Positions 1 through 64,000 of a DNA stretch of 64,000 bases are shown one piece after another. Source of the DNA: Thermococcus sp. M39 (GTDB taxonomy: Archaea; Methanobacteriota_B; Thermococci; Thermococcales; Thermococcaceae); NCBI RefSeq assembly GCF_012027325.1, contig NZ_SNUG01000002.1, positions 203,211 through 267,210 on the forward strand. Reading direction: 5' to 3'. The notes under the pieces are model-generated. The model did not search any database. It had not been told where the DNA came from and worked only from the letters and a program-made list of their open reading frames with translations. Numbering within the stretch: position 1 is the first letter of the stretch; the number at the start of each line of letters is the position of its first letter. The position numbers were made by a program, and so were the translations under genes.

Positions 1-18
1 CTATGAGTAACTCCATGA

Positions 19-489
19 TCAGCCCTCCATGAAGTCCTCAAGCTTTTGTGCATGAAGCGGGATCATCATATATGGTCTGTTTGCAAACTGAATATCCTTC
101 TCAGCCAAGGCCAAGTAAAAGACGTGGTCAACTTTTAGCGGTACTCCTTGAACAAGTGCTCCAGCCACTAAAGCCTTTCTCCCAGAGGTTATATCTATAG
201 CAATCTCAGCCCCTTTATTCTTGAGCTCCCTAAGGAGTTTCTCAACCTCTCTTCGTGCTTCCTTGAAATTTGCTTCCTTTATTACCCTCCACTCAATTTT
301 GGGAGAAAATCCAAATGTATTTGAGATTATTTCAAGCGCTCTAACAGCTTTAGGGAGCTTATCTTGGTATGTGTCTTCCAAAAATATGTAAATCTCATCA
401 GGCTTGTACTTCTTTTTCATTACAACGGCATAATATGCATTTATCATAGCCCATGTGGAGCGGCCCAGCATTGTTATGTAGGCTTTCAT
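19..489 (-). CDS. Orphan CARF-like Rossmann protein
   Basis: A 156-residue protein of one compact domain. It begins with a hydrophobic strand (MKAYITMLGRSTWAMINAYY) and has near residues 98-111 the segment DITSGRKALVAGAL. That resembles the Asp-Ile-Thr-Ser/Gly-Gly motif of CARF domains, the cyclic-oligoadenylate-sensing Rossmann folds of CRISPR-associated proteins such as Csa3, Csm6/Csx1 and ring nucleases. No effector domain (HEPN, PD-D/ExK, HTH) is attached, and no CRISPR array or cas gene is seen in this window. It starts 8 bases after the stop of the DUF2284 gene and is probably the last gene of the SDR-DUF2284 operon. The CARF reading rests on one motif plus overall pattern. A role as a stand-alone sensor or ring nuclease is inference. 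Confidence 0.6.
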   Translation of the reverse strand: MKAYITMLGRSTWAMINAYYAVVMKKKYKPDEIYIFLEDTYQDKLPKAVRALEIISNTFGFSPKIEWRVIKEANFKEARREVEKLLRELKNKGAEIAIDITSGRKALVAGALVQGVPLKVDHVFYLALAEKDIQFANRPYMMIPLHAQKLEDFMEG

Positions 490-496
490 TTTTATC

Positions 497-958
497 CTAA
501 TCTACTAATATCAGCCCATACAAAACACTTTCGCTGAAGTCTAAGTCAACAATCTTGGACAGCTCTATCCCTACAGCATCAATGGAAGGCCTCACTTTTG
601 TTGGCATCAAGCACTTGCCGCTCTTTTCGAACTTGCATTCGTCACAGAGGTTGCAGTTGCCGGGAAAGAGCGCAAGGGCGTAGGGGTGACCTGACTTAAA
701 GAATTCTTCTTCCTTCTTGAGCAGATATAGGAGTACTTTTCTCTTTTCTTCTTCAAAATTCTCATAATTGATTTGAAACTTAATTAAAAGAGCTCTCTTG
801 AAGTGCTTAATCCACTCTTTAGCTTCTTTCCAAGAAGGAGCATAAGGGGGACATGAGGGACTTTTACCGTAAACTGGGCAAGTTCTGCACTTCCAGATAG
901 GTCTAGGAGAAACAACAATGTCCTCTACATTTATTTCCTTCTCATAAACAACCCGCAT
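497..958 (-). CDS. DUF2284 predicted metal-binding protein
   Basis: About 153 residues from the ATG at 958; an in-frame TTG lies 27 bases upstream and neither has a clear Shine-Dalgarno. The protein is Cys-rich, with KCRTCPVYGKSPSCPPYAP near the N-terminus and NCNLCDECKFEKSGKC in the middle. This pattern is typical of the DUF2284 (COG5423) family of presumed metal or iron-sulfur binding proteins, whose biochemical function is unknown to me. It lies between the upstream SDR gene and the CARF-like gene on the same strand with short gaps, so the three are probably co-transcribed. The family call is confident and the function is open. Confidence 0.8.
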   Translation of the reverse strand: MRVVYEKEINVEDIVVSPRPIWKCRTCPVYGKSPSCPPYAPSWKEAKEWIKHFKRALLIKFQINYENFEEEKRKVLLYLLKKEEEFFKSGHPYALALFPGNCNLCDECKFEKSGKCLMPTKVRPSIDAVGIELSKIVDLDFSESVLYGLILVD

Positions 959-1000
959 GGCTATCAGAGATAAGAAGAAAGCCAAAAATAAAAGCTTTTC

Positions 1001-1723
1001 TCAGTCCATCAATCTTCCACCATTCACATCTATCAGCTCTCCGGTTATGTGGTCATTCTCCAAGAGGAAAATCACTGCATGGGCGACATCCTCTGGCTTT
1101 GCTATCTCTCCAGTGAGGGAAAGCTTTCTCAGCTTCTCCTTGATTTCTGGGGTTATAAGCTCTGTATCAACTGGGCCTGGAGCAACGGCATTTACCAAAA
1201 TATCTGGAGCTAGGTGTCTTGCCAAATTGAATGTTAAAGCAATGAGCCCTCCTTTTGAGGCAGCATAGTGAGCACCAACGGTTCCACCGTCCTTTCCAGC
1301 AATTGATGCTATGTTGACTATCTTTCCTTTTTTCATGTACTTCAGAACTTCTTGAGTTACAATAAAAGCACCTTTCAGATTTACATCCAAGACTCTGTCC
1401 CATTCCTCATCAGTTATCTCCATGGGCTTCATTGCCTTCCCAAGAATTCCCGCATTGTTAATTAGGATATCTATCCGGCCAAACTTCTCAATTATCTTTT
1501 CAACCATGGCCTTAACTTCCTCTCTTTTGCTCACATCAGCTTTTACTACAAGAGTTTCAACACCATAGGCTTTGCAGAGTTCTTCAGTTTTTCTTGCCTT
1601 CTCTTCGTTGTGACCATAATTTATAACTACATTCGCTCCCTTCTGAGCTAAAGCAACTGCAATTGCTCTTCCAATTCCTCTTGAAGCTCCGGTAACTAGG
1701 GCAACTTTCCCTCTCAACTCCAT
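1001..1723 (-). CDS. Short-chain dehydrogenase/reductase (FabG-like)
   Basis: A 240-residue classical SDR oxidoreductase. Visible motifs are the nucleotide-binding TGASRGIG near residue 12, NNAG near residue 90, a catalytic Ser in the NIASIAG segment, and the YAASK catalytic Tyr/Lys pair near residue 153, followed by the PGPVDTE loop. It matches the 3-oxoacyl-ACP reductase (FabG) subfamily in length and motifs. Thermococcales have no bacterial-type fatty acid synthase, so the true substrate is more likely another ketone or alcohol and NAD(P)-dependent. The start is set by a GGGTGATAAC ribosome binding site just before the ATG. It heads an operon with the DUF2284 and CARF-like genes and is divergent from the PEBP lipoprotein gene. 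Confidence 0.9.
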   Translation of the reverse strand: MELRGKVALVTGASRGIGRAIAVALAQKGANVVINYGHNEEKARKTEELCKAYGVETLVVKADVSKREEVKAMVEKIIEKFGRIDILINNAGILGKAMKPMEITDEEWDRVLDVNLKGAFIVTQEVLKYMKKGKIVNIASIAGKDGGTVGAHYAASKGGLIALTFNLARHLAPDILVNAVAPGPVDTELITPEIKEKLRKLSLTGEIAKPEDVAHAVIFLLENDHITGELIDVNGGRLMD

Positions 1724-1814
1724 GTTATCACCCTTTAAGATTTACAATGCTTAAATTAAAAACTCTTGCCTAATACCCGAAATATTTTTACGTTTTAAAA
1801 GCAAACAGGATAAC

Positions 1815-2360
1815 ATGAAAAGACTGCTTGTTAGTTTTGTGATATTCGTTCTTTTGGCATCTGGATGCCTTCAGAAAGAGGAGGAGAAAGAAATGAGCTT
1901 GAAGGTTACTTCTGTTTTTGGAGAGAATGAATTTATACCAAGCAAATACACCTGTGAGGGCTTAGACATTAATCCACCTCTAAAGCTTGAAGGGCTTAGC
2001 GAAAAAGCTGTTAGCATAGCGATAATTGTAGACGATCCTGACGCTCCGATAGGAACTTTTGTGCATTGGGTTGCATGGAATATTCCTCCAGTTAAGGAAA
2101 TACCAGAAGGAATCCCAAAGAAAGAGACTGTTGAAGTACCAATTCACATTGTTCAAGGGAGGAATGACTTTGGAAGGATAGGTTACAATGGACCTTGTCC
2201 ACCTAGAGGACATGGAGTTCACCACTACCACTTCAAAGTCTATGTGCTCGATACAGAGCTTGACTTGAAATCAGGAGCAACTAAAAAGGATTTAGAAAAT
2301 GCAATGAAAGGCCATATTATCCAATATGGGGAATTGATAGGTCTTTACGAGAGGAAATAG
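1815..2360 (+). CDS. PEBP/YbhB-family lipoprotein
   Basis: A 181-residue phosphatidylethanolamine-binding-protein (Raf kinase inhibitor-like, YbhB/YbcL) family member. The N-terminus is a lipoprotein signal: MKRLL, a hydrophobic stretch, then LLASGC with the lipobox Cys near residue 18. The family core follows, with the DPDAP ligand-pocket motif near residue 72, HWVAWNIP, and GPCPPRGHGVHHYHFKVY near the C-terminus. It is therefore expected on the outer face of the membrane. The family binds phosphate or anionic groups, but its role in archaea is not established. A TATA-like CGTTTTAAAAGC lies about 25 bases upstream, so transcription may start very near the ATG. The downstream sequence is T-rich. 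Confidence 0.88.
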   Translation: MKRLLVSFVIFVLLASGCLQKEEEKEMSLKVTSVFGENEFIPSKYTCEGLDINPPLKLEGLSEKAVSIAIIVDDPDAPIGTFVHWVAWNIPPVKEIPEGIPKKETVEVPIHIVQGRNDFGRIGYNGPCPPRGHGVHHYHFKVYVLDTELDLKSGATKKDLENAMKGHIIQYGELIGLYERK

Positions 2361-2396
2361 TGTGGCTTTATTTTTCATTTTCTGTTTTCTAAAGTC
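2361..2396 (+). terminator. T-rich termination region
   Basis: Directly after the PEBP gene the coding strand has successive T tracts (ATTTTTC, ATTTTCTGTTTTCT). Archaeal RNA polymerase terminates on such oligo-T runs without a hairpin. The assignment is by base composition only. Confidence 0.45.
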
Positions 2397-2452
2397 TTAG
2401 CTCCAAAATATTTTTAATGATTAAATGTCAATTCAAATTGGGGGTGTTCCCG

Positions 2453-3148
2453 ATGACACATGAGTTATCCTTCTTATTGGAGGAATTTCCCAAAACTAAA
2501 CCGGGAGAGATTGTTTTAATTGAGCACACTCCCTATTCATCGCACCACTTGGCATTCTATGCGCTTGCAACGCATTCATTAAAGCTAGGATATCCTCTCA
2601 TAATAGATGATCTTCTGGACACGCTTCATCTCTATAAGACATATCTCGATTTTGCAGGGCTTAATACGGATTTCTTGAATAGCGATGATGTATCAGTTTT
2701 AAAAATTGGAGGGCATAAAGAAGTTGGCAATGTAGCTGCAACGATTAGACTTACAGATGAATTCTATGTGCATCAGGAAAACTACAGAACTGCTTTTAAT
2801 TCTATCTTGAAACAAAGAGAGTTTTTTGTAAATATTGTTTTGGGCTTCGATAGGAGAATTGCACTAATACGCAATCCATATGAAAGGTATCTGTTTTTGC
2901 TAAATCGGGTATACTACCTCGGAAATAAAAAGAGAGTAGCTTTTTACTTTGTCAATATAAATCTGTTAAAAAGATTCCCTCTAGTACTTCCATTCTTGGA
3001 GGAAATCTCGACAACCGTTGTGAGGATAGAAAAACAAGATAAAAAAGTAGCACTCACTTTTTTAAAATCCCCAAATCCTTCACTTGCGGGTTCACAATTT
3101 AAGCTCAATATAGATGAAACATTAAACTACTTAAAAGGAGGGGCTTAA
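2453..3148 (+). CDS. DUF257 family protein (first of tandem pair)
   Basis: About 231 residues from the ATG at 2453, chosen because GGGGGTG sits just upstream; an in-frame ATG at 2417 lacks one. Features include GEIVLIEHTPYSSHHLAFYAL near the N-terminus, YPLIIDDLLDTLHLYKTYLDFAG, a GGHKEVGNV segment, and a C-terminal half with GNKKRVAFYFVNINLL. This is the Thermococcales-restricted DUF257 family. Its fold recalls RecA/KaiC-like ATPases, but I see no convincing Walker A motif, so it may be a degenerate relative. It is followed after one base by a diverged paralogue, so the two are a duplication and probably act together. Function unknown. Confidence 0.8.
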   Translation: MTHELSFLLEEFPKTKPGEIVLIEHTPYSSHHLAFYALATHSLKLGYPLIIDDLLDTLHLYKTYLDFAGLNTDFLNSDDVSVLKIGGHKEVGNVAATIRLTDEFYVHQENYRTAFNSILKQREFFVNIVLGFDRRIALIRNPYERYLFLLNRVYYLGNKKRVAFYFVNINLLKRFPLVLPFLEEISTTVVRIEKQDKKVALTFLKSPNPSLAGSQFKLNIDETLNYLKGGA

Positions 3149-3149
3149 A

Positions 3150-3797
3150 ATGATGGATATTTCTGAACTTCTAGATAGCTTTAAAAAAGGAGAAACAGTC
3201 CTATTGTTATACCCTTCAATTTCACCTTCCTACATATTCCTTAAAGAGGCAATTGAATACTGTAGAGAAAAGAATTCGGAGTTACTTATTGTTGACATTT
3301 TTGATATGCTCCATGTTTATAAAGTCCAGATGGAGTATGTAGGAATTGATGCAGATATCAACGATAAAAGAATCTTTGTGATAAAAGAAGGAGGAAAAAT
3401 AACCGTCGGAAATGTTCTAAGTAGAATCAGTGTTGATGAAGATGCAACTTTACATCTGAGAAAGTATGTAGAGGTCTTTGAGAGTGTCATAAAGGATAAA
3501 GAGTTTGTTTTAGACATTGCACTTGGTTTTGATAAGCTTCTCGCATTTTACTCAGAAAGTCCCAAAGATTTGGAAGCAATTTTACTAGCAGTGAAAGATT
3601 TTGTGGGGAATAAAAAGCGCACAGCAATATATTTTGTGAATCAAAATATAGTTACCAATATCCCTAATGCCTTGGACTTTCTAGAAGATTCAGCTACTAC
3701 TGTAATAAGACTCGAAGAAAAAGATGACGGATGGTATTTAAAAGTGTTAAAATCTCCAAAAATAGAAGTTGTAGGAGCGGAAATCAGAATAAAGTAA
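3150..3797 (+). CDS. DUF257 family protein (second of tandem pair)
   Basis: A 215-residue paralogue of the upstream gene. It shares the layout GETVLLLYPSISPSYIFLKEA, then LLIVDIFDMLHVYKVQMEYVG, a GGKITVGNV segment and GNKKRTAIYFVNQNIV. The spacing of these blocks matches its neighbour closely, although identity outside them looks low. The ribosome binding site GGAGGGGCTTAAA overlaps the end of the preceding gene, so translation is probably coupled. Canonical nucleotide-binding residues are not evident. Function is unknown; the pair could form a heterodimer. Confidence 0.8.
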   Translation: MMDISELLDSFKKGETVLLLYPSISPSYIFLKEAIEYCREKNSELLIVDIFDMLHVYKVQMEYVGIDADINDKRIFVIKEGGKITVGNVLSRISVDEDATLHLRKYVEVFESVIKDKEFVLDIALGFDKLLAFYSESPKDLEAILLAVKDFVGNKKRTAIYFVNQNIVTNIPNALDFLEDSATTVIRLEEKDDGWYLKVLKSPKIEVVGAEIRIK

Positions 3798-4049
3798 CTA
3801 TCCATATCTGACTTTCACATAGAGATTAATAGCACTCTGAAAAGCAGCAAGAGCATTTAATATTAAAAATATCCAGTCCCCAATGATATATGAATATATT
3901 GTCAGCAAAGTCGATGCAGTCACATATATCAGAATGAACCTAAAGTTCAAGGGGCAGTACTTTGTTTTTATAGTTTCAATGGTCTGAGGAACCCATGAGC
4001 TTACCAAGAGCAGCATTCCAATTAATCCTATTATCTCTCCACTACTCAT
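3798..4049 (-). CDS. SemiSWEET/PQ-loop small transporter
   Basis: An 83-residue, three-helix membrane protein. Helix 1 carries the PQ-loop signature SWVPQTIETIKTK near residues 18-30, followed by FRFILIYVTASTLLTIYSYI and a third helix ending INLYVKVRYG. This is the length and layout of SemiSWEET half-transporters, which dimerise to move small sugars across the membrane. The substrate here is not predictable. The gene is convergent with the DUF257 pair, its stop abutting theirs, and has its own promoter region in the gap to the next minus-strand gene. Confidence 0.82.
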   Translation of the reverse strand: MSSGEIIGLIGMLLLVSSWVPQTIETIKTKYCPLNFRFILIYVTASTLLTIYSYIIGDWIFLILNALAAFQSAINLYVKVRYG

Positions 4050-4167
4050 TTCATCTCACCCCCTATTTTTAAGCCTCATAAAGCTTTGAAGAAGGGTAAA
4101 AAAAGTGTTGTGAATTAAATTTAGTCAAAGAGAATGGCCAAAAAACAAAAAATTGACAAAGTTATGT

Positions 4168-4653
4168 TTAATCTTCTTCTCTCCTCTGATTGAGCCCTGC
4201 AGCGAGTCTTGATGTAGCCCAAGTCTTAACGTCATCATCAAGAATATCATTAATTATCTTAAGAGCCTCTGGAATTTTCCCTTTCTTTGCAAGTGCTATG
4301 GCAACTTCTGCCTGAATCTTGGACCGACTTGAGACATCCTTAATCATTGAAGCTATTTTAAGTGCATCATCAATCAAATCAAGGTTTAGGAATTCAAAGG
4401 CAAGACTCATAAGTGCTTTTGTTATAGAATCGTCCCTGCCCATTTCAAAAATAGAGTCAAGGGTTTTCTTCAAGATATCTTGGTAGTCTTCCCCAAGTCT
4501 TGCCATTTCAACAGTTATTTTCGAGAGGGCTTTTGCTTTTATTCCCTTGTCAGGAATTGTCTCAGCGACTTGAACTGCAGTTTTGAAATCGCGATTGCTT
4601 ATGAGCTTTGAAATAGCCTCATATAAGGCTCTCGATTGATACCATTCTTGCAT
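4168..4653 (-). CDS. Helical-repeat (TPR-like) protein
   Basis: About 161 residues from the ATG at 4653, preceded by GGTGTTATTG; an upstream in-frame start is possible. The protein is a run of helix pairs with the recurring pattern A-x-x-I/V-A-x-x-I-x-D/K: FKTAVQVAETIPDKGIKAKA, IDDALKIASMIKDVSSRSKI and IPEALKIINDILDDDVKTWA. That is a tetratricopeptide-like superhelix expected to mediate protein-protein contacts in the cytoplasm. No enzymatic motif is visible. The gene is upstream of the SemiSWEET gene on the same strand but separated by more than 100 bases. Partner unknown. Confidence 0.7.
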   Translation of the reverse strand: MQEWYQSRALYEAISKLISNRDFKTAVQVAETIPDKGIKAKALSKITVEMARLGEDYQDILKKTLDSIFEMGRDDSITKALMSLAFEFLNLDLIDDALKIASMIKDVSSRSKIQAEVAIALAKKGKIPEALKIINDILDDDVKTWATSRLAAGLNQRREED

Positions 4654-4716
4654 CAATAACACCAAACTGAAATTTCGCTTCCAATAGATTTAAGCTTTCC
4701 TAAAAATAAAATAAAA

Positions 4717-5454
4717 TCAATAGAAGAGGAGAACATAGATTCCAAGGACTATCAGCGCAGAGCCAGCTATTATTGAGAGCTCTCTAGACCTCTGAACTAT
4801 TTTCTGAGACAAGCTTTTGCTTTCACTTATGCTTCCGACAGTAAAGAGAATAATCAACAGCGGTAGAACAAAGATAATGTTGTACAGTCCAAGCAGAATC
4901 CATGTTAGTGCCCTTCCAATTTTTGAAATGAGGATCGCATAAATCAAATAGCTACCCGCAGAACAAGGTAACAACGTGAACGATACCATAACTCCAAGAG
5001 CAAAAGCACCTAAAATACTTGCTTCCTGCCTAAAGATGCTCTTCCTAACTTTTTTCTTTCCAGCAACCCTTGATTTCTCAAGGTAACCCGTTATAACGGT
5101 ATACCCTCCAAAAATTATTGAGACAATACCTGCAATCCAAGTAGGAATGCTTTTCGTGAAGATTACAAGGCCAACTCCCAGAATGTAATATGAGATGTAT
5201 ATCGCAACTATAAATGCCAAGCCTATTGCATAAATCCTCCTCTTTGAAATGCCCTCCTTGAGTGAAAGAGCTATCAGAAACATTGTATATATTACGAAGG
5301 TGCACGGATTTATAGAGTCAGATACTGCTAGTGAGATCAAAGGAAAGATCATAGACTGTAAATGCACCAGTGAAAGCACCACAATAGTTAGTCCAAAAGA
5401 TATAAAGATAATCAAGAGCAGGGCCTTGATTTCATCCTTCACTGGGCTCACCAT
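4717..5454 (-). CDS. CcdA/DsbD-type thiol transport membrane protein
   Basis: A 245-residue polytopic membrane protein with about six to seven helices. It has the CcdA hallmark Cys residues: SINPCTFVIYTMF near residue 48 and FTLLPCSAGSYLIYA near residue 162, each in a transmembrane helix next to Pro. Such proteins carry reducing equivalents from cytosolic thioredoxin to extracytoplasmic thiol proteins. The gene overlaps the upstream thioredoxin-fold lipoprotein gene by 23 bases, which strongly suggests that the lipoprotein is its electron acceptor. No cytochrome c maturation genes are nearby, so a role in extracellular disulfide or sulfur redox is more likely. Confidence 0.85.
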   Translation of the reverse strand: MVSPVKDEIKALLLIIFISFGLTIVVLSLVHLQSMIFPLISLAVSDSINPCTFVIYTMFLIALSLKEGISKRRIYAIGLAFIVAIYISYYILGVGLVIFTKSIPTWIAGIVSIIFGGYTVITGYLEKSRVAGKKKVRKSIFRQEASILGAFALGVMVSFTLLPCSAGSYLIYAILISKIGRALTWILLGLYNIIFVLPLLIILFTVGSISESKSLSQKIVQRSRELSIIAGSALIVLGIYVLLFY

Positions 5455-5998
5455 TCATGAAAATAGTTTCAAGCTTTTTAATTATTTCTGTCTGGTTTGA
5501 GGGGATGAGATATGTTCTATCTGCGATAAAAAGAACACCATTCTCCTTCAACGCAGTATTTACTATCAAAGGAACATTTTTGGCTGGATCAGGTATCTCT
5601 CCCTCAATGACTGCAACTAGATGACCGTCATAGAATATTCCTATTACTGGAACTCCAGTAATTCCCAGAGTGTCATACAACTCTGAAAAGAGCTGAGTAT
5701 TATGCTCATTTCCTTGAAGCTCATAGTATGTAAATTTATCTTTCCCAAAAATCTCTGGTAATAACTTTTTCATCCTCCCGCAGTGAGGACAGCCAGCCGC
5801 GCCGAACATGTAAAAATGGAGTTTTGTGATATCAATTTCCTGCTCATGTGTTGATGTTGTTCCAGTTGGTGTAGACTCTGAAGGCTGAGTGGCTGTAGTT
5901 GAAGATTGAATCGTTGATGCAGTGTTGTTTGAGATGCACATACTTGTGAGTGTACCAAGGAGAATTATTAGAATTATTCCAGCCAGCATCTTTTTCAT
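5432..5998 (-). CDS. Thioredoxin-fold lipoprotein (CPHC)
   Basis: About 188 residues from the ATG at 5998, preceded by TAGGTGAGTTTA. The N-terminus is a signal peptide (MKKMLAGIILIILLGTL) followed by TSMC, a lipobox-like Cys. A Thr/Ser-rich linker typical of surface-anchored archaeal proteins comes next. The thioredoxin-like domain starts near residue 70 and has the redox-active FGAAGCPHCGRMKKLLPEI and a cis-Pro region GITGVPVIGIF. It is expected to be anchored outside the cell and to exchange thiols with the CcdA-like protein encoded immediately downstream with overlap. Confidence 0.85.
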   Translation of the reverse strand: MKKMLAGIILIILLGTLTSMCISNNTASTIQSSTTATQPSESTPTGTTSTHEQEIDITKLHFYMFGAAGCPHCGRMKKLLPEIFGKDKFTYYELQGNEHNTQLFSELYDTLGITGVPVIGIFYDGHLVAVIEGEIPDPAKNVPLIVNTALKENGVLFIADRTYLIPSNQTEIIKKLETIFMNGEPSEG

Positions 5999-6130
5999 TA
6001 AACTCACCTAATCGAGTATTCGAAGGCGGGCATTTAAGTATTTGGGTGCTGCATATAAGAGCTCATGAATGCATCTTCTTCTACAAAAACCGTTAAATAG
6101 TCGGAAATCTTAGAAAGATTTGGTGATAAG

Positions 6131-6655
6131 ATGAGTGAGGTTGAAAGAGCTCTTCAGACATTTCACTCACTTAAAGTCAAGCAGGTAATGCCTCCATTAG
6201 CATCAATGCCAATTGTAACAGTAGATTCATCAATCCTTGATGTACTAAAGCTACTCAAGACAAGACACCACGTATGGGTCGTAAACAACAAGGAGGAAAT
6301 GAAGCTTGAAGGAGTCATTAGATACATAAATGTAGTTGATGTGCTTTTGCCCCCAGAAACTCATAAGGCTCGCTTTGGAAATATAAGCCACCTCTTTAAA
6401 TCGATCCTTGGAGGAGCAGACAGAGCAGAGCATGTAATGGAGCGTAACGTTCTCACAATAAACGAAGATGCAACTGTTCTTGATGCACTAACAAAAATGA
6501 AACGATACAAGGTACCTTTGCTGGCAATAGTTGACCAAGATGAGAGACTAGTAGGAGAAATAAGCCTCAGAATACTTGTTAATGAGTTTATAAGACTAAT
6601 GCGCATAGGTGGTGCCCAATGGAGCCAGAGTGGATCCTCTTCACACTTGGAGTAG
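6131..6655 (+). CDS. Two-CBS-domain protein
   Basis: A 174-residue protein made almost wholly of two CBS domains. The first spans roughly residues 15-75 (VKQVMPPLASMPIVTVDSS... GVIRYINVVDVLLP). The second spans roughly residues 100-155 (HVMERNVLTINEDATVLDAL... LVGEISLRILVNEF). CBS pairs bind adenine nucleotides or SAM and act as regulatory sensors. Its last 37 bases overlap the start of the antiporter gene in another frame, so the two are translationally coupled. The protein probably gates that transporter in response to a nucleotide. Start preceded by TTTGGTGATAAG. Confidence 0.85.
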   Translation: MSEVERALQTFHSLKVKQVMPPLASMPIVTVDSSILDVLKLLKTRHHVWVVNNKEEMKLEGVIRYINVVDVLLPPETHKARFGNISHLFKSILGGADRAEHVMERNVLTINEDATVLDALTKMKRYKVPLLAIVDQDERLVGEISLRILVNEFIRLMRIGGAQWSQSGSSSHLE

Positions 6656-7875
6656 CACTAATTGTGGGGAAGATTGGCGACAACATAATGGAACGCTTTG
6701 AACTTCCCGGTGTTTTGGGAGAAATTTTAATGGGCATGATTTTGGGGAACCTCATCTATTTTGGGGTTATAAGTCCCGAATACCTAACTCTTCACTCAAA
6801 TGAAACCTTTGAGTTTTTGGCAAAGCTAGGAATAATCTTTCTCCTCTTCCTGGGAGGTCTTGACACAGATATAGAGATGATAAAGAGAACGGGAAAAGTA
6901 GCAACGGTTTCCACTCTTATGGGTGTGTTTGTTCCGTTAATAATGGGCTATTTTGGGCTTAAGCTGATGGGGTATCCATCAAGAGAGGCTTTTGCAGGTG
7001 GTGTTTTGCTTACTGCAACGAGCATAGGAATTACAGTTAGAGTAATGATGGATTTAGGCGTTTTGAGGAGTGAAGTAGGAGCAGCTTCGCTGAGTGCAAG
7101 TGTGATGGATGACTTCCTTGGCATAGCGCTGATAATCTTTGCCGTTGGAACAGGAAGTATTTTGGGATTAATTGGAAAGATGGCAGCATTTTTCATAATT
7201 ACTGGGGTCTTGGCATGGTATTCCATTGATAAATACATACGCTTTTCTGAACGACTCCATGTGGAGAAGGGAGTTCTAGCTATGGTTCTAGCGTTAATGT
7301 TTCTCTTTTCAGCCCTTGCAGAGAAATGGTTTGCTGCTGCGATTGAAGGTGCATTCATGGCTGGTCTTGTTTTATCAAAGCTCCCAGAGGGAAGGAAAAT
7401 AGCAGAGGATGTCAAAGCTATTGGATATGGCTTCCTAATCCCGATATTCTTCGTGTACACTGGAGCAATGCTCGATTTGAAAGTGTTCACAAGCAGAGAG
7501 GCATTGGCTTTAGCAGTCGTTCTAACGGGCATTGCAGTTATTGGAAAGGTTGTAGGAAGAGGAATCGGAGCAATGATGATGGGCTGGGACTTCAAAAAGT
7601 CTCTTCAAATGGGAATAGGCTCAATTCCAAGAACTGAAGTTGCTCTCGTGGACTTGATGGTTGCAATTCATGGAGGTGCAATACCCCAAAGTGACGCACA
7701 AAAGTTCATAGCCGCAACGCTGATTTTCATCACTGTCTCCGTGCTAATAACTCCCCCACTGCTGAAGTGGGCATTTAAGGAAGATGTTGAAAGGAGGAAG
7801 AAAGAGAAAGCAGAAATTAAGAAAGAGAAAGTTAAAGAGACTAAGAAGAAAATTGCAAAGATTAAGCAGAGCTGA
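6619..7875 (+). CDS. Kef/NapA-type cation:proton antiporter (CPA2)
   Basis: A 418-residue membrane protein with about 12 helices of the monovalent cation:proton antiporter-2 family. Visible family features are FELPGVLGEILMGMILGN near residue 28, LFLGGLDTDIEM near residue 77, ASVMDDFLGIALIIF near residue 161 (the acidic ion-site helix) and VYTGAMLDLKVF. The C-terminal tail is a short, highly charged Lys/Glu stretch with no TrkA-N domain. The regulatory part is instead supplied in trans by the overlapping upstream CBS gene. It probably exchanges Na+ or K+ for protons. The start has GGTGGTG upstream inside the CBS gene. The 3-prime end overlaps the convergent glutaredoxin-like gene by 14 bases. 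Confidence 0.88.
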   Translation: MEPEWILFTLGVALIVGKIGDNIMERFELPGVLGEILMGMILGNLIYFGVISPEYLTLHSNETFEFLAKLGIIFLLFLGGLDTDIEMIKRTGKVATVSTLMGVFVPLIMGYFGLKLMGYPSREAFAGGVLLTATSIGITVRVMMDLGVLRSEVGAASLSASVMDDFLGIALIIFAVGTGSILGLIGKMAAFFIITGVLAWYSIDKYIRFSERLHVEKGVLAMVLALMFLFSALAEKWFAAAIEGAFMAGLVLSKLPEGRKIAEDVKAIGYGFLIPIFFVYTGAMLDLKVFTSREALALAVVLTGIAVIGKVVGRGIGAMMMGWDFKKSLQMGIGSIPRTEVALVDLMVAIHGGAIPQSDAQKFIAATLIFITVSVLITPPLLKWAFKEDVERRKKEKAEIKKEKVKETKKKIAKIKQS

Positions 7876-8212
7876 GTTTTTCTTTTACTTTCCTTTCAAA
7901 TTCTATAAACGGTGGGACCCCAATAAACTCAACTCTATCGTTTATTAGAATCGTTGGAGTTCCTAAGATGTTGTGCTCCATTGCTTTTTTTCTCCCTTCT
8001 GGAGTTGCAACGCTTAGCTCTTTCACAATTACTCCCGGATATTTCCTCGCTATCTCCTGAGCCATTTGAACTGCTATTGGACAGTAAGGACAAGTTGGTG
8101 ACGTGATAACTTCAATAACAACTCTTGGCTTCTTTGGTTTAACCTCAACCATTCCCATCTTCTTCATGAGCTCAAGCATCTTTTTTCTCCTAATCATCTC
8201 AAGCTCATCCAT
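7862..8212 (-). CDS. Glutaredoxin/thioredoxin-like CPYC protein
   Basis: A 116-residue thiol oxidoreductase. A charged N-terminal helix (about 30 residues) is followed by a thioredoxin-fold core with VIEVITSPTCPYCPIAVQMA, giving a CPYC active site near residue 38. The cis-Pro loop NILGTPTILIND is near residue 84. It resembles one half of the protein disulfide oxidoreductase family of hyperthermophiles, shortened to a single domain. It lies 57 bases downstream of iscU on the same strand and could supply reductant in iron-sulfur assembly, which is inference. It has no signal peptide, so it is cytosolic. Confidence 0.85.
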   Translation of the reverse strand: MDELEMIRRKKMLELMKKMGMVEVKPKKPRVVIEVITSPTCPYCPIAVQMAQEIARKYPGVIVKELSVATPEGRKKAMEHNILGTPTILINDRVEFIGVPPFIEFERKVKEKLSSA

Positions 8213-8269
8213 GCTCTCACCGAGAAGAGCTTAGAAAAAGGGTTTAAAAAGAAATTGTTGAAGAAAATT

Positions 8270-8920
8270 TCATGATTCCGTGAATTCAATCTCTAAATCA
8301 ACGTCAAGGCCTTCAAAAGCTTCTCTTATCTGTTCTTCGAAAACTTCAGCCTCTGGGCTGTCCTTTGGAATATTGAGCATTATCTTAACTTTTCTGCCTT
8401 CAATCTTACATCCCTTATATTTATCCCCTCTAAGAACGCTTTCCCCAGTAATAGGGTCAATAACTGCTGCAAGAATCAGCTTAACAAAGCTCTCGTCAAT
8501 TTCTCTCCTCCCTTGGATAACATCCCACTTCGCCAAAGCCTGCCTAAGTCCTTCAGCTGCTAAAACCGCACAGTGATATTTGATCTGCGGCAATCCTCCA
8601 AGCTCTTCCACAATGTCCTTGAATTTAATTTTCTTAGCTTCTTCGACAGTCTTTCCTTTTATCATCTCTGTGAGCACTGAGGCAGTTGCAATATTCGCGG
8701 CACAGCCGTAGCTCCTAAATTTGGCGTCAACTATTTTGTCATTCTCAATCTTCAGATAGAGCTTTATCATGTCTCCACATGCTGGACTTCCTGCTTTTGC
8801 TGTGACACTTGGATTCGCTATTTCTCCAACATTTTTTGGATGAAGGAAATAGTAGAGAACCTTTCTTGAATAACCTATCCTTTTTTTCTCGTCCCATTTT
8901 CTAGCGTCAAATCTTTCCAT
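8270..8920 (-). CDS. iscU: IscU/NifU-type Fe-S scaffold with C-terminal extension
   Basis: A 216-residue iron-sulfur cluster assembly scaffold. The IscU/NifU N-terminal domain (about residues 15-135) has the three ligand Cys in SPACGDMIKLYL, SYGCAANIATASV and YHCAVLAAEGLRQAL, with the conserved Asp in the first. Unlike standalone IscU (about 130 residues), it continues with a second region of about 80 residues that contains GCKIEGRKVKIMLNIP and an acidic tail. That extension lacks the CxxC of NifU C-terminal domains, and I do not recognise it. The gene follows tusA by one base, downstream of the cysteine desulfurase, so it receives sulfur from that enzyme. Confidence 0.88.
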   Translation of the reverse strand: MERFDARKWDEKKRIGYSRKVLYYFLHPKNVGEIANPSVTAKAGSPACGDMIKLYLKIENDKIVDAKFRSYGCAANIATASVLTEMIKGKTVEEAKKIKFKDIVEELGGLPQIKYHCAVLAAEGLRQALAKWDVIQGRREIDESFVKLILAAVIDPITGESVLRGDKYKGCKIEGRKVKIMLNIPKDSPEAEVFEEQIREAFEGLDVDLEIEFTES

Positions 8921-8921
8921 T

Positions 8922-9143
8922 TTATCTCACCTTTTTCACGACGATTCTCCAAACACCGTCTTTCTCGTCGATTTCAAGGATTTCTTGCCCAGTTTCGTCT
9001 GCTGCCAGTGCTATTTCCCCCTTACTCAACTCATGAGTGCCAACAATCTCAATTATCTCCCCAACTTTAGCTTTTCTCAAAGCCTTTCTGAATTCATTGA
9101 GTGGGATTGGACATTCTTTTCCTATGACATTGATCTTTATCAT
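8922..9143 (-). CDS. tusA: TusA-family sulfur carrier
   Basis: A 73-residue TusA/SirA-like protein. Near the N-terminus GKECPIPLNEFRKAL contains the family CPxP motif whose Cys carries a persulfide. The rest is the compact beta-alpha-beta fold ending VWRIVVKKVR. It overlaps the end of the cysteine desulfurase gene by four bases and precedes iscU. This suggests it relays sulfane sulfur from the desulfurase either to the scaffold or to tRNA thiolation. Family assignment is firm; the exact acceptor is inferred from order. Confidence 0.85.
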   Translation of the reverse strand: MIKINVIGKECPIPLNEFRKALRKAKVGEIIEIVGTHELSKGEIALAADETGQEILEIDEKDGVWRIVVKKVR

Positions 9144-10288
9144 CTCTTACCACCGTAGATGCTGATTTCCCTTAGTTTTTCAACGACATCCTTTATAATC
9201 TCATACGCTTTTACTATCTCCTCCTCAGTTGTCCACTTGCTTAAGCTCAGCCTCACTGAACCGTGGGCATCTTCAAATGAACCTCCAATGGCTCTAATTA
9301 CATGACTCGGCAAAAGTTCTTGCGAATAGCATGCAGAACCAGTTGAGAACACTAACCCTCTCAAATCACAGTGGAGTAAAATGCTTTCCCCTTCAACATG
9401 AGCGAATGAAACGTTTACATTATTGGGCAACCTTTTATCTCCTCTTGGACCGTTGAGCTTTGTATCGGGGATGCTTAAGAGCAGATCAATTAGCTTGTCC
9501 CTGAGCTTTGCCATTCTCTTAGCATCATCGTAGTTTATTAACTCTACAGCTTTTCCAAAGCCAGCTATTGCTGGAACATTGATCATTCCCGGTCTTATTC
9601 CTCTTTCCCTCACATCTCCATCGAGGAGAGGTTTGAGTTTAACTCCATCCCTTATATAAAGTGCAGCAATTCCCTTAGGGCCGTGGATTAAGTGAGCAGT
9701 AATACTCATTAAGTCAACATCCAGCTTTTTGACATCGATTTTAACTTTACCAAAGGCATGATTTGCATCCAAATAGAGGAGAGCGCCTTTATCATGAACT
9801 ATCTCAGAGATTGCTTTGATGTCTTGGATAGTTCCAATTTCAAAGTTCCCTAAGTGAGTAGCGAAGAGAATTGCATTTTCCAAGTTGCTTTGAAGGTCTT
9901 CAAGGCTGATAAAGCCCTCTCTATCAACGCTAACTTCATAAGTTTCGAAGCCCCAATCTCTCAATCTTTTGACTGTGTTAAGAATTGCTTTTCTCTCAAT
10001 TTTGCTTGCTAGAACTTTTCCTTTACCCTTAGCCCATGCTATACCTTTTATCGCCAAATTATCTGCTTCAGTTTCATCAGAGACAAAAATAATCTCGTCT
10101 GGAGACGCATTTATTTCCTTCGCTATCTTTTCCCTCGCTTCTTCTATGGCTTCTCTAGCTTCCTCGTCAAATATGTGTCCAAATTCGCCTCCTGGAGTTC
10201 CGTATTTCTCTTCCAGATACTCAAGCATTACCTTAATTACCTCTGGATCGGGCTTAGTCGTGTTTGCATTATCTAAATAAATGACCAT
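9140..10288 (-). CDS. iscS: Cysteine desulfurase (IscS/NifS family)
   Basis: About 382 residues from the ATG at 10288, chosen because AGGTGAAGAAA precedes it; the in-frame GTG nine bases upstream is part of that signal. This PLP enzyme takes sulfur from cysteine as a protein persulfide. Motifs: YLDNANTT at the start, DANHAFGK near residue 175 (cofactor Asp), the PLP Lys in LIHGPKGIAALYIR near residue 203, and the catalytic Cys in FSTGSACYSQELLPSH near residue 324. The group II-like NifS/IscS loop is intact. It is the first enzyme of the iscS-tusA-iscU operon and lies 64 bases downstream of the HTH regulator gene. Confidence 0.92.
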   Translation of the reverse strand: MVIYLDNANTTKPDPEVIKVMLEYLEEKYGTPGGEFGHIFDEEAREAIEEAREKIAKEINASPDEIIFVSDETEADNLAIKGIAWAKGKGKVLASKIERKAILNTVKRLRDWGFETYEVSVDREGFISLEDLQSNLENAILFATHLGNFEIGTIQDIKAISEIVHDKGALLYLDANHAFGKVKIDVKKLDVDLMSITAHLIHGPKGIAALYIRDGVKLKPLLDGDVRERGIRPGMINVPAIAGFGKAVELINYDDAKRMAKLRDKLIDLLLSIPDTKLNGPRGDKRLPNNVNVSFAHVEGESILLHCDLRGLVFSTGSACYSQELLPSHVIRAIGGSFEDAHGSVRLSLSKWTTEEEIVKAYEIIKDVVEKLREISIYGGKR

Positions 10289-10352
10289 TTTCTTCACCTG
10301 ACTATCACTAAACGGAGATCACTTTTAAGTATTGCTGGACAGAGCTGTGTAA

Positions 10353-10742
10353 CTACCCAAATAAATCTATACATATCCTGCATTCTGCTGGATTTAACTC
10401 GGGATCAATTTTTTTATGGAGAGAGCAGAGATAGCCTTTCCCAAGCATTTTTAGTGCAATTTTAACAAGTCCCGCGTGTATTTGGTATTCACTTGGCTTT
10501 TCCCTAATTATCTCCTCTGCAAGCTTTCTGAGATCTTCGTCAATATCCGGAAATTTTGAAACTTCTATGAGTGCTCCCCTATTCATCCGCAGATATCTCG
10601 AAACAGCAGATTGAGTAATGTGCAGAAGTTCAGCGACTTGAGTTTGGGTTAACTTATACTCCTTGTAGAGAATTTCAACTAACCGCCTCCTCAATGAAGG
10701 ATAAACATATTTAGCCGCAACTTCAAAGGCATTCGTCTTCAT
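10353..10742 (-). CDS. HTH transcriptional regulator with C-terminal Cys cluster
   Basis: About 129 residues. The N-terminal half holds a helix-turn-helix (LTQTQVAELLHITQSAVSRY, near residues 30-50) of the COG2522-like archaeal type. The C-terminal tail has Cys residues spaced C-x14-C-x2-C (YLCSLHKK then AECRICIDLFG), a plausible iron-sulfur or zinc site. I chose the ATG at 10742 because a TATA-like TTATATATG sits about 25 bases upstream, implying a leaderless mRNA; an ATG at 10766 lies inside that promoter. It precedes iscS on the same strand and is divergent from hcp. A redox or Fe-S sensing repressor of the isc operon, and perhaps of hcp, is a reasonable inference. Confidence 0.8.
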   Translation of the reverse strand: MKTNAFEVAAKYVYPSLRRRLVEILYKEYKLTQTQVAELLHITQSAVSRYLRMNRGALIEVSKFPDIDEDLRKLAEEIIREKPSEYQIHAGLVKIALKMLGKGYLCSLHKKIDPELNPAECRICIDLFG

Positions 10743-10862
10743 GGTTTCTGCTATGACGGGTGGCATATATAAGGATTTCGAATTTTAGATTTAGCAAACT
10801 TTGATATCTATTCTACAAGGATAATCTTTATGTATTTCCAAAAACTTTGGTCCCCAGATTTT

Positions 10863-10878
10863 TATGACACTTGTCATA
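10863..10878. promoter_or_regulatory. Palindromic operator, copy 1
   Basis: A perfect inverted repeat TATGACA-CT-TGTCATA. It is about 120 bases upstream of the HTH regulator start and about 210 bases upstream of hcp. The same 7-base arms with a 2-base spacer recur at 11057 and, with one end mismatch, at 12525. It is therefore probably a binding site for a dimeric transcription factor. Confidence 0.7.
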
Positions 10879-11056
10879 TAACATTCACAACATTCATCAC
10901 ATACCTTTATATATCACCATTGGATATTGGATATTTTGTTATAAGTTTATACCAAAATTAACATATTATGTTGAATTTTTCAATCTAATTCTTTTCCTTT
11001 GGGTTAAACAACCAAAAAGTTTTTATGAATGAAAATTCATAAATTAACCTGAATGA

Positions 11057-11072
11057 TATGACAAGTGTCATA
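11057..11072. promoter_or_regulatory. Palindromic operator, copy 2 (hcp leader)
   Basis: A perfect inverted repeat TATGACA-AG-TGTCATA, ending 17 bases before the hcp ATG and just upstream of its GGAGGTG ribosome binding site. The likely TATA element is about 35 bases upstream, so the site falls just downstream of the expected transcription start. That position fits a repressor roadblock. Confidence 0.75.
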
Positions 11073-11089
11073 AAATTGGAGGTGAAAAT

Positions 11090-12418
11090 ATGCTGTGCAA
11101 TCAGTGTTCAATGAGTTTAGTGGGAGGATGCAGCATCAAAGGAGTTTGTGGAAAAGATCCAGATTTGAACGCCCTTCAGGAAGCTCTGCTCTATGGAATA
11201 AAGGGAACAGCAGCGTATTATTACCATGCCTTAGAGGTTGGCTACGATAACAAAGAGATAGGTCACTTTTTAGCTGAAGCCTTATACTCAACACTAACTA
11301 ACGTTAACTTCGACAAGAACAGGTTTTTAGAGCTAATTCTCGAAAACGGTAGGATACACCTAGAGGCTATGAGGCTCCTTGACAAGGCCTATGTTGAGAC
11401 TTTTGGAAGACCGGAGCCCACTTGGGTTTCCACAGGCACGGAAGAAGGCTACGGGGTTTTGGTAACGGGTCATAGCTATAAAGCTCTCTATGAGCTTTTG
11501 AAACAAACTGAAGGGACTGACATAAAGGTTTACACTCATGCAGAAATGTTCCCAGCTCATGCATACCCAGAGTTCAAGAAGTTCGACCACTTGGTGGCAA
11601 ATTGGGGAGGAAGCTGGCTTCACCAAAAGAAAGAGTTTGCAGAGTTCCCAGGTGTTATTTTGGGCACAAGCAACTGTGTGCAGCAGCCAACAAAAGCCTA
11701 CGTGGATAGGATTTTCACCGTTGGAATAGCTGGCCTTGAGGGGGTTCCACACATCAGGGATTATAATTTCGAACCTTTGATAAAGAGAGCTTTGGAAACG
11801 CCAAGAATGGAGAAAAGAGAAGGAGAAAAATTACTCACAGGATTCCACCATACTAACATCCTAGCTATGAAGGATAAGCTCATTGAGCTCATACAAGAGG
11901 GCAAGATAAAGCACATATTTGTTGTCGGAGGATGTGACACCCCTGATCCAAAAATGAGCTACTATGAAAGGCTTACCGCAATGATTCCGGAGGATGCTAT
12001 AATCCTCTCGGCGGCATGTGGGAAATTCCGCTACAACGCGAGGGACTACGGAACCATTGAAGGAATTCCACGCTTTTTGGACTTTGGACAGTGCAACAAT
12101 GTCTACTCAATAATTGAGATTGCTATTGCTTTAGCAAATGAGCTTGGAACTGATGTAAACTCACTCCCCCTCAGCATAGTACTCTCATGGATGGAGCAGA
12201 AGGCAATAGGAATACTTTACACACTCCTCTACCTTGGGGTCAAGGGCATTTACATCGGTCCAAGGCCCCCAGAATTCTTAACACCCAGAGTCTTTGAAAT
12301 CCTCAGAAAGCAATTTGACCTGAGACTTACAAGTGATCCAGAGAAAGACCTCAAGAACATGCTCAATAAGGGAGTTAAAATAGAGGAAGGTTCCACTTTG
12401 ACAGAAGAGCTCGACTGA
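11090..12418 (+). CDS. hcp: Hybrid cluster protein (class III-like)
   Basis: A 442-residue hybrid cluster protein (prismane). The N-terminus MLCNQCSMSLVGGCSIKGVC gives the C-x2-C-x7-C-x5-C ligands of the first cluster. Hybrid-cluster ligands appear later in HAEMFPAHAYPEF, GTSNCVQQP, VVGGCDTPDP, SAACGKFRYN and DFGQCNNVYS. The length is about 110 residues short of class I proteins, matching the class III form of hyperthermophiles that lacks one N-terminal helical bundle. The family reduces hydroxylamine, and NO reductase activity is known for the E. coli protein, linking it to nitrosative and oxidative stress. It has a strong ribosome binding site (GGAGGTGAAAAT) and a palindromic operator in its leader. 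Confidence 0.93.
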   Translation: MLCNQCSMSLVGGCSIKGVCGKDPDLNALQEALLYGIKGTAAYYYHALEVGYDNKEIGHFLAEALYSTLTNVNFDKNRFLELILENGRIHLEAMRLLDKAYVETFGRPEPTWVSTGTEEGYGVLVTGHSYKALYELLKQTEGTDIKVYTHAEMFPAHAYPEFKKFDHLVANWGGSWLHQKKEFAEFPGVILGTSNCVQQPTKAYVDRIFTVGIAGLEGVPHIRDYNFEPLIKRALETPRMEKREGEKLLTGFHHTNILAMKDKLIELIQEGKIKHIFVVGGCDTPDPKMSYYERLTAMIPEDAIILSAACGKFRYNARDYGTIEGIPRFLDFGQCNNVYSIIEIAIALANELGTDVNSLPLSIVLSWMEQKAIGILYTLLYLGVKGIYIGPRPPEFLTPRVFEILRKQFDLRLTSDPEKDLKNMLNKGVKIEEGSTLTEELD

Positions 12419-12450
12419 TTCTATTTTTCAATTTTTAATTCTTCCAAAGT
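12419..12450 (+). terminator. T-rich termination region after hcp
   Basis: Immediately after the hcp stop, the coding strand has repeated T tracts (TTCTATTTTTC, AATTTTTAATTC), as expected for an archaeal oligo-T terminator. This separates hcp from the next promoter near 12505. Confidence 0.45.
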
Positions 12451-12524
12451 TTTTGGACATTCACTTAAAAAAAGATTTTTAATAACATAGACAAAAATGT
12501 GTAGAAAGATTTAAAAGTGTTAAA

Positions 12525-12540
12525 TATGACATATGTCATG
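12525..12540. promoter_or_regulatory. Palindromic operator, copy 3 (hemerythrin operon promoter)
   Basis: TATGACA-TA-TGTCATG, matching the hcp operators in 13 of 14 arm positions. A TATA-like ATTTAAAAG lies about 20-25 bases upstream, so the palindrome covers the expected transcription start. It sits 12 bases before the ATG of the DUF438/hemerythrin gene. This is strong evidence that hcp and this operon share a regulator. Confidence 0.75.
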
Positions 12541-12551
12541 AAGGTGATAAG

Positions 12552-13889
12552 ATGACTGAAATCTTGAAAAATCGTGAGTATAAGAAAGAGAAAATGAAAG
12601 AGCTTTTGAAGAAAATCCACAAAGGAGAAGACGTTGAAAAGCTTAAAGAGGAGTTTAAAGAGCTGTTAAGAAGTATCTCTCCGTTAGAAATACCCCTCAT
12701 TGAACAAGAGCTTGTTAAAGAGGGTATTTCTGCTAGAGAAATCGCAAAGATGTGCGACATCCACGTTGAGCTTTTCAGAGAAGCAGTTTCTGGAGCTGAG
12801 AAAGAAGAGCTGAGTGATATTCCTCCGGGTCATCCTCTCCACACACTTTATGAAGAGAACAAAGAGATTATGAAAGATGCAGAGATGCTCAATCTTTACG
12901 CTTCAACTTTAGCCAACACAAAGGATGAAAAGATGAGAAAGGAAATCCTTGGGGTTCTTAAAGGGATAGCCAACCAGCTCAGGGCTGTTGGATTCACTCA
13001 CTACAACAGGGAGGAGATGCTGCTCTTCCCTTACCTTGAGAGGAGGGGTATTACAGCCGTCCCAACAGTCCTTTGGACAAAGCATGATGAAATAAGAGCG
13101 ATGGTAAAGCAGCTAATCGAGATATTAAATAAAGAAAATAAAATGGATTGGGAAGACTTCGTGAAGAAGGTCAAAGAAAAAGCTTCAGAACTTTCAAGAG
13201 CTCTAGTTGACATGGTATTCAGGGAGAACAACATACTCTATCCAACACTAAAAGCTCTGCTTTCTGAGGGAGAATGGGTCGCTATAAGACAGCAGGAAGA
13301 TGTTATAGGATACTACAAAGTTAAGCCTGGAAATGAATGGAGGCCAAAAGCTAAGCCCCTTCACCCCTACGAAATTGACACAACTCTAACAGCAGAACAA
13401 ATCCTAAGTTTGCCAAAGGAAGTCCAGATGGCACTTAGGGGACAGAAGCTTGAGGGAGATAAGACAAAAGTAAAGAGGGAAGGTGATCTAGAGCTTGATG
13501 TCGGATATCTCTCGCCAAAAGAAATAGACGCAATATTCAAACACCTTCCCGTTGATATAACGTTCATAGATAAAGACGACAGAGTACGGTTTTTCTCTGG
13601 TGGAGACAGAATATTTACGAGGACCCCCTCGATAATCGGAAGACCTGTGCAGCTCTGTCATCCGCCAAAGAGCGTTCATATAGTTAACAAAATTCTCAAT
13701 GCATTTAAAGAAGGCAGAAAAGATGTTGCGGAATTCTGGATTCAAATGGGCGGAAGGTTCATACACATCCGCTACTTTGCTGTGAGAGAAGAGAACGGTG
13801 AGTACTTGGGAACTCTTGAAGTTGTTCAAGATGTTACTGAAATTAGAAAGCTTGAAGGAGAAAAGAGGTTATTAGATTGGAGGGATTGA
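12552..13889 (+). CDS. DUF438-hemerythrin-PAS sensor or stress protein
   Basis: A 445-residue three-part protein. Residues about 10-85 are DUF438 (SPLEIPLIEQELVKEG... IAKMCDIHVELFREAV). Residues about 95-230 form a hemerythrin-like four-helix bundle with di-iron ligand candidates in GHPLHTLYEENKEI, THYNREEMLLFPYLERRG, TKHDEIRAM and FRENNILYPTLKALL. Residues about 320-435 are a PAS domain (DITFIDKDDRVRFFSG... LGTLEVVQDVTEIRKL). There is no kinase or DNA-binding domain. Hemerythrins bind O2 or NO, and DUF438 proteins are often linked to hcp in anaerobes, which fits the shared operator here. It heads a tight operon with the cupin and M24 genes. Confidence 0.9.
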   Translation: MTEILKNREYKKEKMKELLKKIHKGEDVEKLKEEFKELLRSISPLEIPLIEQELVKEGISAREIAKMCDIHVELFREAVSGAEKEELSDIPPGHPLHTLYEENKEIMKDAEMLNLYASTLANTKDEKMRKEILGVLKGIANQLRAVGFTHYNREEMLLFPYLERRGITAVPTVLWTKHDEIRAMVKQLIEILNKENKMDWEDFVKKVKEKASELSRALVDMVFRENNILYPTLKALLSEGEWVAIRQQEDVIGYYKVKPGNEWRPKAKPLHPYEIDTTLTAEQILSLPKEVQMALRGQKLEGDKTKVKREGDLELDVGYLSPKEIDAIFKHLPVDITFIDKDDRVRFFSGGDRIFTRTPSIIGRPVQLCHPPKSVHIVNKILNAFKEGRKDVAEFWIQMGGRFIHIRYFAVREENGEYLGTLEVVQDVTEIRKLEGEKRLLDWRD

Positions 13890-13890
13890 A

Positions 13891-14202
13891 ATGATTGTTG
13901 TAAAAGTTGAAGAAGCTGAAAGAATTGAGAACCCTCATGGAGTAGACGTTAGAAAGCTGATTAGTATGGACAATGCCCAGATATTCCATATAACACTAAA
14001 GCCTGGAGAAGAACTTAAGAGGCACACAACACCGGTGGATGCATTCCTATACATAATAAAAGGAAAGGGCGTCGTGGAAGTAGGTGAAGAAAAAGAAGAG
14101 GTAAAGAAAGCTACCCTTGTTTACCTTCCTAAGGAAGTTCCCCATAGAGTTGTAAACACAGGCAGCTTAGAGATGAAGTTTTTGGTAATTAAGGTGGAGT
14201 GA
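13891..14202 (+). CDS. Small cupin protein
   Basis: A 103-residue single-domain cupin. Motif 1 is in LKPGEELKRHTTPVDAFLYIIKGKG and motif 2 in YLPKEVPHRVVNTG, giving His residues typical of a metal site, although motif 1 has only one clear His. It starts one base after the hemerythrin gene and ends three bases before the M24 gene, so it is co-transcribed and under the same palindromic operator. Small cupins of this kind have no predictable substrate. A metal-dependent dioxygenase or small-molecule sensor acting with the hemerythrin protein is possible. Confidence 0.82.
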   Translation: MIVVKVEEAERIENPHGVDVRKLISMDNAQIFHITLKPGEELKRHTTPVDAFLYIIKGKGVVEVGEEKEEVKKATLVYLPKEVPHRVVNTGSLEMKFLVIKVE

Positions 14203-14205
14203 GCA

Positions 14206-15303
14206 ATGAAAGGGAATGAAAAAATATTCAAAAAGAGAGTAGAAAGATTTCAAGAGCTCCTAAGAGAGAAGGAAATAGATGGTGCTGTTATAAGGACACT
14301 CTCGACTTTTATTTATTTCACTGGGACTAAATGGCTCAGGCCTTCGCTCCTTATTCCAGCAGAAGGCGAGCCGCTAGTTATTGTAGCTAAAGGTGAAAAA
14401 GAGCTCTTCATGCAGAGGAGCTGGATTGAAAATGTGGAAGAGTTTCAAAAGACGGAAGATTTGATGGCAATTGTGACGATGTGGATTAGGAAAAACGGCT
14501 ACAACACTATCGGTATGGAATTCTCTATCGAGAGAGATGCATACATTCTGTTTTATGAAATTTTCAAGCGACTTAATCCCGGCGTGGAAATCGAAGATGT
14601 CAGACCCCTTACGATGCAACTAAGAATGATAAAAGACGAGTGGGAGCTTGAAAATATACGAAAGGCTGGAAAAATTGCAGTTAAAGGTATGAAAGTGGCG
14701 GTAGAAACCATAAGGCCAGGAAAAAGTGAGCTTGAGATAGCAGCTGAAATCGTTAGAGAGCTCATGCTCAGCGGAAGCGAAGACCCAAAAGTGTATGTCT
14801 CCGCAACTCCAAGAGCGCACGCTGAGCCTTTTAGAGATGTCAAAGTTGAGAGGGGCAAGTTTGTGACCATAGTAATCGGTGCTGACTACAACAGCTATTA
14901 TGCAAACATGACGAGAAGCTTTTTCATTGGCAAGCCCAATGAGAAAGCCAAAATCGCTATTGAAGCCATGGAGAGAGTTCATCAAATAGCTCTGGAGAAG
15001 ACCCGGCCGGGAGTTACTTTCGCTCAGGTAGAGAGAGAAATAGCCGCCGTTTACAGGGAGAAGGGACTTCAAGAGTACTACATAACGGGCTATGCCCACG
15101 GAGTTGGACTTTTAATTGAAGAAGACCCGATAACGACGATAGTGATTCCCCATAGAGCCATGAAGGCTCAAGAAGGAATGGTTCTGGCAATGGTACACGC
15201 ACCTCTCATGATTCCTGAGGGTGCCGTGAAGAAAGAAGACACTATAATACTCGGCAGAGGACTTGAGAACGTCACACCCTTTGATGCCCCATTGTTCCTC
15301 TGA
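14206..15303 (+). CDS. M24 (pita-bread) family protein with degenerate metal site
   Basis: A 365-residue protein with a creatinase-like N-terminal domain (about 1-135) and an M24 catalytic fold (about 140-365), the arrangement of Xaa-Pro dipeptidases and creatinases. The expected metal ligands are largely missing. The usual D-x-G-A...S-D-M-T-R-T-F block reads VIGADYNSYYANMTRSF, so both Asp are replaced. The first Glu region reads MVLAMVHAPLMIPEG. The YAHGVGL His and a late Glu (KKEDTIIL) remain. This resembles metal-free creatinase more than prolidase, so peptidase activity is doubtful. It is the last gene of the operon with the hemerythrin and cupin genes, ribosome binding site GGTGGAGTGAGCA. 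Confidence 0.82.
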   Translation: MKGNEKIFKKRVERFQELLREKEIDGAVIRTLSTFIYFTGTKWLRPSLLIPAEGEPLVIVAKGEKELFMQRSWIENVEEFQKTEDLMAIVTMWIRKNGYNTIGMEFSIERDAYILFYEIFKRLNPGVEIEDVRPLTMQLRMIKDEWELENIRKAGKIAVKGMKVAVETIRPGKSELEIAAEIVRELMLSGSEDPKVYVSATPRAHAEPFRDVKVERGKFVTIVIGADYNSYYANMTRSFFIGKPNEKAKIAIEAMERVHQIALEKTRPGVTFAQVEREIAAVYREKGLQEYYITGYAHGVGLLIEEDPITTIVIPHRAMKAQEGMVLAMVHAPLMIPEGAVKKEDTIILGRGLENVTPFDAPLFL

Positions 15304-15418
15304 TTTTATATTTTGATTAAGGATCGTGCATAATTTTTGCCATTCTGCTAAAAATAAGAGTTATATTCCGTTCAAACGTCTGTTAGATTGCCCTAATAAA
15401 TGTTGGAGGTGCTAATTC

Positions 15419-16282
15419 ATGAACGTTGGAGCCTTCCTAATAACCTTTAGGGAAGCACTTGAAGCTGCCATAATCGTGGCAATTATCATAGCATACCTAA
15501 AGAGGACAAAAAGGGAGGAGCAGATTAAAAGCGTGTGGGCTGGATTGGGACTCTCAATATTGGTGAGCTTCGCCTTTGGAGTTACGATTCTTAAAATCTA
15601 TGGGGGATTGGAGGAGAAGGAACTCTTTGAGGGGTTAGCATCATATTTAGCCGTCATTGTGCTCACAAGCATGATATACTGGATGGCGACTAAAGGTGCA
15701 AACATAAAGGAGGAGATAGAAAGCAAGGTGTCTCAAGCAATAAATCCTTTGGCTTTGACAGCTTTCACATTCATAGTAGTCTTTAGGGAAGGCCTAGAGA
15801 CTGTGCTGTTTTTGACACCATTTGCAACCCAAGATTTAGGTGGCACCCTCTTGGGATTGATTTTAGGATTAGCTGGAGCTCTAAGCTTAGCTTACCTCAT
15901 CTACGGCATCGGAATGAAAATAAACCTCAGGACTTTCTTTTACTACAGCTCCATTCTGCTGATATTCGTTGCCGCTGGGCTTTTGGGGTATGGAACACAT
16001 GAGCTGATTGAATTTGCCGAGGAAGAAGGAATTAGCCTGGGCTGGTTTGCTCAGACAGCTTATGACTTAGGAATTCCCAAGGATAGCATTTGGTACCACA
16101 AAGGGGCTGTAGGCTCAATATTCGCAGTGCTCTTTGGATACTCAACAAAAATGGAGTGGGGAAGGTTAATTTTGCAGTTTGGTTATATGGTGTTTGCTCT
16201 CCACCTTATGATGAGAGCATATAAAAAAGAATCCCAGATCAGTCTGCAAAGGCAACGTGGAGCGCTAAGAGAAGGCGCATGA
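15419..16282 (+). CDS. FTR1-family high-affinity iron permease
   Basis: A 287-residue membrane protein with about seven helices. It carries the two R-E-x-x-E iron-binding motifs of the FTR1/EfeU family: ITFREALEAAIIVAI near residue 10 and VVFREGLETVLFL near residue 121. It probably imports ferrous or ferric iron into the cytoplasm. No EfeO/EfeB partner is seen, nor a multicopper oxidase. The gene has its own promoter region (115-base gap) and a GGAGGTGCTAATTC ribosome binding site. Its position beside hcp, the hemerythrin gene and the isc operon fits an iron and redox neighbourhood. Confidence 0.9.
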   Translation: MNVGAFLITFREALEAAIIVAIIIAYLKRTKREEQIKSVWAGLGLSILVSFAFGVTILKIYGGLEEKELFEGLASYLAVIVLTSMIYWMATKGANIKEEIESKVSQAINPLALTAFTFIVVFREGLETVLFLTPFATQDLGGTLLGLILGLAGALSLAYLIYGIGMKINLRTFFYYSSILLIFVAAGLLGYGTHELIEFAEEEGISLGWFAQTAYDLGIPKDSIWYHKGAVGSIFAVLFGYSTKMEWGRLILQFGYMVFALHLMMRAYKKESQISLQRQRGALREGA

Positions 16283-16289
16283 TCACCGT

Positions 16290-16511
16290 CTATGTGATGT
16301 GGAGCTTTTTCCATAGTCTAAACTTTTTGAGGAAATCTTTGAGCAGATAGTTGTCTACCTTCCCCCTAAGCCTCTCTATTTTTGCATTGAGATAGCGTCC
16401 ATAGAATCCGCTCTGATGTTCTCTATAGGCAGAGATATTCCAGGGAGAGAAACCGCCAAAATAAAATAGATGAAAAGCTAAAGCACTAAAAAGCTCCGCT
16501 TCCAATTCCAC
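16290..16511 (-). CDS. Possible small protein (73 codons) after the unfamiliar conserved gene
   Basis: From a GTG at 16511, overlapping the end of the preceding gene by 26 bases, a frame encodes about 73 residues. It includes FHLFYFGGFSPWNISAYREH and runs on to a basic C-terminus (FLKKFRLWKKLHIT). Composition is protein-like throughout and no stop interrupts it. No ATG is available, and the ribosome binding site is weak. I do not recognise the family. It could instead be the remnant of a longer gene that lost its 5-prime part. It is convergent with the FTR1 gene, seven bases apart. Confidence 0.4.
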   Translation of the reverse strand: MELEAELFSALAFHLFYFGGFSPWNISAYREHQSGFYGRYLNAKIERLRGKVDNYLLKDFLKKFRLWKKLHIT

Positions 16512-17301
16512 AAATCTTTGCAAAAGGACAGTTCTCGCAGTTCTCTGTGTATGGTTTGAGGTAAGGCTCCCCTTTAATCTGCTTTGTAATTTCCTTCGCT
16601 TTTTCCATGTCCTCATCATCACCTTCCAAGACAAGAGTTACGCTACCCTCTGCTCCTCCAGCTCCTCCAGCGGCTATTGGAATTGCATCAACATTCGCCA
16701 ATATGTCGTAAGCTTCAACTTCAGTTATCGGCACAGCGTGAGGTATTGGCACTAATGCAGCATAAAGCCCTGTTCCCCAGTCAAAGGAACGAATTCCCGT
16801 TATCTTTGCGCTGTATTCAACGGGTGTTGGAACTAACTTCTCCAAGCTTACTGGCGCAATCGTTAGGACACCTTTTGTTATCGTCCATCCAAATGTCCTG
16901 CCTATTGTTCCTCCATCTGGAGCTGCAGCAAACACCGCAACATTCCAGTTGACATCTATAGCGTTTGCTCCTTTGATAAAAACATCCTCTGGACCCATTT
17001 CTTTCAACGCCTCTATTGGATCACCCTCAAATGGCTTCCCCTTATAGAGAACAAGATGTTTAGGCCATGTCTCCTTTGGGGTTACACATGTCCTTCCTTT
17101 GCTTATAACTCCGACAGTCCACTTTTCTTTTTCAATTTTCTTTCCTAAAATCTCCTCTGCAATATAAGCAGCTGTTGTGCCTGTTGCAATATAAACAAAG
17201 CCATGCTTTAATGCGTATTGGACTTCATCCAAGGCTACAACGGCTTTAGCAATTAAGCGCTTGCTCTCCGGTGGAGTGAGTGTAACTAAAGCCCTTTGCA
17301 T
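16486..17301 (-). CDS. Conserved protein of unknown function with C-terminal Cys motif
   Basis: About 271 residues from the ATG at 17301 (GGTGATGCAT upstream); in-frame GTG and ATG codons lie up to 12 bases earlier. I do not recognise a named family. Visible features are IYIATGTTAAYIAEEILG near residue 37 and KGANAIDVN near residue 108. Further on come AAAPDGGTIGRTFGW, a Gly/Ala-rich stretch PIAAGGAGGAEGSVTLVLEG near residue 210, and a terminal CENCPFAKICG, a C-x2-C-x5-C site that could bind metal. The GTTAAY and DGGT loops suggest a nucleotide or phosphate binding fold. It lies downstream of a DsrE-like gene and a small Cys-rich gene on the same strand. A sulfur or redox role is inferred from context only. 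Confidence 0.75.
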   Translation of the reverse strand: MQRALVTLTPPESKRLIAKAVVALDEVQYALKHGFVYIATGTTAAYIAEEILGKKIEKEKWTVGVISKGRTCVTPKETWPKHLVLYKGKPFEGDPIEALKEMGPEDVFIKGANAIDVNWNVAVFAAAPDGGTIGRTFGWTITKGVLTIAPVSLEKLVPTPVEYSAKITGIRSFDWGTGLYAALVPIPHAVPITEVEAYDILANVDAIPIAAGGAGGAEGSVTLVLEGDDEDMEKAKEITKQIKGEPYLKPYTENCENCPFAKICGIGSGAF

Positions 17302-17366
17302 ATGCATCACCACATTAAAATTTGCATCGAAGTTATATTAAAGTTTGTGAAAGGAGAGTCCAAAAA

Positions 17367-17699
17367 TCAAAAGACCATGGGAACATAGCCTTTGTTTATG
17401 AGTTTTGAGATGACTGACCCTACGTACTCCACCTTTGCATATGGTTTTAAGCTCTCTACAATGCCTTCATCTTCCGCTATTTTCCTGCAGGCATATGGAG
17501 TTTTGTTGAGCTCTTTGAGTTTTTCTACCCAGGGCATTAGCTTTTCATTTCCTCTTGCAATTTCCCGCTCTATTGGGCCAAAGAGTACAACTTCAACTTC
17601 TTCAAGCCAGCTATACCTCACTGAGTTGACTGCATACATAAATCCTGTTAGAGCTTTCTCTATTTCAGCTGTAGAGATTATTATCAAAACTTTGGTCAT
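17367..17699 (-). CDS. DsrE-like protein
   Basis: A 110-residue protein of the DsrE/DsrF-like fold. It has an opening strand KVLIIISTAEIEKALTGFMYA, a second strand VEVVLFGPIEREIARG, a single Cys in TPYACRKIAEDEG, and a final VEYVGSVISKLINKGYVP. DsrE-fold proteins commonly act in sulfur relay, using such a Cys. It sits two bases after the small Cys-rich gene and 65 bases before the unfamiliar conserved gene, probably one operon. The sulfurtransferase function is not proven by motif alone. Confidence 0.78.
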   Translation of the reverse strand: MTKVLIIISTAEIEKALTGFMYAVNSVRYSWLEEVEVVLFGPIEREIARGNEKLMPWVEKLKELNKTPYACRKIAEDEGIVESLKPYAKVEYVGSVISKLINKGYVPMVF

Positions 17700-17701
17700 T
17701 T

Positions 17702-17938
17702 TTAACCCTCCAAAGCCTTTATGAACTCGTCCAAGCTCTCAGTGGATATTTCTTTTTCTCCTATCCTAACGTTAATCCTCCCACAGGCGTATTTAGCGCA
17801 TAGGCCAATGCACCCTGTAACTTCCACTTCATATCCTCTTGATCCTAGAATGCTTTTTATCCTCCCTAAATTATTCCCAGCACAATATTCACAAATCTCA
17901 GCTTTCACTGGCACCACCAATTGATAAAACTCACCCAT
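17702..17938 (-). CDS. Small Cys-rich thioredoxin-like [2Fe-2S]-type protein
   Basis: About 78 residues from the ATG at 17938 (GAGG nine bases upstream). Other in-frame starts at 17953 (ATG) and 17962 (TTG) lack a ribosome binding site. It has EICEYCAGNN near the N-terminus and VTGCIGLCAKYACGRINV in the middle. This C-x2-C plus C-x3-C-x3-C layout recalls thioredoxin-like [2Fe-2S] ferredoxins and DUF1450-type proteins. The length is near that of a minimal thioredoxin-like ferredoxin. It leads the operon with the DsrE-like protein. Electron or sulfur carrier is the best guess. Confidence 0.75.
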   Translation of the reverse strand: MGEFYQLVVPVKAEICEYCAGNNLGRIKSILGSRGYEVEVTGCIGLCAKYACGRINVRIGEKEISTESLDEFIKALEG

Positions 17939-18238
17939 GCTTATAGGCCTCATTTTTGACAAAATGAATAATCTGTCCCTCTTAAAGTTATCAGAATTAG
18001 AAATGTTTTGACTTAAACGTTAATGGGCTGAACAGTTTGAGCTGAAAAATAGATACACCTTATTCTTGCCATATGAATATGAGACGATGTAAAAGTCCTT
18101 ATGGAAAACTATATTGAGAAATCAGAGGAGTATTAATCATTGAAGTTGATTACAAAAACAGTAGAGTCAAGCTTAGGTTTTTTAACGTTTCCTTATGAAT
18201 AGGACCAAATAGAAAAGACAAAAGAAAAACTAAGATGA
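17939..18238. other. Intergenic region with possible decayed ORF fragment
   Basis: A 300-base stretch between the end of the mbx operon and the DsrE operon, largely AT-rich. On the plus strand, 18118-18198 reads as 26 sense codons (including VLIIEVDYKNSRVKLRFFN) preceded directly by a stop and ended by TGA. It has no start codon or ribosome binding site. This may be a relic of a lost gene or chance. No RNA gene or repeat was recognised. Confidence 0.35.
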
Positions 18239-18898
18239 TTATTCTTTTTTCTCTTCAGACTTCTGCTCTTTCTTTGCTTCTCCTGTTTTTGGAGCTGCTG
18301 GTTTGGGCTTAGCAGCAGCTGGTGGTCTAAGTCCATAGCCGAGGATCTTAAACTTGAAGACATCACCATCCCTAAGGTAGTATGTTACCTCTTTTGTCTC
18401 CTTGTTGAACTCAATCTTTGCAACGGGGAATCTGTAATCTGGGAATTTCTCATTGATTTCCTTGATTTTGTCTGGATGAATTGGAACCCAGTCAAAGAGC
18501 TCAAGCTCCTCATCTTTCCACTCAGTTGTGAGCATGTAGTTTGAAACGAACCCCAAAGCACCAGTTGGACACACATCCACACAGAACTGGCAGAAGGTAC
18601 ATCTGCCATAGTCAATCTTCGGATGCGGTCTCTTCTCGACTTTGCCGTCAACTTCAATCCACGTCATCTCAATTGCTCTCGCCGGACATATCTGGCCGCA
18701 GAAGTTACAGCCAATGCACTTTTTCCAGTCGAGTGAATGGAATCCCCTGTATTTCTCAGCGATTTGAGTTTTTTCGTAGGGTATTTTGATTGTTACGGGC
18801 TTTTTGAAGAGGTACTTTAACCCAAGCCAAGGCTTAATGTATGAGGGTTTTTTCTTGATTTTGCTCTCGGGTGCAACCTTAAAATCAATCTCCTCCAT
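18239..18898 (-). CDS. mbxN: MbxN: 2x[4Fe-4S] ferredoxin-like subunit of membrane-bound sulfane reductase
   Basis: About 219 residues, NuoI-like. Two cluster motifs are visible: CIGCNFCGQICPARAIEM near residue 60 and CTFCQFCVDVCPTGAL near residue 100. The C-terminal part ends in an Ala/Pro/Lys-rich tail. It passes electrons from reduced ferredoxin toward the MbxJ/MbxL module. This is the last gene of the 13-gene mbx operon, and its start region overlaps the end of mbxL. I chose the ATG at 18898 (AGGTGATGGAA upstream); an ATG six bases earlier is possible. The linker and the charged tail are not conserved features I recognise. Confidence 0.9.
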   Translation of the reverse strand: MEEIDFKVAPESKIKKKPSYIKPWLGLKYLFKKPVTIKIPYEKTQIAEKYRGFHSLDWKKCIGCNFCGQICPARAIEMTWIEVDGKVEKRPHPKIDYGRCTFCQFCVDVCPTGALGFVSNYMLTTEWKDEELELFDWVPIHPDKIKEINEKFPDYRFPVAKIEFNKETKEVTYYLRDGDVFKFKILGYGLRPPAAAKPKPAAPKTGEAKKEQKSEEKKE

Positions 18899-18903
18899 TT
18901 CCA

Positions 18904-20079
18904 TCACCTGTCAATGTCGGGCGGGCAGTTATCAAGACTCATTAATATGACTGGAACATCAGCTATCCTTGCTCCAACTAACAGCTGCTCAAGGACTCTG
19001 ATACCGTGTGCGATGCTTGGCCCTCTTATCTGCACCCTATAAGGCTTGTTCCCACCATCGCTGACTACATAGGCACCAAAGTCTCCTTTCGTACTTTCAA
19101 CATGGGCAAATGCATCTCCAGCTGGAACCTTGAATCTCGGTAAGTTCTTCAGCCTTGGATCTTGGACTTTGTAAGGCCCGCTTGGTGGTCCCATTTCAAG
19201 GAGCTGCTCCAGTATGTATAAGTCCTGCTCAAGCTCGTATCTTCTAATTAATGCCCTTGCCAGTGCATCCCCTTCTTTTAACACTGGAACCTCAAAGTCA
19301 AGCTCTGGGTAAAGCAGATAGGGATCCATTCTCCTCACGTCATATGGAACGCCCGTTGCCCTTAAGTTTGGCCCAGTCACTCCCTCAGCCAGCGCAAACT
19401 TCTTATCCATGACACCAATTCCTTCCATTCTCTTGAATGTTATATAGTTCTCGAAAACGAGGTGATCGAAGTCAGGGAGTTTGCTCTTTATGTATTCAAC
19501 CGTATCCTTCAGCTGGCGGAGCCACTTATCTCCAGGAATGTCTCTTCTAACCCCACCAGGAATTGTGTAAATGTGATAAACTCTCGCCCCAGTTAACTCC
19601 TCAAAGAGCGCCATGAGCCTTTCTCTGTAAGCTGCAGCCCACTGACCAGCTGTGTAAACACCAAGCTTGAAGCTGAGACCCATTATCCAGAATAAGTATG
19701 CAGAAACCCTTGCCATCTCCAAGACTGTCGTTCTAATCCACTGTGCTCTCTCTGGAACCTCCCAGCCCATCAATTCATCAACAGCCATTGAGTAAATTGC
19801 CTCTGGAACATCTGGTTCTGGGACACAAATTCTCAAGAGCAAAGCAATGTTTGTGTACCAAGGTCTAAGTTCAGCTAACTTTTCAAATCCTCTGTGCAAA
19901 AATCCAGGATTTGCTATGGCTTTAACAACCCTATGACCGTCCATTTTTAGGATTATGCTGAAGTTTTCAGTAGCCATGTGCTGCGGACCGAAGAACAACT
20001 CATAAGTATCTTTGTCGAGGGGTAAAAGCTCCATGCCATTTTCTCTCGCTTCTTTAATAAGTTCGCTTTGTGAAACCAT
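18904..20079 (-). CDS. mbxL: MbxL: NuoD-like large subunit lacking [NiFe] ligands
   Basis: About 391 residues, related to hydrogenase large subunits and NuoD. Hydrogenases have two CxxC motifs that hold NiFe. Here the first reads RICVPEPDVPE and the second, near the C-terminus, reads SLDNCPPDIDR, so each keeps only one Cys. That is the known signature of MbxL, which reduces sulfane sulfur (polysulfides) rather than protons. The quinone/NiFe-site region KLGVYTAGQW and the GPNLRATG loop are present. The ATG at 20079 follows GAGGTGAGAGAA. It lies between mbxK and mbxN. Confidence 0.93.
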   Translation of the reverse strand: MVSQSELIKEARENGMELLPLDKDTYELFFGPQHMATENFSIILKMDGHRVVKAIANPGFLHRGFEKLAELRPWYTNIALLLRICVPEPDVPEAIYSMAVDELMGWEVPERAQWIRTTVLEMARVSAYLFWIMGLSFKLGVYTAGQWAAAYRERLMALFEELTGARVYHIYTIPGGVRRDIPGDKWLRQLKDTVEYIKSKLPDFDHLVFENYITFKRMEGIGVMDKKFALAEGVTGPNLRATGVPYDVRRMDPYLLYPELDFEVPVLKEGDALARALIRRYELEQDLYILEQLLEMGPPSGPYKVQDPRLKNLPRFKVPAGDAFAHVESTKGDFGAYVVSDGGNKPYRVQIRGPSIAHGIRVLEQLLVGARIADVPVILMSLDNCPPDIDR

Positions 20080-20089
20080 TTCTCTCACC

Positions 20090-20623
20090 TCAAATCACGT
20101 AATTGTCTTTGTTCTCATCAAATCTGTCCAAAATCTTGTACTTCTTTTTCACATAGGCAAGCATGTCAAAGTCCTTTCTGTGTGGGAACAGTCCTTGCTC
20201 TGCATCATCAAGAATCCAAGGCATCCCCATCTTCTCATTACCCTCAAAGTAAACTCCATAGAAGTCATGAGCGTCTCTCTCATAGGTTTCTGCAACTGGG
20301 TAAATATCCTTGACTGTTGGCATCCTTGCCTTGTCTAACTCCCTTGGAATCCTTGTCTTAACCATTGCATGAGTTCTGTGAGTTATGCTCCACATCTGGT
20401 AAACCAGTTCGTATTCCCCCTCTTTTAGCCAGTCAACCACCGTTATCTGCAGCATGAGCTCAAAGTTATTTTCTTTGAGGGTCATTAAGAAGTCTCTTAT
20501 CCTATCTGCTGGTACTTTGAACTCAATTCTCCTCTCTCTTCTGACTCTTCCCTCAGCATAAGGAGCTTTTTCCAATATCTTCTGAACAAGGGCTTGCTCT
20601 CTCTCCCACTTGACCTCTGTCAT
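20090..20623 (-). CDS. mbxK: MbxK: NuoC-like subunit
   Basis: About 177 residues of the NuoC/30 kDa family. The conserved block near residue 120 reads YPVAETYERDAHDFYGVYFE, matching the ExxERExxDxxGI signature. The start at 20623 is supported by GGAGTGAAGGAG and lies just after the mbxJ stop; a longer in-frame start would overlap mbxJ by 43 bases. It is a peripheral-arm structural subunit contacting MbxL. No cofactor site is expected. Confidence 0.9.
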   Translation of the reverse strand: MTEVKWEREQALVQKILEKAPYAEGRVRRERRIEFKVPADRIRDFLMTLKENNFELMLQITVVDWLKEGEYELVYQMWSITHRTHAMVKTRIPRELDKARMPTVKDIYPVAETYERDAHDFYGVYFEGNEKMGMPWILDDAEQGLFPHRKDFDMLAYVKKKYKILDRFDENKDNYVI

Positions 20624-20628
20624 CTCCT

Positions 20629-21213
20629 TCACTCCTCCTTTTTCTTCTTGTCCATTAGCCATGGAATCCACCTCCTTGCTTCTCTCTCACGCCATCCTTC
20701 TCCAAACAGCTCATCTTGGTTCTTCTTGTACCACTCATAGTTCTCCTTGTATCTCTTCCAGCCATCAGCGGTTCCATTCTCAATCATTTCCATGAGTTTC
20801 TTAATCCCATCCATCACCGCCTCTGGTCTCGGCATGCATCCAGCTATGACAACATCAACGGGAATGTATCTATCAAGGTGCTTGATTGCATTGTATGCAT
20901 CCCAGTAGATTCCACCGTTGAGCGGACATGAGCCATGGGCTAACACATACTTCGGATCGGGCTGCATCTCGTAGGTTATGATGATTCTCTTGAGGGTCTT
21001 TGGGGTTACATAACCGGTAATTAGGAACAGATCAGCCATTCTTGGAGCTGGATTTGGCATCATACCGAATCTTTCTAGGTCGTATCTTGATGTCATGAGA
21101 GGCGGCATCTCTATACCGCCACACCCTGTACAGAATGATACAATCCAAAGGCTCTTCTTTCTCGCAAATTCAAAGAGGGGTTCAAATAAACGCCAATCCA
21201 CCATTTTTATCAC
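20629..21213 (-). CDS. mbxJ: MbxJ: NuoB-like small subunit with [4Fe-4S]
   Basis: A 194-residue subunit of the NuoB/hydrogenase small subunit family. The proximal cluster ligands are FCTGCGGIEMPP near residue 30, GSCPLNGG near residue 94 and GCMPRPEAV near residue 127. It transfers electrons between the MbxN clusters and the catalytic MbxL site. It begins just after mbxM. The C-terminus is longer and more charged than in NuoB, with a Lys-rich end. Confidence 0.92.
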   Translation of the reverse strand: MIKMVDWRLFEPLFEFARKKSLWIVSFCTGCGGIEMPPLMTSRYDLERFGMMPNPAPRMADLFLITGYVTPKTLKRIIITYEMQPDPKYVLAHGSCPLNGGIYWDAYNAIKHLDRYIPVDVVIAGCMPRPEAVMDGIKKLMEMIENGTADGWKRYKENYEWYKKNQDELFGEGWREREARRWIPWLMDKKKKEE

Positions 21214-21214
21214 C

Positions 21215-22144
21215 TCACAGAGCTGCTAATATCGCACCTGCAGCTGCTATTATAGTTGGCCACTTCCAGTAGAATCTTGCAGCTTGGTCGATTGTGAATC
21301 TTGGGAATATTGCTCCAATGAATATTGCAATCATAAGTACTGCAAGCTGCTTGACTAGGAGTATAGCTAAGCTTGCTATCGTGTTGAGGATTGGGCTTGC
21401 AAATGCTGTAACAACAGCGCCTCCAAGGAATATGTTTGCAAAGAACAATGTCTCAGCAAAGAGTGCTATAGCATGCTGTATCTGAAGGATTCCCATGTGC
21501 TTGCCGCCGAACTCAACCATTGGACCCAAGGAGATTTCACCTGGAGCAATCATGATGTCGAATGGCTCCTTACCGAACATTGCTTGCAAAACGAGATCGT
21601 AAGCTATTGCCGCTAAGAGTAAAGGCAGATGTGTTATGCTCCACCCCATTGTCTGCTGAGCCATGACTATTTGATAGGTGCTGAATGTTCCGTAAAATTC
21701 TGCCAGAGCAACTATTGCAAATCCTAATGGCACTTGAATAGCCAGCAACGTAAGTAAAGCTCTCTGGGCACCTAAACCCGCCCATGGGTTTCCAGAGCTC
21801 ATTGCGGCAAACATTATACCGAGCATTGGGATTTCGAGGAGGAAAGTGATGAGGATTAGGTCCCCATATGCTCTGAGTATGCTGACTCCACCGAGAGGTA
21901 TGAACATCAATGCCAAGATTGTTGCTCCCAAAGCGTAGATTACTCCAAAGTCGTAGATGAGTCCGTGGGTTATGTTGCTCTTCTTTGAAAGCAGCTTAAT
22001 CGTATCAAGGATAGGCTGGTAAATCGGTGGTCCAACCCTTCTGTGAATCCTTGCAGTTACAATCCTGATTATCCCCATGAACATGAAGCCCATGAATGTC
22101 GCATAAAGTAAAATTAAGAAAGCTTTAACTGCTATCATCAACAT
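21215..22144 (-). CDS. mbxM: MbxM: NuoH-like membrane subunit
   Basis: A 309-residue polytopic protein with about eight helices of the NuoH/HyfC family. Family marks are RIVTARIHRRVGPPIYQP near residue 27 and EKSNIT-like KKSNITHGLIYDFG. Others are GSSGNPWAG-type SSGNPWAGLGAQRALL near residue 115 and the acidic loop FGKEPFDIMIAPGEIS near residue 191. It anchors the peripheral arm to the membrane arm and helps couple electron transfer to ion pumping. It lies just downstream of mbxH-prime with a four-base gap. Confidence 0.92.
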   Translation of the reverse strand: MLMIAVKAFLILLYATFMGFMFMGIIRIVTARIHRRVGPPIYQPILDTIKLLSKKSNITHGLIYDFGVIYALGATILALMFIPLGGVSILRAYGDLILITFLLEIPMLGIMFAAMSSGNPWAGLGAQRALLTLLAIQVPLGFAIVALAEFYGTFSTYQIVMAQQTMGWSITHLPLLLAAIAYDLVLQAMFGKEPFDIMIAPGEISLGPMVEFGGKHMGILQIQHAIALFAETLFFANIFLGGAVVTAFASPILNTIASLAILLVKQLAVLMIAIFIGAIFPRFTIDQAARFYWKWPTIIAAAGAILAAL

Positions 22145-22147
22145 TCT

Positions 22148-24010
22148 TCACACCCCCCAAAGTGCGAGGATTAACAGGACTATCGCAAGATACCAAGCAT
22201 AGGCTTGAACACTTCCATTGTATATGTAGTGCCTCATGGTTTCTGCCAAGTCCTCAATCCAGCTTCCAATGTCTTGGTAGAGTTTGTCAAAGCTTATCCT
22301 GAGCCAGAAAGCTAATGCCTCTTTAAGCGGAAGGAAGAAGTTCCTCCTGATTGTTAAGTTGTACTCCATTGTCACTGGATTACCTGCCTGATATGTATCG
22401 GTAACTGGAACCTTTCTGACCTTTGCCCCGAGGAAGTAAATTATTGCGGCAATCACTAGACCAACCACGAGCCATATAGTAAGAAGCAGACCGTTGTACC
22501 TTCCGAAGCCTAAGTTAAGCTCCCATATTGTTCCGCCAATTACTTCTTGACCGAATATTTTATTGAGCTCCTTGGCAACTAATCCCGGTGCAATTCCAAA
22601 GACAACGTTGAGCAGTGCCAATATTCCCATAGCTATTGCAAGCGGAAGCGGGGCATCCTTCGTGTCATCTAAGTCTGTAGGTCTTTGACCGAACCACACT
22701 GCATAAGTGAACCTGATGAGGTAAACGAAACCTATTGCACTACCAAAGAAGATCATGCCGCCAAGGATTGGCATGTTTTCGTGAATTACTGCTTCAAAGA
22801 GCAGCCACTTGCTTGCAAATCCCACTAGCGGAGGTATTCCAGCTAAGCTGAGGATTGCAACGAAGGCCATTGCAAAGGTTATTGGCATCTTTTCAGCTAA
22901 GCCGCCCATATCTTTAAACTCTGTCTTCCCTGTGCGGTAGATTATTGTTGCCACTATGAGGAAAAATAGCCCCTTAAAGAGTGCATGGCTTATTGCGTGG
23001 TAAATTGCAGCTTCAATGCTTAATGCTGTTCCGACACCTATACCAACGAGAATGTAGCCTATTTGGCTTATACTTGAATAGGCAAAGAGCTTTCTAATGT
23101 CCTCTTGCAGAGCAGCTAAGAGACCGCCAACTATTATGGTGAGACCTCCGAGGAGAGCAATTATGTAGCCGAACTTTGGAGCTGCGCCAATTTTTCCGAA
23201 CTCGTACATGAGTCTAGTGCCCAGAAGGATGTAGATTATCAGCATACCGTAAACTCCTGCTTTGCTCAAAACACCGCTGAACATTGCCGTATAGCTCTGG
23301 TTGGTTTCGCTGTATGCATCTGGTGCCCACACGTGGAGTGGGAACATTCCAGCTTTGACACCGAATGCTATTAGGAACAGTCCGAAGACCAATATCATTT
23401 CATTTCTGCTGAAGAATGTATCAGTTCCAAAGGCCCCTCTCATGGCATCCTGATAAAGCACCTGCTGAATTGTCGCGAAGTCTAGAGCACCAACCTTTGC
23501 ATAGATAATGCCTATTGCTATGAGCATTGCGTAAGCTCCAAAGACGCTGAGCAAGAAGTATTTGAGAGATGCTTTTCTGTTGTATTTGAGCACCATCATA
23601 AATGAGGCAAATGTCATCACTTCCCAGAAGATGAAGAATCCTGCAAGGTCATCTGCTAGGAATACTCCAAGTACTCCGGTTAAGCTCATCAAAGCAAATA
23701 GCCACTCGTAGCTATCCTTCGCTGTTGATACCATTCCCAGCACTGCTGCAAAGCCTACAACCCCAGCAATCATTGCAAATATCCAGTTGATTTGATAGAG
23801 GAGGAACTCGAACTTAAAGCCTGCAAGGGCTATTGAATACTGAATACTCGGCTGTGTGCTGAGAGTTTGATAAGCCTGAATAAGATAAGCTAAAGGAATT
23901 GCAGCACCAATTACTCCTATGGCCTCTCTAATACCCTTGACGTCAATCAGCCATGCTAACACTCCAGCCAACAATGGTGCGAAAATTATTATCATGAGCT
24001 CGTTAATCAT
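22148..24010 (-). CDS. mbxH': MbxH': second MrpD/NuoL-like antiporter subunit
   Basis: A 620-residue membrane protein of the proton-antiporter (NuoL/M/N, MrpA/D) family with about 14 core helices. The family core includes GVKAGMFPLHVWAPDAYSET near residue 218, with the functional Lys, and LFAYSSISQIGYILVG near residue 305. HALFKGLFFL near residue 340 has a second conserved Lys. A long C-terminal extension past residue 490 has further hydrophobic and amphipathic segments, consistent with a lateral-helix type element. It overlaps mbxH by four bases. The presence of two MrpD-like genes distinguishes mbx from mbh. Confidence 0.9.
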   Translation of the reverse strand: MINELMIIIFAPLLAGVLAWLIDVKGIREAIGVIGAAIPLAYLIQAYQTLSTQPSIQYSIALAGFKFEFLLYQINWIFAMIAGVVGFAAVLGMVSTAKDSYEWLFALMSLTGVLGVFLADDLAGFFIFWEVMTFASFMMVLKYNRKASLKYFLLSVFGAYAMLIAIGIIYAKVGALDFATIQQVLYQDAMRGAFGTDTFFSRNEMILVFGLFLIAFGVKAGMFPLHVWAPDAYSETNQSYTAMFSGVLSKAGVYGMLIIYILLGTRLMYEFGKIGAAPKFGYIIALLGGLTIIVGGLLAALQEDIRKLFAYSSISQIGYILVGIGVGTALSIEAAIYHAISHALFKGLFFLIVATIIYRTGKTEFKDMGGLAEKMPITFAMAFVAILSLAGIPPLVGFASKWLLFEAVIHENMPILGGMIFFGSAIGFVYLIRFTYAVWFGQRPTDLDDTKDAPLPLAIAMGILALLNVVFGIAPGLVAKELNKIFGQEVIGGTIWELNLGFGRYNGLLLTIWLVVGLVIAAIIYFLGAKVRKVPVTDTYQAGNPVTMEYNLTIRRNFFLPLKEALAFWLRISFDKLYQDIGSWIEDLAETMRHYIYNGSVQAYAWYLAIVLLILALWGV

Positions 24011-25497
24011 GGGCTCACCCCCGGTAAGAGAGGAACATTCTCAATGTATTGGGCTACGTTGTAGAGGTCAGCTGAGGCTTTCTGGACAATGTTCCAAAGC
24101 GAATCTGGATAAACACCTATGACAATTATTAGAGCAACCAGCAGAAGCATTATCACGCTCAATACTAGGCTTTCCTCGATCTTCCCCCCTTCTCCTTCAA
24201 ACCACATTGCATGAATCAACCTAAAGTAATAAACTGCCTCCACGAGGCTTGCACCGAGGATTAATGCCACTATCCCTGTTTTTCCTACTTGAAGAGCTGC
24301 AAGTAAAAGCCTAAATTTGCTCCAGAAGATGTTGAACAACGGAATTCCTACGACGCTTATTGCTCCAACTGTGATAGCAAAAGCGGTAAGCGGCATTCTC
24401 TTTCCTAAGCCTTTGAAGTTCTCTATGTGTGGGCTTCCGAATGTTACTGCAACATAGCCAACAGCTAAGAACATCAGAGCCTTAACTACTGCATGGTTGA
24501 GCATGTGGAACACGGCAGCATCAACGGCTTGAGGTGTTGCAACTCCAAAGCCGACAGCTATGAGGCCAATCTGGGCTATACTTGAGTAGGCAAGCATTCT
24601 CTTAACGTTTGTCTGCCTTAATGCGGAGAGTTCACCGATGACAACGGTAAGCGTACCGAGGATTAGAATTAAGTTAAGTATTCCCATGAATGCTGGAGTA
24701 TCTTTGAAGAGGTAGACAATTCTAACCATTGCATACAGACCAGCTTTAACTACGAAGGCCGAGAACATCACTGTTACTGGATGAGGTGATGCTTGATATG
24801 CATCTGGTGCCCAAGCGTTGAGCGGAAAGAGTTCAGCTTCAACTGCTAAGCCAACGACGAGTAACGCTAGAGCTGCCTGAGCTACTGTTGGATTCATCTT
24901 TGAGGCAAGCATAGCAATTTGCGCTAAGTTTAATGTGCCTAAGCTTCCGTAGAGCAATGCTACACCAACTAAGAAGAAGCTTGAGCCAATTCCACCTAAA
25001 ATGATGTACTTCATTGCCGCCTCACTTGCTTCTCCGGTCTTGTTGTAGCCTGTCAAAGCGTAGGCGCTGATTGCTGTGATTTCCATGAAGACAAAGAGGT
25101 TGAATATATCTCCTGTTGCAATCATTCCGGTGGCACCAAGCATTAAGAGGAGGAACAGCATTGCATACTTGTCAATTGGCTCAACGTCGATTGCCTTCAT
25201 GCTGAACACTGCCATGAAAAAGCTTACTATTGCGATGATCAGCACAAACAGTGCTGCAAAGTGTCCAATGTAGAGGTTTATTCCAACTGGTGGCTGAAAT
25301 CCACCAGCAAGGACTATTATCGGCTGTCCAGTTGTGTAGACTTCCTTGAAAGCCCAAGCCGCTATGCCCGTCTGGATTAGAGTTACTAAAGTCAGATAAG
25401 GTAAGATAACCTTTTTACCAGCTCTCTTGATGAGCGGAACGAGGAATGCGCTGAATAAAGGTAAAGCTATGAGGAGTGAAGCATATTGGGGATTCAT
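24007..25497 (-). CDS. mbxH: MbxH: MrpD/NuoN-like antiporter subunit
   Basis: A 496-residue paralogue of the next gene, also in the proton-antiporter family, with about 14 helices. Core motifs are LAVEAELFPLNAWAPDAYQA near residue 217 and LAYSSIAQIGLIAVG near residue 300. HMLNHAVVKALMFLAVGYVA near residue 333 follows. The standard Lys of the first motif is Glu-preceded (VEAELFPL) as in MrpD-like proteins. Together with MbxH-prime it forms the ion translocation modules. It overlaps mbxG by four bases. Confidence 0.92.
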   Translation of the reverse strand: MNPQYASLLIALPLFSAFLVPLIKRAGKKVILPYLTLVTLIQTGIAAWAFKEVYTTGQPIIVLAGGFQPPVGINLYIGHFAALFVLIIAIVSFFMAVFSMKAIDVEPIDKYAMLFLLLMLGATGMIATGDIFNLFVFMEITAISAYALTGYNKTGEASEAAMKYIILGGIGSSFFLVGVALLYGSLGTLNLAQIAMLASKMNPTVAQAALALLVVGLAVEAELFPLNAWAPDAYQASPHPVTVMFSAFVVKAGLYAMVRIVYLFKDTPAFMGILNLILILGTLTVVIGELSALRQTNVKRMLAYSSIAQIGLIAVGFGVATPQAVDAAVFHMLNHAVVKALMFLAVGYVAVTFGSPHIENFKGLGKRMPLTAFAITVGAISVVGIPLFNIFWSKFRLLLAALQVGKTGIVALILGASLVEAVYYFRLIHAMWFEGEGGKIEESLVLSVIMLLLVALIIVIGVYPDSLWNIVQKASADLYNVAQYIENVPLLPGVSP

Positions 25498-25838
25498 CCT
25501 CTCAACCCCCTAATCTTTTCGATATCCAAAGTCTTGTACTTCTCATAGAGGTTTATCGCAACAGTCAAAGCTAGAGCAGTAGTTGCAACGCCGATAACAA
25601 TTGCCGTAAGAACAAGAGCTTGTGGTATTGGGTCAACTGCCGTTTGAGGTGTTGCGCCTTCTGTCAAAATAGGTGCAGTTCTGCCGCTTACATATCCAAC
25701 GCTTATTAGGAGCAAGTTCACGCCAGTCTCCATTATGCTGAGCCCTACGAGGATTTTAAGCAGATTTCTCTTTGTGAGGATTGCATAAAGCCCAATCAAG
25801 ATGAGCGAGATTGCCCCAAAGTAATAGGCACTAATCAT
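25494..25838 (-). CDS. mbxG: MbxG: MrpC/NuoK-like subunit
   Basis: A 114-residue protein with three helices of the NuoK/MrpC family. LLKILVGLSIMETGVNLLLIS near residue 27 carries the conserved Glu in helix two. The loop GATPQTAVDPIPQALVLTAIVIG is the typical Mrp-type loop leading to helix three. It connects antiporter modules. The start is supported by GGAGGGAGGGCA, and it overlaps mbxF by four bases. Confidence 0.92.
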   Translation of the reverse strand: MISAYYFGAISLILIGLYAILTKRNLLKILVGLSIMETGVNLLLISVGYVSGRTAPILTEGATPQTAVDPIPQALVLTAIVIGVATTALALTVAINLYEKYKTLDIEKIRGLRG

Positions 25839-26548
25839 TGCCCTCCCTCCTTGGGCTCCTTAACCATGTTGTCAACGATTCCAGTAAGCTCGGTTCCAAC
25901 CTTGAGACCAATCAGCGTGTAGATTATTGGTATGAACCCAGCACTGAAGAGCCTCCCTATGTTGTCATGGCCAAGTTGCCATGTTTGCCATATCCAGTCA
26001 AAGAGGAAGTAGCCACCTATTGCAAGTCCAATAAGGCCAACGATTACATAGCTCATTCCCGCTAAGCCTTCGAGAGGCTCGAAGACCTTGTGCGGAATTT
26101 CATACTCTCTGAACGCTAGGTAAAGCATTAAGAATGCAGTGGCAATCGTTGCTCCCCCCGGGAAGCCTCCTCCCGGTGTTAAGTGACCATGGATGAATAT
26201 GTAGGCACCAAAGAGCATTATGAATGGCAACAATAACCTTGAACCAGTCTGGAGAACAATGCTTCCCTCGCTCTTTGCAGTTCTCTCCCTCTTCTTCCTC
26301 CAGAGTAGAGCAGCAACACCTGTAGCCGCTATGAACAGAACTGTAACCTCACCGAGGGTATCGAAACCTCTGTAATTAACAACGACAGCCGTAACGGCAT
26401 TTACGGCACCAGTCTGTTCCTTCACATTCTCAAGGTAATACTTTCCAACAAGCATTTTATCTGCTCCAAAGGGAACTTGGGCCAGTGCATTTGCAAGCCA
26501 ATATCCTGTAATTAGTATAAGGATAATTGCAAGTGCCCTCTTCACCAT
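25835..26548 (-). CDS. mbxF: MbxF: MrpB-like subunit (with MrpA C-terminal-like part)
   Basis: About 237 residues with roughly six helices. The N-terminal third (VNYRGFDTLGEVTVLFIAATG near residue 60) matches the MrpA C-terminal/NuoJ-like segment. The C-terminal two thirds (LFGAYIFIHGHLTPGGGFPGGA near residue 112) matches MrpB. Such a fused arrangement is usual in mbh/mbx operons. The ATG at 26548 overlaps the mbxD stop, so the genes are coupled. It is part of the sodium/proton translocating membrane arm. Confidence 0.9.
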   Translation of the reverse strand: MVKRALAIILILITGYWLANALAQVPFGADKMLVGKYYLENVKEQTGAVNAVTAVVVNYRGFDTLGEVTVLFIAATGVAALLWRKKRERTAKSEGSIVLQTGSRLLLPFIMLFGAYIFIHGHLTPGGGFPGGATIATAFLMLYLAFREYEIPHKVFEPLEGLAGMSYVIVGLIGLAIGGYFLFDWIWQTWQLGHDNIGRLFSAGFIPIIYTLIGLKVGTELTGIVDNMVKEPKEGGQ

Positions 26549-26826
26549 CTGACCCACCACCCTGTTCCTTCCTCCTCGCTCTCATACCTCTCAGTCCTCT
26601 TTATTGCGAAGATAAACACAGCGGCGCTCATTGCTGCACCTATAGCAGCTTCAACCATGGCAACATCTGGAGCTTGGAGCAGGAAGAAAGCGATTGACGC
26701 GAATAAGCTCACTGCTGCCATTCCAACTACTGCTGCCAATAAATCCCTCCACTCTACTGCGAAGATTGCTGAAACTATCATGAGGATAACAATTAGATAC
26801 TCAATACATTGGACACAGTTAATCAT
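26542..26826 (-). CDS. mbxD: MbxD: MrpA-C/NuoJ-like small subunit (DUF4040 type)
   Basis: A 94-residue membrane protein with three helices. LLQAPDVAMVEAAIGAAMSA near residue 48 is the hallmark of the MrpA C-terminal/DUF4040 module, including the acidic residue in mid-membrane. The short C-terminal tail is charged and Trp-rich. The start follows GGAGGGAGAACA. It overlaps both neighbours by a few bases, as expected within a translationally coupled operon. Confidence 0.88.
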   Translation of the reverse strand: MINCVQCIEYLIVILMIVSAIFAVEWRDLLAAVVGMAAVSLFASIAFFLLQAPDVAMVEAAIGAAMSAAVFIFAIKRTERYESEEEGTGWWVRW

Positions 26827-27215
26827 TGTTCTCCCTCCTTTGTCTCATCAGAAACTTCCTCTTTGCCCTCTTCTTTTTCCAAATACTCCCTATACTTGTC
26901 AACAACGCTGCCTTCCCACAGAGGAATTCCGCTCTTATATGCTGCTCTGATTAATGCATGGGCGCTTATTGGGTTAGTTAACAGCAAGAACACTGCAATC
27001 ACGAGGGTCTTTGGAAGCCACGCATAGGAACCAACATGCCCAATTGCCCAAATGCCAACTCCAATGATGACACCCAATGAACCAAGTGTAGCGCTCTTAG
27101 TTGCAGTCTGCATTCTGTTGTAAACATCGGGCATTCTGATGAGACCGAGAGATGATAGGAAGTAGAATATCGTTCCAAAGAGGACTAAAAACTCCCCAAC
27201 AATCTCCGCGATCAT
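26823..27215 (-). CDS. mbxC: MbxC: MrpG-like subunit
   Basis: A 130-residue protein with three helices of the MrpG/MnhG family. The family block IRMPDVYNRMQTATKSATLG is near residue 27, followed by helices two and three (LVIAVFLLLTNPISAHALIRAA). A hydrophilic C-terminal tail of about 35 residues, rich in Glu and Lys, is cytosolic. It overlaps mbxB and mbxD by four bases each. Confidence 0.9.
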   Translation of the reverse strand: MIAEIVGEFLVLFGTIFYFLSSLGLIRMPDVYNRMQTATKSATLGSLGVIIGVGIWAIGHVGSYAWLPKTLVIAVFLLLTNPISAHALIRAAYKSGIPLWEGSVVDKYREYLEKEEGKEEVSDETKEGEQ

Positions 27216-27466
27216 ACTCCTCCCTCCAAGTATCTTGCGAATGCTATGACACCCAGGAAAGCTAGAATTGCATATACCAGTGCAACATCAAGGAATATTG
27301 CTCTCTTGTAGTAAAGTGCAAACAGAACCATTAGTCCAGTAGTTATTGTAGTCATGATGTCAACAGCAACCAGTCTGTCAACTGTCGTCGGCCCTCTGAA
27401 AACTCTGTACATGCTTAGGAGTGTTGCCACTGCTATGACCGCAAGATAGATGTTAATCCCTATCAT
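27212..27466 (-). CDS. mbxB: MbxB: MrpF-like subunit
   Basis: An 84-residue, three-helix MrpF/MnhF family protein. The signature MYRVFRGPTTVDRLVAVDIM near residue 19 is followed by two helices ending FLGVIAFARYLEGGV. Its position between mbxA and mbxC with four-base overlaps is the standard order of Mrp-derived modules. Confidence 0.9.
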   Translation of the reverse strand: MIGINIYLAVIAVATLLSMYRVFRGPTTVDRLVAVDIMTTITTGLMVLFALYYKRAIFLDVALVYAILAFLGVIAFARYLEGGV

Positions 27467-27969
27467 TCGAAAATCACCTTCAGGAATTTTTCAAAAGGCC
27501 TCGTTATGTTATCTGAGGCGCCTTCAACACTCGCATCTTTAACGTCGATCCAGTGGATAAAATAGCGGTCTCCTTTGACATCAAGGGTTATTGTACCTGG
27601 TGTTAAGGTTATTGAGTTCGCCAAGGCTAACTTTCCTGCATTGTTCTTCAGAACAGTTTTGCACTCAACAATTCCTGGGTTTATTGGCCTCTTTGGATGT
27701 AAGACCCTATATGCAACATCCAAATTTGCCATGATCATAGCCCAGAGGAAGTATGGCACGTATGCTATTGCATAGGCAACTCTTCTTGGGTGAAGATTTG
27801 CTAGGCCTCTTTCTGTAAACACTTCATAAGTCAATGCACCTACGATAAGGGAGAATAGCAGTCCAATTGTAAGCTCTTGCGGGTCTAAGCTGCTTGTAAG
27901 GAAAAGCCAAATCACAAAAAGCACAATCACAGTGTAGAGGTAACGGCTTATCTTGCTTGCCTCCTCCAT
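27463..27969 (-). CDS. mbxA: MbxA: MrpE-like subunit, first gene of mbx operon
   Basis: About 168 residues with two N-terminal helices and a cytosolic C-terminal domain of the MrpE/MnhE family. LANSITLTPGTITLDVKGD near residue 115 is the family motif. The ATG at 27969 is supported by GGAGGGTTGGTA. It is the first gene of the operon of 13 genes ending at 18239. The expected promoter TATA (GTTTATAAAC, 28033-28042) and a SurR-type site lie upstream. MBX couples ferredoxin oxidation with sulfane reduction to ion pumping during growth on sulfur. Confidence 0.9.
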   Translation of the reverse strand: MEEASKISRYLYTVIVLFVIWLFLTSSLDPQELTIGLLFSLIVGALTYEVFTERGLANLHPRRVAYAIAYVPYFLWAMIMANLDVAYRVLHPKRPINPGIVECKTVLKNNAGKLALANSITLTPGTITLDVKGDRYFIHWIDVKDASVEGASDNITRPFEKFLKVIFE

Positions 27970-28032
27970 TACCAACCCTCCAAAGCTTAAACTTGAAACT
28001 TTTTACATCTTAACTTTTGGTTCAAAATTGAT

Positions 28033-28042
28033 GTTTATAAAC
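28033..28042 (-). promoter_or_regulatory. Putative TATA element of mbx operon
   Basis: The self-complementary GTTTATAAAC sits about 64-74 bases upstream of the mbxA ATG on the minus strand, which would give a leader of about 40 bases. It is the best TATA match in the region. Confidence 0.5.
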
Positions 28043-28061
28043 TTTATCAAACAAACTTTTA

Positions 28062-28078
28062 GTTTTAAACTGAAAGTT
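28062..28078. promoter_or_regulatory. Extended SurR-type binding site upstream of mbx
   Basis: GTT-TTA-AAC-TGAAA-GTT matches GTTn3AACn5GTT, the extended consensus of the sulfur-responsive regulator SurR of Pyrococcus furiosus. It lies about 20 bases upstream of the putative TATA element. mbx genes belong to the known SurR regulon. surR itself is not in this window. Confidence 0.65.
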
Positions 28079-28242
28079 AAAAATAGAGGTAGCAAAAATG
28101 TCCTTTGCTGTAGCAGAGCATTCTTTGAAGTGCATAGCATACCATCAATGCTAGAATCATTTTTTGAGTTGTAGGGACATAACAAAGCTACACAGCCACC
28201 TAGCAGTTATGATAAAAATTTAAGCAGAGAAGAATCTTGGAA

Positions 28243-28743
28243 CTAATAAATTGAGATTCTCTTGACGCCTTCGAGTTTTGAAAGCTCATTGATCAAGTCG
28301 CCGGGAATTGGTTTCTCTGTAATTATAGTTAGGGTAGCCTCCGGATAAAGCTCCGGATCTTCAGCTACAACTTGAATAATATTTATCCCTCTCTCCGCAA
28401 TCTTTCCAGCAATCTTTGCCAGAATTCCAATAGCTCTAGGCTCCGGCTCGATTTCGATAACACCATAACCCACATGCCTGCCAACGAATTTCATGTGAAC
28501 TGTTGGTTCCAAGTTGGTGTAAATCTCTCTGAGCTCTGGTATTTTGAGGATCATTGCAACGGTCTCTTTGACAACTCTTCTATCAACATCGAGAGCCTTT
28601 GCTATCTTTGTATATGGCACTTCAATGCTTCCGCACTTTATTTTCATGTCATCGGAAACCTTAAGTCCATACTTTAAGAGTGTCTTTGCTATTTGCTTCC
28701 TAACGGGATATTCATCAAAATAATGCTCAATCTTTCCCCACAT
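28243..28743 (-). CDS. HTH-ACT domain regulator of amino acid metabolism
   Basis: About 166 residues from the ATG at 28743 (AAGGTGGTACCT upstream). The N-terminal half contains a winged-helix-like HTH (IEVPYTKIAKALDVDRRVVK, near residue 42). The C-terminal half is an ACT domain starting near residue 95 (VIEIEPEPRAIGILAKIAG... ITEKPIPGDLINELSKLEGV). ACT domains bind amino acids, so this is likely a ligand-responsive DNA-binding protein, widespread in Euryarchaeota. Target genes are not indicated by the neighbourhood; the adjacent mbx operon has its own promoter. Confidence 0.83.
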   Translation of the reverse strand: MWGKIEHYFDEYPVRKQIAKTLLKYGLKVSDDMKIKCGSIEVPYTKIAKALDVDRRVVKETVAMILKIPELREIYTNLEPTVHMKFVGRHVGYGVIEIEPEPRAIGILAKIAGKIAERGINIIQVVAEDPELYPEATLTIITEKPIPGDLINELSKLEGVKRISIY

Positions 28744-28897
28744 AGGTACCACCTTGAGCAATCCAGTCCAGCATTATACTCTAGACGACAATAATATTAA
28801 AATGTTTCCATGTTCACATTTATCACGAAGAATGTACGAATTAGGTATTATAAAACTTTACTCAAGATTTTTAAACTATTACTCATGAATGCCAACC

Positions 28898-30160
28898 ATG
28901 ATTAAAATTAAGTTTCCTCATTCATACTTTGAGGACTTAGGCGAGAGCGTTAGGTTAATCTGGAGAAACACCCTTTATGCAGATTTTGAAAAAAAGCTCC
29001 TTGCAAGAGCTATAAAAAAGAAATACAGAGTCAAACCAGAAATCACAGCTCAAGATGGCCATCTCCTCATTAACGTTGACAATCCAGATGTTGAAAAGTT
29101 CATCACATTTTTCATTCAGAATAATCTTGGAGAGTTCTTAAGGAACCGATACACAAGAAGGAAAATAATCTACATTCATGAAGGTATGAGTGTTCCCCTA
29201 TTGGGCTACAACGCCTTTGGTCTAATTGATAGAGGTACGAACCTAATTCAAGTAAGAGGTTCGAGTGGATGCAATCTATCATGCATTTTCTGCTCGGTTG
29301 ATGAGGGACCATATTCAAGGACTAGAAAACTTGACTATGTTGTTGATGTAGACTATTTAATGAAATGGTTCGATGAAGTTGCAAGATTTAAAGGCAAAGG
29401 GCTTGAGGCACACTTAGACGGGCAGGGTGAACCTTTGATTTATCCATTCATAGTTGAGCTTGTGCAGGCATTGAAAGAGCACCCAAATGTTGATGTCGTA
29501 TCAATGCAGAGCAATGGTGTTCTTTTGAACGACAAGCTAGTTGAAGAACTCGCTGAGGCTGGATTGGATAGAATGAATCTTTCAGTACATTCTCTTGACC
29601 CAGAAAAGGCGAAGATGTTAATGGGAATGAAAGATTACGACCTAAATCATGTTTTAGAGATGGCAGAAGCTTTGGTAAATGCGGGGATTGATGTTCTTCT
29701 CGCCCCGGTAATTATCTTTGGAGTGAATGACAATGAGGCTGAGGCATTCATAGAGTTTGCAAGGAAGATCGGAGCTGGAAAGAGATGGCCTGCATTAGGT
29801 TTTCAGAACTACGTGCCATATAAATTCGGCAGAAATCCAGCAATAGCCAAACTCATGCCATTTAAGAAGTTCTATGACTGGTTAAGAGAGCTTGAGAAAA
29901 AGACTGGGATGAAGCCCCTCGTCTTAAGACCAGAGCACTTTGGAATGCATAGGAGGAAATTTATCCCATTAGTCTTTAGGACTGGAGAGGTAGTGAAAGC
30001 TGAGATTGTTCTGCCTGGAAGAATTGAAGGCGAGATGCTCGGGATTGCGAGGAATAGGCTAATTGAAGTAATCAACACCAATGCCAAGGTTGGAGATAAG
30101 ATAAAGGTTAAGATTGTGAGGACAAGGCATGGGATTTATGTGGCAACTCCAGTTAAATAA
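28898..30160 (+). CDS. Radical SAM protein with C-terminal TRAM-like segment
   Basis: About 420 residues. The radical SAM cluster motif CNLSCIFCSVDEG (C-x3-C-x2-C) is near residue 128, preceded by an N-terminal domain of about 120 residues that I do not recognise. Later strands include HLDGQGEPLIYPF and MNLSVHSLDPEKAKMLMG. The C-terminus (RNRLIEVINTNAKVGDKIKV... HGIYVATPVK) resembles a TRAM RNA-binding domain. That combination suggests modification of RNA or a ribonucleoprotein, but the substrate is unknown. A TATA-like TTTTTAAAC lies about 27 bases upstream of the ATG at 28898, suggesting a leaderless mRNA; an ATG at 28889 is possible. It is convergent with wecB, overlapping by eight bases. 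Confidence 0.83.
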   Translation: MIKIKFPHSYFEDLGESVRLIWRNTLYADFEKKLLARAIKKKYRVKPEITAQDGHLLINVDNPDVEKFITFFIQNNLGEFLRNRYTRRKIIYIHEGMSVPLLGYNAFGLIDRGTNLIQVRGSSGCNLSCIFCSVDEGPYSRTRKLDYVVDVDYLMKWFDEVARFKGKGLEAHLDGQGEPLIYPFIVELVQALKEHPNVDVVSMQSNGVLLNDKLVEELAEAGLDRMNLSVHSLDPEKAKMLMGMKDYDLNHVLEMAEALVNAGIDVLLAPVIIFGVNDNEAEAFIEFARKIGAGKRWPALGFQNYVPYKFGRNPAIAKLMPFKKFYDWLRELEKKTGMKPLVLRPEHFGMHRRKFIPLVFRTGEVVKAEIVLPGRIEGEMLGIARNRLIEVINTNAKVGDKIKVKIVRTRHGIYVATPVK

Positions 30161-31286
30161 ACCTTGAACTCCTAACTTTCAGCTCTCCTCTTTCATAAAG
30201 CTCAAGCAAAATCTTCACAATTCTTTCTCCTGCTTTTCCATCGCCGAAAGGATTCTCTGCAGATGCCATTTTTTCATAGAATTCCCTATCATTTAAAAGT
30301 CTGTTAATATAGTGCAGTGCTCTATCCTTCTCAAGACCAACCAAAATGTTACCGCCAGCTTTAACTGTCTCTGGCCTCTCAGTATTGTAGCGCAAAGTTA
30401 AGCATGGAACATTGAGAATTATGCTTTCCTCCTGCACTCCGCCAGAATCAGTCATTACAATCTTAGCATTCTTCTGTAGCTTTAAAAAGTCAAGGTATCC
30501 CAGAGGCTGTGTGACAATGAGGTTCTCGATTTTATTAACCCTCTCCCACAGCCCAAACTCTTTAAGCCTGTTTCTCGTTCTCGGATGCATTGGATAAACT
30601 GCTTTTATTGGAAGGGCTTCAAGGATGTCAACTAGTTTTCCAAGATTTTCTTTGCTGTCGGTGTTCTCTGCTCTGTGAGCTGTGATGAGGATATACTCTT
30701 TTGGCTTTAGCCCAAGTTTTTCAAGAATCCTGCTTTTCCGCTCAGCTATCTCTGAGTTTTGCAAAACTGCATCGACTATTGTGTTCCCAACAACATAAAC
30801 GCCTTCTCTAATACCTTCATTCTCCAAATTTTTCTTGGCTTCCTCTGTTGGAGCAAAGAGGACTTCACTTGCATGATCAGCTAGAATTCTGTTTATTTCT
30901 TCGGGCATTGTTCTGTCAAAGCTCCTCAGTCCAGCTTCAACATGAGCCACAGGGATTTTGAGCTTAACACTAGCTAAAGCTCCAGCTAGAACTGTATTTG
31001 TATCACCTTGAACGAGTGTGACATCTGGCTTCTCTTTTATCAAAACTTTCTCAATCTTAATCATGGCAATTCCTGTCTGCTCTGCTTGGGTTCCAGAGCC
31101 GACTTCAAGATGATAGTCGATGCTGTCAAGCTCAAGCTCTTCCAAAAATATCCTGCTCATCTCGTAGTCGTAATGCTGTCCCGTATGAATTAGGAGAGGC
31201 TTAACTCCTCTTTTCTCAAATGCTCTAATAACCGGGGCAAGCTTTATAATCTCAGGCCGTGTTCCGAAGACAAATGCTGGCTTCAA
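30153..31286 (-). CDS. wecB: UDP-N-acetylglucosamine 2-epimerase
   Basis: A 377-residue non-hydrolysing epimerase converting UDP-GlcNAc to UDP-ManNAc. Family features are FGTRPEIIKLAPVIRAFE at the N-terminus, HTGQHYDYEMS near residue 36, VQGDTNTVLAGALAS near residue 93, VEAGLRSFDRTMPEEINR near residue 117 and TDSGGVQEES near residue 276. It overlaps the end of the dehydrogenase gene wecC by four bases, so the pair makes UDP-ManNAcA for surface glycans or N-glycosylation. Confidence 0.95.
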   Translation of the reverse strand: MKPAFVFGTRPEIIKLAPVIRAFEKRGVKPLLIHTGQHYDYEMSRIFLEELELDSIDYHLEVGSGTQAEQTGIAMIKIEKVLIKEKPDVTLVQGDTNTVLAGALASVKLKIPVAHVEAGLRSFDRTMPEEINRILADHASEVLFAPTEEAKKNLENEGIREGVYVVGNTIVDAVLQNSEIAERKSRILEKLGLKPKEYILITAHRAENTDSKENLGKLVDILEALPIKAVYPMHPRTRNRLKEFGLWERVNKIENLIVTQPLGYLDFLKLQKNAKIVMTDSGGVQEESIILNVPCLTLRYNTERPETVKAGGNILVGLEKDRALHYINRLLNDREFYEKMASAENPFGDGKAGERIVKILLELYERGELKVRSSRFI

Positions 31287-32578
31287 TACTCGCCCCTCCC
31301 AATGCCCTTAAATATAAAGCCCTTGGGAGGTTTGTCTATTACATGTCTTCCGTCTACTAGGATTTTATTCCTCATCAATTTCCCTAGTTCTTCCCAATTG
31401 AGTTCTTTAAACTGTGAGTGGTCAGTTGCAATTACAATTGCATCAGAATCTTTTACTGCTTCCTCAAGGGTTTTATGCGTCCCATCGACATATGGGTCAT
31501 AAGAACGAACTTCTTTAACGTCATCTTGGATAGCCTCAATAAACGCATAGGCTGGTGAGTTCCTTGTATCGTCAGAGTTTCCTTTGTATGCTAAGCCAAG
31601 AACAGTTACAACAGCTTCTTCTGAGGGTAGGTTTATCATCTTAAATGCCTCAAATAGCAAGTCCTTTGCCATTAAAGGCATGTCTTCATTGATTTCTCTC
31701 GCTTTCTTGATTAATCCAAAGTCTTCTTTTGCTGAACTGAGCAGTAAATACGGGTCTTTTGGCAAACAATGGCCTCCAACTCCTATTCCAGGGATGTGTA
31801 TTTTGACCCTGGGATGGGTGTTTGCTAGCTCAATGGCCTCAAAGATGTTAATCTTATACTGATGAGCTAAAAATGCAAACTCATTTGCCAACGCAATGTT
31901 GACATCTCTGAACGTGTTCTCCATGAGCTTTACCATCTCACTTGTGGTAGAATCTGTTTTGAAAATCTGTCCTTTAACAAATGCTCTATACAAAACTTCA
32001 GCCAAGTCAGCACTCTCTTTGGTTATTCCACCAAGGATTCTCGAGTTATAAACAAGCTCCTTGAAAATTCTTCCCGGCATTACTCTCTCTGGGGCATGAA
32101 CCATATAGAAGTCTTTTCCAGCTTTAAATCCAGTGAGGCTCTCAATTAATTCTGCCATTCTTACAGTGGTCAGAGGAGGAACAGTGCTCTCAATTATCAC
32201 CAAGGAACCTTTTTTCATTGCTTTTGCTACAGTTTTTACTGCACTTTCGAGATACTCTAAGTTAGGTGTCTTATCCTCTTTGAGCGGAGTCTGAACACAA
32301 ATTATGTAGACATCCTTATTCTTAATGTCTTCAGGGTTTGATGTAGCCCTGAGTTTGCCGCTTTTCAGAGCTTTGCGGAGTAGCTCATTTATCTCCGGTT
32401 CGACGATATGAGCTTCCCCAGAATTGAGCTTTTTTACAACATCTTCTCTAATCTCATATCCAATCACATTAAATCCAGAGTTAGCAAACATTATGGCAGT
32501 TGGAAGGCCAATGTATCCTAATCCAATCACAGCAATCTCTGCCTGCCTGTCCTCTATCCTCTCCCTCACTTCACTCAC
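31283..32578 (-). CDS. wecC: UDP-N-acetyl-D-mannosamine dehydrogenase
   Basis: A 431-residue NAD-dependent nucleotide-sugar dehydrogenase, oxidising UDP-ManNAc twice to UDP-ManNAcA. The Rossmann motif IAVIGLGYIGLPTAIMFA is near residue 14. The catalytic Cys is in GIGVGGHCLPKDPYLL near residue 262, and LGLAYKGNSDDTRNSPA is near residue 330. All expected residues are present. It leads the wecC-wecB pair. Its promoter region is the 288-base gap shared with the divergent DUF354 gene. Confidence 0.95.
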   Translation of the reverse strand: MSEVRERIEDRQAEIAVIGLGYIGLPTAIMFANSGFNVIGYEIREDVVKKLNSGEAHIVEPEINELLRKALKSGKLRATSNPEDIKNKDVYIICVQTPLKEDKTPNLEYLESAVKTVAKAMKKGSLVIIESTVPPLTTVRMAELIESLTGFKAGKDFYMVHAPERVMPGRIFKELVYNSRILGGITKESADLAEVLYRAFVKGQIFKTDSTTSEMVKLMENTFRDVNIALANEFAFLAHQYKINIFEAIELANTHPRVKIHIPGIGVGGHCLPKDPYLLLSSAKEDFGLIKKAREINEDMPLMAKDLLFEAFKMINLPSEEAVVTVLGLAYKGNSDDTRNSPAYAFIEAIQDDVKEVRSYDPYVDGTHKTLEEAVKDSDAIVIATDHSQFKELNWEELGKLMRNKILVDGRHVIDKPPKGFIFKGIGRGEY

Positions 32579-32866
32579 CTAACATTAAAGGCAGAAAAAA
32601 CAAATTTAAGGGTTTTCCAGGTAACGATTTCAGAACTCTATATAAGTTGCTTGCCATAAAATTTTGATTTCAACAAATATATGAGCATTTTCTCCTAAAA
32701 TTTGCTAAAAATAACCTCTTAGAGAGGCTAAATCATTTGATGAAAATGTAATAAACGTTAAAACATTGAAATCAACGATAAGAAATCTTAAAAAACAAGT
32801 TCTCACAACCGTTTTACGGAAACCCTTTTAATGGACAGAGTTGCTCATTATATTAGGTGGGAGTGT
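32579..32866. promoter_or_regulatory. Divergent promoter region of wecC and DUF354 gene
   Basis: A 288-base, very AT-rich stretch. It contains several TATA-like runs (TCTATATAAG near 32637 and CCTTTTAATGG near 32824) and a small inverted repeat CCTCT-TAG-AGAGG near 32715. No ORF, RNA gene or longer repeat was found. Confidence 0.5.
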
Positions 32867-33946
32867 ATGAAGATATGGATTGACATTGTAAATTCACCTC
32901 ATGCTCACTTTTTCAAGGGTATAATTAGAGAGCTCGAGAAGAGGGGTCATGAAATTTTAGTTACAACGAGAGAGTTTGACGGACTAACTGACATTCTTGA
33001 CATGCTTGGAATTGAATACTACGTTGTTGGTAAGCATGGAGGATCAACCTTAGAAGGTAAGCTTATTGCAAGTGCTGAGAGGCAGTATAAACTTGCGAAG
33101 CTGATAATTGAAGAGAAACCAGACTTATGCATTTATAAAAATTCCCCCGAAGCTCCAAGAGTAGCTTATGGGCTGAGAATCCCAACGATTGGGTTTGTTG
33201 ATAATGACACTTCAATTCCTGTTAACAAACTCATGCTGCCATTCACAAACAGAGTTATTTACCCAAAAGCCATTGATGCCTACGACTTAATTAGATGTGG
33301 GGCAGATGCAAACTCTTTGAGACCAATTAATGGATTTCCAGAGCTAGCCCACTTGTATGGGTTTAAACCAAATACAGCACCTTTAAATGAACTTGGACTT
33401 GAGAAATACAACTACATCGTTATGAGGACTGAGCCAATAAAAGCAAACTACTTCAACGGAGATGCAGAAAAAAGCATCCTTGAGGGCATAATTCCTCTTC
33501 TCCCAGATCTTCCAATAGTTCTGTTCCCGAGAACAGAGGAGCAGGCAAAGAGGTTTGAGCGCTTCGAGAATGTTATAATTCCAGAGCATGTAACAGACAG
33601 CCTAAGCCTCCTTTACTACGCAAAGCTCATGATCGGAGCTGGAGGAACTATGAACAGAGAGGCATTAGCATTAGGCACTCCAACGATTTCAACGTATCCC
33701 GGGAAGCTTTTGGCAGTTACAAAGTGGCTTATAAGTCTAGGAATTAAACACCACTCAACTAATCCAATTGAAGTTGCAAGCAAAGCGTGGGAGATGATCA
33801 GAAAGAACGGTGCGTATCGGAATTACATTCGCAGTGTTGTTTCCGCTCTTGATAATCCAATTGATGTAATGCTGGAAGAAATAGAAACGTATGAGGAATT
33901 CGGAACTTTCACTCCGCTACAAAACTCAAAGGTTATAACCAGCTAG
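32867..33946 (+). CDS. DUF354 glycosyltransferase-like protein
   Basis: About 359 residues from the ATG at 32867, chosen for the AGGTGGGAG ribosome binding site just upstream; an in-frame ATG at 32831 lacks one. The fold is GT-B-like: N-terminal MKIWIDIVNSPHAHFFKGI and GHEILVTTREFDG, a middle IYKNSPEAPRVAYGLRIPTIG, and a C-terminal half with IGAGGTMNREALALGTPTIS near residue 262, the nucleotide-sugar binding region of the UDP-epimerase-like superfamily. DUF354 members occur in archaeal surface polysaccharide loci, fitting the divergent wec genes. Exact substrate unknown. Confidence 0.82.
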   Translation: MKIWIDIVNSPHAHFFKGIIRELEKRGHEILVTTREFDGLTDILDMLGIEYYVVGKHGGSTLEGKLIASAERQYKLAKLIIEEKPDLCIYKNSPEAPRVAYGLRIPTIGFVDNDTSIPVNKLMLPFTNRVIYPKAIDAYDLIRCGADANSLRPINGFPELAHLYGFKPNTAPLNELGLEKYNYIVMRTEPIKANYFNGDAEKSILEGIIPLLPDLPIVLFPRTEEQAKRFERFENVIIPEHVTDSLSLLYYAKLMIGAGGTMNREALALGTPTISTYPGKLLAVTKWLISLGIKHHSTNPIEVASKAWEMIRKNGAYRNYIRSVVSALDNPIDVMLEEIETYEEFGTFTPLQNSKVITS

Positions 33947-34489
33947 CCGTGGAGTAATATAAGCTTCAATAAACGCTGCAATTAAAAGCAAGAAAATTGC
34001 TATACCGAGCATTTTTATCGCTATTCTAAATCCTTTTCTAAATCTCTCCCCAACAGTACCCTCTCCCTTAATAATCTCTAAATACCATACAATTCCGCCT
34101 AAACCCGCGATTGCAAATGCGGGGATTTCAACGATTCCGTGAGGCACAATTGAGAGCAAGATTTTTGTTAAGTTTTCGCCTTGGAGATATGAGTATTCCA
34201 CAACAATTCCAACTAAGAAGCCGTTAAAGAAGAGAATCCCTAACGGCACAACACCGAACAATACACCGCCAAAAGCTGCTAAAATTGCCACTCGTGTGTT
34301 GTTTAGGAATATCAGTTTGAAAAGGCTGAAGCTGTCTTGGATTCCATCAAGCTTGCCACTAAAAATCTGTTTTAAATTTGAGAATAAATTCCCTGCAAAC
34401 TGTGGATTTAAGACCGTAAAAACTATCCCTAATGAAACTCCAATCAAAAATGTTCCAAGGAGAGCTAGGAAAATCTTGCTCTTATTCAT
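33926..34489 (-). CDS. SpoIIM-like membrane protein (DUF95)
   Basis: A 187-residue membrane protein with about five helices, including LFKLIFLNNTRVAILAAFGG near residue 58 and GVVPLGILFFNGFLVGIVVE. The SpoIIM/DUF95 signature SIVPHGIVEIPAFAIAGLGG is near residue 112. In bacteria SpoIIM acts in sporulation, but archaeal homologues are widespread and their function is unknown. It overlaps the end of the lipoate-ligase-like gene by eight bases and the convergent DUF354 gene by 21 bases. Confidence 0.83.
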   Translation of the reverse strand: MNKSKIFLALLGTFLIGVSLGIVFTVLNPQFAGNLFSNLKQIFSGKLDGIQDSFSLFKLIFLNNTRVAILAAFGGVLFGVVPLGILFFNGFLVGIVVEYSYLQGENLTKILLSIVPHGIVEIPAFAIAGLGGIVWYLEIIKGEGTVGERFRKGFRIAIKMLGIAIFLLLIAAFIEAYITPRLAGYNL

Positions 34490-34766
34490 TTTCTCCCCTC
34501 AACGCATTCTTTAGCGCTATTTTAAAATCTTCAACATTTATATAGGGCATTTCAACATCTAATCTCATTGCAAAAAACTCATCAATTATATGCTCAAGCT
34601 CTTCAAGTTTATGTCCTTCTAATTCCTTTTCGAGCTCTTCAATGGTATTCTCTGGATATACGAAGAAATCTCCAGTAATTTTGACGCTCTCTGCAATTCC
34701 ATCCCTTTCCTCAATCTCAAACCTTATCAGTCCTTTCTTTGCTTTATGTTCTCCAATTCTCTTCAT
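34482..34766 (-). CDS. Lipoate-protein ligase C-terminal domain-like protein
   Basis: About 94 residues from the ATG at 34766 (GTGAGGACA upstream); a longer in-frame start would extend into the divergent argS promoter. The sequence (KAKKGLIRFEIEERDGIAES, GDFFVYPENTIEELEKELEG) matches the stand-alone accessory domain (LplB type) that partners catalytic LplA in some archaea. No LplA gene is present nearby. Thus it may be a partner encoded elsewhere, or a repurposed ligand-binding domain. Confidence 0.7.
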   Translation of the reverse strand: MKRIGEHKAKKGLIRFEIEERDGIAESVKITGDFFVYPENTIEELEKELEGHKLEELEHIIDEFFAMRLDVEMPYINVEDFKIALKNALRGENE

Positions 34767-34804
34767 TGTCCTCACGTAGGAATGTGAGGCGGAGAAGTTT
34801 TTAA

Positions 34805-36781
<1,977 letters not shown>

Positions 36782-36802
36782 TTGTTCATAAATTTTCCTT
36801 CT

Positions 36803-37207
36803 TTATATAGCTCTCTTTTCTTTCCAAACTACTACAATACCACTGAATATCAGCAGAAGAGAAATGATGTAGCTTTTTAGGCTAGGATGCTGCCTCAACT
36901 CAGCATATACAATGCATTCTCTCTCGCTTTCAACTTCAATCAAGTGCTCACCTTTAAGCCGAGAAGAATAAGTCGTGAATTCTCCAATTTCTTTTCCATC
37001 AATTTTGAGGTGAAAAGGTGCATCTGAAGTTAGTTTTAATGAAACATCGCCATTCAAATAAATGGCATCTGTAAACTCATTGTCTTCATTCAATATCATT
37101 TGCTCATGTGAGCCATACCCACTTACAACCACTGGATATATAGTAAGAAGAAATATCAGATACAAAACACCAAACAATGAGAGCGATACACCTAGAAGTT
37201 TTCTCAT
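36803..37207 (-). CDS. Hypothetical membrane protein with extracellular beta domain
   Basis: About 134 residues from the ATG at 37207 (AATAGGTGAGAGC upstream). It has an N-terminal helix (LLGVSLSLFGVLYLIFLLTI), a mainly beta extracytoplasmic segment (GDVSLKLTSDAPFHLKIDG, ECIVYAELRQHP) and a C-terminal helix (YIISLLLIFSGIVVVWK). I do not recognise the family. The layout suggests a small membrane-anchored protein with both termini inside. It is convergent with argS and divergent from the dapA-like gene. Confidence 0.6.
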   Translation of the reverse strand: MRKLLGVSLSLFGVLYLIFLLTIYPVVVSGYGSHEQMILNEDNEFTDAIYLNGDVSLKLTSDAPFHLKIDGKEIGEFTTYSSRLKGEHLIEVESERECIVYAELRQHPSLKSYIISLLLIFSGIVVVWKEKRAI

Positions 37208-37324
37208 GCTCTCACCTATTTTGATTATCATTATTTGTCTATATAACTTTTACTCAAAAATCGAGTATTACCGAAATTTGGAAAACCCTAAATAGGACAA
37301 AAACCAAAGGAATACGGTGAGTTT

Positions 37325-38209
37325 ATGAAGGGTGTGATAGTCCCGTTGGTTACTCCATTTAATGAAGACTATTCACTGGATTTTCAGGCTTTAGAGGAAC
37401 ACATAAATTACCTCCAAAGAGTCGGGGTTCATGGAATTTTCATAAACGCAACTACTGGAGAATTCATAAGCTTAACCAAAGAAGAAAGAAAGCTTCTAGC
37501 TGAAAAAGGACGGGAACTTGTGAACGCATCGTTTTACCTAGTGGGAACAGCCTCAACAAACACTTTTGAAGTTATAGAGCTCACAAGACACGCTGAAGAT
37601 ATTGGTGCAGATTATGTAGTGATCGCTCCACCATACTACTGCCCCTTAAATGACGAAGCCCTCTTCACTCATTATTCACTGATTGCTGAGAAAGCAGACA
37701 TTCCAATAATTCTCTACAACATTCCAAGCTGCGCGAATCCTCTGAGTGTCCCACTGATAAAAAAGCTAGCCCTTGAGTATGATAACATAGCTGGAATTAA
37801 AGAAACAATAGATAGCATAAGCCATGTGAGAGACGTTATCTTTGAGGTTAAAGGAGAGAGAAAAGACTTTAAAGTGTTTACTGGTTTGGATCATCACTTT
37901 CTAAACACACTAATTCTGGGAGGCGATGGTGGAATAATGGCGTGTGCAAACTTTGCTCCTGAAATTCATCTCAAGCTTTTCAAGGCATTTGAAGAGAAAA
38001 AGCCCGAGATGTTTGAATATGCCAAAAAGCTGGCAAAACTTTCCCAAATTTACAGCTTGGCATCTTCTTTCGGCTCTGCAATAAAGATTGCAATGCAGCT
38101 TAGAGGATTTTCAATAAAGCCAGTATTAAGACCTCCATATGTGATGGATGGAAAGGAAACAAGGGATAGAATAAAAGAGCTTCTAGCTTCACTGGAGCTT
38201 ATACCTTAA
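37325..38209 (+). CDS. DapA/DHDPS-family aldolase
   Basis: A 294-residue TIM-barrel class I aldolase of the dihydrodipicolinate synthase/N-acetylneuraminate lyase family. The Schiff-base Lys is in [11 protein letters not shown] near residue 160, the catalytic Tyr in ILYNIPS near residue 131, and the substrate loop is [15 protein letters not shown] near residue 41. The usual GTTGE is present as ATTGE. No lysine-biosynthesis genes accompany it, so a 2-keto-3-deoxy sugar acid aldolase or similar is as likely as DHDPS. Ribosome binding site GGTGAGTTT. It overlaps the convergent aRF1 gene by 21 bases. Confidence 0.87.
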
Positions 38210-39436
38210 GAATGCTCCCAGTCCACCAAAGGCTTTATAGAACTGCTGTCCTTCCTCGGTGTCAAGCGAAATGATCTCAACGTTAGCTCCTATTTCTTCC
38301 GCCATTTTTATTAGCTCCTCGGCAACGTCCCACTTCTCAAAGCTGATGTTCTGGCTTCCGCACTTTGGACATGTCTTAAGCTTCCTCTTGTAAACTTCAA
38401 ACTCCTGCTCGCTCATTGTTTTAAGCTCTTCCCAGCCGCAGTTGTTACATTTAGCTTTGGCTCTAACTTTGTCATATCCTTCGCTTATCAATAATGTATC
38501 AACGGCTCCAAGCTCCAAAGCCTTTCTAACCTCCTTTTCACCATAGGTTATCAGTCCAGTGTCTTTAACTAGATGTCTGAAGAAGTCCTGGACAAGCTTT
38601 TTCTCCTTAATTGCTTCGTGTTCCGATAGAATGTCGCTTGCCTTTTCAACGAGCTCCCTCAGTCCATATTCTCCATGGTAACTGATGTCAACTACACCAA
38701 TTATCTTTTTCCTGAGCTCGTGATGGAGGTAGTCTCCTTCAATGAACTCTTCTTTCGTTGGTCCAGGGCCACCAATGATAATCCCTTTGAGCTCTCCTTT
38801 CTCTAAGAGAGGGAGAAATGCCTTATTAGCGTGTTCTCCAATTCTTTTCATGAATTCGTGAGTCTCTTGCTCTCTAATTCTCTCGTATCTTCTTGCAGAC
38901 TGACCACCAGCTCTTGTCTTTCCTGGAACGTTGGATGTGAGTTCATCGACAACTTCAATTCTCTTTCCTCTAAGGATTCCTATAGTTGCCTCGTTTTTCT
39001 CAACTGTTATAAGGCCATAAGCCTCTTTAACACGAAGCATCTCTTCCAATGGTTCTGTAACAAAAGTCTGATCACATCGATATAGTCTAACTTTTAGAGG
39101 CTCTGGTGGGATGATTGCAAATACCCTAATGTCGCTAACCCCTTCTTGCTCGCTAACGTTTCCGACAAACAAAGCTAGCCCAGTTGGTGGTGTCTGTTTG
39201 TAGAGTTTTAAGTGTTGCATTGCTCTTTCCAAAGCTCCAAGGACATTCTTTCGAGTTGATTTTGACTTAATATTCTGGGCGGTTCCATACTCCTCTCTAA
39301 GCTGCTGCATGACTTTATTGAGATCATAACCTGCAGGGATATACAGAGAGACAAGCTCAGTCGCTCGCCCTCTAATTTTTTTCAGTTCCTCAACCTTTTT
39401 CTTTAATTCATACATTTCAGCTGAAGTGTGAGACAT
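38189..39436 (-). CDS. prf1: Peptide chain release factor aRF1
   Basis: About 415 residues from the ATG at 39436 (GGGGTGATGCTC upstream). This archaeal class I release factor recognises all three stop codons and triggers peptidyl-tRNA hydrolysis. The NIKS stop-recognition motif is in [13 protein letters not shown] near residue 55, the GGQ in [11 protein letters not shown] near residue 178, and a zinc-binding CNNCGWEE and CPKCGSQN pair is near residues 328 and 357. Length is normal for the family. Confidence 0.96.
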
Positions 39437-39517
39437 GAGCATCACCCCAAAACTGCTCTCGCTAACGACTTAAAAGAATTCGAATTTATAAAGATTTGGT
39501 CATAAAAAGGTAAAAGG

Positions 39518-39754
39518 CTAGATAAAAGACAATACCAACAAAATGAAAACTCCAACAACTCCGCCCACAGCTATTATCAAGAGATTAATGAGGTTCAGTT
39601 CAATGTGGGCAACGCCGAGGAAATTGATTATGCCTACTAAAATCAATCCTACTATTGTGTTCATTGCCATCCACTTTAATATCGCCAGCGTCAGCTTCAA
39701 AATCAAATAGCCAGCTAAAATCAACAAAACCAAAAATATCAACCACTGCAGCAT
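39518..39754 (-). CDS. BofA-like small membrane protein
   Basis: A 78-residue protein with two to three helices. LVGIINFLGVAHIELNLINL and LIIAVGGVVGVFILLVLS match the pro-sigma-K processing inhibitor BofA family, in which archaeal homologues are common but unexplained. It starts four bases after the stop of the HEAT-like gene, so the two are probably co-transcribed. In bacteria BofA holds an intramembrane protease inactive; an M50 protease gene is 3 kb away, but a link is speculative. Confidence 0.75.
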   Translation of the reverse strand: MLQWLIFLVLLILAGYLILKLTLAILKWMAMNTIVGLILVGIINFLGVAHIELNLINLLIIAVGGVVGVFILLVLSFI

Positions 39755-39758
39755 TTAA

Positions 39759-40325
39759 TCACCTCTCAAGTTCTCTTAATGCATCCTTTGCTATTTCTCC
39801 AAGAGGTATCCACTTCATACCCTCAAACGGCAGAATAACTTTCTCTTGAACATTCACAAGCTCTTCAACATACGGCTTGAGTTCTGCTAGCTTGAATTCC
39901 TTAATCATCAAAGAGGCAAATGCTTTGTCATTTTTGTTTCCAGACATTAGGATATCCCTAATCTCATCAATAATTTCCCCTTTGTACTCGATAAACAACT
40001 CGGGATTTTCTTTCATTAGGAATCCAAGGAATATCATTGCGTTTTCTTTTACGTAGGAGTTCCTTGACTTGACAAGATCGAGGAACTTAAGAACATAATC
40101 TTTCTTGAGATTCTTGATAACAACATTTTTATCTCGTTCAAGGATGCTTGTAAGAGCCAGCAAAGAATCCCCAACAATGCCGGGATTTCCCTCGTTAAGA
40201 AGCTCAAAGAGAGCATTGAGGATTTTCTTATCCCGCGATGCCTGTTCCACTACCCTCTCAATCTGATTGCTTTCAAGCATCTTTCTGACTTTATCCTTTT
40301 TAGAACCGAAGGAAAATAATCCCAT
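39759..40325 (-). CDS. HEAT-like helical repeat protein
   Basis: About 188 residues from the ATG at 40325 (GTTGGTGAGTGAC upstream); an in-frame start 60 bases earlier lacks a ribosome binding site. It is an alpha-alpha repeat protein: ALFELLNEGNPGIVGDSLLA, LDLVKSRNSYVKENAMIFLG and ILMSGNKNDKAFASLMIKEF have the HEAT/Armadillo periodicity. It likely serves as a binding scaffold. The binding partner is unknown; it is coupled to the BofA-like gene. Confidence 0.7.
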   Translation of the reverse strand: MGLFSFGSKKDKVRKMLESNQIERVVEQASRDKKILNALFELLNEGNPGIVGDSLLALTSILERDKNVVIKNLKKDYVLKFLDLVKSRNSYVKENAMIFLGFLMKENPELFIEYKGEIIDEIRDILMSGNKNDKAFASLMIKEFKLAELKPYVEELVNVQEKVILPFEGMKWIPLGEIAKDALRELER

Positions 40326-40423
40326 GTCACTCACCAACGCTCTTTTTAAGAAATTATGCAGGCAAAGGTTAAAGCTTTTTTGCATAGTTAACTTTAAAAC
40401 TCAAAAAGAGAGGTTAATTTAGG

Positions 40424-40480
40424 CAATGAAGAGAGCGAATTGCACTGAAAGATGATGAACCTCCACTTCGGAGCCCTTGA
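40424..40480 (+). ncRNA. C/D box sRNA-like element in MazG leader (weak candidate)
   Basis: Read 5 to 3: an imperfect C box ATGAAGA (40426-40432), 12 bases, a D-prime box CTGA (40445-40448), a 3-base spacer and a perfect ATGATGA (40452-40458). An 18-base interval and a one-mismatch D box TTGA (40477-40480) follow. The first half has canonical spacing but the second does not. It lies in the leader of the MazG gene, so it may be an accidental match or a leader-derived sRNA. Confidence 0.35.
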
Positions 40481-40491
40481 GAGGTGATAAA

Positions 40492-40782
40492 ATGGAGATT
40501 AAAGAGTTCCAGCAAATGATAAAGGACATATATTTTCATAGAGATTCAAAGAGGGGACTAGAAAGAACTTTCTTATGGTTTGTCGAAGAAGTTGGTGAGC
40601 TTGCTGAGGCTTTGAGAAAAGGAAAACAAGAAGACATGGAAGAGGAATTCGCCGATGTCCTTGCATGGCTTGTAAGCTTAGCTAATTTGGCTAATGTTGA
40701 CCTTGAAAAAGCAGCCCTCAAGAAATATCCTGGTGTTTGCCCCTACTGTAGAAAGAGTCCGTGTGAGTGTGAGAAGGAGTAG
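40492..40782 (+). CDS. MazG-family NTP pyrophosphohydrolase
   Basis: About 96 residues from the ATG at 40492 (GAGGTGATAAA upstream). The MazG metal site E-x2-E...E-x2-D is seen in EEVGELAEALRKGK and EEEFADVLAWLVSLA. The C-terminus adds a CPYCRKSPCECEKE tail, four Cys that may bind zinc. The enzyme removes pyrophosphate from nucleoside triphosphates, often house-cleaning modified dNTPs. A second, more diverged MazG-like gene is at 51949. Confidence 0.88.
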   Translation: MEIKEFQQMIKDIYFHRDSKRGLERTFLWFVEEVGELAEALRKGKQEDMEEEFADVLAWLVSLANLANVDLEKAALKKYPGVCPYCRKSPCECEKE

Positions 40783-40881
40783 CACCTTAAGGTTGTCATA
40801 ACTGTTGTTAGGAATATAAGTACTAAGCGAAATTGTTAAATACTACATCATACCACTAATGTCTTTAGGTTGGGAGGCGTC

Positions 40882-41400
40882 ATGAGAAAAGGACAAGGCT
40901 CCTTAGGATATCTCTTTCTCATAGCTGTTGCAATTATAATTGTTGCTATCGTGATTAAATACAGCGAACCTGCGGTAAAAGAAGTTCCCATTACAGGGAT
41001 TATATACATTGATCCCGAGGGTTCTGCAAAGACAGAAGAAACAGACACAAAAATAGCATGGCAAGCAATGTATAAATATCCACCTGAGTGTCGCCCAATT
41101 GCTGGAAATCCATATTGTGATTTTTATGTCACTGTAAATTTGAAATACTACAAAAGTGGAAGATACCAGGGAAAATACAGAATAGACGTCTATGTTGCTG
41201 GGGATGCTGAGAAAATAAAGAAGATTAAAGTTCAGCTCTGCAATGGATGGGAGTATACTTGGAGCGAAGAAGAATTTGACTATAATAACCCCAATCTCAA
41301 TGAGCATAACAAAGCAGTTAAAGTGAATGGCAAAACATACTTTGATCCCGGTGATTTAGAGTTTCCATGTCAAGTTATTATAATGGCGTGGATGAAATAA
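40882..41400 (+). CDS. Class III signal peptide protein (archaeal pilin-like)
   Basis: About 172 residues from the ATG at 40882 (GGGAGGCGTC upstream). The N-terminus MRKGQGSLGYLFLIAVAIII has the Q-x-S-x-x-Y class III signal, cut by the EppA-type peptidase just before the hydrophobic helix that packs in the pilus core. The rest is a beta-rich surface domain containing four Cys. It is probably a minor pilin or related secreted subunit. A second class III protein is encoded on the opposite strand downstream. Confidence 0.8.
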   Translation: MRKGQGSLGYLFLIAVAIIIVAIVIKYSEPAVKEVPITGIIYIDPEGSAKTEETDTKIAWQAMYKYPPECRPIAGNPYCDFYVTVNLKYYKSGRYQGKYRIDVYVAGDAEKIKKIKVQLCNGWEYTWSEEEFDYNNPNLNEHNKAVKVNGKTYFDPGDLEFPCQVIIMAWMK

Positions 41401-41486
41401 AAACGATACAGTTGCTAAATGGGTTACTATTAAGTTCAACTAATAATCGATAGCTAAAAGGTAGATAAAAAACAAAAATTTAATTA

Positions 41487-41669
41487 TCACTTTGTAGCAT
41501 TTTGTATAGACTGATTTACAAGTTCTGTTAACTTTGAAGCACTTTGGTTAACGACTTCACCAGTTGACTCCCCAGCACCTCTTAAGTACTTCAGCACAAT
41601 CGCGATTATAATCAATGCTGCAGCGATCATAAACAAATACTCAATTGCACCCTGAGCCTTCCTCCTCAT
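41487..41669 (-). CDS. Small class III signal peptide protein
   Basis: About 60 residues from the ATG at 41669 (GGGGGTGGATGTT upstream). MRRKAQGAIEYLFMIAAALI is a clear class III signal with the conserved Q-x-x-x-E-Y, Glu being key for pilin assembly. The mature part is only about 50 residues, ending in an amphipathic Ser/Asn/Gln-rich segment. Such short pilins can be structural subunits. It is divergent from the regulator-like gene at 41783. Confidence 0.8.
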   Translation of the reverse strand: MRRKAQGAIEYLFMIAAALIIIAIVLKYLRGAGESTGEVVNQSASKLTELVNQSIQNATK

Positions 41670-41782
41670 AACATCCACCCCCATTGACGTCTTTCATCAA
41701 TTTTAATAGGAAAAAGGTTATATATCTTTTTGCTCAAATCTGAGACGATTATACGCAATAATGATTATTCAAGGTGTCATAA

Positions 41783-42349
41783 ATGGTATTAAAAATTTTC
41801 CAATCGGAATCTGCAAATATTGGAGAATGTCTAAGTAATATTGAAGAGGATTCAAAAAGAGAGTTTCTAAAAACTCCAGGTAAAATAGAAAAATCAAAAA
41901 TTTTCCTAAATTTTGGAGCTTTTATGAACGTTACAATTGCTGTGGTTATTGACGAAACCCAACCAGCAGAAAAAGGCATAATAACCGCATACACAAGTGG
42001 AAAAAATAAAAGAGATGCAATGAAGAAACTTCAGGAGATTATCAACAAACAGATAAAAAGCTCCATGGAAATTGTTGATTTTGAAGTTGGAACTTATACA
42101 ACACCCGTAACAAGAAGAACATATGCGGTGGGAATTGTTGTATACAACATTCCGGAGCAAGAGATAGTTCTTAAAAAGTTGAGCATAAAAGAAAGAAGAA
42201 GAATCCTTGCCAGAGCTTTGGAGCTGTTCAATTACAATCCAAAAGTGCTGAACATCTCAGAGGTCGCAAGAACCTTTGGAGTGTCCCGTGACTCCATTTA
42301 CTATGACATAGAGCAGATACTAAAAGAAAAGAAATCAGCGGGTAGCTAA
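41783..42349 (+). CDS. HTH protein, possible regulator near pilin genes
   Basis: A 188-residue protein. Residues about 45-125 form a beta-rich domain (GAFMNVTIAVVIDETQPAEK... TRRTYAVGIVVYNIP) with no recognised family. The C-terminal part (IKERRRILARALELFNYNPK; LNISEVARTFGVSRDSIYYD) is a helix-turn-helix. This layout suggests a transcription factor with an unknown sensing domain. It is divergent from the small pilin gene and could control it. It overlaps the end of the convergent M50 protease gene by 15 bases. Confidence 0.65.
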   Translation: MVLKIFQSESANIGECLSNIEEDSKREFLKTPGKIEKSKIFLNFGAFMNVTIAVVIDETQPAEKGIITAYTSGKNKRDAMKKLQEIINKQIKSSMEIVDFEVGTYTTPVTRRTYAVGIVVYNIPEQEIVLKKLSIKERRRILARALELFNYNPKVLNISEVARTFGVSRDSIYYDIEQILKEKKSAGS

Positions 42350-43564
42350 TGGTACAGGCGTTGCAGAGAGTATGAAAATCATAAGAGCTATGACTGCTAG
42401 TATTTTTCTTTTTGTAGAGACGGGACTAACTTCATCTAGCGCTCCTGGATTGCCTATTCTGCCCATCAAAAGTATAATGCCTCCCCATACCAGCCAGCCA
42501 ACCCAGAGATAGCTTAAAACAAGTAGTGCAAAACCTAATCCAAAGGTTAGATATGCATGTGCCTTTTCATTTAAAAAAGCCCTAGCTATGTGTCCTCCAT
42601 CAAGTTGAGCTGCTGGGAACAAATTTAGGAATGTTACCAGAATTCCCACCCAGCCCGCAATTGCGACAGGATGAAGCTGAAGAACTACATTGCTACCAAT
42701 ATCACCGTAAAAAACTTTGTAAAATATCTCAAACAGCAGGTTAGTCCCAAAATAAACTGCACCCTCCATTTCTTGAGGAGAAACTGGGACTACCACGGAA
42801 AGCTTCAGCCCGAGTATGGAGACAGGTAGGGCCACCAAAAATCCAGCCAAAGGTCCGCTTACTCCTAAATCAATGGCAGCATTTCTTGTTGGAATGGGGG
42901 ACTTAACTCTAATTACTGCTCCCATTGTCCCTATGAATGAAGGAAATGGAATAAAGTATGGAAACGTCGATTTTACTCCGTGCAAAGTTGCTGCTATTTT
43001 GTGCCCCATCTCATGAGTTCCAAGGATTGTCATTATGCTTATAGAGAAAGCTAAAGCATTGAGGTAGATGTTTCTAATGCCCGGAAGGTTGTACTGATCC
43101 AAGGTTTGGACATAACCCAAAGACAGAATGTAGCCAGCACCAAAGGTACTTATCAGAGTTGCTATGAAAAGAATTATCCCAATTAAAGGATTCTCTTCTT
43201 TTATAGGCTGCGCAGGAAACACATAAAGAACGATCTTTCCATTTCTCCTTTTCAGAGCTGCCCAATAACCTAAAACTTCAAGCTCTTTTAACACTTTTTC
43301 AAAATTCGTCTCCTTGATTGAATAAACTTCAAATGCTATCATATTTGCATCTTGTCTGAGAATGCTCCCAATTTCATAAAATTCCCTAATTTTCCGCATT
43401 AACTCCTGAGGAACTTGCTTCTCCGAAGCCTCAAGCTCTTCAGTAAATCCTACAAGAACCATATCACCACCGCAGTGAGGACAAGCATTCTCAACCAGTG
43501 GTTCTGTAGAATCTCTAACCTCCCTATGGCCGCAGTTGATGCACTCGTAAATTCCTTTCGGCAT
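42335..43564 (-). CDS. M50 site-2 protease family membrane metalloprotease
   Basis: A 409-residue protein. It begins with a zinc ribbon (YECINCGHREVRDS and ACPHCGGDMVLVG), then a cytosolic domain of about 85 residues, then about six to seven helices. The HExxH zinc site is TILGTHEMGHKIAATLHG near residue 185, and the second site LFPAAQLDGGHIARAF near residue 320 supplies the metal-binding Asp. It cleaves substrates within the membrane, releasing regulators in other systems. The N-terminal zinc ribbon is less usual. No obvious substrate is encoded next door, although the HTH protein gene is convergent. Confidence 0.9.
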   Translation of the reverse strand: MPKGIYECINCGHREVRDSTEPLVENACPHCGGDMVLVGFTEELEASEKQVPQELMRKIREFYEIGSILRQDANMIAFEVYSIKETNFEKVLKELEVLGYWAALKRRNGKIVLYVFPAQPIKEENPLIGIILFIATLISTFGAGYILSLGYVQTLDQYNLPGIRNIYLNALAFSISIMTILGTHEMGHKIAATLHGVKSTFPYFIPFPSFIGTMGAVIRVKSPIPTRNAAIDLGVSGPLAGFLVALPVSILGLKLSVVVPVSPQEMEGAVYFGTNLLFEIFYKVFYGDIGSNVVLQLHPVAIAGWVGILVTFLNLFPAAQLDGGHIARAFLNEKAHAYLTFGLGFALLVLSYLWVGWLVWGGIILLMGRIGNPGALDEVSPVSTKRKILAVIALMIFILSATPVPLATR

Positions 43565-43597
43565 TTTTTCACCTTACCTTTCTTTTTGGACAATCAT

Positions 43598-44002
43598 TTA
43601 AATGTCTTCCTCTTCGTGGATTATAACTTCCCCCTTATCAGCATCAACCTCAATGATTTGGCCGCTCCTAATTTTCTTTATATCAATCTTATCTACCATA
43701 GGAATTTCTGCAATTATTGCACCAGTTGCCACTATCGTCTCGGCATCTTCAACTACAATGGCTTTTGGGGCAACATTGTTCTTTTTGAGCTGGTAAATAA
43801 CATAAGAACCAACAGTTGAGCCCTTGCCCCTTGGGAACACAAGGATTTTATCTTTAACACTCTCCCCCTTTATGTCGCTCTCAGCATCAGTTACAATGCC
43901 CGTTCTAGGATCAATTCCACCCAAAAATGAGAGCGGCTTTTGGGAAACCAACGCAATCCCTTTTGCCTTTCCTTTTGTTATCTTTCTCCCTTTGAGCTTC
44001 AT
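43598..44002 (-). CDS. Phosphomevalonate dehydratase small subunit (aconitase X swivel domain, DUF126)
   Basis: About 134 residues from the ATG at 44002, which follows GAGGTGAGGGCA; that signal overlaps the large-subunit stop region. The sequence has [20 protein letters not shown] near residue 10, [14 protein letters not shown] near residue 75 and a mobile-loop-like segment before the C-terminus. In archaea this DUF126 protein pairs with the aconitase X large subunit to convert 5-phosphomevalonate to trans-anhydromevalonate 5-phosphate in the archaeal mevalonate pathway, as shown in Aeropyrum. The pair is adjacent and co-oriented here. Confidence 0.9.
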
Positions 44003-44012
44003 TGCCCTCACC

Positions 44013-45173
44013 TCATGGAGCTTCAAGAAGCAGCTTATCTGTGTTATCAAGCCTTACTTTTAGTCCAGCCGATGAAAAATAGAAGCTCGCCTTTCCACTG
44101 TTCGTTGCAATTCCCCTGTACCAGCTCTCAATTGGTGAGACAATTAGGCATGCATCAACGATTATCCTTCCGTTGTAGCGTTCTATAACTTCAGTATAAC
44201 CCAAAGAATCTGCCAGATATTTTACAACTCTGCTTGCTGTTATGAAAAGGGGTATTTTCAGCGGTTTTCCACGCATTCTCAAAAGCTCAGCAACTTCTTT
44301 TATTTCATGAATTGATGCATGTGGACAGCCAATTAAGATAGCGTCAATTTCGTTCCAATCAGCATTGTATTTCTCTTTAACTTCCTTGAGCTCCTTATCA
44401 TCAACTTGTATTTTCTCAAGCTTGTCTGTGATGGCAGTTTTATATTCTGGGGTTTCGCTCTCAACATGGTACAAAGCAACTGAACCCGTTGCAGCCATTG
44501 AAGCCCCGAGCTCTTTCAAATAATCTGTCTTTTCAGGTTTCAGCCCTTTAAAATAGGGAACATCATTTTTGAGAACATTTCCGAGGTAGTATCCTAAAAA
44601 GCTGTAGTCAACAAAATCTTTAACTTTAGCTTGAACTTCAATGATAACGGTTGCTTTTCTATTTTCTTCTAGGTGAAGCCCATAATTTGGTGTTTTTCCA
44701 ACGATAGCAGCCGCTAGGCTTGAAGGCCCTCCTTCTCTGTTTGTCCTAGCTCCGATAATCGAGTTTGCAAAACTTACGGCAGAACTCTCACTCCAAGCAA
44801 TATGATCACCAAACTTGGGCAGATTTGCTCCATAGTATGGGGTGCATGTTGAAGTTATTTCAATTCCCATAGCCTTATAAAGCTCCAGAATCTCTCTTTG
44901 TTTTTCCATGAACTCTTCATTGCCAATTCCTGCGGGATTTAGAGTTGTATATACACTAACTTTTGCCCCTGCATCTACAAAATCTCTCAAAAATTCTATG
45001 CCAGCGTCCCCAATATTTTTATAAGAAACTCCGGCTATTTGGGCGCTTTTGATTGGAATTAACCTATCAGCTCCGTAAATTTCACCGAGAGCAACGAGAA
45101 TCTCCATAGCTTTCTGGAGAGCATATCCATACTCCCCGGCCAAAATAAGCTCCTCTTCCTTTGTTAGATACAT
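44013..45173 (-). CDS. Phosphomevalonate dehydratase large subunit (aconitase X catalytic domain)
   Basis: A 386-residue DUF521/aconitase X protein. Motifs include [20 protein letters not shown] near residue 43, [23 protein letters not shown]-type substrate region near residue 110 (cluster Cys in TSTCTPYYG), [10 protein letters not shown] near residue 295 and [12 protein letters not shown] with another cluster Cys near residue 350. It carries a [4Fe-4S] cluster and forms trans-anhydromevalonate phosphate with the small subunit encoded ten bases downstream. It is required for isoprenoid lipid synthesis. Confidence 0.92.
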
Positions 45174-45316
45174 ACCATCACCATAAGAGATATCTCATAG
45201 GGGTTTAAAGCTTTTACAGTCTCTAAAATGTAGCTTAAGTGGTTGCAAAGGCTTGTTTTGTTATTGAAATTAGTTAAATTGGGCAAAAAAGTTTTGTAGC
45301 CCGAGTTCTAAAACAG

Positions 45317-45329
45317 TAAAGTTTATAAA
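45317..45329 (+). promoter_or_regulatory. tRNA promoter TATA element
   Basis: AAGTTTATAAACT, about 33-45 bases before the tRNA 5-prime end, is a strong archaeal TATA element and would start transcription about 10 bases upstream of the mature tRNA. Confidence 0.6.
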
Positions 45330-45361
45330 CTCACCATATATTAGTAGGTATCGGGTTGTGC

Positions 45362-45439
45362 AGCGGGGTGGGGCAGCTAGGAGTGCCCGCCGGGCTCATA
45401 ACCCGGAGGTCGGAGGTTCAAATCCTCCCCCCGCTACCA
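45362..45439 (+). tRNA. Initiator tRNA-Met (CAT)
   Basis: A complete 78-base cloverleaf. The acceptor stem AGCGGGG pairs with CCCCGCT. The anticodon arm is CCGGG-CTCATAA-CCCGG with anticodon CAT. The T arm is GGAGG-TTCAAAT-CCTCC, and CCA is encoded. The A1-U72 first pair and three consecutive G-C pairs at the base of the anticodon loop are initiator features of archaea. No intron is present. Confidence 0.95.
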
Positions 45440-45470
45440 GTTTCTTTCTATTAGTAAAAGAGATACGACA

Positions 45471-46314
45471 TTAAAGAGTAAAAGTTCTGCCCGTTACGTA
45501 ATCCAGATAGCTCTGGAGGAGTTTTTGTTTTCGCTCAATTGTGAATCCAATATCAACGTGAAAGGCACGAATGCTTTGGAGTTTTGATATTCTTATCTCG
45601 TAAAGATCTGAGGTGTACCTGTACTCCTTTCCTCGGATTATAGCTTTACTCCCCTTCTTTTTCGTTAACACTATGGTGCTTTCTATTCCAATATCTTCCA
45701 GTAGTTCTTTACAAAACCTGAGAAGACCAATGTCATAGTTAGAAGCTGATATGAAAGCTCGCTTTCGTTTTCTATCTAAACAAACACATCCTTCACTATC
45801 GAAAAATCCTCTCAAAAACTCTCTTGGATAAAGCTTGGCAATATCAAATAAAACCTCCCTCGGTCTTATCAAGAACAGATATAATTCCTTGCTCGTCGCC
45901 TCAACGCTCCATCTTCCACTCCTCGTTGAATCGTTCTCATAATACACCCTCGGATTTAGGCCTAGAGATTTCAACGCTTTAGCGAATTCTTCGGCAAATT
46001 CTCTATCGATAACCTTAAAGCCTTATCCTGTACCTGTATCTTTTGTCAGCATTTACACTAGCATCACCAAAATAGACCCCAATAGCATAGGATAAATCTG
46101 GAGAAGGTTTTAAGTTCACCTCTTTAATCCTGTTCAGAGGATTGTGCATTTCTTTACACCATCTTATAACAGTAGCTTTTGAAATTTTTACGCCCTTATC
46201 TTCTGCTATTGCCTTTGATATCTCAGAGTAGCTTAATCCATTGTTTCTTAGCTCGCTAGCGTATTCCATAATCTCATGAAGTTCCTCTTGATTCAGGTCT
46301 TTTAATCTTCGCAT
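45471..46314 (-). pseudogene. LAGLIDADG homing endonuclease-like gene split by a frameshift
   Basis: Two frames encode one protein. The upstream part (46015-46314, ATG at 46314) has an HTH-like N-terminus (LSYSEISKAIAEDKGVKISK) and a first LAGLIDADG-like helix (LSYAIGVYFGDASV), ending in RYRYRIRL-stop. The downstream part (up to about 46015 in another frame, ending at 45471) continues KVIDREFAEEFAKALKSLGL and has the second motif (REFLRGFFDSEGCVC). Removing one T from the CTTTAAG at the junction gives RIRLKVIDREF in one frame and about 280 residues. So this is a recent +1 frameshift or a sequencing error. It lies next to the initiator tRNA gene; both LAGLIDADG motifs would otherwise allow an active enzyme. 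Confidence 0.8.
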
Positions 46315-46397
46315 GATAATCTAATTGCTTCCAGAATTTTTTAAATTTTTCGTAATTTCTACACCATCAACAATAGTTAACACTCAACAGGCAAAAC

Positions 46398-46408
46398 TTT
46401 TTAAACAC
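46398..46408 (+). promoter_or_regulatory. Putative TATA element of the S15 operon
   Basis: CTTTTTAAACA with purine-rich GCAAAA just before it matches an archaeal BRE/TATA. It predicts a transcription start near 46425-46430 and a leader of about 55-60 bases. Confidence 0.55.
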
Positions 46409-46441
46409 ACCTCGGCAATTCCAATTGGCTATGCCATAAGG

Positions 46442-46465
46442 GACGGCTGGCGGGAGCTGGCCGTC
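46442..46465 (+). promoter_or_regulatory. S15 leader hairpin with GNRA loop
   Basis: GACGGCTGGC-GGGA-GCTGGCCGTC folds as a 10-base-pair stem with two adjacent wobble pairs (T48-G59 and G49-T58, last two digits of the position) and a GGGA tetraloop of GNRA type. It is markedly GC-rich in an AT-rich leader and ends six bases before the S15 ribosome binding site GGAGGTG. A G-U pair stacked on a G-C pair (5-GG/CU-3) is the motif that S15 recognises in 16S rRNA helix 22. An autoregulatory element is inferred. Confidence 0.6.
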
Positions 46466-46483
46466 GCCAAGGAGGTGTTGTAC

Positions 46484-46939
46484 ATGGCAAGGATACATGC
46501 GAGAAAGAGAGGTAAATCTGGATCAAAGAGACCTCCAAGGACTGCTCCACCAACTTGGGTGGAATATACAGCTGAAGAAGTTGAGAACCTCGTTATAAAG
46601 CTTAGAAAAGAAGGTTACAGCACAGCTATGATAGGGACTATTCTCAGAGACCAGTATGGAATTCCAAGCGTCAAGCTGATCACAGGCAAAAAGATAACCA
46701 AGATCCTCGAGGAGAACGGTTTAGCACCAGAGATTCCAGAGGACTTGATGTTCCTCATTAAGAGAGCCGTAAACTTAAGAAGGCACCTCGAGGAGCACCC
46801 CAAGGACAAGCACTCAAGAAGAGGACTTCAGCTCATTGAGAGCAAGATTAGAAGACTTGTAAAGTACTATAGAAGAACAGGAAAGCTCCCACCAAAGTGG
46901 AGATACGATCCAGAGCAAGCAAAACTCTTAGTCCGCTGA
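46484..46939 (+). CDS. rps15: 30S ribosomal protein S15 (uS15)
   Basis: A 151-residue archaeal/eukaryal-type S15. I start at the ATG at 46484 ([19 protein letters not shown]), preceded by GGAGGTGTTGTAC; the open frame extends upstream only because the leader has no stop. The C-terminal S15 core has [20 protein letters not shown] near residue 98 and [20 protein letters not shown]. It binds the three-way junction of 16S rRNA. It starts an operon that continues with the GAN nuclease, Pcc1 and eS1 genes. Confidence 0.96.
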
Positions 46940-46970
46940 TTTCTCACTTTTTCCTTATTAAGGTGATATG

Positions 46971-48389
46971 ATGGACAAAAGTGCATTTTTAGAGAAGGTT
47001 AGAGAGGGTGCTGAACTAATAAAAATGCATATCGAGTTAGGACACACTATACGCATAATTTCTCACAGAGATGCCGATGGAATAACCGCAGGGGCTATTC
47101 TGGCAAAGGCCGTTGCACGAGAAGGAGGAAACTTCCATTTAAGCATTGTTAAACAGCTCAGTGAAGATTTAATCAAGGAGCTCGCAAATGAAAAACAGAA
47201 AATTTACGTTTTCAGCGATTTAGGCAGCGGATCAATAAAGCTCATTGAGAAATATCTCAGCGATGCAAGCGTTGTTATAGCTGATCACCACCCACCAGAA
47301 GACGGAGAGATTGAGAATGACAACCACATCTTAGTTAACCCAACACAATTTGGAGCCGACAGCGTCAGGGACTTAAGCGGTTCTGGAGTTGCTTATTTTG
47401 TTGCAAAAGAGATTAACGAGAAAAACAAGGATTTAAGTTATTTGGCCTTAGTTGGTGCCGTTGGAGATATGCAGGAAATAGATGGGCAGTTCCACGGTAT
47501 GAACTTGGACATAATAGAGGATGCAAAAGAACTTGACTTGATTGAAATAAGAAAAGAAATCAGACTTTACGGAAGAGAAACGAGGAAGCTTTACCAAATG
47601 CTCGCTTATGCCACTAATCCAGAGATTCCAGAGATTACCGGAGACGAGAGAAAAGCCATTGAGTTTCTCAGGGCTAAGGGATTTGACCCAGATATGTACT
47701 ACTGGCAGCTTAGAGAGGAAGAAAAGAAGAGGTTCAACGACTTAGTTGTCATTCATCTGATTAAACATGGAGCCGGAAAGGAAGTGATTGACAGAATAAT
47801 CGGCGATGTTGTTTTGATAAAGCTCTACAAAGAAGGCGATTCAAGACATGAAGCAAGAGAATTCGCTACTCTCCTCAATGCTACAGGAAGGTTAAATGCC
47901 GGAACTCTCGGAGTAGCTATATGCCTGGGGGATGAAGATGCATTTAAGGCTGCACTAAAGCTGGTTGATGAGTACAAGAGAGAGCAGATAGAAGCAAGGA
48001 AATATTTAATACAGAACTGGAACAGCACAGTTATTGAAAAAGAAAATGTTTATGTTTTCTATGCTGGTAGGAATATCAAGGATACTCTCGTTGGTATAGC
48101 TGCAAACATGGCAATAAGTTCAAAGCTTGCAAATCCAGAGAAGCCGGTGATTGTTTTAGCAGACAGCGAAGAAGATGATAACCTCATTAAAGGCTCCGCA
48201 AGAACTACAGAGAGAGCATTAGCTAAGGGATATCATCTCGGAGAAGCACTAAGAAAAGTTGCAGAGATTATTGGCGGAGAAGGCGGAGGTCATGCAATAG
48301 CTGCTGGCATTAGATTTCCAAAGAACAAACTAGAAGAATTTGCAGAGCTTATAAACAAAGCGTTGGGGGAGCAGGCAAATGGAAATTAA
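46971..48389 (+). CDS. DHH-family nuclease, RecJ/GAN-like (GINS-associated nuclease)
   Basis: About 472 residues from the ATG at 46971 (AGGTGATATG upstream); an ATG three bases earlier is alternative. The DHH superfamily motifs are [15 protein letters not shown] near residue 26, VFSDLGSGS near residue 78, and [11 protein letters not shown] near residue 102; DHHA1 motif [15 protein letters not shown] is near residue 440. It is the archaeal RecJ-like exonuclease that associates with GINS at the replication fork, and adjacency to S15 is typical of Thermococcales. It overlaps pcc1 by 11 bases. Confidence 0.9.
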
Positions 48390-48624
48390 AGCCAAAGCAG
48401 AGATAATCTGGCAGTACAACGATGGAAAGACTGCTGAGGCAATAGCGAGAGCTGTTGATGTTGATAACTTAAACCTTCCAAAAAATTTAAAGGTTAAAAC
48501 TTATTGGGAAGATTGTAAGGTCATAACAAAAGTTAAATACTCCGGTGAGATTGAAAGCCTTATAGTAGCTTTGGATGATTTGGTGTTTTCAATCAAGATC
48601 GCCGAAGATAGTTTAAAACTGTGA
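48379..48624 (+). CDS. pcc1: KEOPS complex subunit Pcc1
   Basis: An 81-residue protein of the Pcc1/CTAG family, a dimeric subunit of KEOPS, which makes the t6A modification at A37 of ANN-decoding tRNAs. Recognised by size, the central [20 protein letters not shown] segment and the C-terminal [20 protein letters not shown]. It is coupled to the GAN nuclease gene by an 11-base overlap and followed 18 bases later by the eS1 gene. Other KEOPS genes are not in the window. Confidence 0.85.
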
Positions 48625-48642
48625 AAGTTAGGAGGTGTTAAG

Positions 48643-49245
48643 ATGGCTAGAGCTAACCCAAGAAAAAAGGCTGCTGCTGCAAGGGATAAGTGGAAGCTTA
48701 AGCAGTGGTATATTGTTTATGCTCCTGAGTTTTTCGGAAGTCAAGAAATTGGTTTAACACCAGCAGACGATCCCGAGAAGGTTAAGGGAAGAGTTATAGA
48801 GACAACACTCAAGGACTTAACTGGCGATTTCACAAAAGGTCACGTTAAGCTTTACTTCCAGATTTATGACGTCAAGGGCCAGAACGCTTACACAAAGTTC
48901 AAAGGGCACAAGCTTGCAAGGAGCTATATTAGGAGCTTAGTTAGAAGAAGAACAACAAGAATTGATGGTATCTTTAATGTTACCACAAAGGACGGCTACA
49001 AGCTTAGAGTTATGGGAATGGTCATTGCAATAAGAAGAATTCAGACAAGCCAAGAAAGAGCAATTAGAGAAATTATGAGAAACATCATATACAAGAAGGC
49101 TGAAGAGTTACCATTCACACAGTTTGTCCTTGAGGCTGTCACAGGCAAGATGGCTTCTGAGATTGCCAAGGAAGCAAAGAAGATATATCCACTCAAGAGA
49201 GCAGAAATCAGAAAGATTAAGGTTCTTGCTGAGCCAGAGATTTGA
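48643..49245 (+). CDS. rps3ae: 30S ribosomal protein S3Ae (eS1)
   Basis: A 200-residue archaeal/eukaryal ribosomal protein eS1. Opening [20 protein letters not shown] is followed by the family blocks [20 protein letters not shown] near residue 22, [18 protein letters not shown] near residue 103, and [13 protein letters not shown] at the end. The start has a strong AGGAGGTGTTAAG. Length is typical. It closes the S15-GAN-Pcc1-eS1 group. Confidence 0.95.
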
Positions 49246-49328
49246 TTTCTCTTTGCTTCCATTTCTCCCTTAAAGCGCTTCTGCTAAAGCTTTTAAGCTT
49301 ATTCTCCAATTCTCCTTAGGTGATAGCG

Positions 49329-50384
49329 ATGAAACTTTTGATAAAAACTCAGAGAGGAATGGAGGCTGTCGCTGGCAATTACATCAAAGAAGCTTTGGAA
49401 GATGCTAAGGTCTGGATTTCACCTCAAGGATATTCTGGATTGATTTTAGTTGAAACTGACGATAAAAATGCAAAAGAGAAGATTTTAGAAATCCCAGAAG
49501 TTGAAAGGGTTATCGAGGTCTTACATGAGGTTCCTGCTAGAATTGGAGATATTTTAAGTGTCGCTGAAAATCTTGCCAAGTTTATTAATGAGGGAGAAAC
49601 ATTTGCCGTCAAGACTAAGAGGAGAGGAAAGCACGACTTTACAAGTGTTGATGTAAATGTTCAGCTTGGAGCTAAAATAAAAGAGCTTACAAATGCTGAA
49701 GTTGATTTGAGCTTCCCAGATAAAGCAATTTTAGTTGAGATAATCGGTGATAGAGCATATATCTCCATTGTTGGAAAAGAGGAGTGGAAGAAGTACACTC
49801 CAGAGAAGACAGATGCAAGGAAGCTTTTCAAAAAAGTCAGCATAGTCCAGATGCCGTACTGGGGAGATTATAAAGCATGCAGAAACTTTGGTGAGAAGAT
49901 TGGCAGAGCTGCTCAGGCATTTGAAGTTAAAGAGCTAATAATAGCACCGAAAGAAAAAATTGACGGCTATGAGCTCATGGAATTTTTGAGAGGAGTGAAG
50001 ATTGGGCAAGAGTCAAGGTATCAGATTCAAAGAGAAGCTTACCCATGGAAAATTGAGAAAGTTCCTGTATATGTTTGGGATTTGTACCAAGTGATAAGAG
50101 ACAAAAGAAGAAACAAGCGTTTGCTTATAATTACAGACCCCAAAGGGCATACTCTAGCTGAGGTTAAAGATGAACTGGCGAAAGACATGTATTACGCAAA
50201 GGAAGTTGTTGTGTTCATTGGTTCGCGAGAAGGCATTCCAAGGGGGCTATTTAGATTTGCGGATTACGTTGTTGACTTAGCACCTTATATGACATTTGCA
50301 ACAGAACATGGAATCCCCGGTGCATTAATAGCACTGTGGACAATTTATGAAGAAGAGCTTAGGAGAAAGGAAGAAAAAGAATAA
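49329..50384 (+). CDS. THUMP-SPOUT RNA methyltransferase
   Basis: About 351 residues from the ATG at 49329 (GGTGATAGCG upstream). An N-terminal THUMP-like RNA-binding domain (about 1-150, COG1818 type) includes GETFAVKTKRRGKHDFTS near residue 93. The C-terminal half resembles SPOUT methylases (LLIITDPKGHTLAEVKDELA near residue 258; the SAM-knot region VVVFIGSREGIPRGLFRFAD near residue 295). It probably methylates tRNA or rRNA; target not known. It has its own promoter region after eS1. A C/D box sRNA lies on the opposite strand immediately after its stop. Confidence 0.82.
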   Translation: MKLLIKTQRGMEAVAGNYIKEALEDAKVWISPQGYSGLILVETDDKNAKEKILEIPEVERVIEVLHEVPARIGDILSVAENLAKFINEGETFAVKTKRRGKHDFTSVDVNVQLGAKIKELTNAEVDLSFPDKAILVEIIGDRAYISIVGKEEWKKYTPEKTDARKLFKKVSIVQMPYWGDYKACRNFGEKIGRAAQAFEVKELIIAPKEKIDGYELMEFLRGVKIGQESRYQIQREAYPWKIEKVPVYVWDLYQVIRDKRRNKRLLIITDPKGHTLAEVKDELAKDMYYAKEVVVFIGSREGIPRGLFRFADYVVDLAPYMTFATEHGIPGALIALWTIYEEELRRKEEKE

Positions 50385-50437
50385 TCAGCCCCTAAGGTCA
50401 TCATCACCTTTCAGCAATCCGCCTTTTCATCACATTT
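50383..50437 (-). ncRNA. C/D box sRNA (methylation guide)
   Basis: On the minus strand: C box GTGATGA (50433-50427), a 12-base guide AAAGGCGGATTG, D-prime box CTGA (50414-50411), a 3-base spacer, C-prime box GTGATGA (50407-50401), a 12-base guide TGACCTTAGGGG, and D box CTGA (50388-50385). All four boxes match consensus and both guides are 12 bases, the archaeal norm. By the N+5 rule, the D guide would methylate the U of CCCCUAAGGUCA and the D-prime guide the fifth base (C) of CAAUCCGCCUUU. It fits between convergent stop codons, in the 3-prime UTR of the DUF92 gene. Confidence 0.88.
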
Positions 50438-50445
50438 TTTAATTC

Positions 50446-51159
50446 TCACACAAGGGCTAAAAATATTATTGCCCCAGCTATTCCACCAGCAAGGGTTGCA
50501 ATGAAATTCGTGCCGTTGTTATCAACAATACCCTTGTTTTCTAAAGTTGCTCCTACAATGCTATCAATGTTGCACCCAATGAAGCCCCCCAACAGAGTGG
50601 CTAAAAATATCTGCCATTTATATTGAGTTACAACCATAGCAATAACTCCAATTGTCATAGCTCCAACTAACGCAAAAATTTCTCCTTGAATTGAAATTGC
50701 GCCATTAGCTCCTGGTTTTGCAGGTTTAAAGTTTGTAATCATCCTAGGCTCCTTTCCCAGAACTTTTCCCAGTTCGCTTGCTAAGGTGTCAGCATTTGCC
50801 GTTGCTATTGAGGCAAAAGTTGCGGCCCATAGGAAGTCCTGTCTGGTAATATATTCTAAAATTACAAAGATAACAGCACCTAAACCATTGCCAAGAACGT
50901 TTCCCCAGCTTCTGATTCCTTTTCTCTCTTGGGCAATTCCACTCCTGAGCTTCTCGGAATACTTATACTTCGTAGACAGCACTCCCATTATCACAAAAAC
51001 CAACAGAGCTAAAAAGGGATACACTCCTCCAAACTGCAGTATGAAAAGCCCAAGAACAGCTGCCACAATGCTGCCTTTTTTATCCAATGCATGGCCTATA
51101 TATGCCAAATATCCAAACACAAAAATTATTGCTATTTGAATTGCTGAGATTACTGCCAT
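50446..51159 (-). CDS. DUF92 family membrane protein
   Basis: About 237 residues from the ATG at 51159 (AAGGTGACAGGA upstream), with about six to seven helices. Family features are GSIVAAVLGLFILQFGG near residue 30, ATANADTLASELGKVLGKEP near residue 119 and GGFIGCNIDSIVGATLENKG near residue 189. The DUF92/TIGR00297 family includes plant VTE6, a phytyl-phosphate kinase, so a polyprenyl-phosphate kinase role in archaeal lipid recycling is possible. The 3-prime UTR contains the C/D sRNA. Confidence 0.85.
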   Translation of the reverse strand: MAVISAIQIAIIFVFGYLAYIGHALDKKGSIVAAVLGLFILQFGGVYPFLALLVFVIMGVLSTKYKYSEKLRSGIAQERKGIRSWGNVLGNGLGAVIFVILEYITRQDFLWAATFASIATANADTLASELGKVLGKEPRMITNFKPAKPGANGAISIQGEIFALVGAMTIGVIAMVVTQYKWQIFLATLLGGFIGCNIDSIVGATLENKGIVDNNGTNFIATLAGGIAGAIIFLALV

Positions 51160-51267
51160 TCCTGTCACCTTATGTTGCCCACTATTAGGATTTATTAAAA
51201 TGTTGATAATTAGGGTGCTTTATTATATTTTCCCTCGCTTATTGCCGAAAATTGGATAGGAAAAGAA

Positions 51268-51717
51268 CTAAAGAATCTCAAACTTAACAATTTCTGTGAT
51301 AAATGTTATATCCATCTTGTCAATGCCCTCTATCTTCTTGGAGATTTCATGGATTTTCTTTTCAATATCCTTCATATCCTTTGGGGCAACTAAGTGAATT
51401 ACAAGATTGTGTGAACCGATAGCTCTTTCAATAATTTTAATGTCATCATCGTCTTTCAGTCTCTCAATGATCTCATCTATTGGAGCCGCAGGCTTGAGCG
51501 TAATCCCCAATATCACATATACATATCCAAGCTTCTCGAAATCGGGGATTATGGTGTACTTTTTAATAACCCCCATCTTTTCAAGCTTTTCCAATCTTCT
51601 AGAAATCCTCTGTCTTGTTGTTTTCAGCTGCTCTGCAAGCTCTTTGTAAGTAAGCCTTGAGTTTTTTGATAGGAGGTTAATAAGCTGGATATCGACTTTA
51701 TCAATTTTAGCTCTCAT
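51268..51717 (-). CDS. Lrp/AsnC family transcriptional regulator
   Basis: About 149 residues from the ATG at 51717, supported by GAGGTGTTACTG; an in-frame start nine codons upstream lacks such a signal. The N-terminal winged helix has IDKVDIQLINLLSKNSRLTY and LAEQLKTTRQRISRRLEKLE. The C-terminal RAM-like ligand domain runs from about residue 60 (VYVILGITLKPAAPIDEIIE). It is expected to act as a dimer or octamer responding to amino acids. Its target is unknown; it likely regulates itself. Confidence 0.88.
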   Translation of the reverse strand: MRAKIDKVDIQLINLLSKNSRLTYKELAEQLKTTRQRISRRLEKLEKMGVIKKYTIIPDFEKLGYVYVILGITLKPAAPIDEIIERLKDDDDIKIIERAIGSHNLVIHLVAPKDMKDIEKKIHEISKKIEGIDKMDITFITEIVKFEIL

Positions 51718-51948
51718 CAGTAACACCTCAGTATTTATACTCATTTTTGTTTATAAAAATGTTTCGAATCTTATCCAACATACTAGATCTCCTCCAGAAC
51801 ACTGTGGAACACGTTGTTATGTTAAATTTATCGTCACTTCTAGGATCTTGCCCCCAAATAATACCGCAAAGTTACATGAGAACGTAAGTGGTAATATTGT
51901 AATTTATCAGATGGTGTAAATTGCACAATTTTCAGTAGTCACATATTC
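51718..51948. other. Intergenic region between Lrp gene and MazG-like gene
   Basis: A 231-base gap. The part near the Lrp gene has its TATA-like element (TTTATAAAAATG near 51751-51762). An imperfect long-range inverted pair (ATGAGAA near 51877 and TTCTCAT near 51944) is visible. No ORF or RNA was recognised. Confidence 0.4.
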
Positions 51949-52239
51949 TCATTGCCACCTAAGTTTGTCTCTATTTCGATACTTTGCTATAGAGTTCAAA
52001 AGAGCTTTCTCAACATCAATACCATAATAGTTCGCGATACAAAAGAGTGCAAACATCAAATCCCCCAATTCCTCTTCTAGCTTTTCTATGCTCCCTTTCC
52101 CCTTAATTTTTTCAAATTTAAGCATTTCATCAGATAGCTCCCCAAGTTCCTCCATGACAGCAGCTAACATCTCAAACGGTCTCCAATACCCTCCAAACTC
52201 TTTGATCAGCTTATCAACTTCTTTCTGCAGCTTCTTCAT
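51949..52239 (-). CDS. MazG-like NTP pyrophosphohydrolase
   Basis: A 96-residue all-alpha protein with the MazG metal pattern: EELGELSDEMLKFEKIKG and EELGDLMFALFCIANYYG give E-x2-E and E-x2-D. It lacks the C-terminal Cys tail of the other MazG-type gene at 40492. Substrate not known; nucleotide-pool cleansing is the family role. It lies 28 bases downstream of the ArsR-type regulator and is probably in the same transcript. Confidence 0.82.
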   Translation of the reverse strand: MKKLQKEVDKLIKEFGGYWRPFEMLAAVMEELGELSDEMLKFEKIKGKGSIEKLEEELGDLMFALFCIANYYGIDVEKALLNSIAKYRNRDKLRWQ

Positions 52240-52267
52240 AAAAATTCACCAAAGAGAGCAGTAAGAA

Positions 52268-52645
52268 TTAACTGAACTCTTTCTCCAAAAGCTTAATATA
52301 TTTCCTAAGCTCTTCAAGATTCGTTTTATAAAATTTTAGCTTTCCTTCTCTCCTTTCATATACTAGGTTCATATCCTTAAGGGAGCGAAGATGATGGCTT
52401 ATTAAAGTCTGATCTTCTTCAAGTGCTTGTGAAATTAGGCAAACGCACATCCATCTGTTTTTTACCATTTTCAGTATTTTGTATCTAATCGGATTGGAGA
52501 TGAGCTTTAAAAATCTTAAGAGGTCTTCATTAGTCTCAATGCCAACTTCTTCGTCTAAGTCTACTATCTCACAACTTTGAAGACACCTTTTTACAGTCAT
52601 CCTCTGCTTTTCATTTAGTTTCTCAATAAGCTCCCTTATCTTCAC
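52268..52645 (-). CDS. ArsR-family winged-helix regulator
   Basis: A 125-residue regulator. After an N-terminal helical region with two Cys (KRCLQSCEIVDLDEEVG), the ArsR winged helix covers about residues 45-110: LKLISNPIRYKILKMVKNRW, VCLISQALEEDQTLISHHLR and YERREGKLKFYKTN. The CVC just before the recognition region resembles the metal-sensing CVC box of ArsR/SmtB proteins, and additional Cys lie upstream. It may therefore sense metal or redox state. It is divergent from the membrane protease gene at 52817. Confidence 0.83.
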   Translation of the reverse strand: MKIRELIEKLNEKQRMTVKRCLQSCEIVDLDEEVGIETNEDLLRFLKLISNPIRYKILKMVKNRWMCVCLISQALEEDQTLISHHLRSLKDMNLVYERREGKLKFYKTNLEELRKYIKLLEKEFS

Positions 52646-52816
52646 GCGACCTCACCTAGACTTTAATATGGGGTTAATACTTATAAAATTTTCATGTGAA
52701 ATTCTTTTTTAACTGAATATTTAGTAACCAAAATTTTTAAAAACATTTTGTTAATATATTGTTTAGTAGTGAAAGGCTAAAAATATCAAAACACAAAAAT
52801 ATTTGGAGGTGATAAT

Positions 52817-53656
52817 TTGGATCCCCTAAGTGGATTTTTAGGTTCGCTGATATGGTGGTTGTTTTTCCTATACTTGCTACTGTGGCCACAAATGCAATAC
52901 AGACAGCTCCAGCTGATGAGAGCAAGACTTCTTCAGAGATTATCTAGGAAAAGGAATTCCACAGTAATAACACTGATCCATAGACAAGAAAGCATTGGTC
53001 TTTTTGGAATACCCTTCTACAAGTTTATCAGCATTGAGGACAGTGAGGAAATCTTGAGAGCTATAAGAATGGCTCCAAAAGATAAGCCAATTGACTTGAT
53101 TATTCACACACCTGGAGGACTAGTTTTAGCGGCAACTCAGATAGCAAAGGCGTTGAAAGACCACCCAGCAGAAACAAGAGTTATTATCCCTCATTACGCA
53201 ATGAGTGGTGGAACATTGATAGCTCTAGCAGCAGATAAGATAATCATGGATCCACATGCAGTTCTCGGGCCTGTTGATCCACAGCTTGGGCAATACCCAG
53301 CTCCAAGCATAGTTAGAGCCGTTCAGAAGAAAGGGCCAGAAAAAGTTGATGACCAAACCCTAATTTTAGCTGATGTTGCAGAAAAAGCAATCAATCAAGT
53401 TAGAAACTTCGTCTATGAGCTACTTAAAGACAGATATGGAGAAGAAAAGGCTAGAGAGCTTGCCCAAATCCTCACAGAGGGCAGATGGACTCATGACTAT
53501 CCAATAACTGTTGAAGAAGCCAAAAAACTTGGTCTGCATGTAAGCACTGATGTCCCAGAAGAGGTATATGAGCTAATGCAACTCTATCCACAGCCAATGA
53601 AGCAAAGAGGAACTGTCGAATTCATGCCATATCCAGTTAAACAAGAGAATAAGTGA
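52817..53656 (+). CDS. ClpP-class membrane serine protease (SppA-like, SDH family)
   Basis: A 279-residue protein starting at TTG 52817, chosen because GGAGGTGATAA lies just upstream and no ATG is suitable. It has one N-terminal membrane helix (LIWWLFFLYLLLWPQMQYRQ) and a ClpP/crotonase-fold domain. Motifs: DLIIHTPGGLVLAATQIA near residue 95, and the catalytic Ser region YAMSGGTLIALAADKIIMDP near residue 130, followed by GPVDPQLG. This is the archaeal serine dehydrogenase proteinase type (PF01972). It is probably a membrane quality-control protease. It is convergent with the JAMM gene with no gap. Confidence 0.87.
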   Translation: MDPLSGFLGSLIWWLFFLYLLLWPQMQYRQLQLMRARLLQRLSRKRNSTVITLIHRQESIGLFGIPFYKFISIEDSEEILRAIRMAPKDKPIDLIIHTPGGLVLAATQIAKALKDHPAETRVIIPHYAMSGGTLIALAADKIIMDPHAVLGPVDPQLGQYPAPSIVRAVQKKGPEKVDDQTLILADVAEKAINQVRNFVYELLKDRYGEEKARELAQILTEGRWTHDYPITVEEAKKLGLHVSTDVPEEVYELMQLYPQPMKQRGTVEFMPYPVKQENK

Positions 53657-54025
53657 TTAATCCACAATCTCTATTTCTACCTCTTTTCCATCACTTGTGT
53701 ACGCTCTTACGTTCCATTTTTCAAAGGGATAAGCAATTATTATATGAATTCCACCAAATTTTGAAAAGAAATGCAAATCGGCCTCTGAAGGCTTCACATA
53801 GGGAGCGGGATGTGAATGCACAGTCCCTTTAATGTTCTCGTCATGTGGAAGAAGCCAAGGATCGAAGAATATTGAACGTTTCCCAAAATGTCCTTTTGGT
53901 ATAATTAAAACCTCTTCAAATACTCCGTTTATTTCCCTTAAAAAACCTCCAAATTCATTTGGATAAAAATCCTTTGCAAGCTGGAGGAGGTACTCAAAAA
54001 GCTCTCTTCTAATTTTTACTTTCAT
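53657..54025 (-). CDS. JAMM/MPN+ metalloprotease (SAMP protease-like)
   Basis: A 122-residue MPN+ domain protein. The JAMM zinc motif is intact: the upstream Glu in EFGGFLREIN near residue 21, then GTVHSHPAPYVKPSEADLHF near residue 67 (H-x-H-x7-S-x2-D). Such archaeal proteases remove ubiquitin-like SAMP proteins from targets. It overlaps the end of the upstream uncharacterised gene by 17 bases, so the two are translationally coupled. The start follows GAGGGAGAAGA. Confidence 0.88.
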   Translation of the reverse strand: MKVKIRRELFEYLLQLAKDFYPNEFGGFLREINGVFEEVLIIPKGHFGKRSIFFDPWLLPHDENIKGTVHSHPAPYVKPSEADLHFFSKFGGIHIIIAYPFEKWNVRAYTSDGKEVEIEIVD

Positions 54026-54617
54026 TCTTCTCCCTCAGCATGTCAAGTGGAGTATACAATGTAATTCCCTCTTTTCCTCTAACTAGATCACAGGCTTTAT
54101 CAACTTCCTTTATAATTCCTTTCCAAAGCTCTTCATTTTGCATCTTAAAACTCTCAAAGACAGCTTTTAGCTCTTCTTTTTTTCTAACTATCTCTGGATT
54201 TTCTTTAAGCTCCAAAGCATCTTGTCCCTTAAGTTCCTTTCTTAGTATATAAGTGCCTAAAAATGCTGCAGGAAACCTCGATACTGGAAATGATAAAAAC
54301 AACGCTGATCTCAAAGGAACTTTTTTATACGCCTCCATACTATTCATACCTTCTACAATCACTCCATATTTTTTAGGAATTGATTTCATCCTAGTTAGGA
54401 GAACTTTTCTCCCCAGTAGTCCTTTTTTAAGCTCTAATTGAATGTATCCATCTTTTACAAGCTCGGCTAACGTTGCTCCTACTATAGAATAAGCAACATC
54501 ATAGGCATCATATCTTTTCTGCCACTCAAAATATTTCACTCCCCGCCTAATAGAATTTGTTTCCCTTGCAAAATCCTCGAGAAATAGTAACACTAACACA
54601 CCAGGGCTCAGCTCCAT
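54009..54617 (-). CDS. Uncharacterised protein coupled to JAMM protease
   Basis: About 202 residues from the ATG at 54617; the TATA-like CTTATATTCC about 30 bases upstream suggests a near-leaderless mRNA. I do not recognise the family with certainty. The N-terminal part (GVLVLLFLEDFARETN; VGATLAELVKDGYIQLELKK) faintly resembles the GOLPH3/GPP34 fold. The C-terminal half is helical and charged. It overlaps the JAMM gene by 17 bases, hinting at a partner or substrate adaptor. Confidence 0.62.
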   Translation of the reverse strand: MELSPGVLVLLFLEDFARETNSIRRGVKYFEWQKRYDAYDVAYSIVGATLAELVKDGYIQLELKKGLLGRKVLLTRMKSIPKKYGVIVEGMNSMEAYKKVPLRSALFLSFPVSRFPAAFLGTYILRKELKGQDALELKENPEIVRKKEELKAVFESFKMQNEELWKGIIKEVDKACDLVRGKEGITLYTPLDMLREKNESKN

Positions 54618-54665
54618 TTTAACCACAAAAAGAAATAATCAAAAAGGAATATAAGAGTTTCTACT

Positions 54666-55058
54666 CTACTCAAATGCAGCAATTGCTTCAATTTCTATTT
54701 TTACACCTTTTGGAAGGTCTGATACTTCAACAACTGCTCTTGCTGGCTTTGAGTGCCCAAAGTATTCCTCATAGACTTTGTTGAACTCTTCAAAGTCCTT
54801 TATATTCTTTAGGTACACCGTAACTTTAATTACATCATCAACCGTTGCTCCCGCTGCCTCGAGTATTGCTATGAGATTTTCAATTGCTTGCCTCGCTTGC
54901 TCTCTTATGTCTCCTTTTACAACTTCACCAGTCTCTGGATTAATTGGTATCTGACCTGAAATTACTAGGAGTTTATCTGGGTTCTCCACAAGAATGGCTT
55001 GGCTGTATGGCCCTATTGGTTTGGGAGCGTTTTCAGTAAATATTACACTCTTCTTCAT
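54666..55058 (-). CDS. ridA: RidA family enamine/imine deaminase
   Basis: A 130-residue YjgF/YER057c/UK114 (RidA) protein. It hydrolyses reactive 2-aminoacrylate and related imines from PLP enzymes. Family marks: [20 protein letters not shown] near residue 17, [20 protein letters not shown] near residue 64, and the active-site [20 protein letters not shown] near residue 102 with conserved Arg and Glu. Length is standard. The ribosome binding site is GAGGTGAGAGGAG. A C/D sRNA is encoded upstream on the same strand. Confidence 0.93.
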
Positions 55059-55103
55059 CTCCTCTCACCTCAATAAAATTTTTAGCACTTAAGTAAAGAA
55101 AAG

Positions 55104-55171
55104 AGAGGAGTCAGCGAAGCGAAGAATCTTCATCGCTTTCGCTCAGGTGTCCTCGGCTTCATCATTCCTCT
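55104..55171 (-). ncRNA. C/D box sRNA (methylation guide) with terminal stem
   Basis: On the minus strand: a 5-prime flank AGAGGA, C box ATGATGA (55165-55159), a 12-base guide AGCCGAGGACAC, and D-prime box CTGA (55146-55143). Then come a 6-base spacer, C-prime box GCGATGA (55136-55130, one mismatch), a 15-base guide AGATTCTTCGCTTCG, and D box CTGA (55114-55111). The 3-prime flank TCCTCT perfectly pairs with the 5-prime AGAGGA to give a terminal stem. By the N+5 rule, target Cm in GUGUCCUCGGCU and Gm in CGAAGCGAAGAAUCU. It lies between the DUF2666 stop and the RidA start. Confidence 0.88.
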
Positions 55172-55178
55172 GTTGTTT

Positions 55179-55973
55179 TTAGCCTTTCTTTTCTAAGTAT
55201 TTTTCAAGAGGCTTTGCAGGGATATCTATGCCCAACCCTATCTTTTCAAGCATCTTTCTCAAAGCGTAAATTTTTGCATGCTCAACGAATTCGCCGGGGG
55301 CATAGTTGTGTGCTGGAAAGTGGAGATATTTATCAACCACTGTCTTTATTTCAACATCACTTTTTGCCTTTTTGATTTCAGCAAACCATCCATCAATGCC
55401 TTTTAAATCTATTTTAGCATATATCGGCAGCTTTGCAGTTATAGTCTCGTTTATGCTAGCTAAAAGCCTTGCAACATCAGCTAGAGGGGTTTTCTCATCG
55501 ATTATTAATCTTTTCACAACTATCCAGCTTCCATGTTTAGCCGTGAAGTTTATGTGATCCTCTTTGTATGGCAGCACTATTTTGAGCTCTTTCATTGATC
55601 CTTCGGGATAATAAATGTTAATTTTCCTTGAAAGCGTCTCTCTAACCAACAATGCTTTTGAAACCTCTACTAAATGCTTTTTGAGCTTTTTATCAGTTTC
55701 AAATACCAGCTTTCCAAGATTTCTTGAGGCTTTAGGTGATTTTAATGCTTTTATAACTTCCCATAAATCTCCTTCAGCCATTTCCTCAGCTAAGTTCATT
55801 ACTGCGGCCACATCCATTACATCGGTTAAATATTCGGAAATCTTCATATTCACGGTATTTGAAACACTTGCCAAAAAATGGGCAATATTCTCATCTTCCA
55901 TAACGAGAAGCTTATCCCCAATTTCCCAATTTTTATGTTTAGCCGTAAACATTACGTGGTCTTCAATCTTCAT
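55179..55973 (-). CDS. DUF2666 protein with internal duplication
   Basis: About 264 residues from the ATG at 55973 (GGTGGTGGAA upstream). It contains two related halves. The first begins DHVMFTAKHKNWEIGDKLLV near residue 6, with LASVSNTVNMKISEYL. The second begins DHINFTAKHGSWIVVKRLII near residue 136, with LASINETITAKLPIYA. This matches the archaeal DUF2666 family, whose function is unknown. The duplicated architecture suggests a pseudo-dimer. Its 3-prime UTR hosts a C/D sRNA, so it may double as a host gene. Confidence 0.8.
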   Translation of the reverse strand: MKIEDHVMFTAKHKNWEIGDKLLVMEDENIAHFLASVSNTVNMKISEYLTDVMDVAAVMNLAEEMAEGDLWEVIKALKSPKASRNLGKLVFETDKKLKKHLVEVSKALLVRETLSRKINIYYPEGSMKELKIVLPYKEDHINFTAKHGSWIVVKRLIIDEKTPLADVARLLASINETITAKLPIYAKIDLKGIDGWFAEIKKAKSDVEIKTVVDKYLHFPAHNYAPGEFVEHAKIYALRKMLEKIGLGIDIPAKPLEKYLEKKG

Positions 55974-56093
55974 TTCCACCACCTCTATCTTCTTTACAGC
56001 TACCTCTATTTTAGCTTTTCTTACACATAAAATAAAGTTTATAAGATTGTCACAATCTAACCATTCATGAGAGCGAGGAGAGGGGTCTTAAGA

Positions 56094-58013
56094 ATGAGTG
56101 AGGAAGAGAGAAAAGAAGTTAAAATCCAAACTTCTCAAAATTATGGAGAAAGATTAGATTTAGGAATTGAGTTTCAGACTACTGAAGAGATTAAAGTTCC
56201 GGATAAACTTATTGACCAAGTTATTGGCCAGGAGCATGCAGTAGAGGTAATAAAAACTGCAGCGAGACAGAAGAGACATGTTCTTCTAATAGGCGAGCCA
56301 GGAACTGGAAAGTCAATGCTCGGTCAAGCAATGGCCGAGCTTTTGCCAACAGAGGAGCTAGAAGACATTCTGGTATTCCCAAATCCTGAAGATGAGAACA
56401 TGCCGCGCATAAAGACAGTCCCAGCATGTCAAGGTAAGAAAATAGTCGAGAAATACAGAGAAAAAGCAAAAAGCCAAGAGAGCATTAAGTCGTATCTCCT
56501 TCTCTTTGTGCTGTTTGTGGTCATGATAGCAGTCTTAATGGACCCCAGCCCTCAAACGCTTTTAATGGGTCTCTTTGTAGTGATAATTTCAATAATGGCA
56601 ATCTCCAACCTTAGGCTCAAGAATCAAGTCCTTGTTCCAAAACTCTTGGTTGACAACTGCGGAAAGAAAAAAGCTCCATTCGTTGATGCTACCGGAGCTC
56701 ACGCTGGTGCATTGCTTGGAGACGTCAGACACGACCCCTTCCAGAGCGGTGGATTAGGAACACCCGCTCATGAGAGGGTGGAGCCAGGAATGATACATCG
56801 TGCTCATAAGGGTGTTTTATTCATTGACGAAATTGCCACACTTAGCTTGAAGATGCAGCAAAGCCTTTTAACAGCGATGCAAGAGAAGAAGTTCCCAATA
56901 ACTGGCCAAAGTGAGCTTTCAAGCGGTGCAATGGTTAGAACTGAGCCAGTGCCATGTGATTTTGTATTGGTAGCTGCAGGAAATCTTGACACAGTTGATA
57001 AAATGCATCCGGCATTAAGGTCAAGAATCAGAGGTTATGGTTATGAGATATACATGAGAACAACAATGCCCGACACTTTAGAAAATAGAAAGAAACTAGT
57101 CCAGTTCGTTGCACAAGAAGTGAAAAAGGATGGGAAGATTCCACACTTTACCAGAGATGCCGTTGAAGAGATTGTTAGAGAAGCCCAAAAGAGAGCTGGA
57201 AGAAAAGGACATTTGACATTAAGGCTTAGAGACTTAGGTGGTGTGGTTAGAGCAGCTGGAGACATTGCAGTCAGAGAAGGAGCAAAGTATGTAACAAGGG
57301 AGCATGTACTTAAAGCCCTCCAGCTTGCGAGACCTCTAGAGAAGCAACTTGCCGATTGGTATATTGAGAGGAAGAAGGAGTATCAAGTCATCAAAGTGGA
57401 AGGCGGCGAGATTGGTAGAGTGAACGGCTTAGCTGTAATTGGAGAACAGAGTGGCATTGTGCTGCCAATTGAAGCCGTTGTTGCCCCCGCAGCAAGCAGA
57501 GAGGAGGGCAAAATAATAGTTACTGGCAAGCTCGGTGAAATTGCAAAGGAAGCTGTTCAAAACGTCTCTGCTATCATCAAGCGCTACAAAGGTGAGGATA
57601 TAAGCAACTACGACATTCACGTCCAGTTCCTACAAACCTACGAAGGTGTTGAAGGTGACTCTGCAAGCATAAGCGTTGCAACAGCAGTCATATCAGCTCT
57701 GGAGGAAGTTCCTGTTAAACAGAGCGTGGCAATGACGGGGTCTTTGAGCGTTAGAGGAGAAGTGCTGCCAGTTGGCGGCGTAACTCCAAAAATTGAGGCA
57801 GCAATTGAAGCGGGAATAAAGCAGGTTATAATTCCAAAGGCAAACGAGAAAGATGTCTTTTTAAGTCCAGATAAAGCTGCAAAAATAGAAATAATCCCAG
57901 TTGAGACAATTGATCAAGTGCTTGAAATAGCTCTCGAGGATTCAGAAAAGAAGGAGAGGCTTATCAAGAGAATTAAAGAGACTCTTCCACTTTATCCTTC
58001 AGCACAGTCGTAA
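56094..58013 (+). CDS. lonB: Archaeal membrane-bound Lon protease (LonB)
   Basis: About 639 residues from the ATG at 56094 (GAGGGGTCTTAAGA upstream). The AAA+ domain has Walker [17 protein letters not shown] near residue 69 and Walker [13 protein letters not shown] near residue 240. Two membrane helices interrupt it ([32 protein letters not shown]; about residues 137-180). The C-terminal protease domain has the catalytic Ser in [18 protein letters not shown] near residue 524 and the Lys in [14 protein letters not shown] near residue 567. No intein interrupts it, unlike some Pyrococcus homologues. It degrades misfolded membrane and soluble proteins. Confidence 0.96.
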
Positions 58014-58270
58014 ATGATCTTGGCAATCTCTTCTCCTTTTTTCGTATCTGTCAGTTCTTTGATTATCACTTTTCCTCCAGGATAAATACTTGTTTCAAAT
58101 CCGTTCATGACAGCTATTAGGAGAATGTTTGGAATAAGCTTCTTTATTTCAATTCCCTTCTCTTTAAGACATCTTGAAACTCTAGCTAAGTCTAGTTTTA
58201 TCTCCCTCTCCCAAGAATAAAGCTGAACCACAATTCCTTTCATGGTTACACAAGGTTTCGCGATTATCAT
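57992..58270 (-). CDS. Small conserved hypothetical protein with TBP-like motif
   Basis: About 92 residues from the ATG at 58270 (GGTGATAGTA upstream). The sequence includes [20 protein letters not shown] and [20 protein letters not shown] near residue 60, reminiscent of half a TATA-binding protein fold (the YP-G-K-I loop then helix). No DNA-contact residues can be asserted. I do not recognise a named family. It is convergent with lonB, overlapping by 22 bases. Confidence 0.6.
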
Positions 58271-58330
58271 TACTATCACCAACAGATACTCTAAATTAAA
58301 AGTTAAAAATCTTTGAGTATAGTGAATATC

Positions 58331-59380
58331 ATGCTACTTGAGACTGCCTTGCTGATTATAATATTTTGGGATCTCTATTTTTTCCTTAATTACATAATTA
58401 GCTTATTGAGGAATTACAGAATTAAAGAGTGGGCGCCATTTGTGAGCATAATCATTCCAGCATACAATGAAGAAAAAAACATTAAGGATTCAGTGAAATC
58501 TGCCATTTCTCAAGATTACCCAAATTTTGAAGTTATTGTAGTTGACGATGGAAGCGAAGATAAAACATTTGAAGTTGCAAGCTCCATAAAGGACGAGCGC
58601 TTAAAAGTTTTTAGAAAGCCACACGAAGGAAAAGCCAGAGCTTTAAATTTTGGATTGTCTAAAGCCCAGGGAGAAATAATAGTAACAACAGACGCAGACA
58701 CATTATTACATAATTCTGCAGTTAAAGAATTGGTGAAGCGCTTCTATGATGAAAGCGTTTTAGGTGTCGGCGGACAGGTTAGAGTTTTAGCCAGTTCCTT
58801 TTTAGAGAGGGCTCAAGATGTTGAACATCTGAGAATAGCTATGTTTAGGAGAGCCAAGGAGCTTGAGGACTTAAGCGTAGCTCCGGGTCCAATAAGCGCC
58901 TTTAGAAAGGAAGCTCTGGAGAAGATAGGAGGCTTCGTCGAGAGCAGAGTTGAAGACTATGCAACTACGAAGGAGATTAAAAAGCTCGGCAGAGTAGTTT
59001 ACGCTTCAAAAGCCAAGGCATACACAAAGATGCCAACCTCATTAAAAACGCTCTGGAATCAAAGAAAAAGGTGGTTTTTGGGTGACTTGATGCACCTAGG
59101 TGGAGGATTTTTGAAGGAGGGGTTCTTTCTGATTTTAGGTGATTTCATAGCTTTTCTTGACGTAATCGTCCCAATCCTGCTAATAGTTTATGGAAATTGG
59201 CTTTTGCTTGGGGCATTTCTAAGTTTTGAAATTATAACAATGATGGTTCCAACATTGATAGAAGGGGGAAGCATAATAAATGCCCTTCTATTTCCTGCAT
59301 TTTTATGGTTTTGGGCGCTCTTCTACTTGGCGCTACATATCTATGGTTATTTGTACATTTTAAAATCAAAAGCGCTATAG
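58331..59380 (+). CDS. Family 2 glycosyltransferase, membrane-bound
   Basis: About 349 residues from the ATG at 58331; a TATA-like GTTAAAAATC 25-30 bases upstream supports a leaderless start there rather than at the TTG 18 bases earlier. It has an N-terminal helix and GT-A motifs: VSIIIPAYNEEKNIKDSVKS near residue 39, VVDDGSEDKTFEV near residue 71, a D-x-D in VTTDADTLLHNS near residue 119 and QRKRWFLGDLMHLG near residue 243. Two or more C-terminal helices form a membrane pore-like part. It resembles processive polysaccharide synthases of the hyaluronan/poly-GlcNAc type. Confidence 0.88.
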   Translation: MLLETALLIIIFWDLYFFLNYIISLLRNYRIKEWAPFVSIIIPAYNEEKNIKDSVKSAISQDYPNFEVIVVDDGSEDKTFEVASSIKDERLKVFRKPHEGKARALNFGLSKAQGEIIVTTDADTLLHNSAVKELVKRFYDESVLGVGGQVRVLASSFLERAQDVEHLRIAMFRRAKELEDLSVAPGPISAFRKEALEKIGGFVESRVEDYATTKEIKKLGRVVYASKAKAYTKMPTSLKTLWNQRKRWFLGDLMHLGGGFLKEGFFLILGDFIAFLDVIVPILLIVYGNWLLLGAFLSFEIITMMVPTLIEGGSIINALLFPAFLWFWALFYLALHIYGYLYILKSKAL

Positions 59381-59473
59381 TCTTATTAGCTTTATTGCCA
59401 CCAAAAAATTTAAAAATGCATCAATCTGCCTATATAGTCTATATAGCACATCATAGAATATAGAGGTGATAGC

Positions 59474-60424
59474 ATGGATTGGGCAATAATTGCAGCAGGA
59501 CTTTTCATGGCATGGAGCATAGGAGCTAACGACAGTGCAAAAGCTGTTGGGATAGCTGTAGGTTCGGAGATCCTTAGCTTTAAGAGAGCAATCTTCTTAA
59601 TTGGAGTATTCTCGCTCCTAGGAGCATTCTTCGGCAGCTCAAATGTTGCCCATACAGTAGGTAGCAATATTGTGCCGAACTTTGATAAAAGCTATATTCC
59701 CTTTGCACTTTTAGCCTCGGCTTTAGCCGTGACTTTTGCTTCACTCAGAGGTTTACCCATCTCAACTACCCAGTCAATCATAGGAGCAATCGTCGGAATT
59801 GGAGTTTACCAAAAGACTTACGTGAATTGGAGTATCGTTTTAAAAATAGCTCTAGCATGGGTAGTTTCCCCAATAGCAGCAGCTATACTATCCATTTTGG
59901 TCTTCGCCATATATGGAAGAATCATTAACCATATCTCAAAAATTTATGAGATTGAGGTTCTCTACAGATGGATGATAATTTTGAGTTCCGCCTATGCCTC
60001 TTTTAATCTCGGAGCAAACGAGCTCTCAAACGTAATTGGTCTTTTAACATACTCAACCAATATTGAAGGCAACACATTAAAGCTAATTCTCGCGTTGGCA
60101 TTATTTTTTGGAGCTCTCACTTTCAGCTATGAGGTACTAATGACTATTGGCAAAAATCTGACCCAACTCGGCCCTTTAGCAGGATTTTCCGCCCAGTTTG
60201 GTTCCGCCCTAGCCGTAACCTCAGCAAACATAATAGGACTTCCCGTGAGTTCTGGGCAGGCAATTATTGGAGGGATTATCGGATTGGGGCTATTAAAGGG
60301 ACAAAAAATCAACAAAAAGCTGACGTTTAATATTGTAAAAGGTTGGGTTTTAGCACCTTTAGTTTCTTGTTTATTAACTTTGCTATTCATCAAGATTTTT
60401 AGTGTTTTACCGTTAACTTTTTAA
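59474..60424 (+). CDS. pitA: PiT-family inorganic phosphate transporter
   Basis: A 316-residue membrane protein with about ten helices and two inverted halves. Each has the PiT signature: AWSIGANDSAKAVGIAVGSE near residue 15 and FNLGANELSNVIGLL near residue 177, plus GLPISTTQSIIGAIVG near residue 95 and GLPVSSGQAIIGGIIG near residue 257. It couples phosphate uptake to Na+ or H+. It begins after AGAGGTGATAGC. A small membrane protein gene follows 35 bases downstream, and no PhoU-like partner is present. Confidence 0.92.
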   Translation: MDWAIIAAGLFMAWSIGANDSAKAVGIAVGSEILSFKRAIFLIGVFSLLGAFFGSSNVAHTVGSNIVPNFDKSYIPFALLASALAVTFASLRGLPISTTQSIIGAIVGIGVYQKTYVNWSIVLKIALAWVVSPIAAAILSILVFAIYGRIINHISKIYEIEVLYRWMIILSSAYASFNLGANELSNVIGLLTYSTNIEGNTLKLILALALFFGALTFSYEVLMTIGKNLTQLGPLAGFSAQFGSALAVTSANIIGLPVSSGQAIIGGIIGLGLLKGQKINKKLTFNIVKGWVLAPLVSCLLTLLFIKIFSVLPLTF

Positions 60425-60459
60425 ACCCAAAGGGTCGAGCGGCTATTGAGGGAACTCTG

Positions 60460-60582
60460 ATGGAGGAGCTTGGATATTTCATCCTAGCAAGCGGAATACT
60501 CGAAATGATTGGAGGGGCAATCCTAACTGCTAAAGCTCTGAGAGAAAGGACTCCTAAGAGGGGGCTTTGGAATACCTTTTAA
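60460..60582 (+). CDS. Small membrane protein, 40 residues
   Basis: An ATG-to-TAA frame of 40 codons, with a GAGGGA ribosome binding site about seven bases upstream. It encodes MEELGYFILASGILEMIGGA and continues through a helix into ALRERTPKRG and a short tail. It has one hydrophobic helix and a positively charged C-terminal part, consistent with a single-pass protein. It lies 35 bases after the phosphate transporter and 33 bases before tgtA. It may be an accessory of the transporter. Family unknown. Confidence 0.6.
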   Translation: MEELGYFILASGILEMIGGAILTAKALRERTPKRGLWNTF

Positions 60583-60615
60583 ACCCTCTTTTCTATTTCC
60601 TTTTGGTGTTGAGAA

Positions 60616-62352
60616 ATGTTCAAGTTTGAGATAAAAGCGAGAGATGCTGCTGGCAGGATTGGAAAGCTCGAAGTTAATGGAAAGAAGATTGAAACTCCGG
60701 CTATAATGCCTGTAGTCAATCCAAAACAGCTCATAGTAACCCCAAAAGAGCTGAAAGAGATGGGATTCAACATAATAATCACGAACTCATACATCATTTA
60801 CAAGGATGAAGAGTTAAGGCAAAAAGCTCTTGAAATGGGAATTCACAAGCTTTTGGACTATGACGGCATAATTGAAGTTGATTCCGGCTCATTCCAGCTC
60901 ATGCGCTATGGAGGAGTTGAAGTCACGAACAGAGAGATCATTGAGTTCCAGCATAAAATCGGCGTAGATATTGGAACTTTTCTTGATATTCCAACGATCC
61001 CAGATGCTCCAAGGGAAAAAGCTGAAGAAGACTTAAGGATAACCTTAGAGAGAGCTAAGGAAGCTGAAGAGATAAAGCAGATTCCGATGAATGCAACAGT
61101 TCAAGGCTCAACATATCTCGACTTAAGGACTTACGCCGCGAAAAAACTCAGCGAGATGAACTTTGAGATTCACCCAATCGGAGCAGTCGTTCCTTTGATG
61201 GAGTCCTACCGTTACAAGGACTTAGTTGACGTTGTTATCGCTTCAAAGCTCGGCTTAAGACCTGACAGACCCGTTCATCTCTTCGGCGCTGGACATCCGA
61301 TGATATTTGCATTAGCTGTTGCTATGGGAATTGACTTGTTTGATTCAGCAAGCTATGCCCTATATGCAAAAGATGACCGCTACTTAACTCCAGAAGGAAC
61401 TAAGCATTTGGGTGAGCTCGAATACTTCCCATGCTCTTGCCCTGTCTGCTCTCGTTATACACCCCAAGAGCTTAAAGAAATGCCAAAAGAGGAAAGAGCC
61501 AAGCTGCTTGCACTTCACAATCTCTGGGTGATTAGAGAGGAGCTGAACAGAGTAAAGCAGGCAATAAAGGAAGGAGAACTTTGGAGGTTAGTTGATGAGC
61601 GCTCAAGGTCTCATCCAAAGCTTTTCTCTGCATACAAGAGGCTGCTTGAGTACAAAGATTACCTTGAAGAAAATGAGCCAATAACAAAAAGCTCGGCTTT
61701 CTTTAAAGTGAGCGAAGAAATAATGGGAACACCCATAGTCTGGAGAGCTAAGCAAAGGGCTGAAAGAGTTAAGCAGAAGTTCCCTGAAACTACAAACCAT
61801 CCAATCTTTGGTGATATTCCAAAGTATTTGAGCTTGAGCTATCCTTTTGCCCAGAGTGAAGGAGAAGAGGAATTCACAATTGAGAAGCCAAAGAAAAACG
61901 AGGCAAGGCTCTACATCCAAGCTGTGGCAGAATACCAATTTGGCGAAGGAGCTAGTGAAGCTTTCAAAGATGCATTTGTTGAGCTGTCAAGGAAGACAGG
62001 AATGCCAAGACAGATAAAAGCTAAGGGCAAGCATTTGGCAACATTTAGAGCTGAAGATGGACTATTGACACTTGGAATTGAAGGAGCAAAAAGACTTCAC
62101 AAGATTCTGCCCTATCCAAGGATGAGAGTCGTTGTCAATGATGATGCAGAACCTTTCGCGAGGAAGGGAAAGAATGTCTTTGCAAAGTTCGTGATTGATG
62201 CGGATGAGAACATAAGACCATATGATGAGGTCTTGGTTGTCAACAAAAACGATGAGCTTTTAGCCACTGGACAGACTCTGCTCAGTGGAAAAGAGCTTAA
62301 GATATTCCAGCAAGGGTTAGCTGTGAAGGTGAGGAGGGGGATTGAGAAGTAG
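60616..62352 (+). CDS. tgtA: Archaeosine tRNA-guanine transglycosylase
   Basis: A 578-residue enzyme swapping guanine-15 in the D-loop of tRNAs for preQ0, leading to archaeosine. The catalytic core has the nucleophile Asp in VDSGSFQLMRYGGVEV near residue 92 and a second active-site Asp in FLDIPTIPDAPREKAEED near residue 117. Zinc Cys are in YFPCSCPVCSRYTPQEL near residue 276. The C-terminal part holds the archaeal C1-C3 domains, ending in a PUA domain (RMRVVVNDDAEPFARKGKNV near residue 500). Length is typical. Confidence 0.95.
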   Translation: MFKFEIKARDAAGRIGKLEVNGKKIETPAIMPVVNPKQLIVTPKELKEMGFNIIITNSYIIYKDEELRQKALEMGIHKLLDYDGIIEVDSGSFQLMRYGGVEVTNREIIEFQHKIGVDIGTFLDIPTIPDAPREKAEEDLRITLERAKEAEEIKQIPMNATVQGSTYLDLRTYAAKKLSEMNFEIHPIGAVVPLMESYRYKDLVDVVIASKLGLRPDRPVHLFGAGHPMIFALAVAMGIDLFDSASYALYAKDDRYLTPEGTKHLGELEYFPCSCPVCSRYTPQELKEMPKEERAKLLALHNLWVIREELNRVKQAIKEGELWRLVDERSRSHPKLFSAYKRLLEYKDYLEENEPITKSSAFFKVSEEIMGTPIVWRAKQRAERVKQKFPETTNHPIFGDIPKYLSLSYPFAQSEGEEEFTIEKPKKNEARLYIQAVAEYQFGEGASEAFKDAFVELSRKTGMPRQIKAKGKHLATFRAEDGLLTLGIEGAKRLHKILPYPRMRVVVNDDAEPFARKGKNVFAKFVIDADENIRPYDEVLVVNKNDELLATGQTLLSGKELKIFQQGLAVKVRRGIEK

Positions 62353-62355
62353 ATT

Positions 62356-63052
62356 TTAAAGATATCCTCTCTTTTTGAGCCAATTTTTGACATCACGAGC
62401 CAACCAACTCTCAGGAACCGGGAGAGCGAAGTCATATCCATATTTTTTAAAGAGTTCCCTACATTGTTGTTCAAATTCTTCTGCCATGTATTTGTAGCTA
62501 ATAACAACAATCAACAAGTAGAACCTTCTCATAAACCACGGCTGTTTAACACATTCTTCGTCTCCTTTTTCTGCACATTCACTTTGAATACGAAGCGCTT
62601 CCAAGTAGGGCTTCATAGCAAGGAAAGACTCCAAAATTAATCCACCAAATTGTTCTTGGACAAACCATTCCCCAACGAAGTTTCTATAGACAAAATATCC
62701 AACTCTATTTAATGTTTTGCTCGCATTTCTAACTTTCTGCACTTTCTCTTTATCCTTCAAGAAATCTTCAACGGATAAACCGTTTAATCTCCACTGTGAA
62801 ATATCTCTCAAGTCTTTTTTTGACCTTTTCGTCCATAAGCTCATAGACCGCTGAAATTGCCTCAAAGTTCAACTCTCGAATTGCAATGTCTAATTCGTAG
62901 ATAGTAACTGCCATTATAACAGTTGCCAAGGTTGAAGCTAGCGTTAGTATAACCAAGGTAGTATTAACGTCCCTAGTAATAACCCAAGCTAGCCCCGTTG
63001 CTAGTAGAATAATTCCAGCAGATAAAAAAGCAATACGCTTAATCCGCTCCAT
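62356..63052 (-). pseudogene. Membrane-anchored protein gene split by frameshift in A7 run
   Basis: Two overlapping frames look like one protein. The first (ATG at 63052) has two N-terminal helices (IAFLSAGIILLATGLAWVIT; TLVILTLASTLATVIMAVTI), then AISAVYELMDEKVKK. The second (ends 62356) continues DLRDISQWRLNGLSVEDFLK and LESFLAMKPYLEALRIQSEC. They join if one A is removed from the A7 run at 62821-62815 of the coding strand, giving about 231 residues. Alone, the first would end after 94 residues and the second would have no good start. The family resembles helical membrane-anchored proteins of DUF4760 type, not certain. It may be a true frameshift, slippage or sequencing error. Confidence 0.65.
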
Positions 63053-63058
63053 AATTCA

Positions 63059-63973
63059 TCACTCTAAAGGCGACCTTCCATATTTTATGAAAACTCTCAA
63101 CTCTTTGTTTTTCCTCTTTAAGTAGTTCATGAGAGCCTCAAGCTCTGCCTTAAAAGTCTTCTGCTCAATCTTTACTCCTTCATGCGCCCTCTGAAGAGGT
63201 CTTATATACCCACTACTCTCATGCCAGAGAAGCTTTCCTATGAGTTCATCGTCGATTGTGCGGTTAGATTGAAGCAGATATATAACTCCACCTTTCATTG
63301 TCCTGATGTAAGCTGATGGGACTCCTTTTTCTATGAACTCCTGAACAGTTGGGAAATATCTTCTCAAAACCCTCGGCAGACGATGGGCTATCTTCTTTTT
63401 CTCCTCGGCTTTCTCTGGGTCGTAAATTACGTAATAACCTGGAAGTTCTTCTCCATAAACCTTGAGCAGATAAGCATCAAGGAATGGAACATCAACAGCA
63501 CTGATGCCGAGCTTTGAAGTAATTTTTCTGTTGTAAAAGCTCTTTGCTATGTATATAAGTTCCCTCTGGAGAAGCTTTTCGAGAGAGTGGAGATATTCAA
63601 GATATCCCAAAACAACGTGGATGGTGTTCTTGGCATCTTCAAGAGTCAATGTCTTTTCTTCCCCATATTCGGAGAGATAGCGGTTTATAACATCCTCAAT
63701 GGTCTCTCCCCTTTCGGCAACCTCTTGAAGCGTGATTAATGAAACTTTCAATTTTCTAAGATTACTCGGGAGAGGCGCATCCCTGTATGTGTATCCCTCC
63801 ATGGCTTTATAAAACTCTGAGTATTCGTCCACCACTTCATCTGCCAATATCACGGACTCTCGGATTTCTCTCTTTTCTGCGAGCTTCCTTTCAAGCTCTT
63901 CATAGTGGTCATTAAGTTTATGGATAAAATCATCAATAAGCTGTTCTAAGCTTTTCTCGCCTAAAGCATTCAT
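63059..63973 (-). CDS. Uncharacterised helical protein
   Basis: About 304 residues from the ATG at 63973 (a GTG lies just before it); upstream sequence reaches the window edge, so the start is provisional. It is largely helical. The N-terminal coiled-coil-like segment is rich in Glu/Lys (LNDHYEELERKLAEKREIRE). The middle contains AVDVPFLDAYLLKVYGEELP. The C-terminal half has TMKGGVIYLLQSNRTIDDEL and LWHESSGYIRPLQRAHEGVK. I do not recognise the family. It is followed six bases later by the frameshifted membrane-protein gene. Confidence 0.6.
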   Translation of the reverse strand: MNALGEKSLEQLIDDFIHKLNDHYEELERKLAEKREIRESVILADEVVDEYSEFYKAMEGYTYRDAPLPSNLRKLKVSLITLQEVAERGETIEDVINRYLSEYGEEKTLTLEDAKNTIHVVLGYLEYLHSLEKLLQRELIYIAKSFYNRKITSKLGISAVDVPFLDAYLLKVYGEELPGYYVIYDPEKAEEKKKIAHRLPRVLRRYFPTVQEFIEKGVPSAYIRTMKGGVIYLLQSNRTIDDELIGKLLWHESSGYIRPLQRAHEGVKIEQKTFKAELEALMNYLKRKNKELRVFIKYGRSPLE

Positions 63974-64000
63974 CACGGTAGTTATACCTCTTACACTCTC

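What the first reader, a model, noticed from the sequence alone, without database searches (positions are those of the whole stretch)
55104..55171. C/D box sRNA with 6-bp terminal stem between DUF2666 and RidA
Boxes ATGATGA, CTGA, GCGATGA, CTGA occur in order and the flanks AGAGGA/TCCTCT pair perfectly, which is strong independent support. It explains most of the gap downstream of the DUF2666 gene.
Basis: partly seen in the sequence, partly recalled or inferred. Interest (0 to 1): 0.6.

Follow-up and report, generated by a model that had tools for sequence, protein, structure and literature searches.

The report
Known archaeal methylation-guide RNA, sR45
This is a genuine but already catalogued small RNA (sR45) that most likely tells a heat-loving archaeon's methylating enzyme which ribosomal RNA letter to modify; its close relative in Thermococcus kodakarensis has already been sequenced as an RNA and found to form circles.

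Summary
On the minus strand, window 55104-55171 holds box C, D', C' and D in order with flanks AGAGGA/TCCTCT. It is a full-length Rfam sR45 (RF01274) match: 71.8 bits, E=1.4e-15. The gene occurs in 76 of 94 Thermococcaceae genomes. Both guides are nearly invariant at positions 1-11 and vary freely at 12, at the edge of the predicted duplex. The D guide pairs 10/10 with own 23S rRNA 2160-2169, predicting Gm2163 (E. coli G2056); 0.5% of shuffled guides do as well. The D' guide is less clear: 9/10 at 2098-2109, predicting Cm2102 (E. coli C1994), with an A.C mismatch at position 7 fixed on both sides. The T. kodakarensis ortholog (1103571-1103625) coincides with published sR34/Tko-sR35: 20,161 reads, 119 circular, none in the RNA-ligase knockout (PMC9014305). 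The terminal stem is real here but not a conserved family feature. Several near-complete Thermococcus genomes lack sR45, two with apparent remnants, yet keep the 23S target. In about half of orthologs box C contains the DUF2666 stop codon. Verdict: correct call, already known, low interest.

The parts
55104..55171 (-). sR45 C/D box guide sRNA (whole element; ends inferred from the T. kodakarensis ortholog's circular junction)
   Evidence: Rfam RF01274 71.8 bits, 55109-55169; ortholog junction 1103565-1103626 in PMC9014305 Table 1
55166..55171 (-). 5' arm of terminal stem, AGAGGA
   Evidence: sequence; 6 bp with 55104-55109, one unpaired C (55110) after box D
55159..55165 (-). box C, ATGATGA
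   Evidence: sequence; conserved
55147..55158 (-). D' guide AGCCGAGGACAC; best rRNA match 23S 2098-2109, predicted Cm2102 (E. coli C1994), A.C mismatch at guide position 7
55143..55146 (-). box D', CTGA (CCGA in many relatives)
55137..55142 (-). short spacer GCGAAA between D' and C' (K-loop sized)
   Evidence: length and sequence vary in relatives
55130..55136 (-). box C', GCGATGA
55115..55129 (-). D guide AGATTCTTCGCTTCG; 10 bp with own 23S 2160-2169, predicted Gm2163 (E. coli G2056)
55111..55114 (-). box D, CTGA
55104..55109 (-). 3' arm of terminal stem, TCCTCT
55179..55982 (-). DUF2666 gene directly upstream (context)
   Evidence: PF10869 E=4.5e-54; beside the sRNA in 75 of 76 ortholog loci, in opposite orientation in one
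54666..55058 (-). RidA-family gene downstream (context)
   Evidence: PF01042 E=1.1e-43; detected next to the sRNA in 62 of 76 ortholog loci

Best explanation
An archaeal C/D box guide sRNA, the local ortholog of sR45. Shown here: the boxes, the deep conservation, and a D guide complementary to 23S rRNA. Inferred from established C/D box biology: L7Ae binds the C/D and C'/D' kink motifs, Nop5-fibrillarin joins, and the particle 2'-O-methylates the rRNA nucleotide paired with the fifth guide base upstream of each D box. That is G2163 (E. coli G2056) for the D guide and probably C2102 (E. coli C1994) for the D' guide, about 60 nt apart in 23S rRNA. The terminal stem probably brings the ends together so that the ATP-dependent RNA ligase (Rnl) can circularise the RNA.
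For: Rfam hit. 76 of 94 family genomes carry it. Guide positions 1-11 nearly invariant and position 12 free in both guides. D guide 10/10 in 23S; 0.5% of shuffled guides reach that, and the target is invariant in 50 of 50 relatives' 23S. T. kodakarensis ortholog expressed and circular, lost in the Rnl knockout; coordinates cross-checked, since the 23S segment of the same genome falls inside the paper's 23S interval. Own genome encodes the Rnl (TIGR01209, E=4.9e-152). N+5 rule from PMC4644070.
Against: No methylation data at these nucleotides were found. The D' match is only 9/10 with an internal A.C mismatch; 19% of shuffled guides match rRNA that well somewhere, although only 1.9% do within 100 nt of G2163. 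Some near-complete relatives lack the gene.
Confidence: 0.92

Rival explanations
1. The D' half is not a methylation guide at C2102: the mismatch at position 7, near the catalytic position, is fixed, so it acts only as an rRNA folding chaperone or targets another RNA.
For: A at guide position 7 in 75 of 76 orthologs, against C in all 50 rRNAs examined. Chaperone roles for double-guide sRNAs are proposed in PMC4644070.
Against: The D' guide has the same 2-11 pairing span and position-12 boundary as the D guide, and its best match lies 61 nt from the D target. No better match in 16S or in the tRNAs scanned.
Confidence: 0.35
2. It is a cis-acting kink-turn element in the DUF2666-RidA mRNA (L7Ae binding or mRNA processing), not a trans-acting guide.
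For: It nearly always sits beside DUF2666, and box C holds the DUF2666 stop codon in 36 of 73 orthologs. PMC4247193 raises this possibility for some T. kodakarensis snoRNA-like elements.
Against: The guides, not just the kink motifs, are invariant. The downstream gene differs in Pyrococcus, and the element is on the opposite strand from DUF2666 in genus g6. A discrete circular RNA exists in T. kodakarensis.
Confidence: 0.06
3. Chance arrangement of short boxes.
For: Individual boxes are short.
Against: E=1.4e-15 against Rfam and deep conservation.
Confidence: 0.001

Closest known systems
Rfam RF01274, sR45 (archaeal C/D box sRNA)
   Same: Full-length match, same boxes, near-identical guide cores.
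   Different: 6-nt longer D'-C' region than the Rfam consensus, and a longer lineage-specific terminal stem.
T. kodakarensis sR34 / Tko-sR35 (PMC9014305)
   Same: Ortholog by guides and position next to DUF2666; 62-nt RNA, seen as linear and circular reads.
   Different: There the predicted 5' end lies inside the DUF2666 coding sequence; here the sRNA starts 7 nt after the DUF2666 stop codon.
Rfam RF01123, sR35
   Same: Generic C/D box similarity (26.1 bits).
   Different: Far below its gathering score of 60; not the right family.

Membership tests
Archaeal C/D box sRNA | Boxes C, D', C', D in order with 10-15 nt guides | tested here: met
Archaeal C/D box sRNA | Guide complementary to rRNA or tRNA across the N+5 position | tested here: met
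   D guide 10/10 to 23S 2160-2169; D' guide 9/10 only
Archaeal C/D box sRNA | Expressed as a discrete ~60-70 nt RNA | not testable with these tools
   No reads for this organism; met in the T. kodakarensis ortholog
Archaeal C/D box sRNA | Directs 2'-O-methylation with fibrillarin | not testable with these tools
   Needs methylation mapping
sR45 (RF01274) | Score above gathering cut-off over the whole model | tested here: met
   71.8 vs 40 bits, positions 1-55 of 55
sR45 (RF01274) | Conserved guide cores GCCGAGGACAC and TCTTCGCTTCG | tested here: met
   identical in the window; near-invariant in 76 orthologs
Circular C/D sRNA (Rnl substrate) | Terminal stem of 3 bp or more, and an Rnl gene in the genome | tested here: met
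   6-bp stem; TIGR01209 in own genome. Circularity itself not tested

The most novel reading that the evidence does not exclude
The D' half keeps a fixed A.C mismatch two bases from the catalytic position across a whole family, so it may be a conserved non-methylating (chaperone) guide, working with a catalytic D guide whose target lies 61 nt away in 23S rRNA.
Probability: 0.15. Interest if true: 0.4.

Novelty: already known. Interest (0 to 1): 0.12.

Why it matters
On its own it adds one more ortholog to a catalogued family. It is useful for annotation (the gene is easily missed between DUF2666 and RidA) and as a natural experiment: several Thermococcus lineages have lost the guide while keeping the predicted target, which lets one ask whether methylation at E. 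coli position 2056, beside the macrolide-site nucleotide 2058, is dispensable.

Tried and rejected
Conserved terminal stem as independent support: rejected as a family-wide feature. tRNA targets: best 8/10 (D') and 7/10 plus three G.U (D), not convincing; both strands of 16 tRNA genes and 28 oriented ones were scanned. D' alternative target 23S 1163 (8 WC plus one G.U): weaker than 2102. Rfam consensus pairing between the two guides: the free fold is only z=-1.85, so it is not taken as the working structure. A replacement sRNA carrying the D guide in genomes lacking sR45: none seen among the pattern hits inspected; only up to two per genome were read and the listing was cut. Papers naming sR45: none in the library. 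The original Pyrococcus papers are not held.

Full report
What is there. On the minus strand, 55171 to 55104 reads AGAGGA-AUGAUGA-AGCCGAGGACAC-CUGA-GCGAAA-GCGAUGA-AGAUUCUUCGCUUCG-CUGA-C-UCCUCU: stem, box C, D' guide, box D', spacer, box C', D guide, box D, one unpaired C, stem. It lies between a DUF2666 gene (55179-55982) and a RidA-family gene (54666-55058), all on the minus strand. Rfam identifies it as sR45, RF01274, over the whole model with E=1.4e-15, and there is one copy in the genome.

Conservation. 76 of 94 Thermococcaceae genomes hold an above-threshold match, in 5 of 6 genera; a phylum-wide search of 115 genomes adds none outside the family. DUF2666 is adjacent in 75 of 76 loci, and RidA was detected in 62; Pyrococcus (genus identified from genome sizes, my knowledge) and T. 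kodakarensis-like genomes have another downstream gene. In one genus (g6, L086) the sRNA is on the opposite strand from DUF2666. In 36 of 73 loci the DUF2666 UGA stop lies inside box C, and in some the D box runs into the next gene's ribosome-binding site (for example L072 and L089). Making the sRNA from that transcript would therefore cut the mRNA; in this window the sRNA starts 7 nt after the stop codon.

Guides and targets. In both guides positions 1-11 are nearly invariant and position 12 takes all four letters, which marks the end of the working duplex. The D guide pairs perfectly at positions 2-11 with own 23S rRNA 2160-2169 (GAAGCGAAGA), placing G2163 at the N+5 methylation position. 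That is E. coli G2056 in the usual numbering (one search gives 2054 on a 2900-nt annotated copy; I add 2 to bring the GGAAAGACCCC motif to its usual A2058-A2060). A shuffled guide does this well in 0.5% of trials, and the target is unchanged in all 50 relatives compared. The D' guide's best site is 23S 2098-2109, N+5 at C2102 (E. coli 1994), 9 of 10 pairs with an A.C mismatch at position 7. By itself this is weak (19% of shuffled guides), but its nearness to the D target makes it plausible (1.9%). The mismatch is fixed on both sides (A in 75 of 76 guides, C in 50 of 50 rRNAs) and remains unexplained.

Expression and circularity. The ortholog in the genome whose size matches T. kodakarensis KOD1 (2,088,737 bp; identity from my knowledge of that genome's size) lies at 1103571-1103625, minus strand. 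PMC9014305 Table 1 lists sR34 (alias Tko-sR35) with circular junction 1103565-1103626, 62 nt, 20,161 reads and 119 circular reads in wild type, and no circular reads in the TK1545 (Rnl) knockout. The coordinate frame is checked by the 23S segment at 2026646-2026826, inside the paper's 23S at 2024584-2027631. The paper links circularisation to a terminal stem of 3 bp or more; the window RNA can form 6 bp and the genome encodes the ligase, so circularisation is likely here (inference). The stem is lineage-specific: 30 of 76 orthologs have 2 bp or fewer in any register.

Loss. Near-complete relatives without sR45 include G035, G042, G055, G060, G073 and the g2 genomes. Downstream of their DUF2666 there is either nothing recognisable or a remnant: G060 keeps a copy with deletions in both guides, and G073 a short stub (calling them remnants is my reading). 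Their 23S target is unchanged, so the modification is either dispensable or made another way.

Conclusion. It is an ordinary, already catalogued methylation-guide RNA. Open points are minor: the D' mismatch, and the conflict between sRNA excision and the DUF2666 stop codon in relatives.

Noticed in passing
40422-40474 (+): Second C/D box sRNA candidate, sR17 at 35.8 bits, just under the gathering score of 36 (E=1.5e-4); AATGAAGA...ACTGA...GATGATGA...TTGA, just upstream of an ORF starting at 40477.
   Followed up: partly
50382-50437 (-): Third C/D box sRNA candidate, sub-threshold snoPyro_CD (30.4 vs 45 bits), with GTGATGA...GCTGA...GGTGATGA...GCTGA, between two ORFs.
   Followed up: partly
L259 (G060) and L256 (G073), just downstream of the DUF2666 stop: Apparent decaying remnants of sR45 with deletions in the guides, while the 23S target is unchanged.
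   Followed up: partly
L090-L094, L096, L097 and L077: In some Thermococcus relatives the D'-C' spacer is a hairpin-capable GCGGTGCCCCAGCCGC instead of a short K-loop spacer, suggesting a K-loop to K-turn change inside one sRNA family.
   Followed up: no
36 of 73 ortholog loci, e.g. L005, L015: The DUF2666 UGA stop codon is part of box C, so the sRNA overlaps the end of a protein-coding gene.
   Followed up: partly
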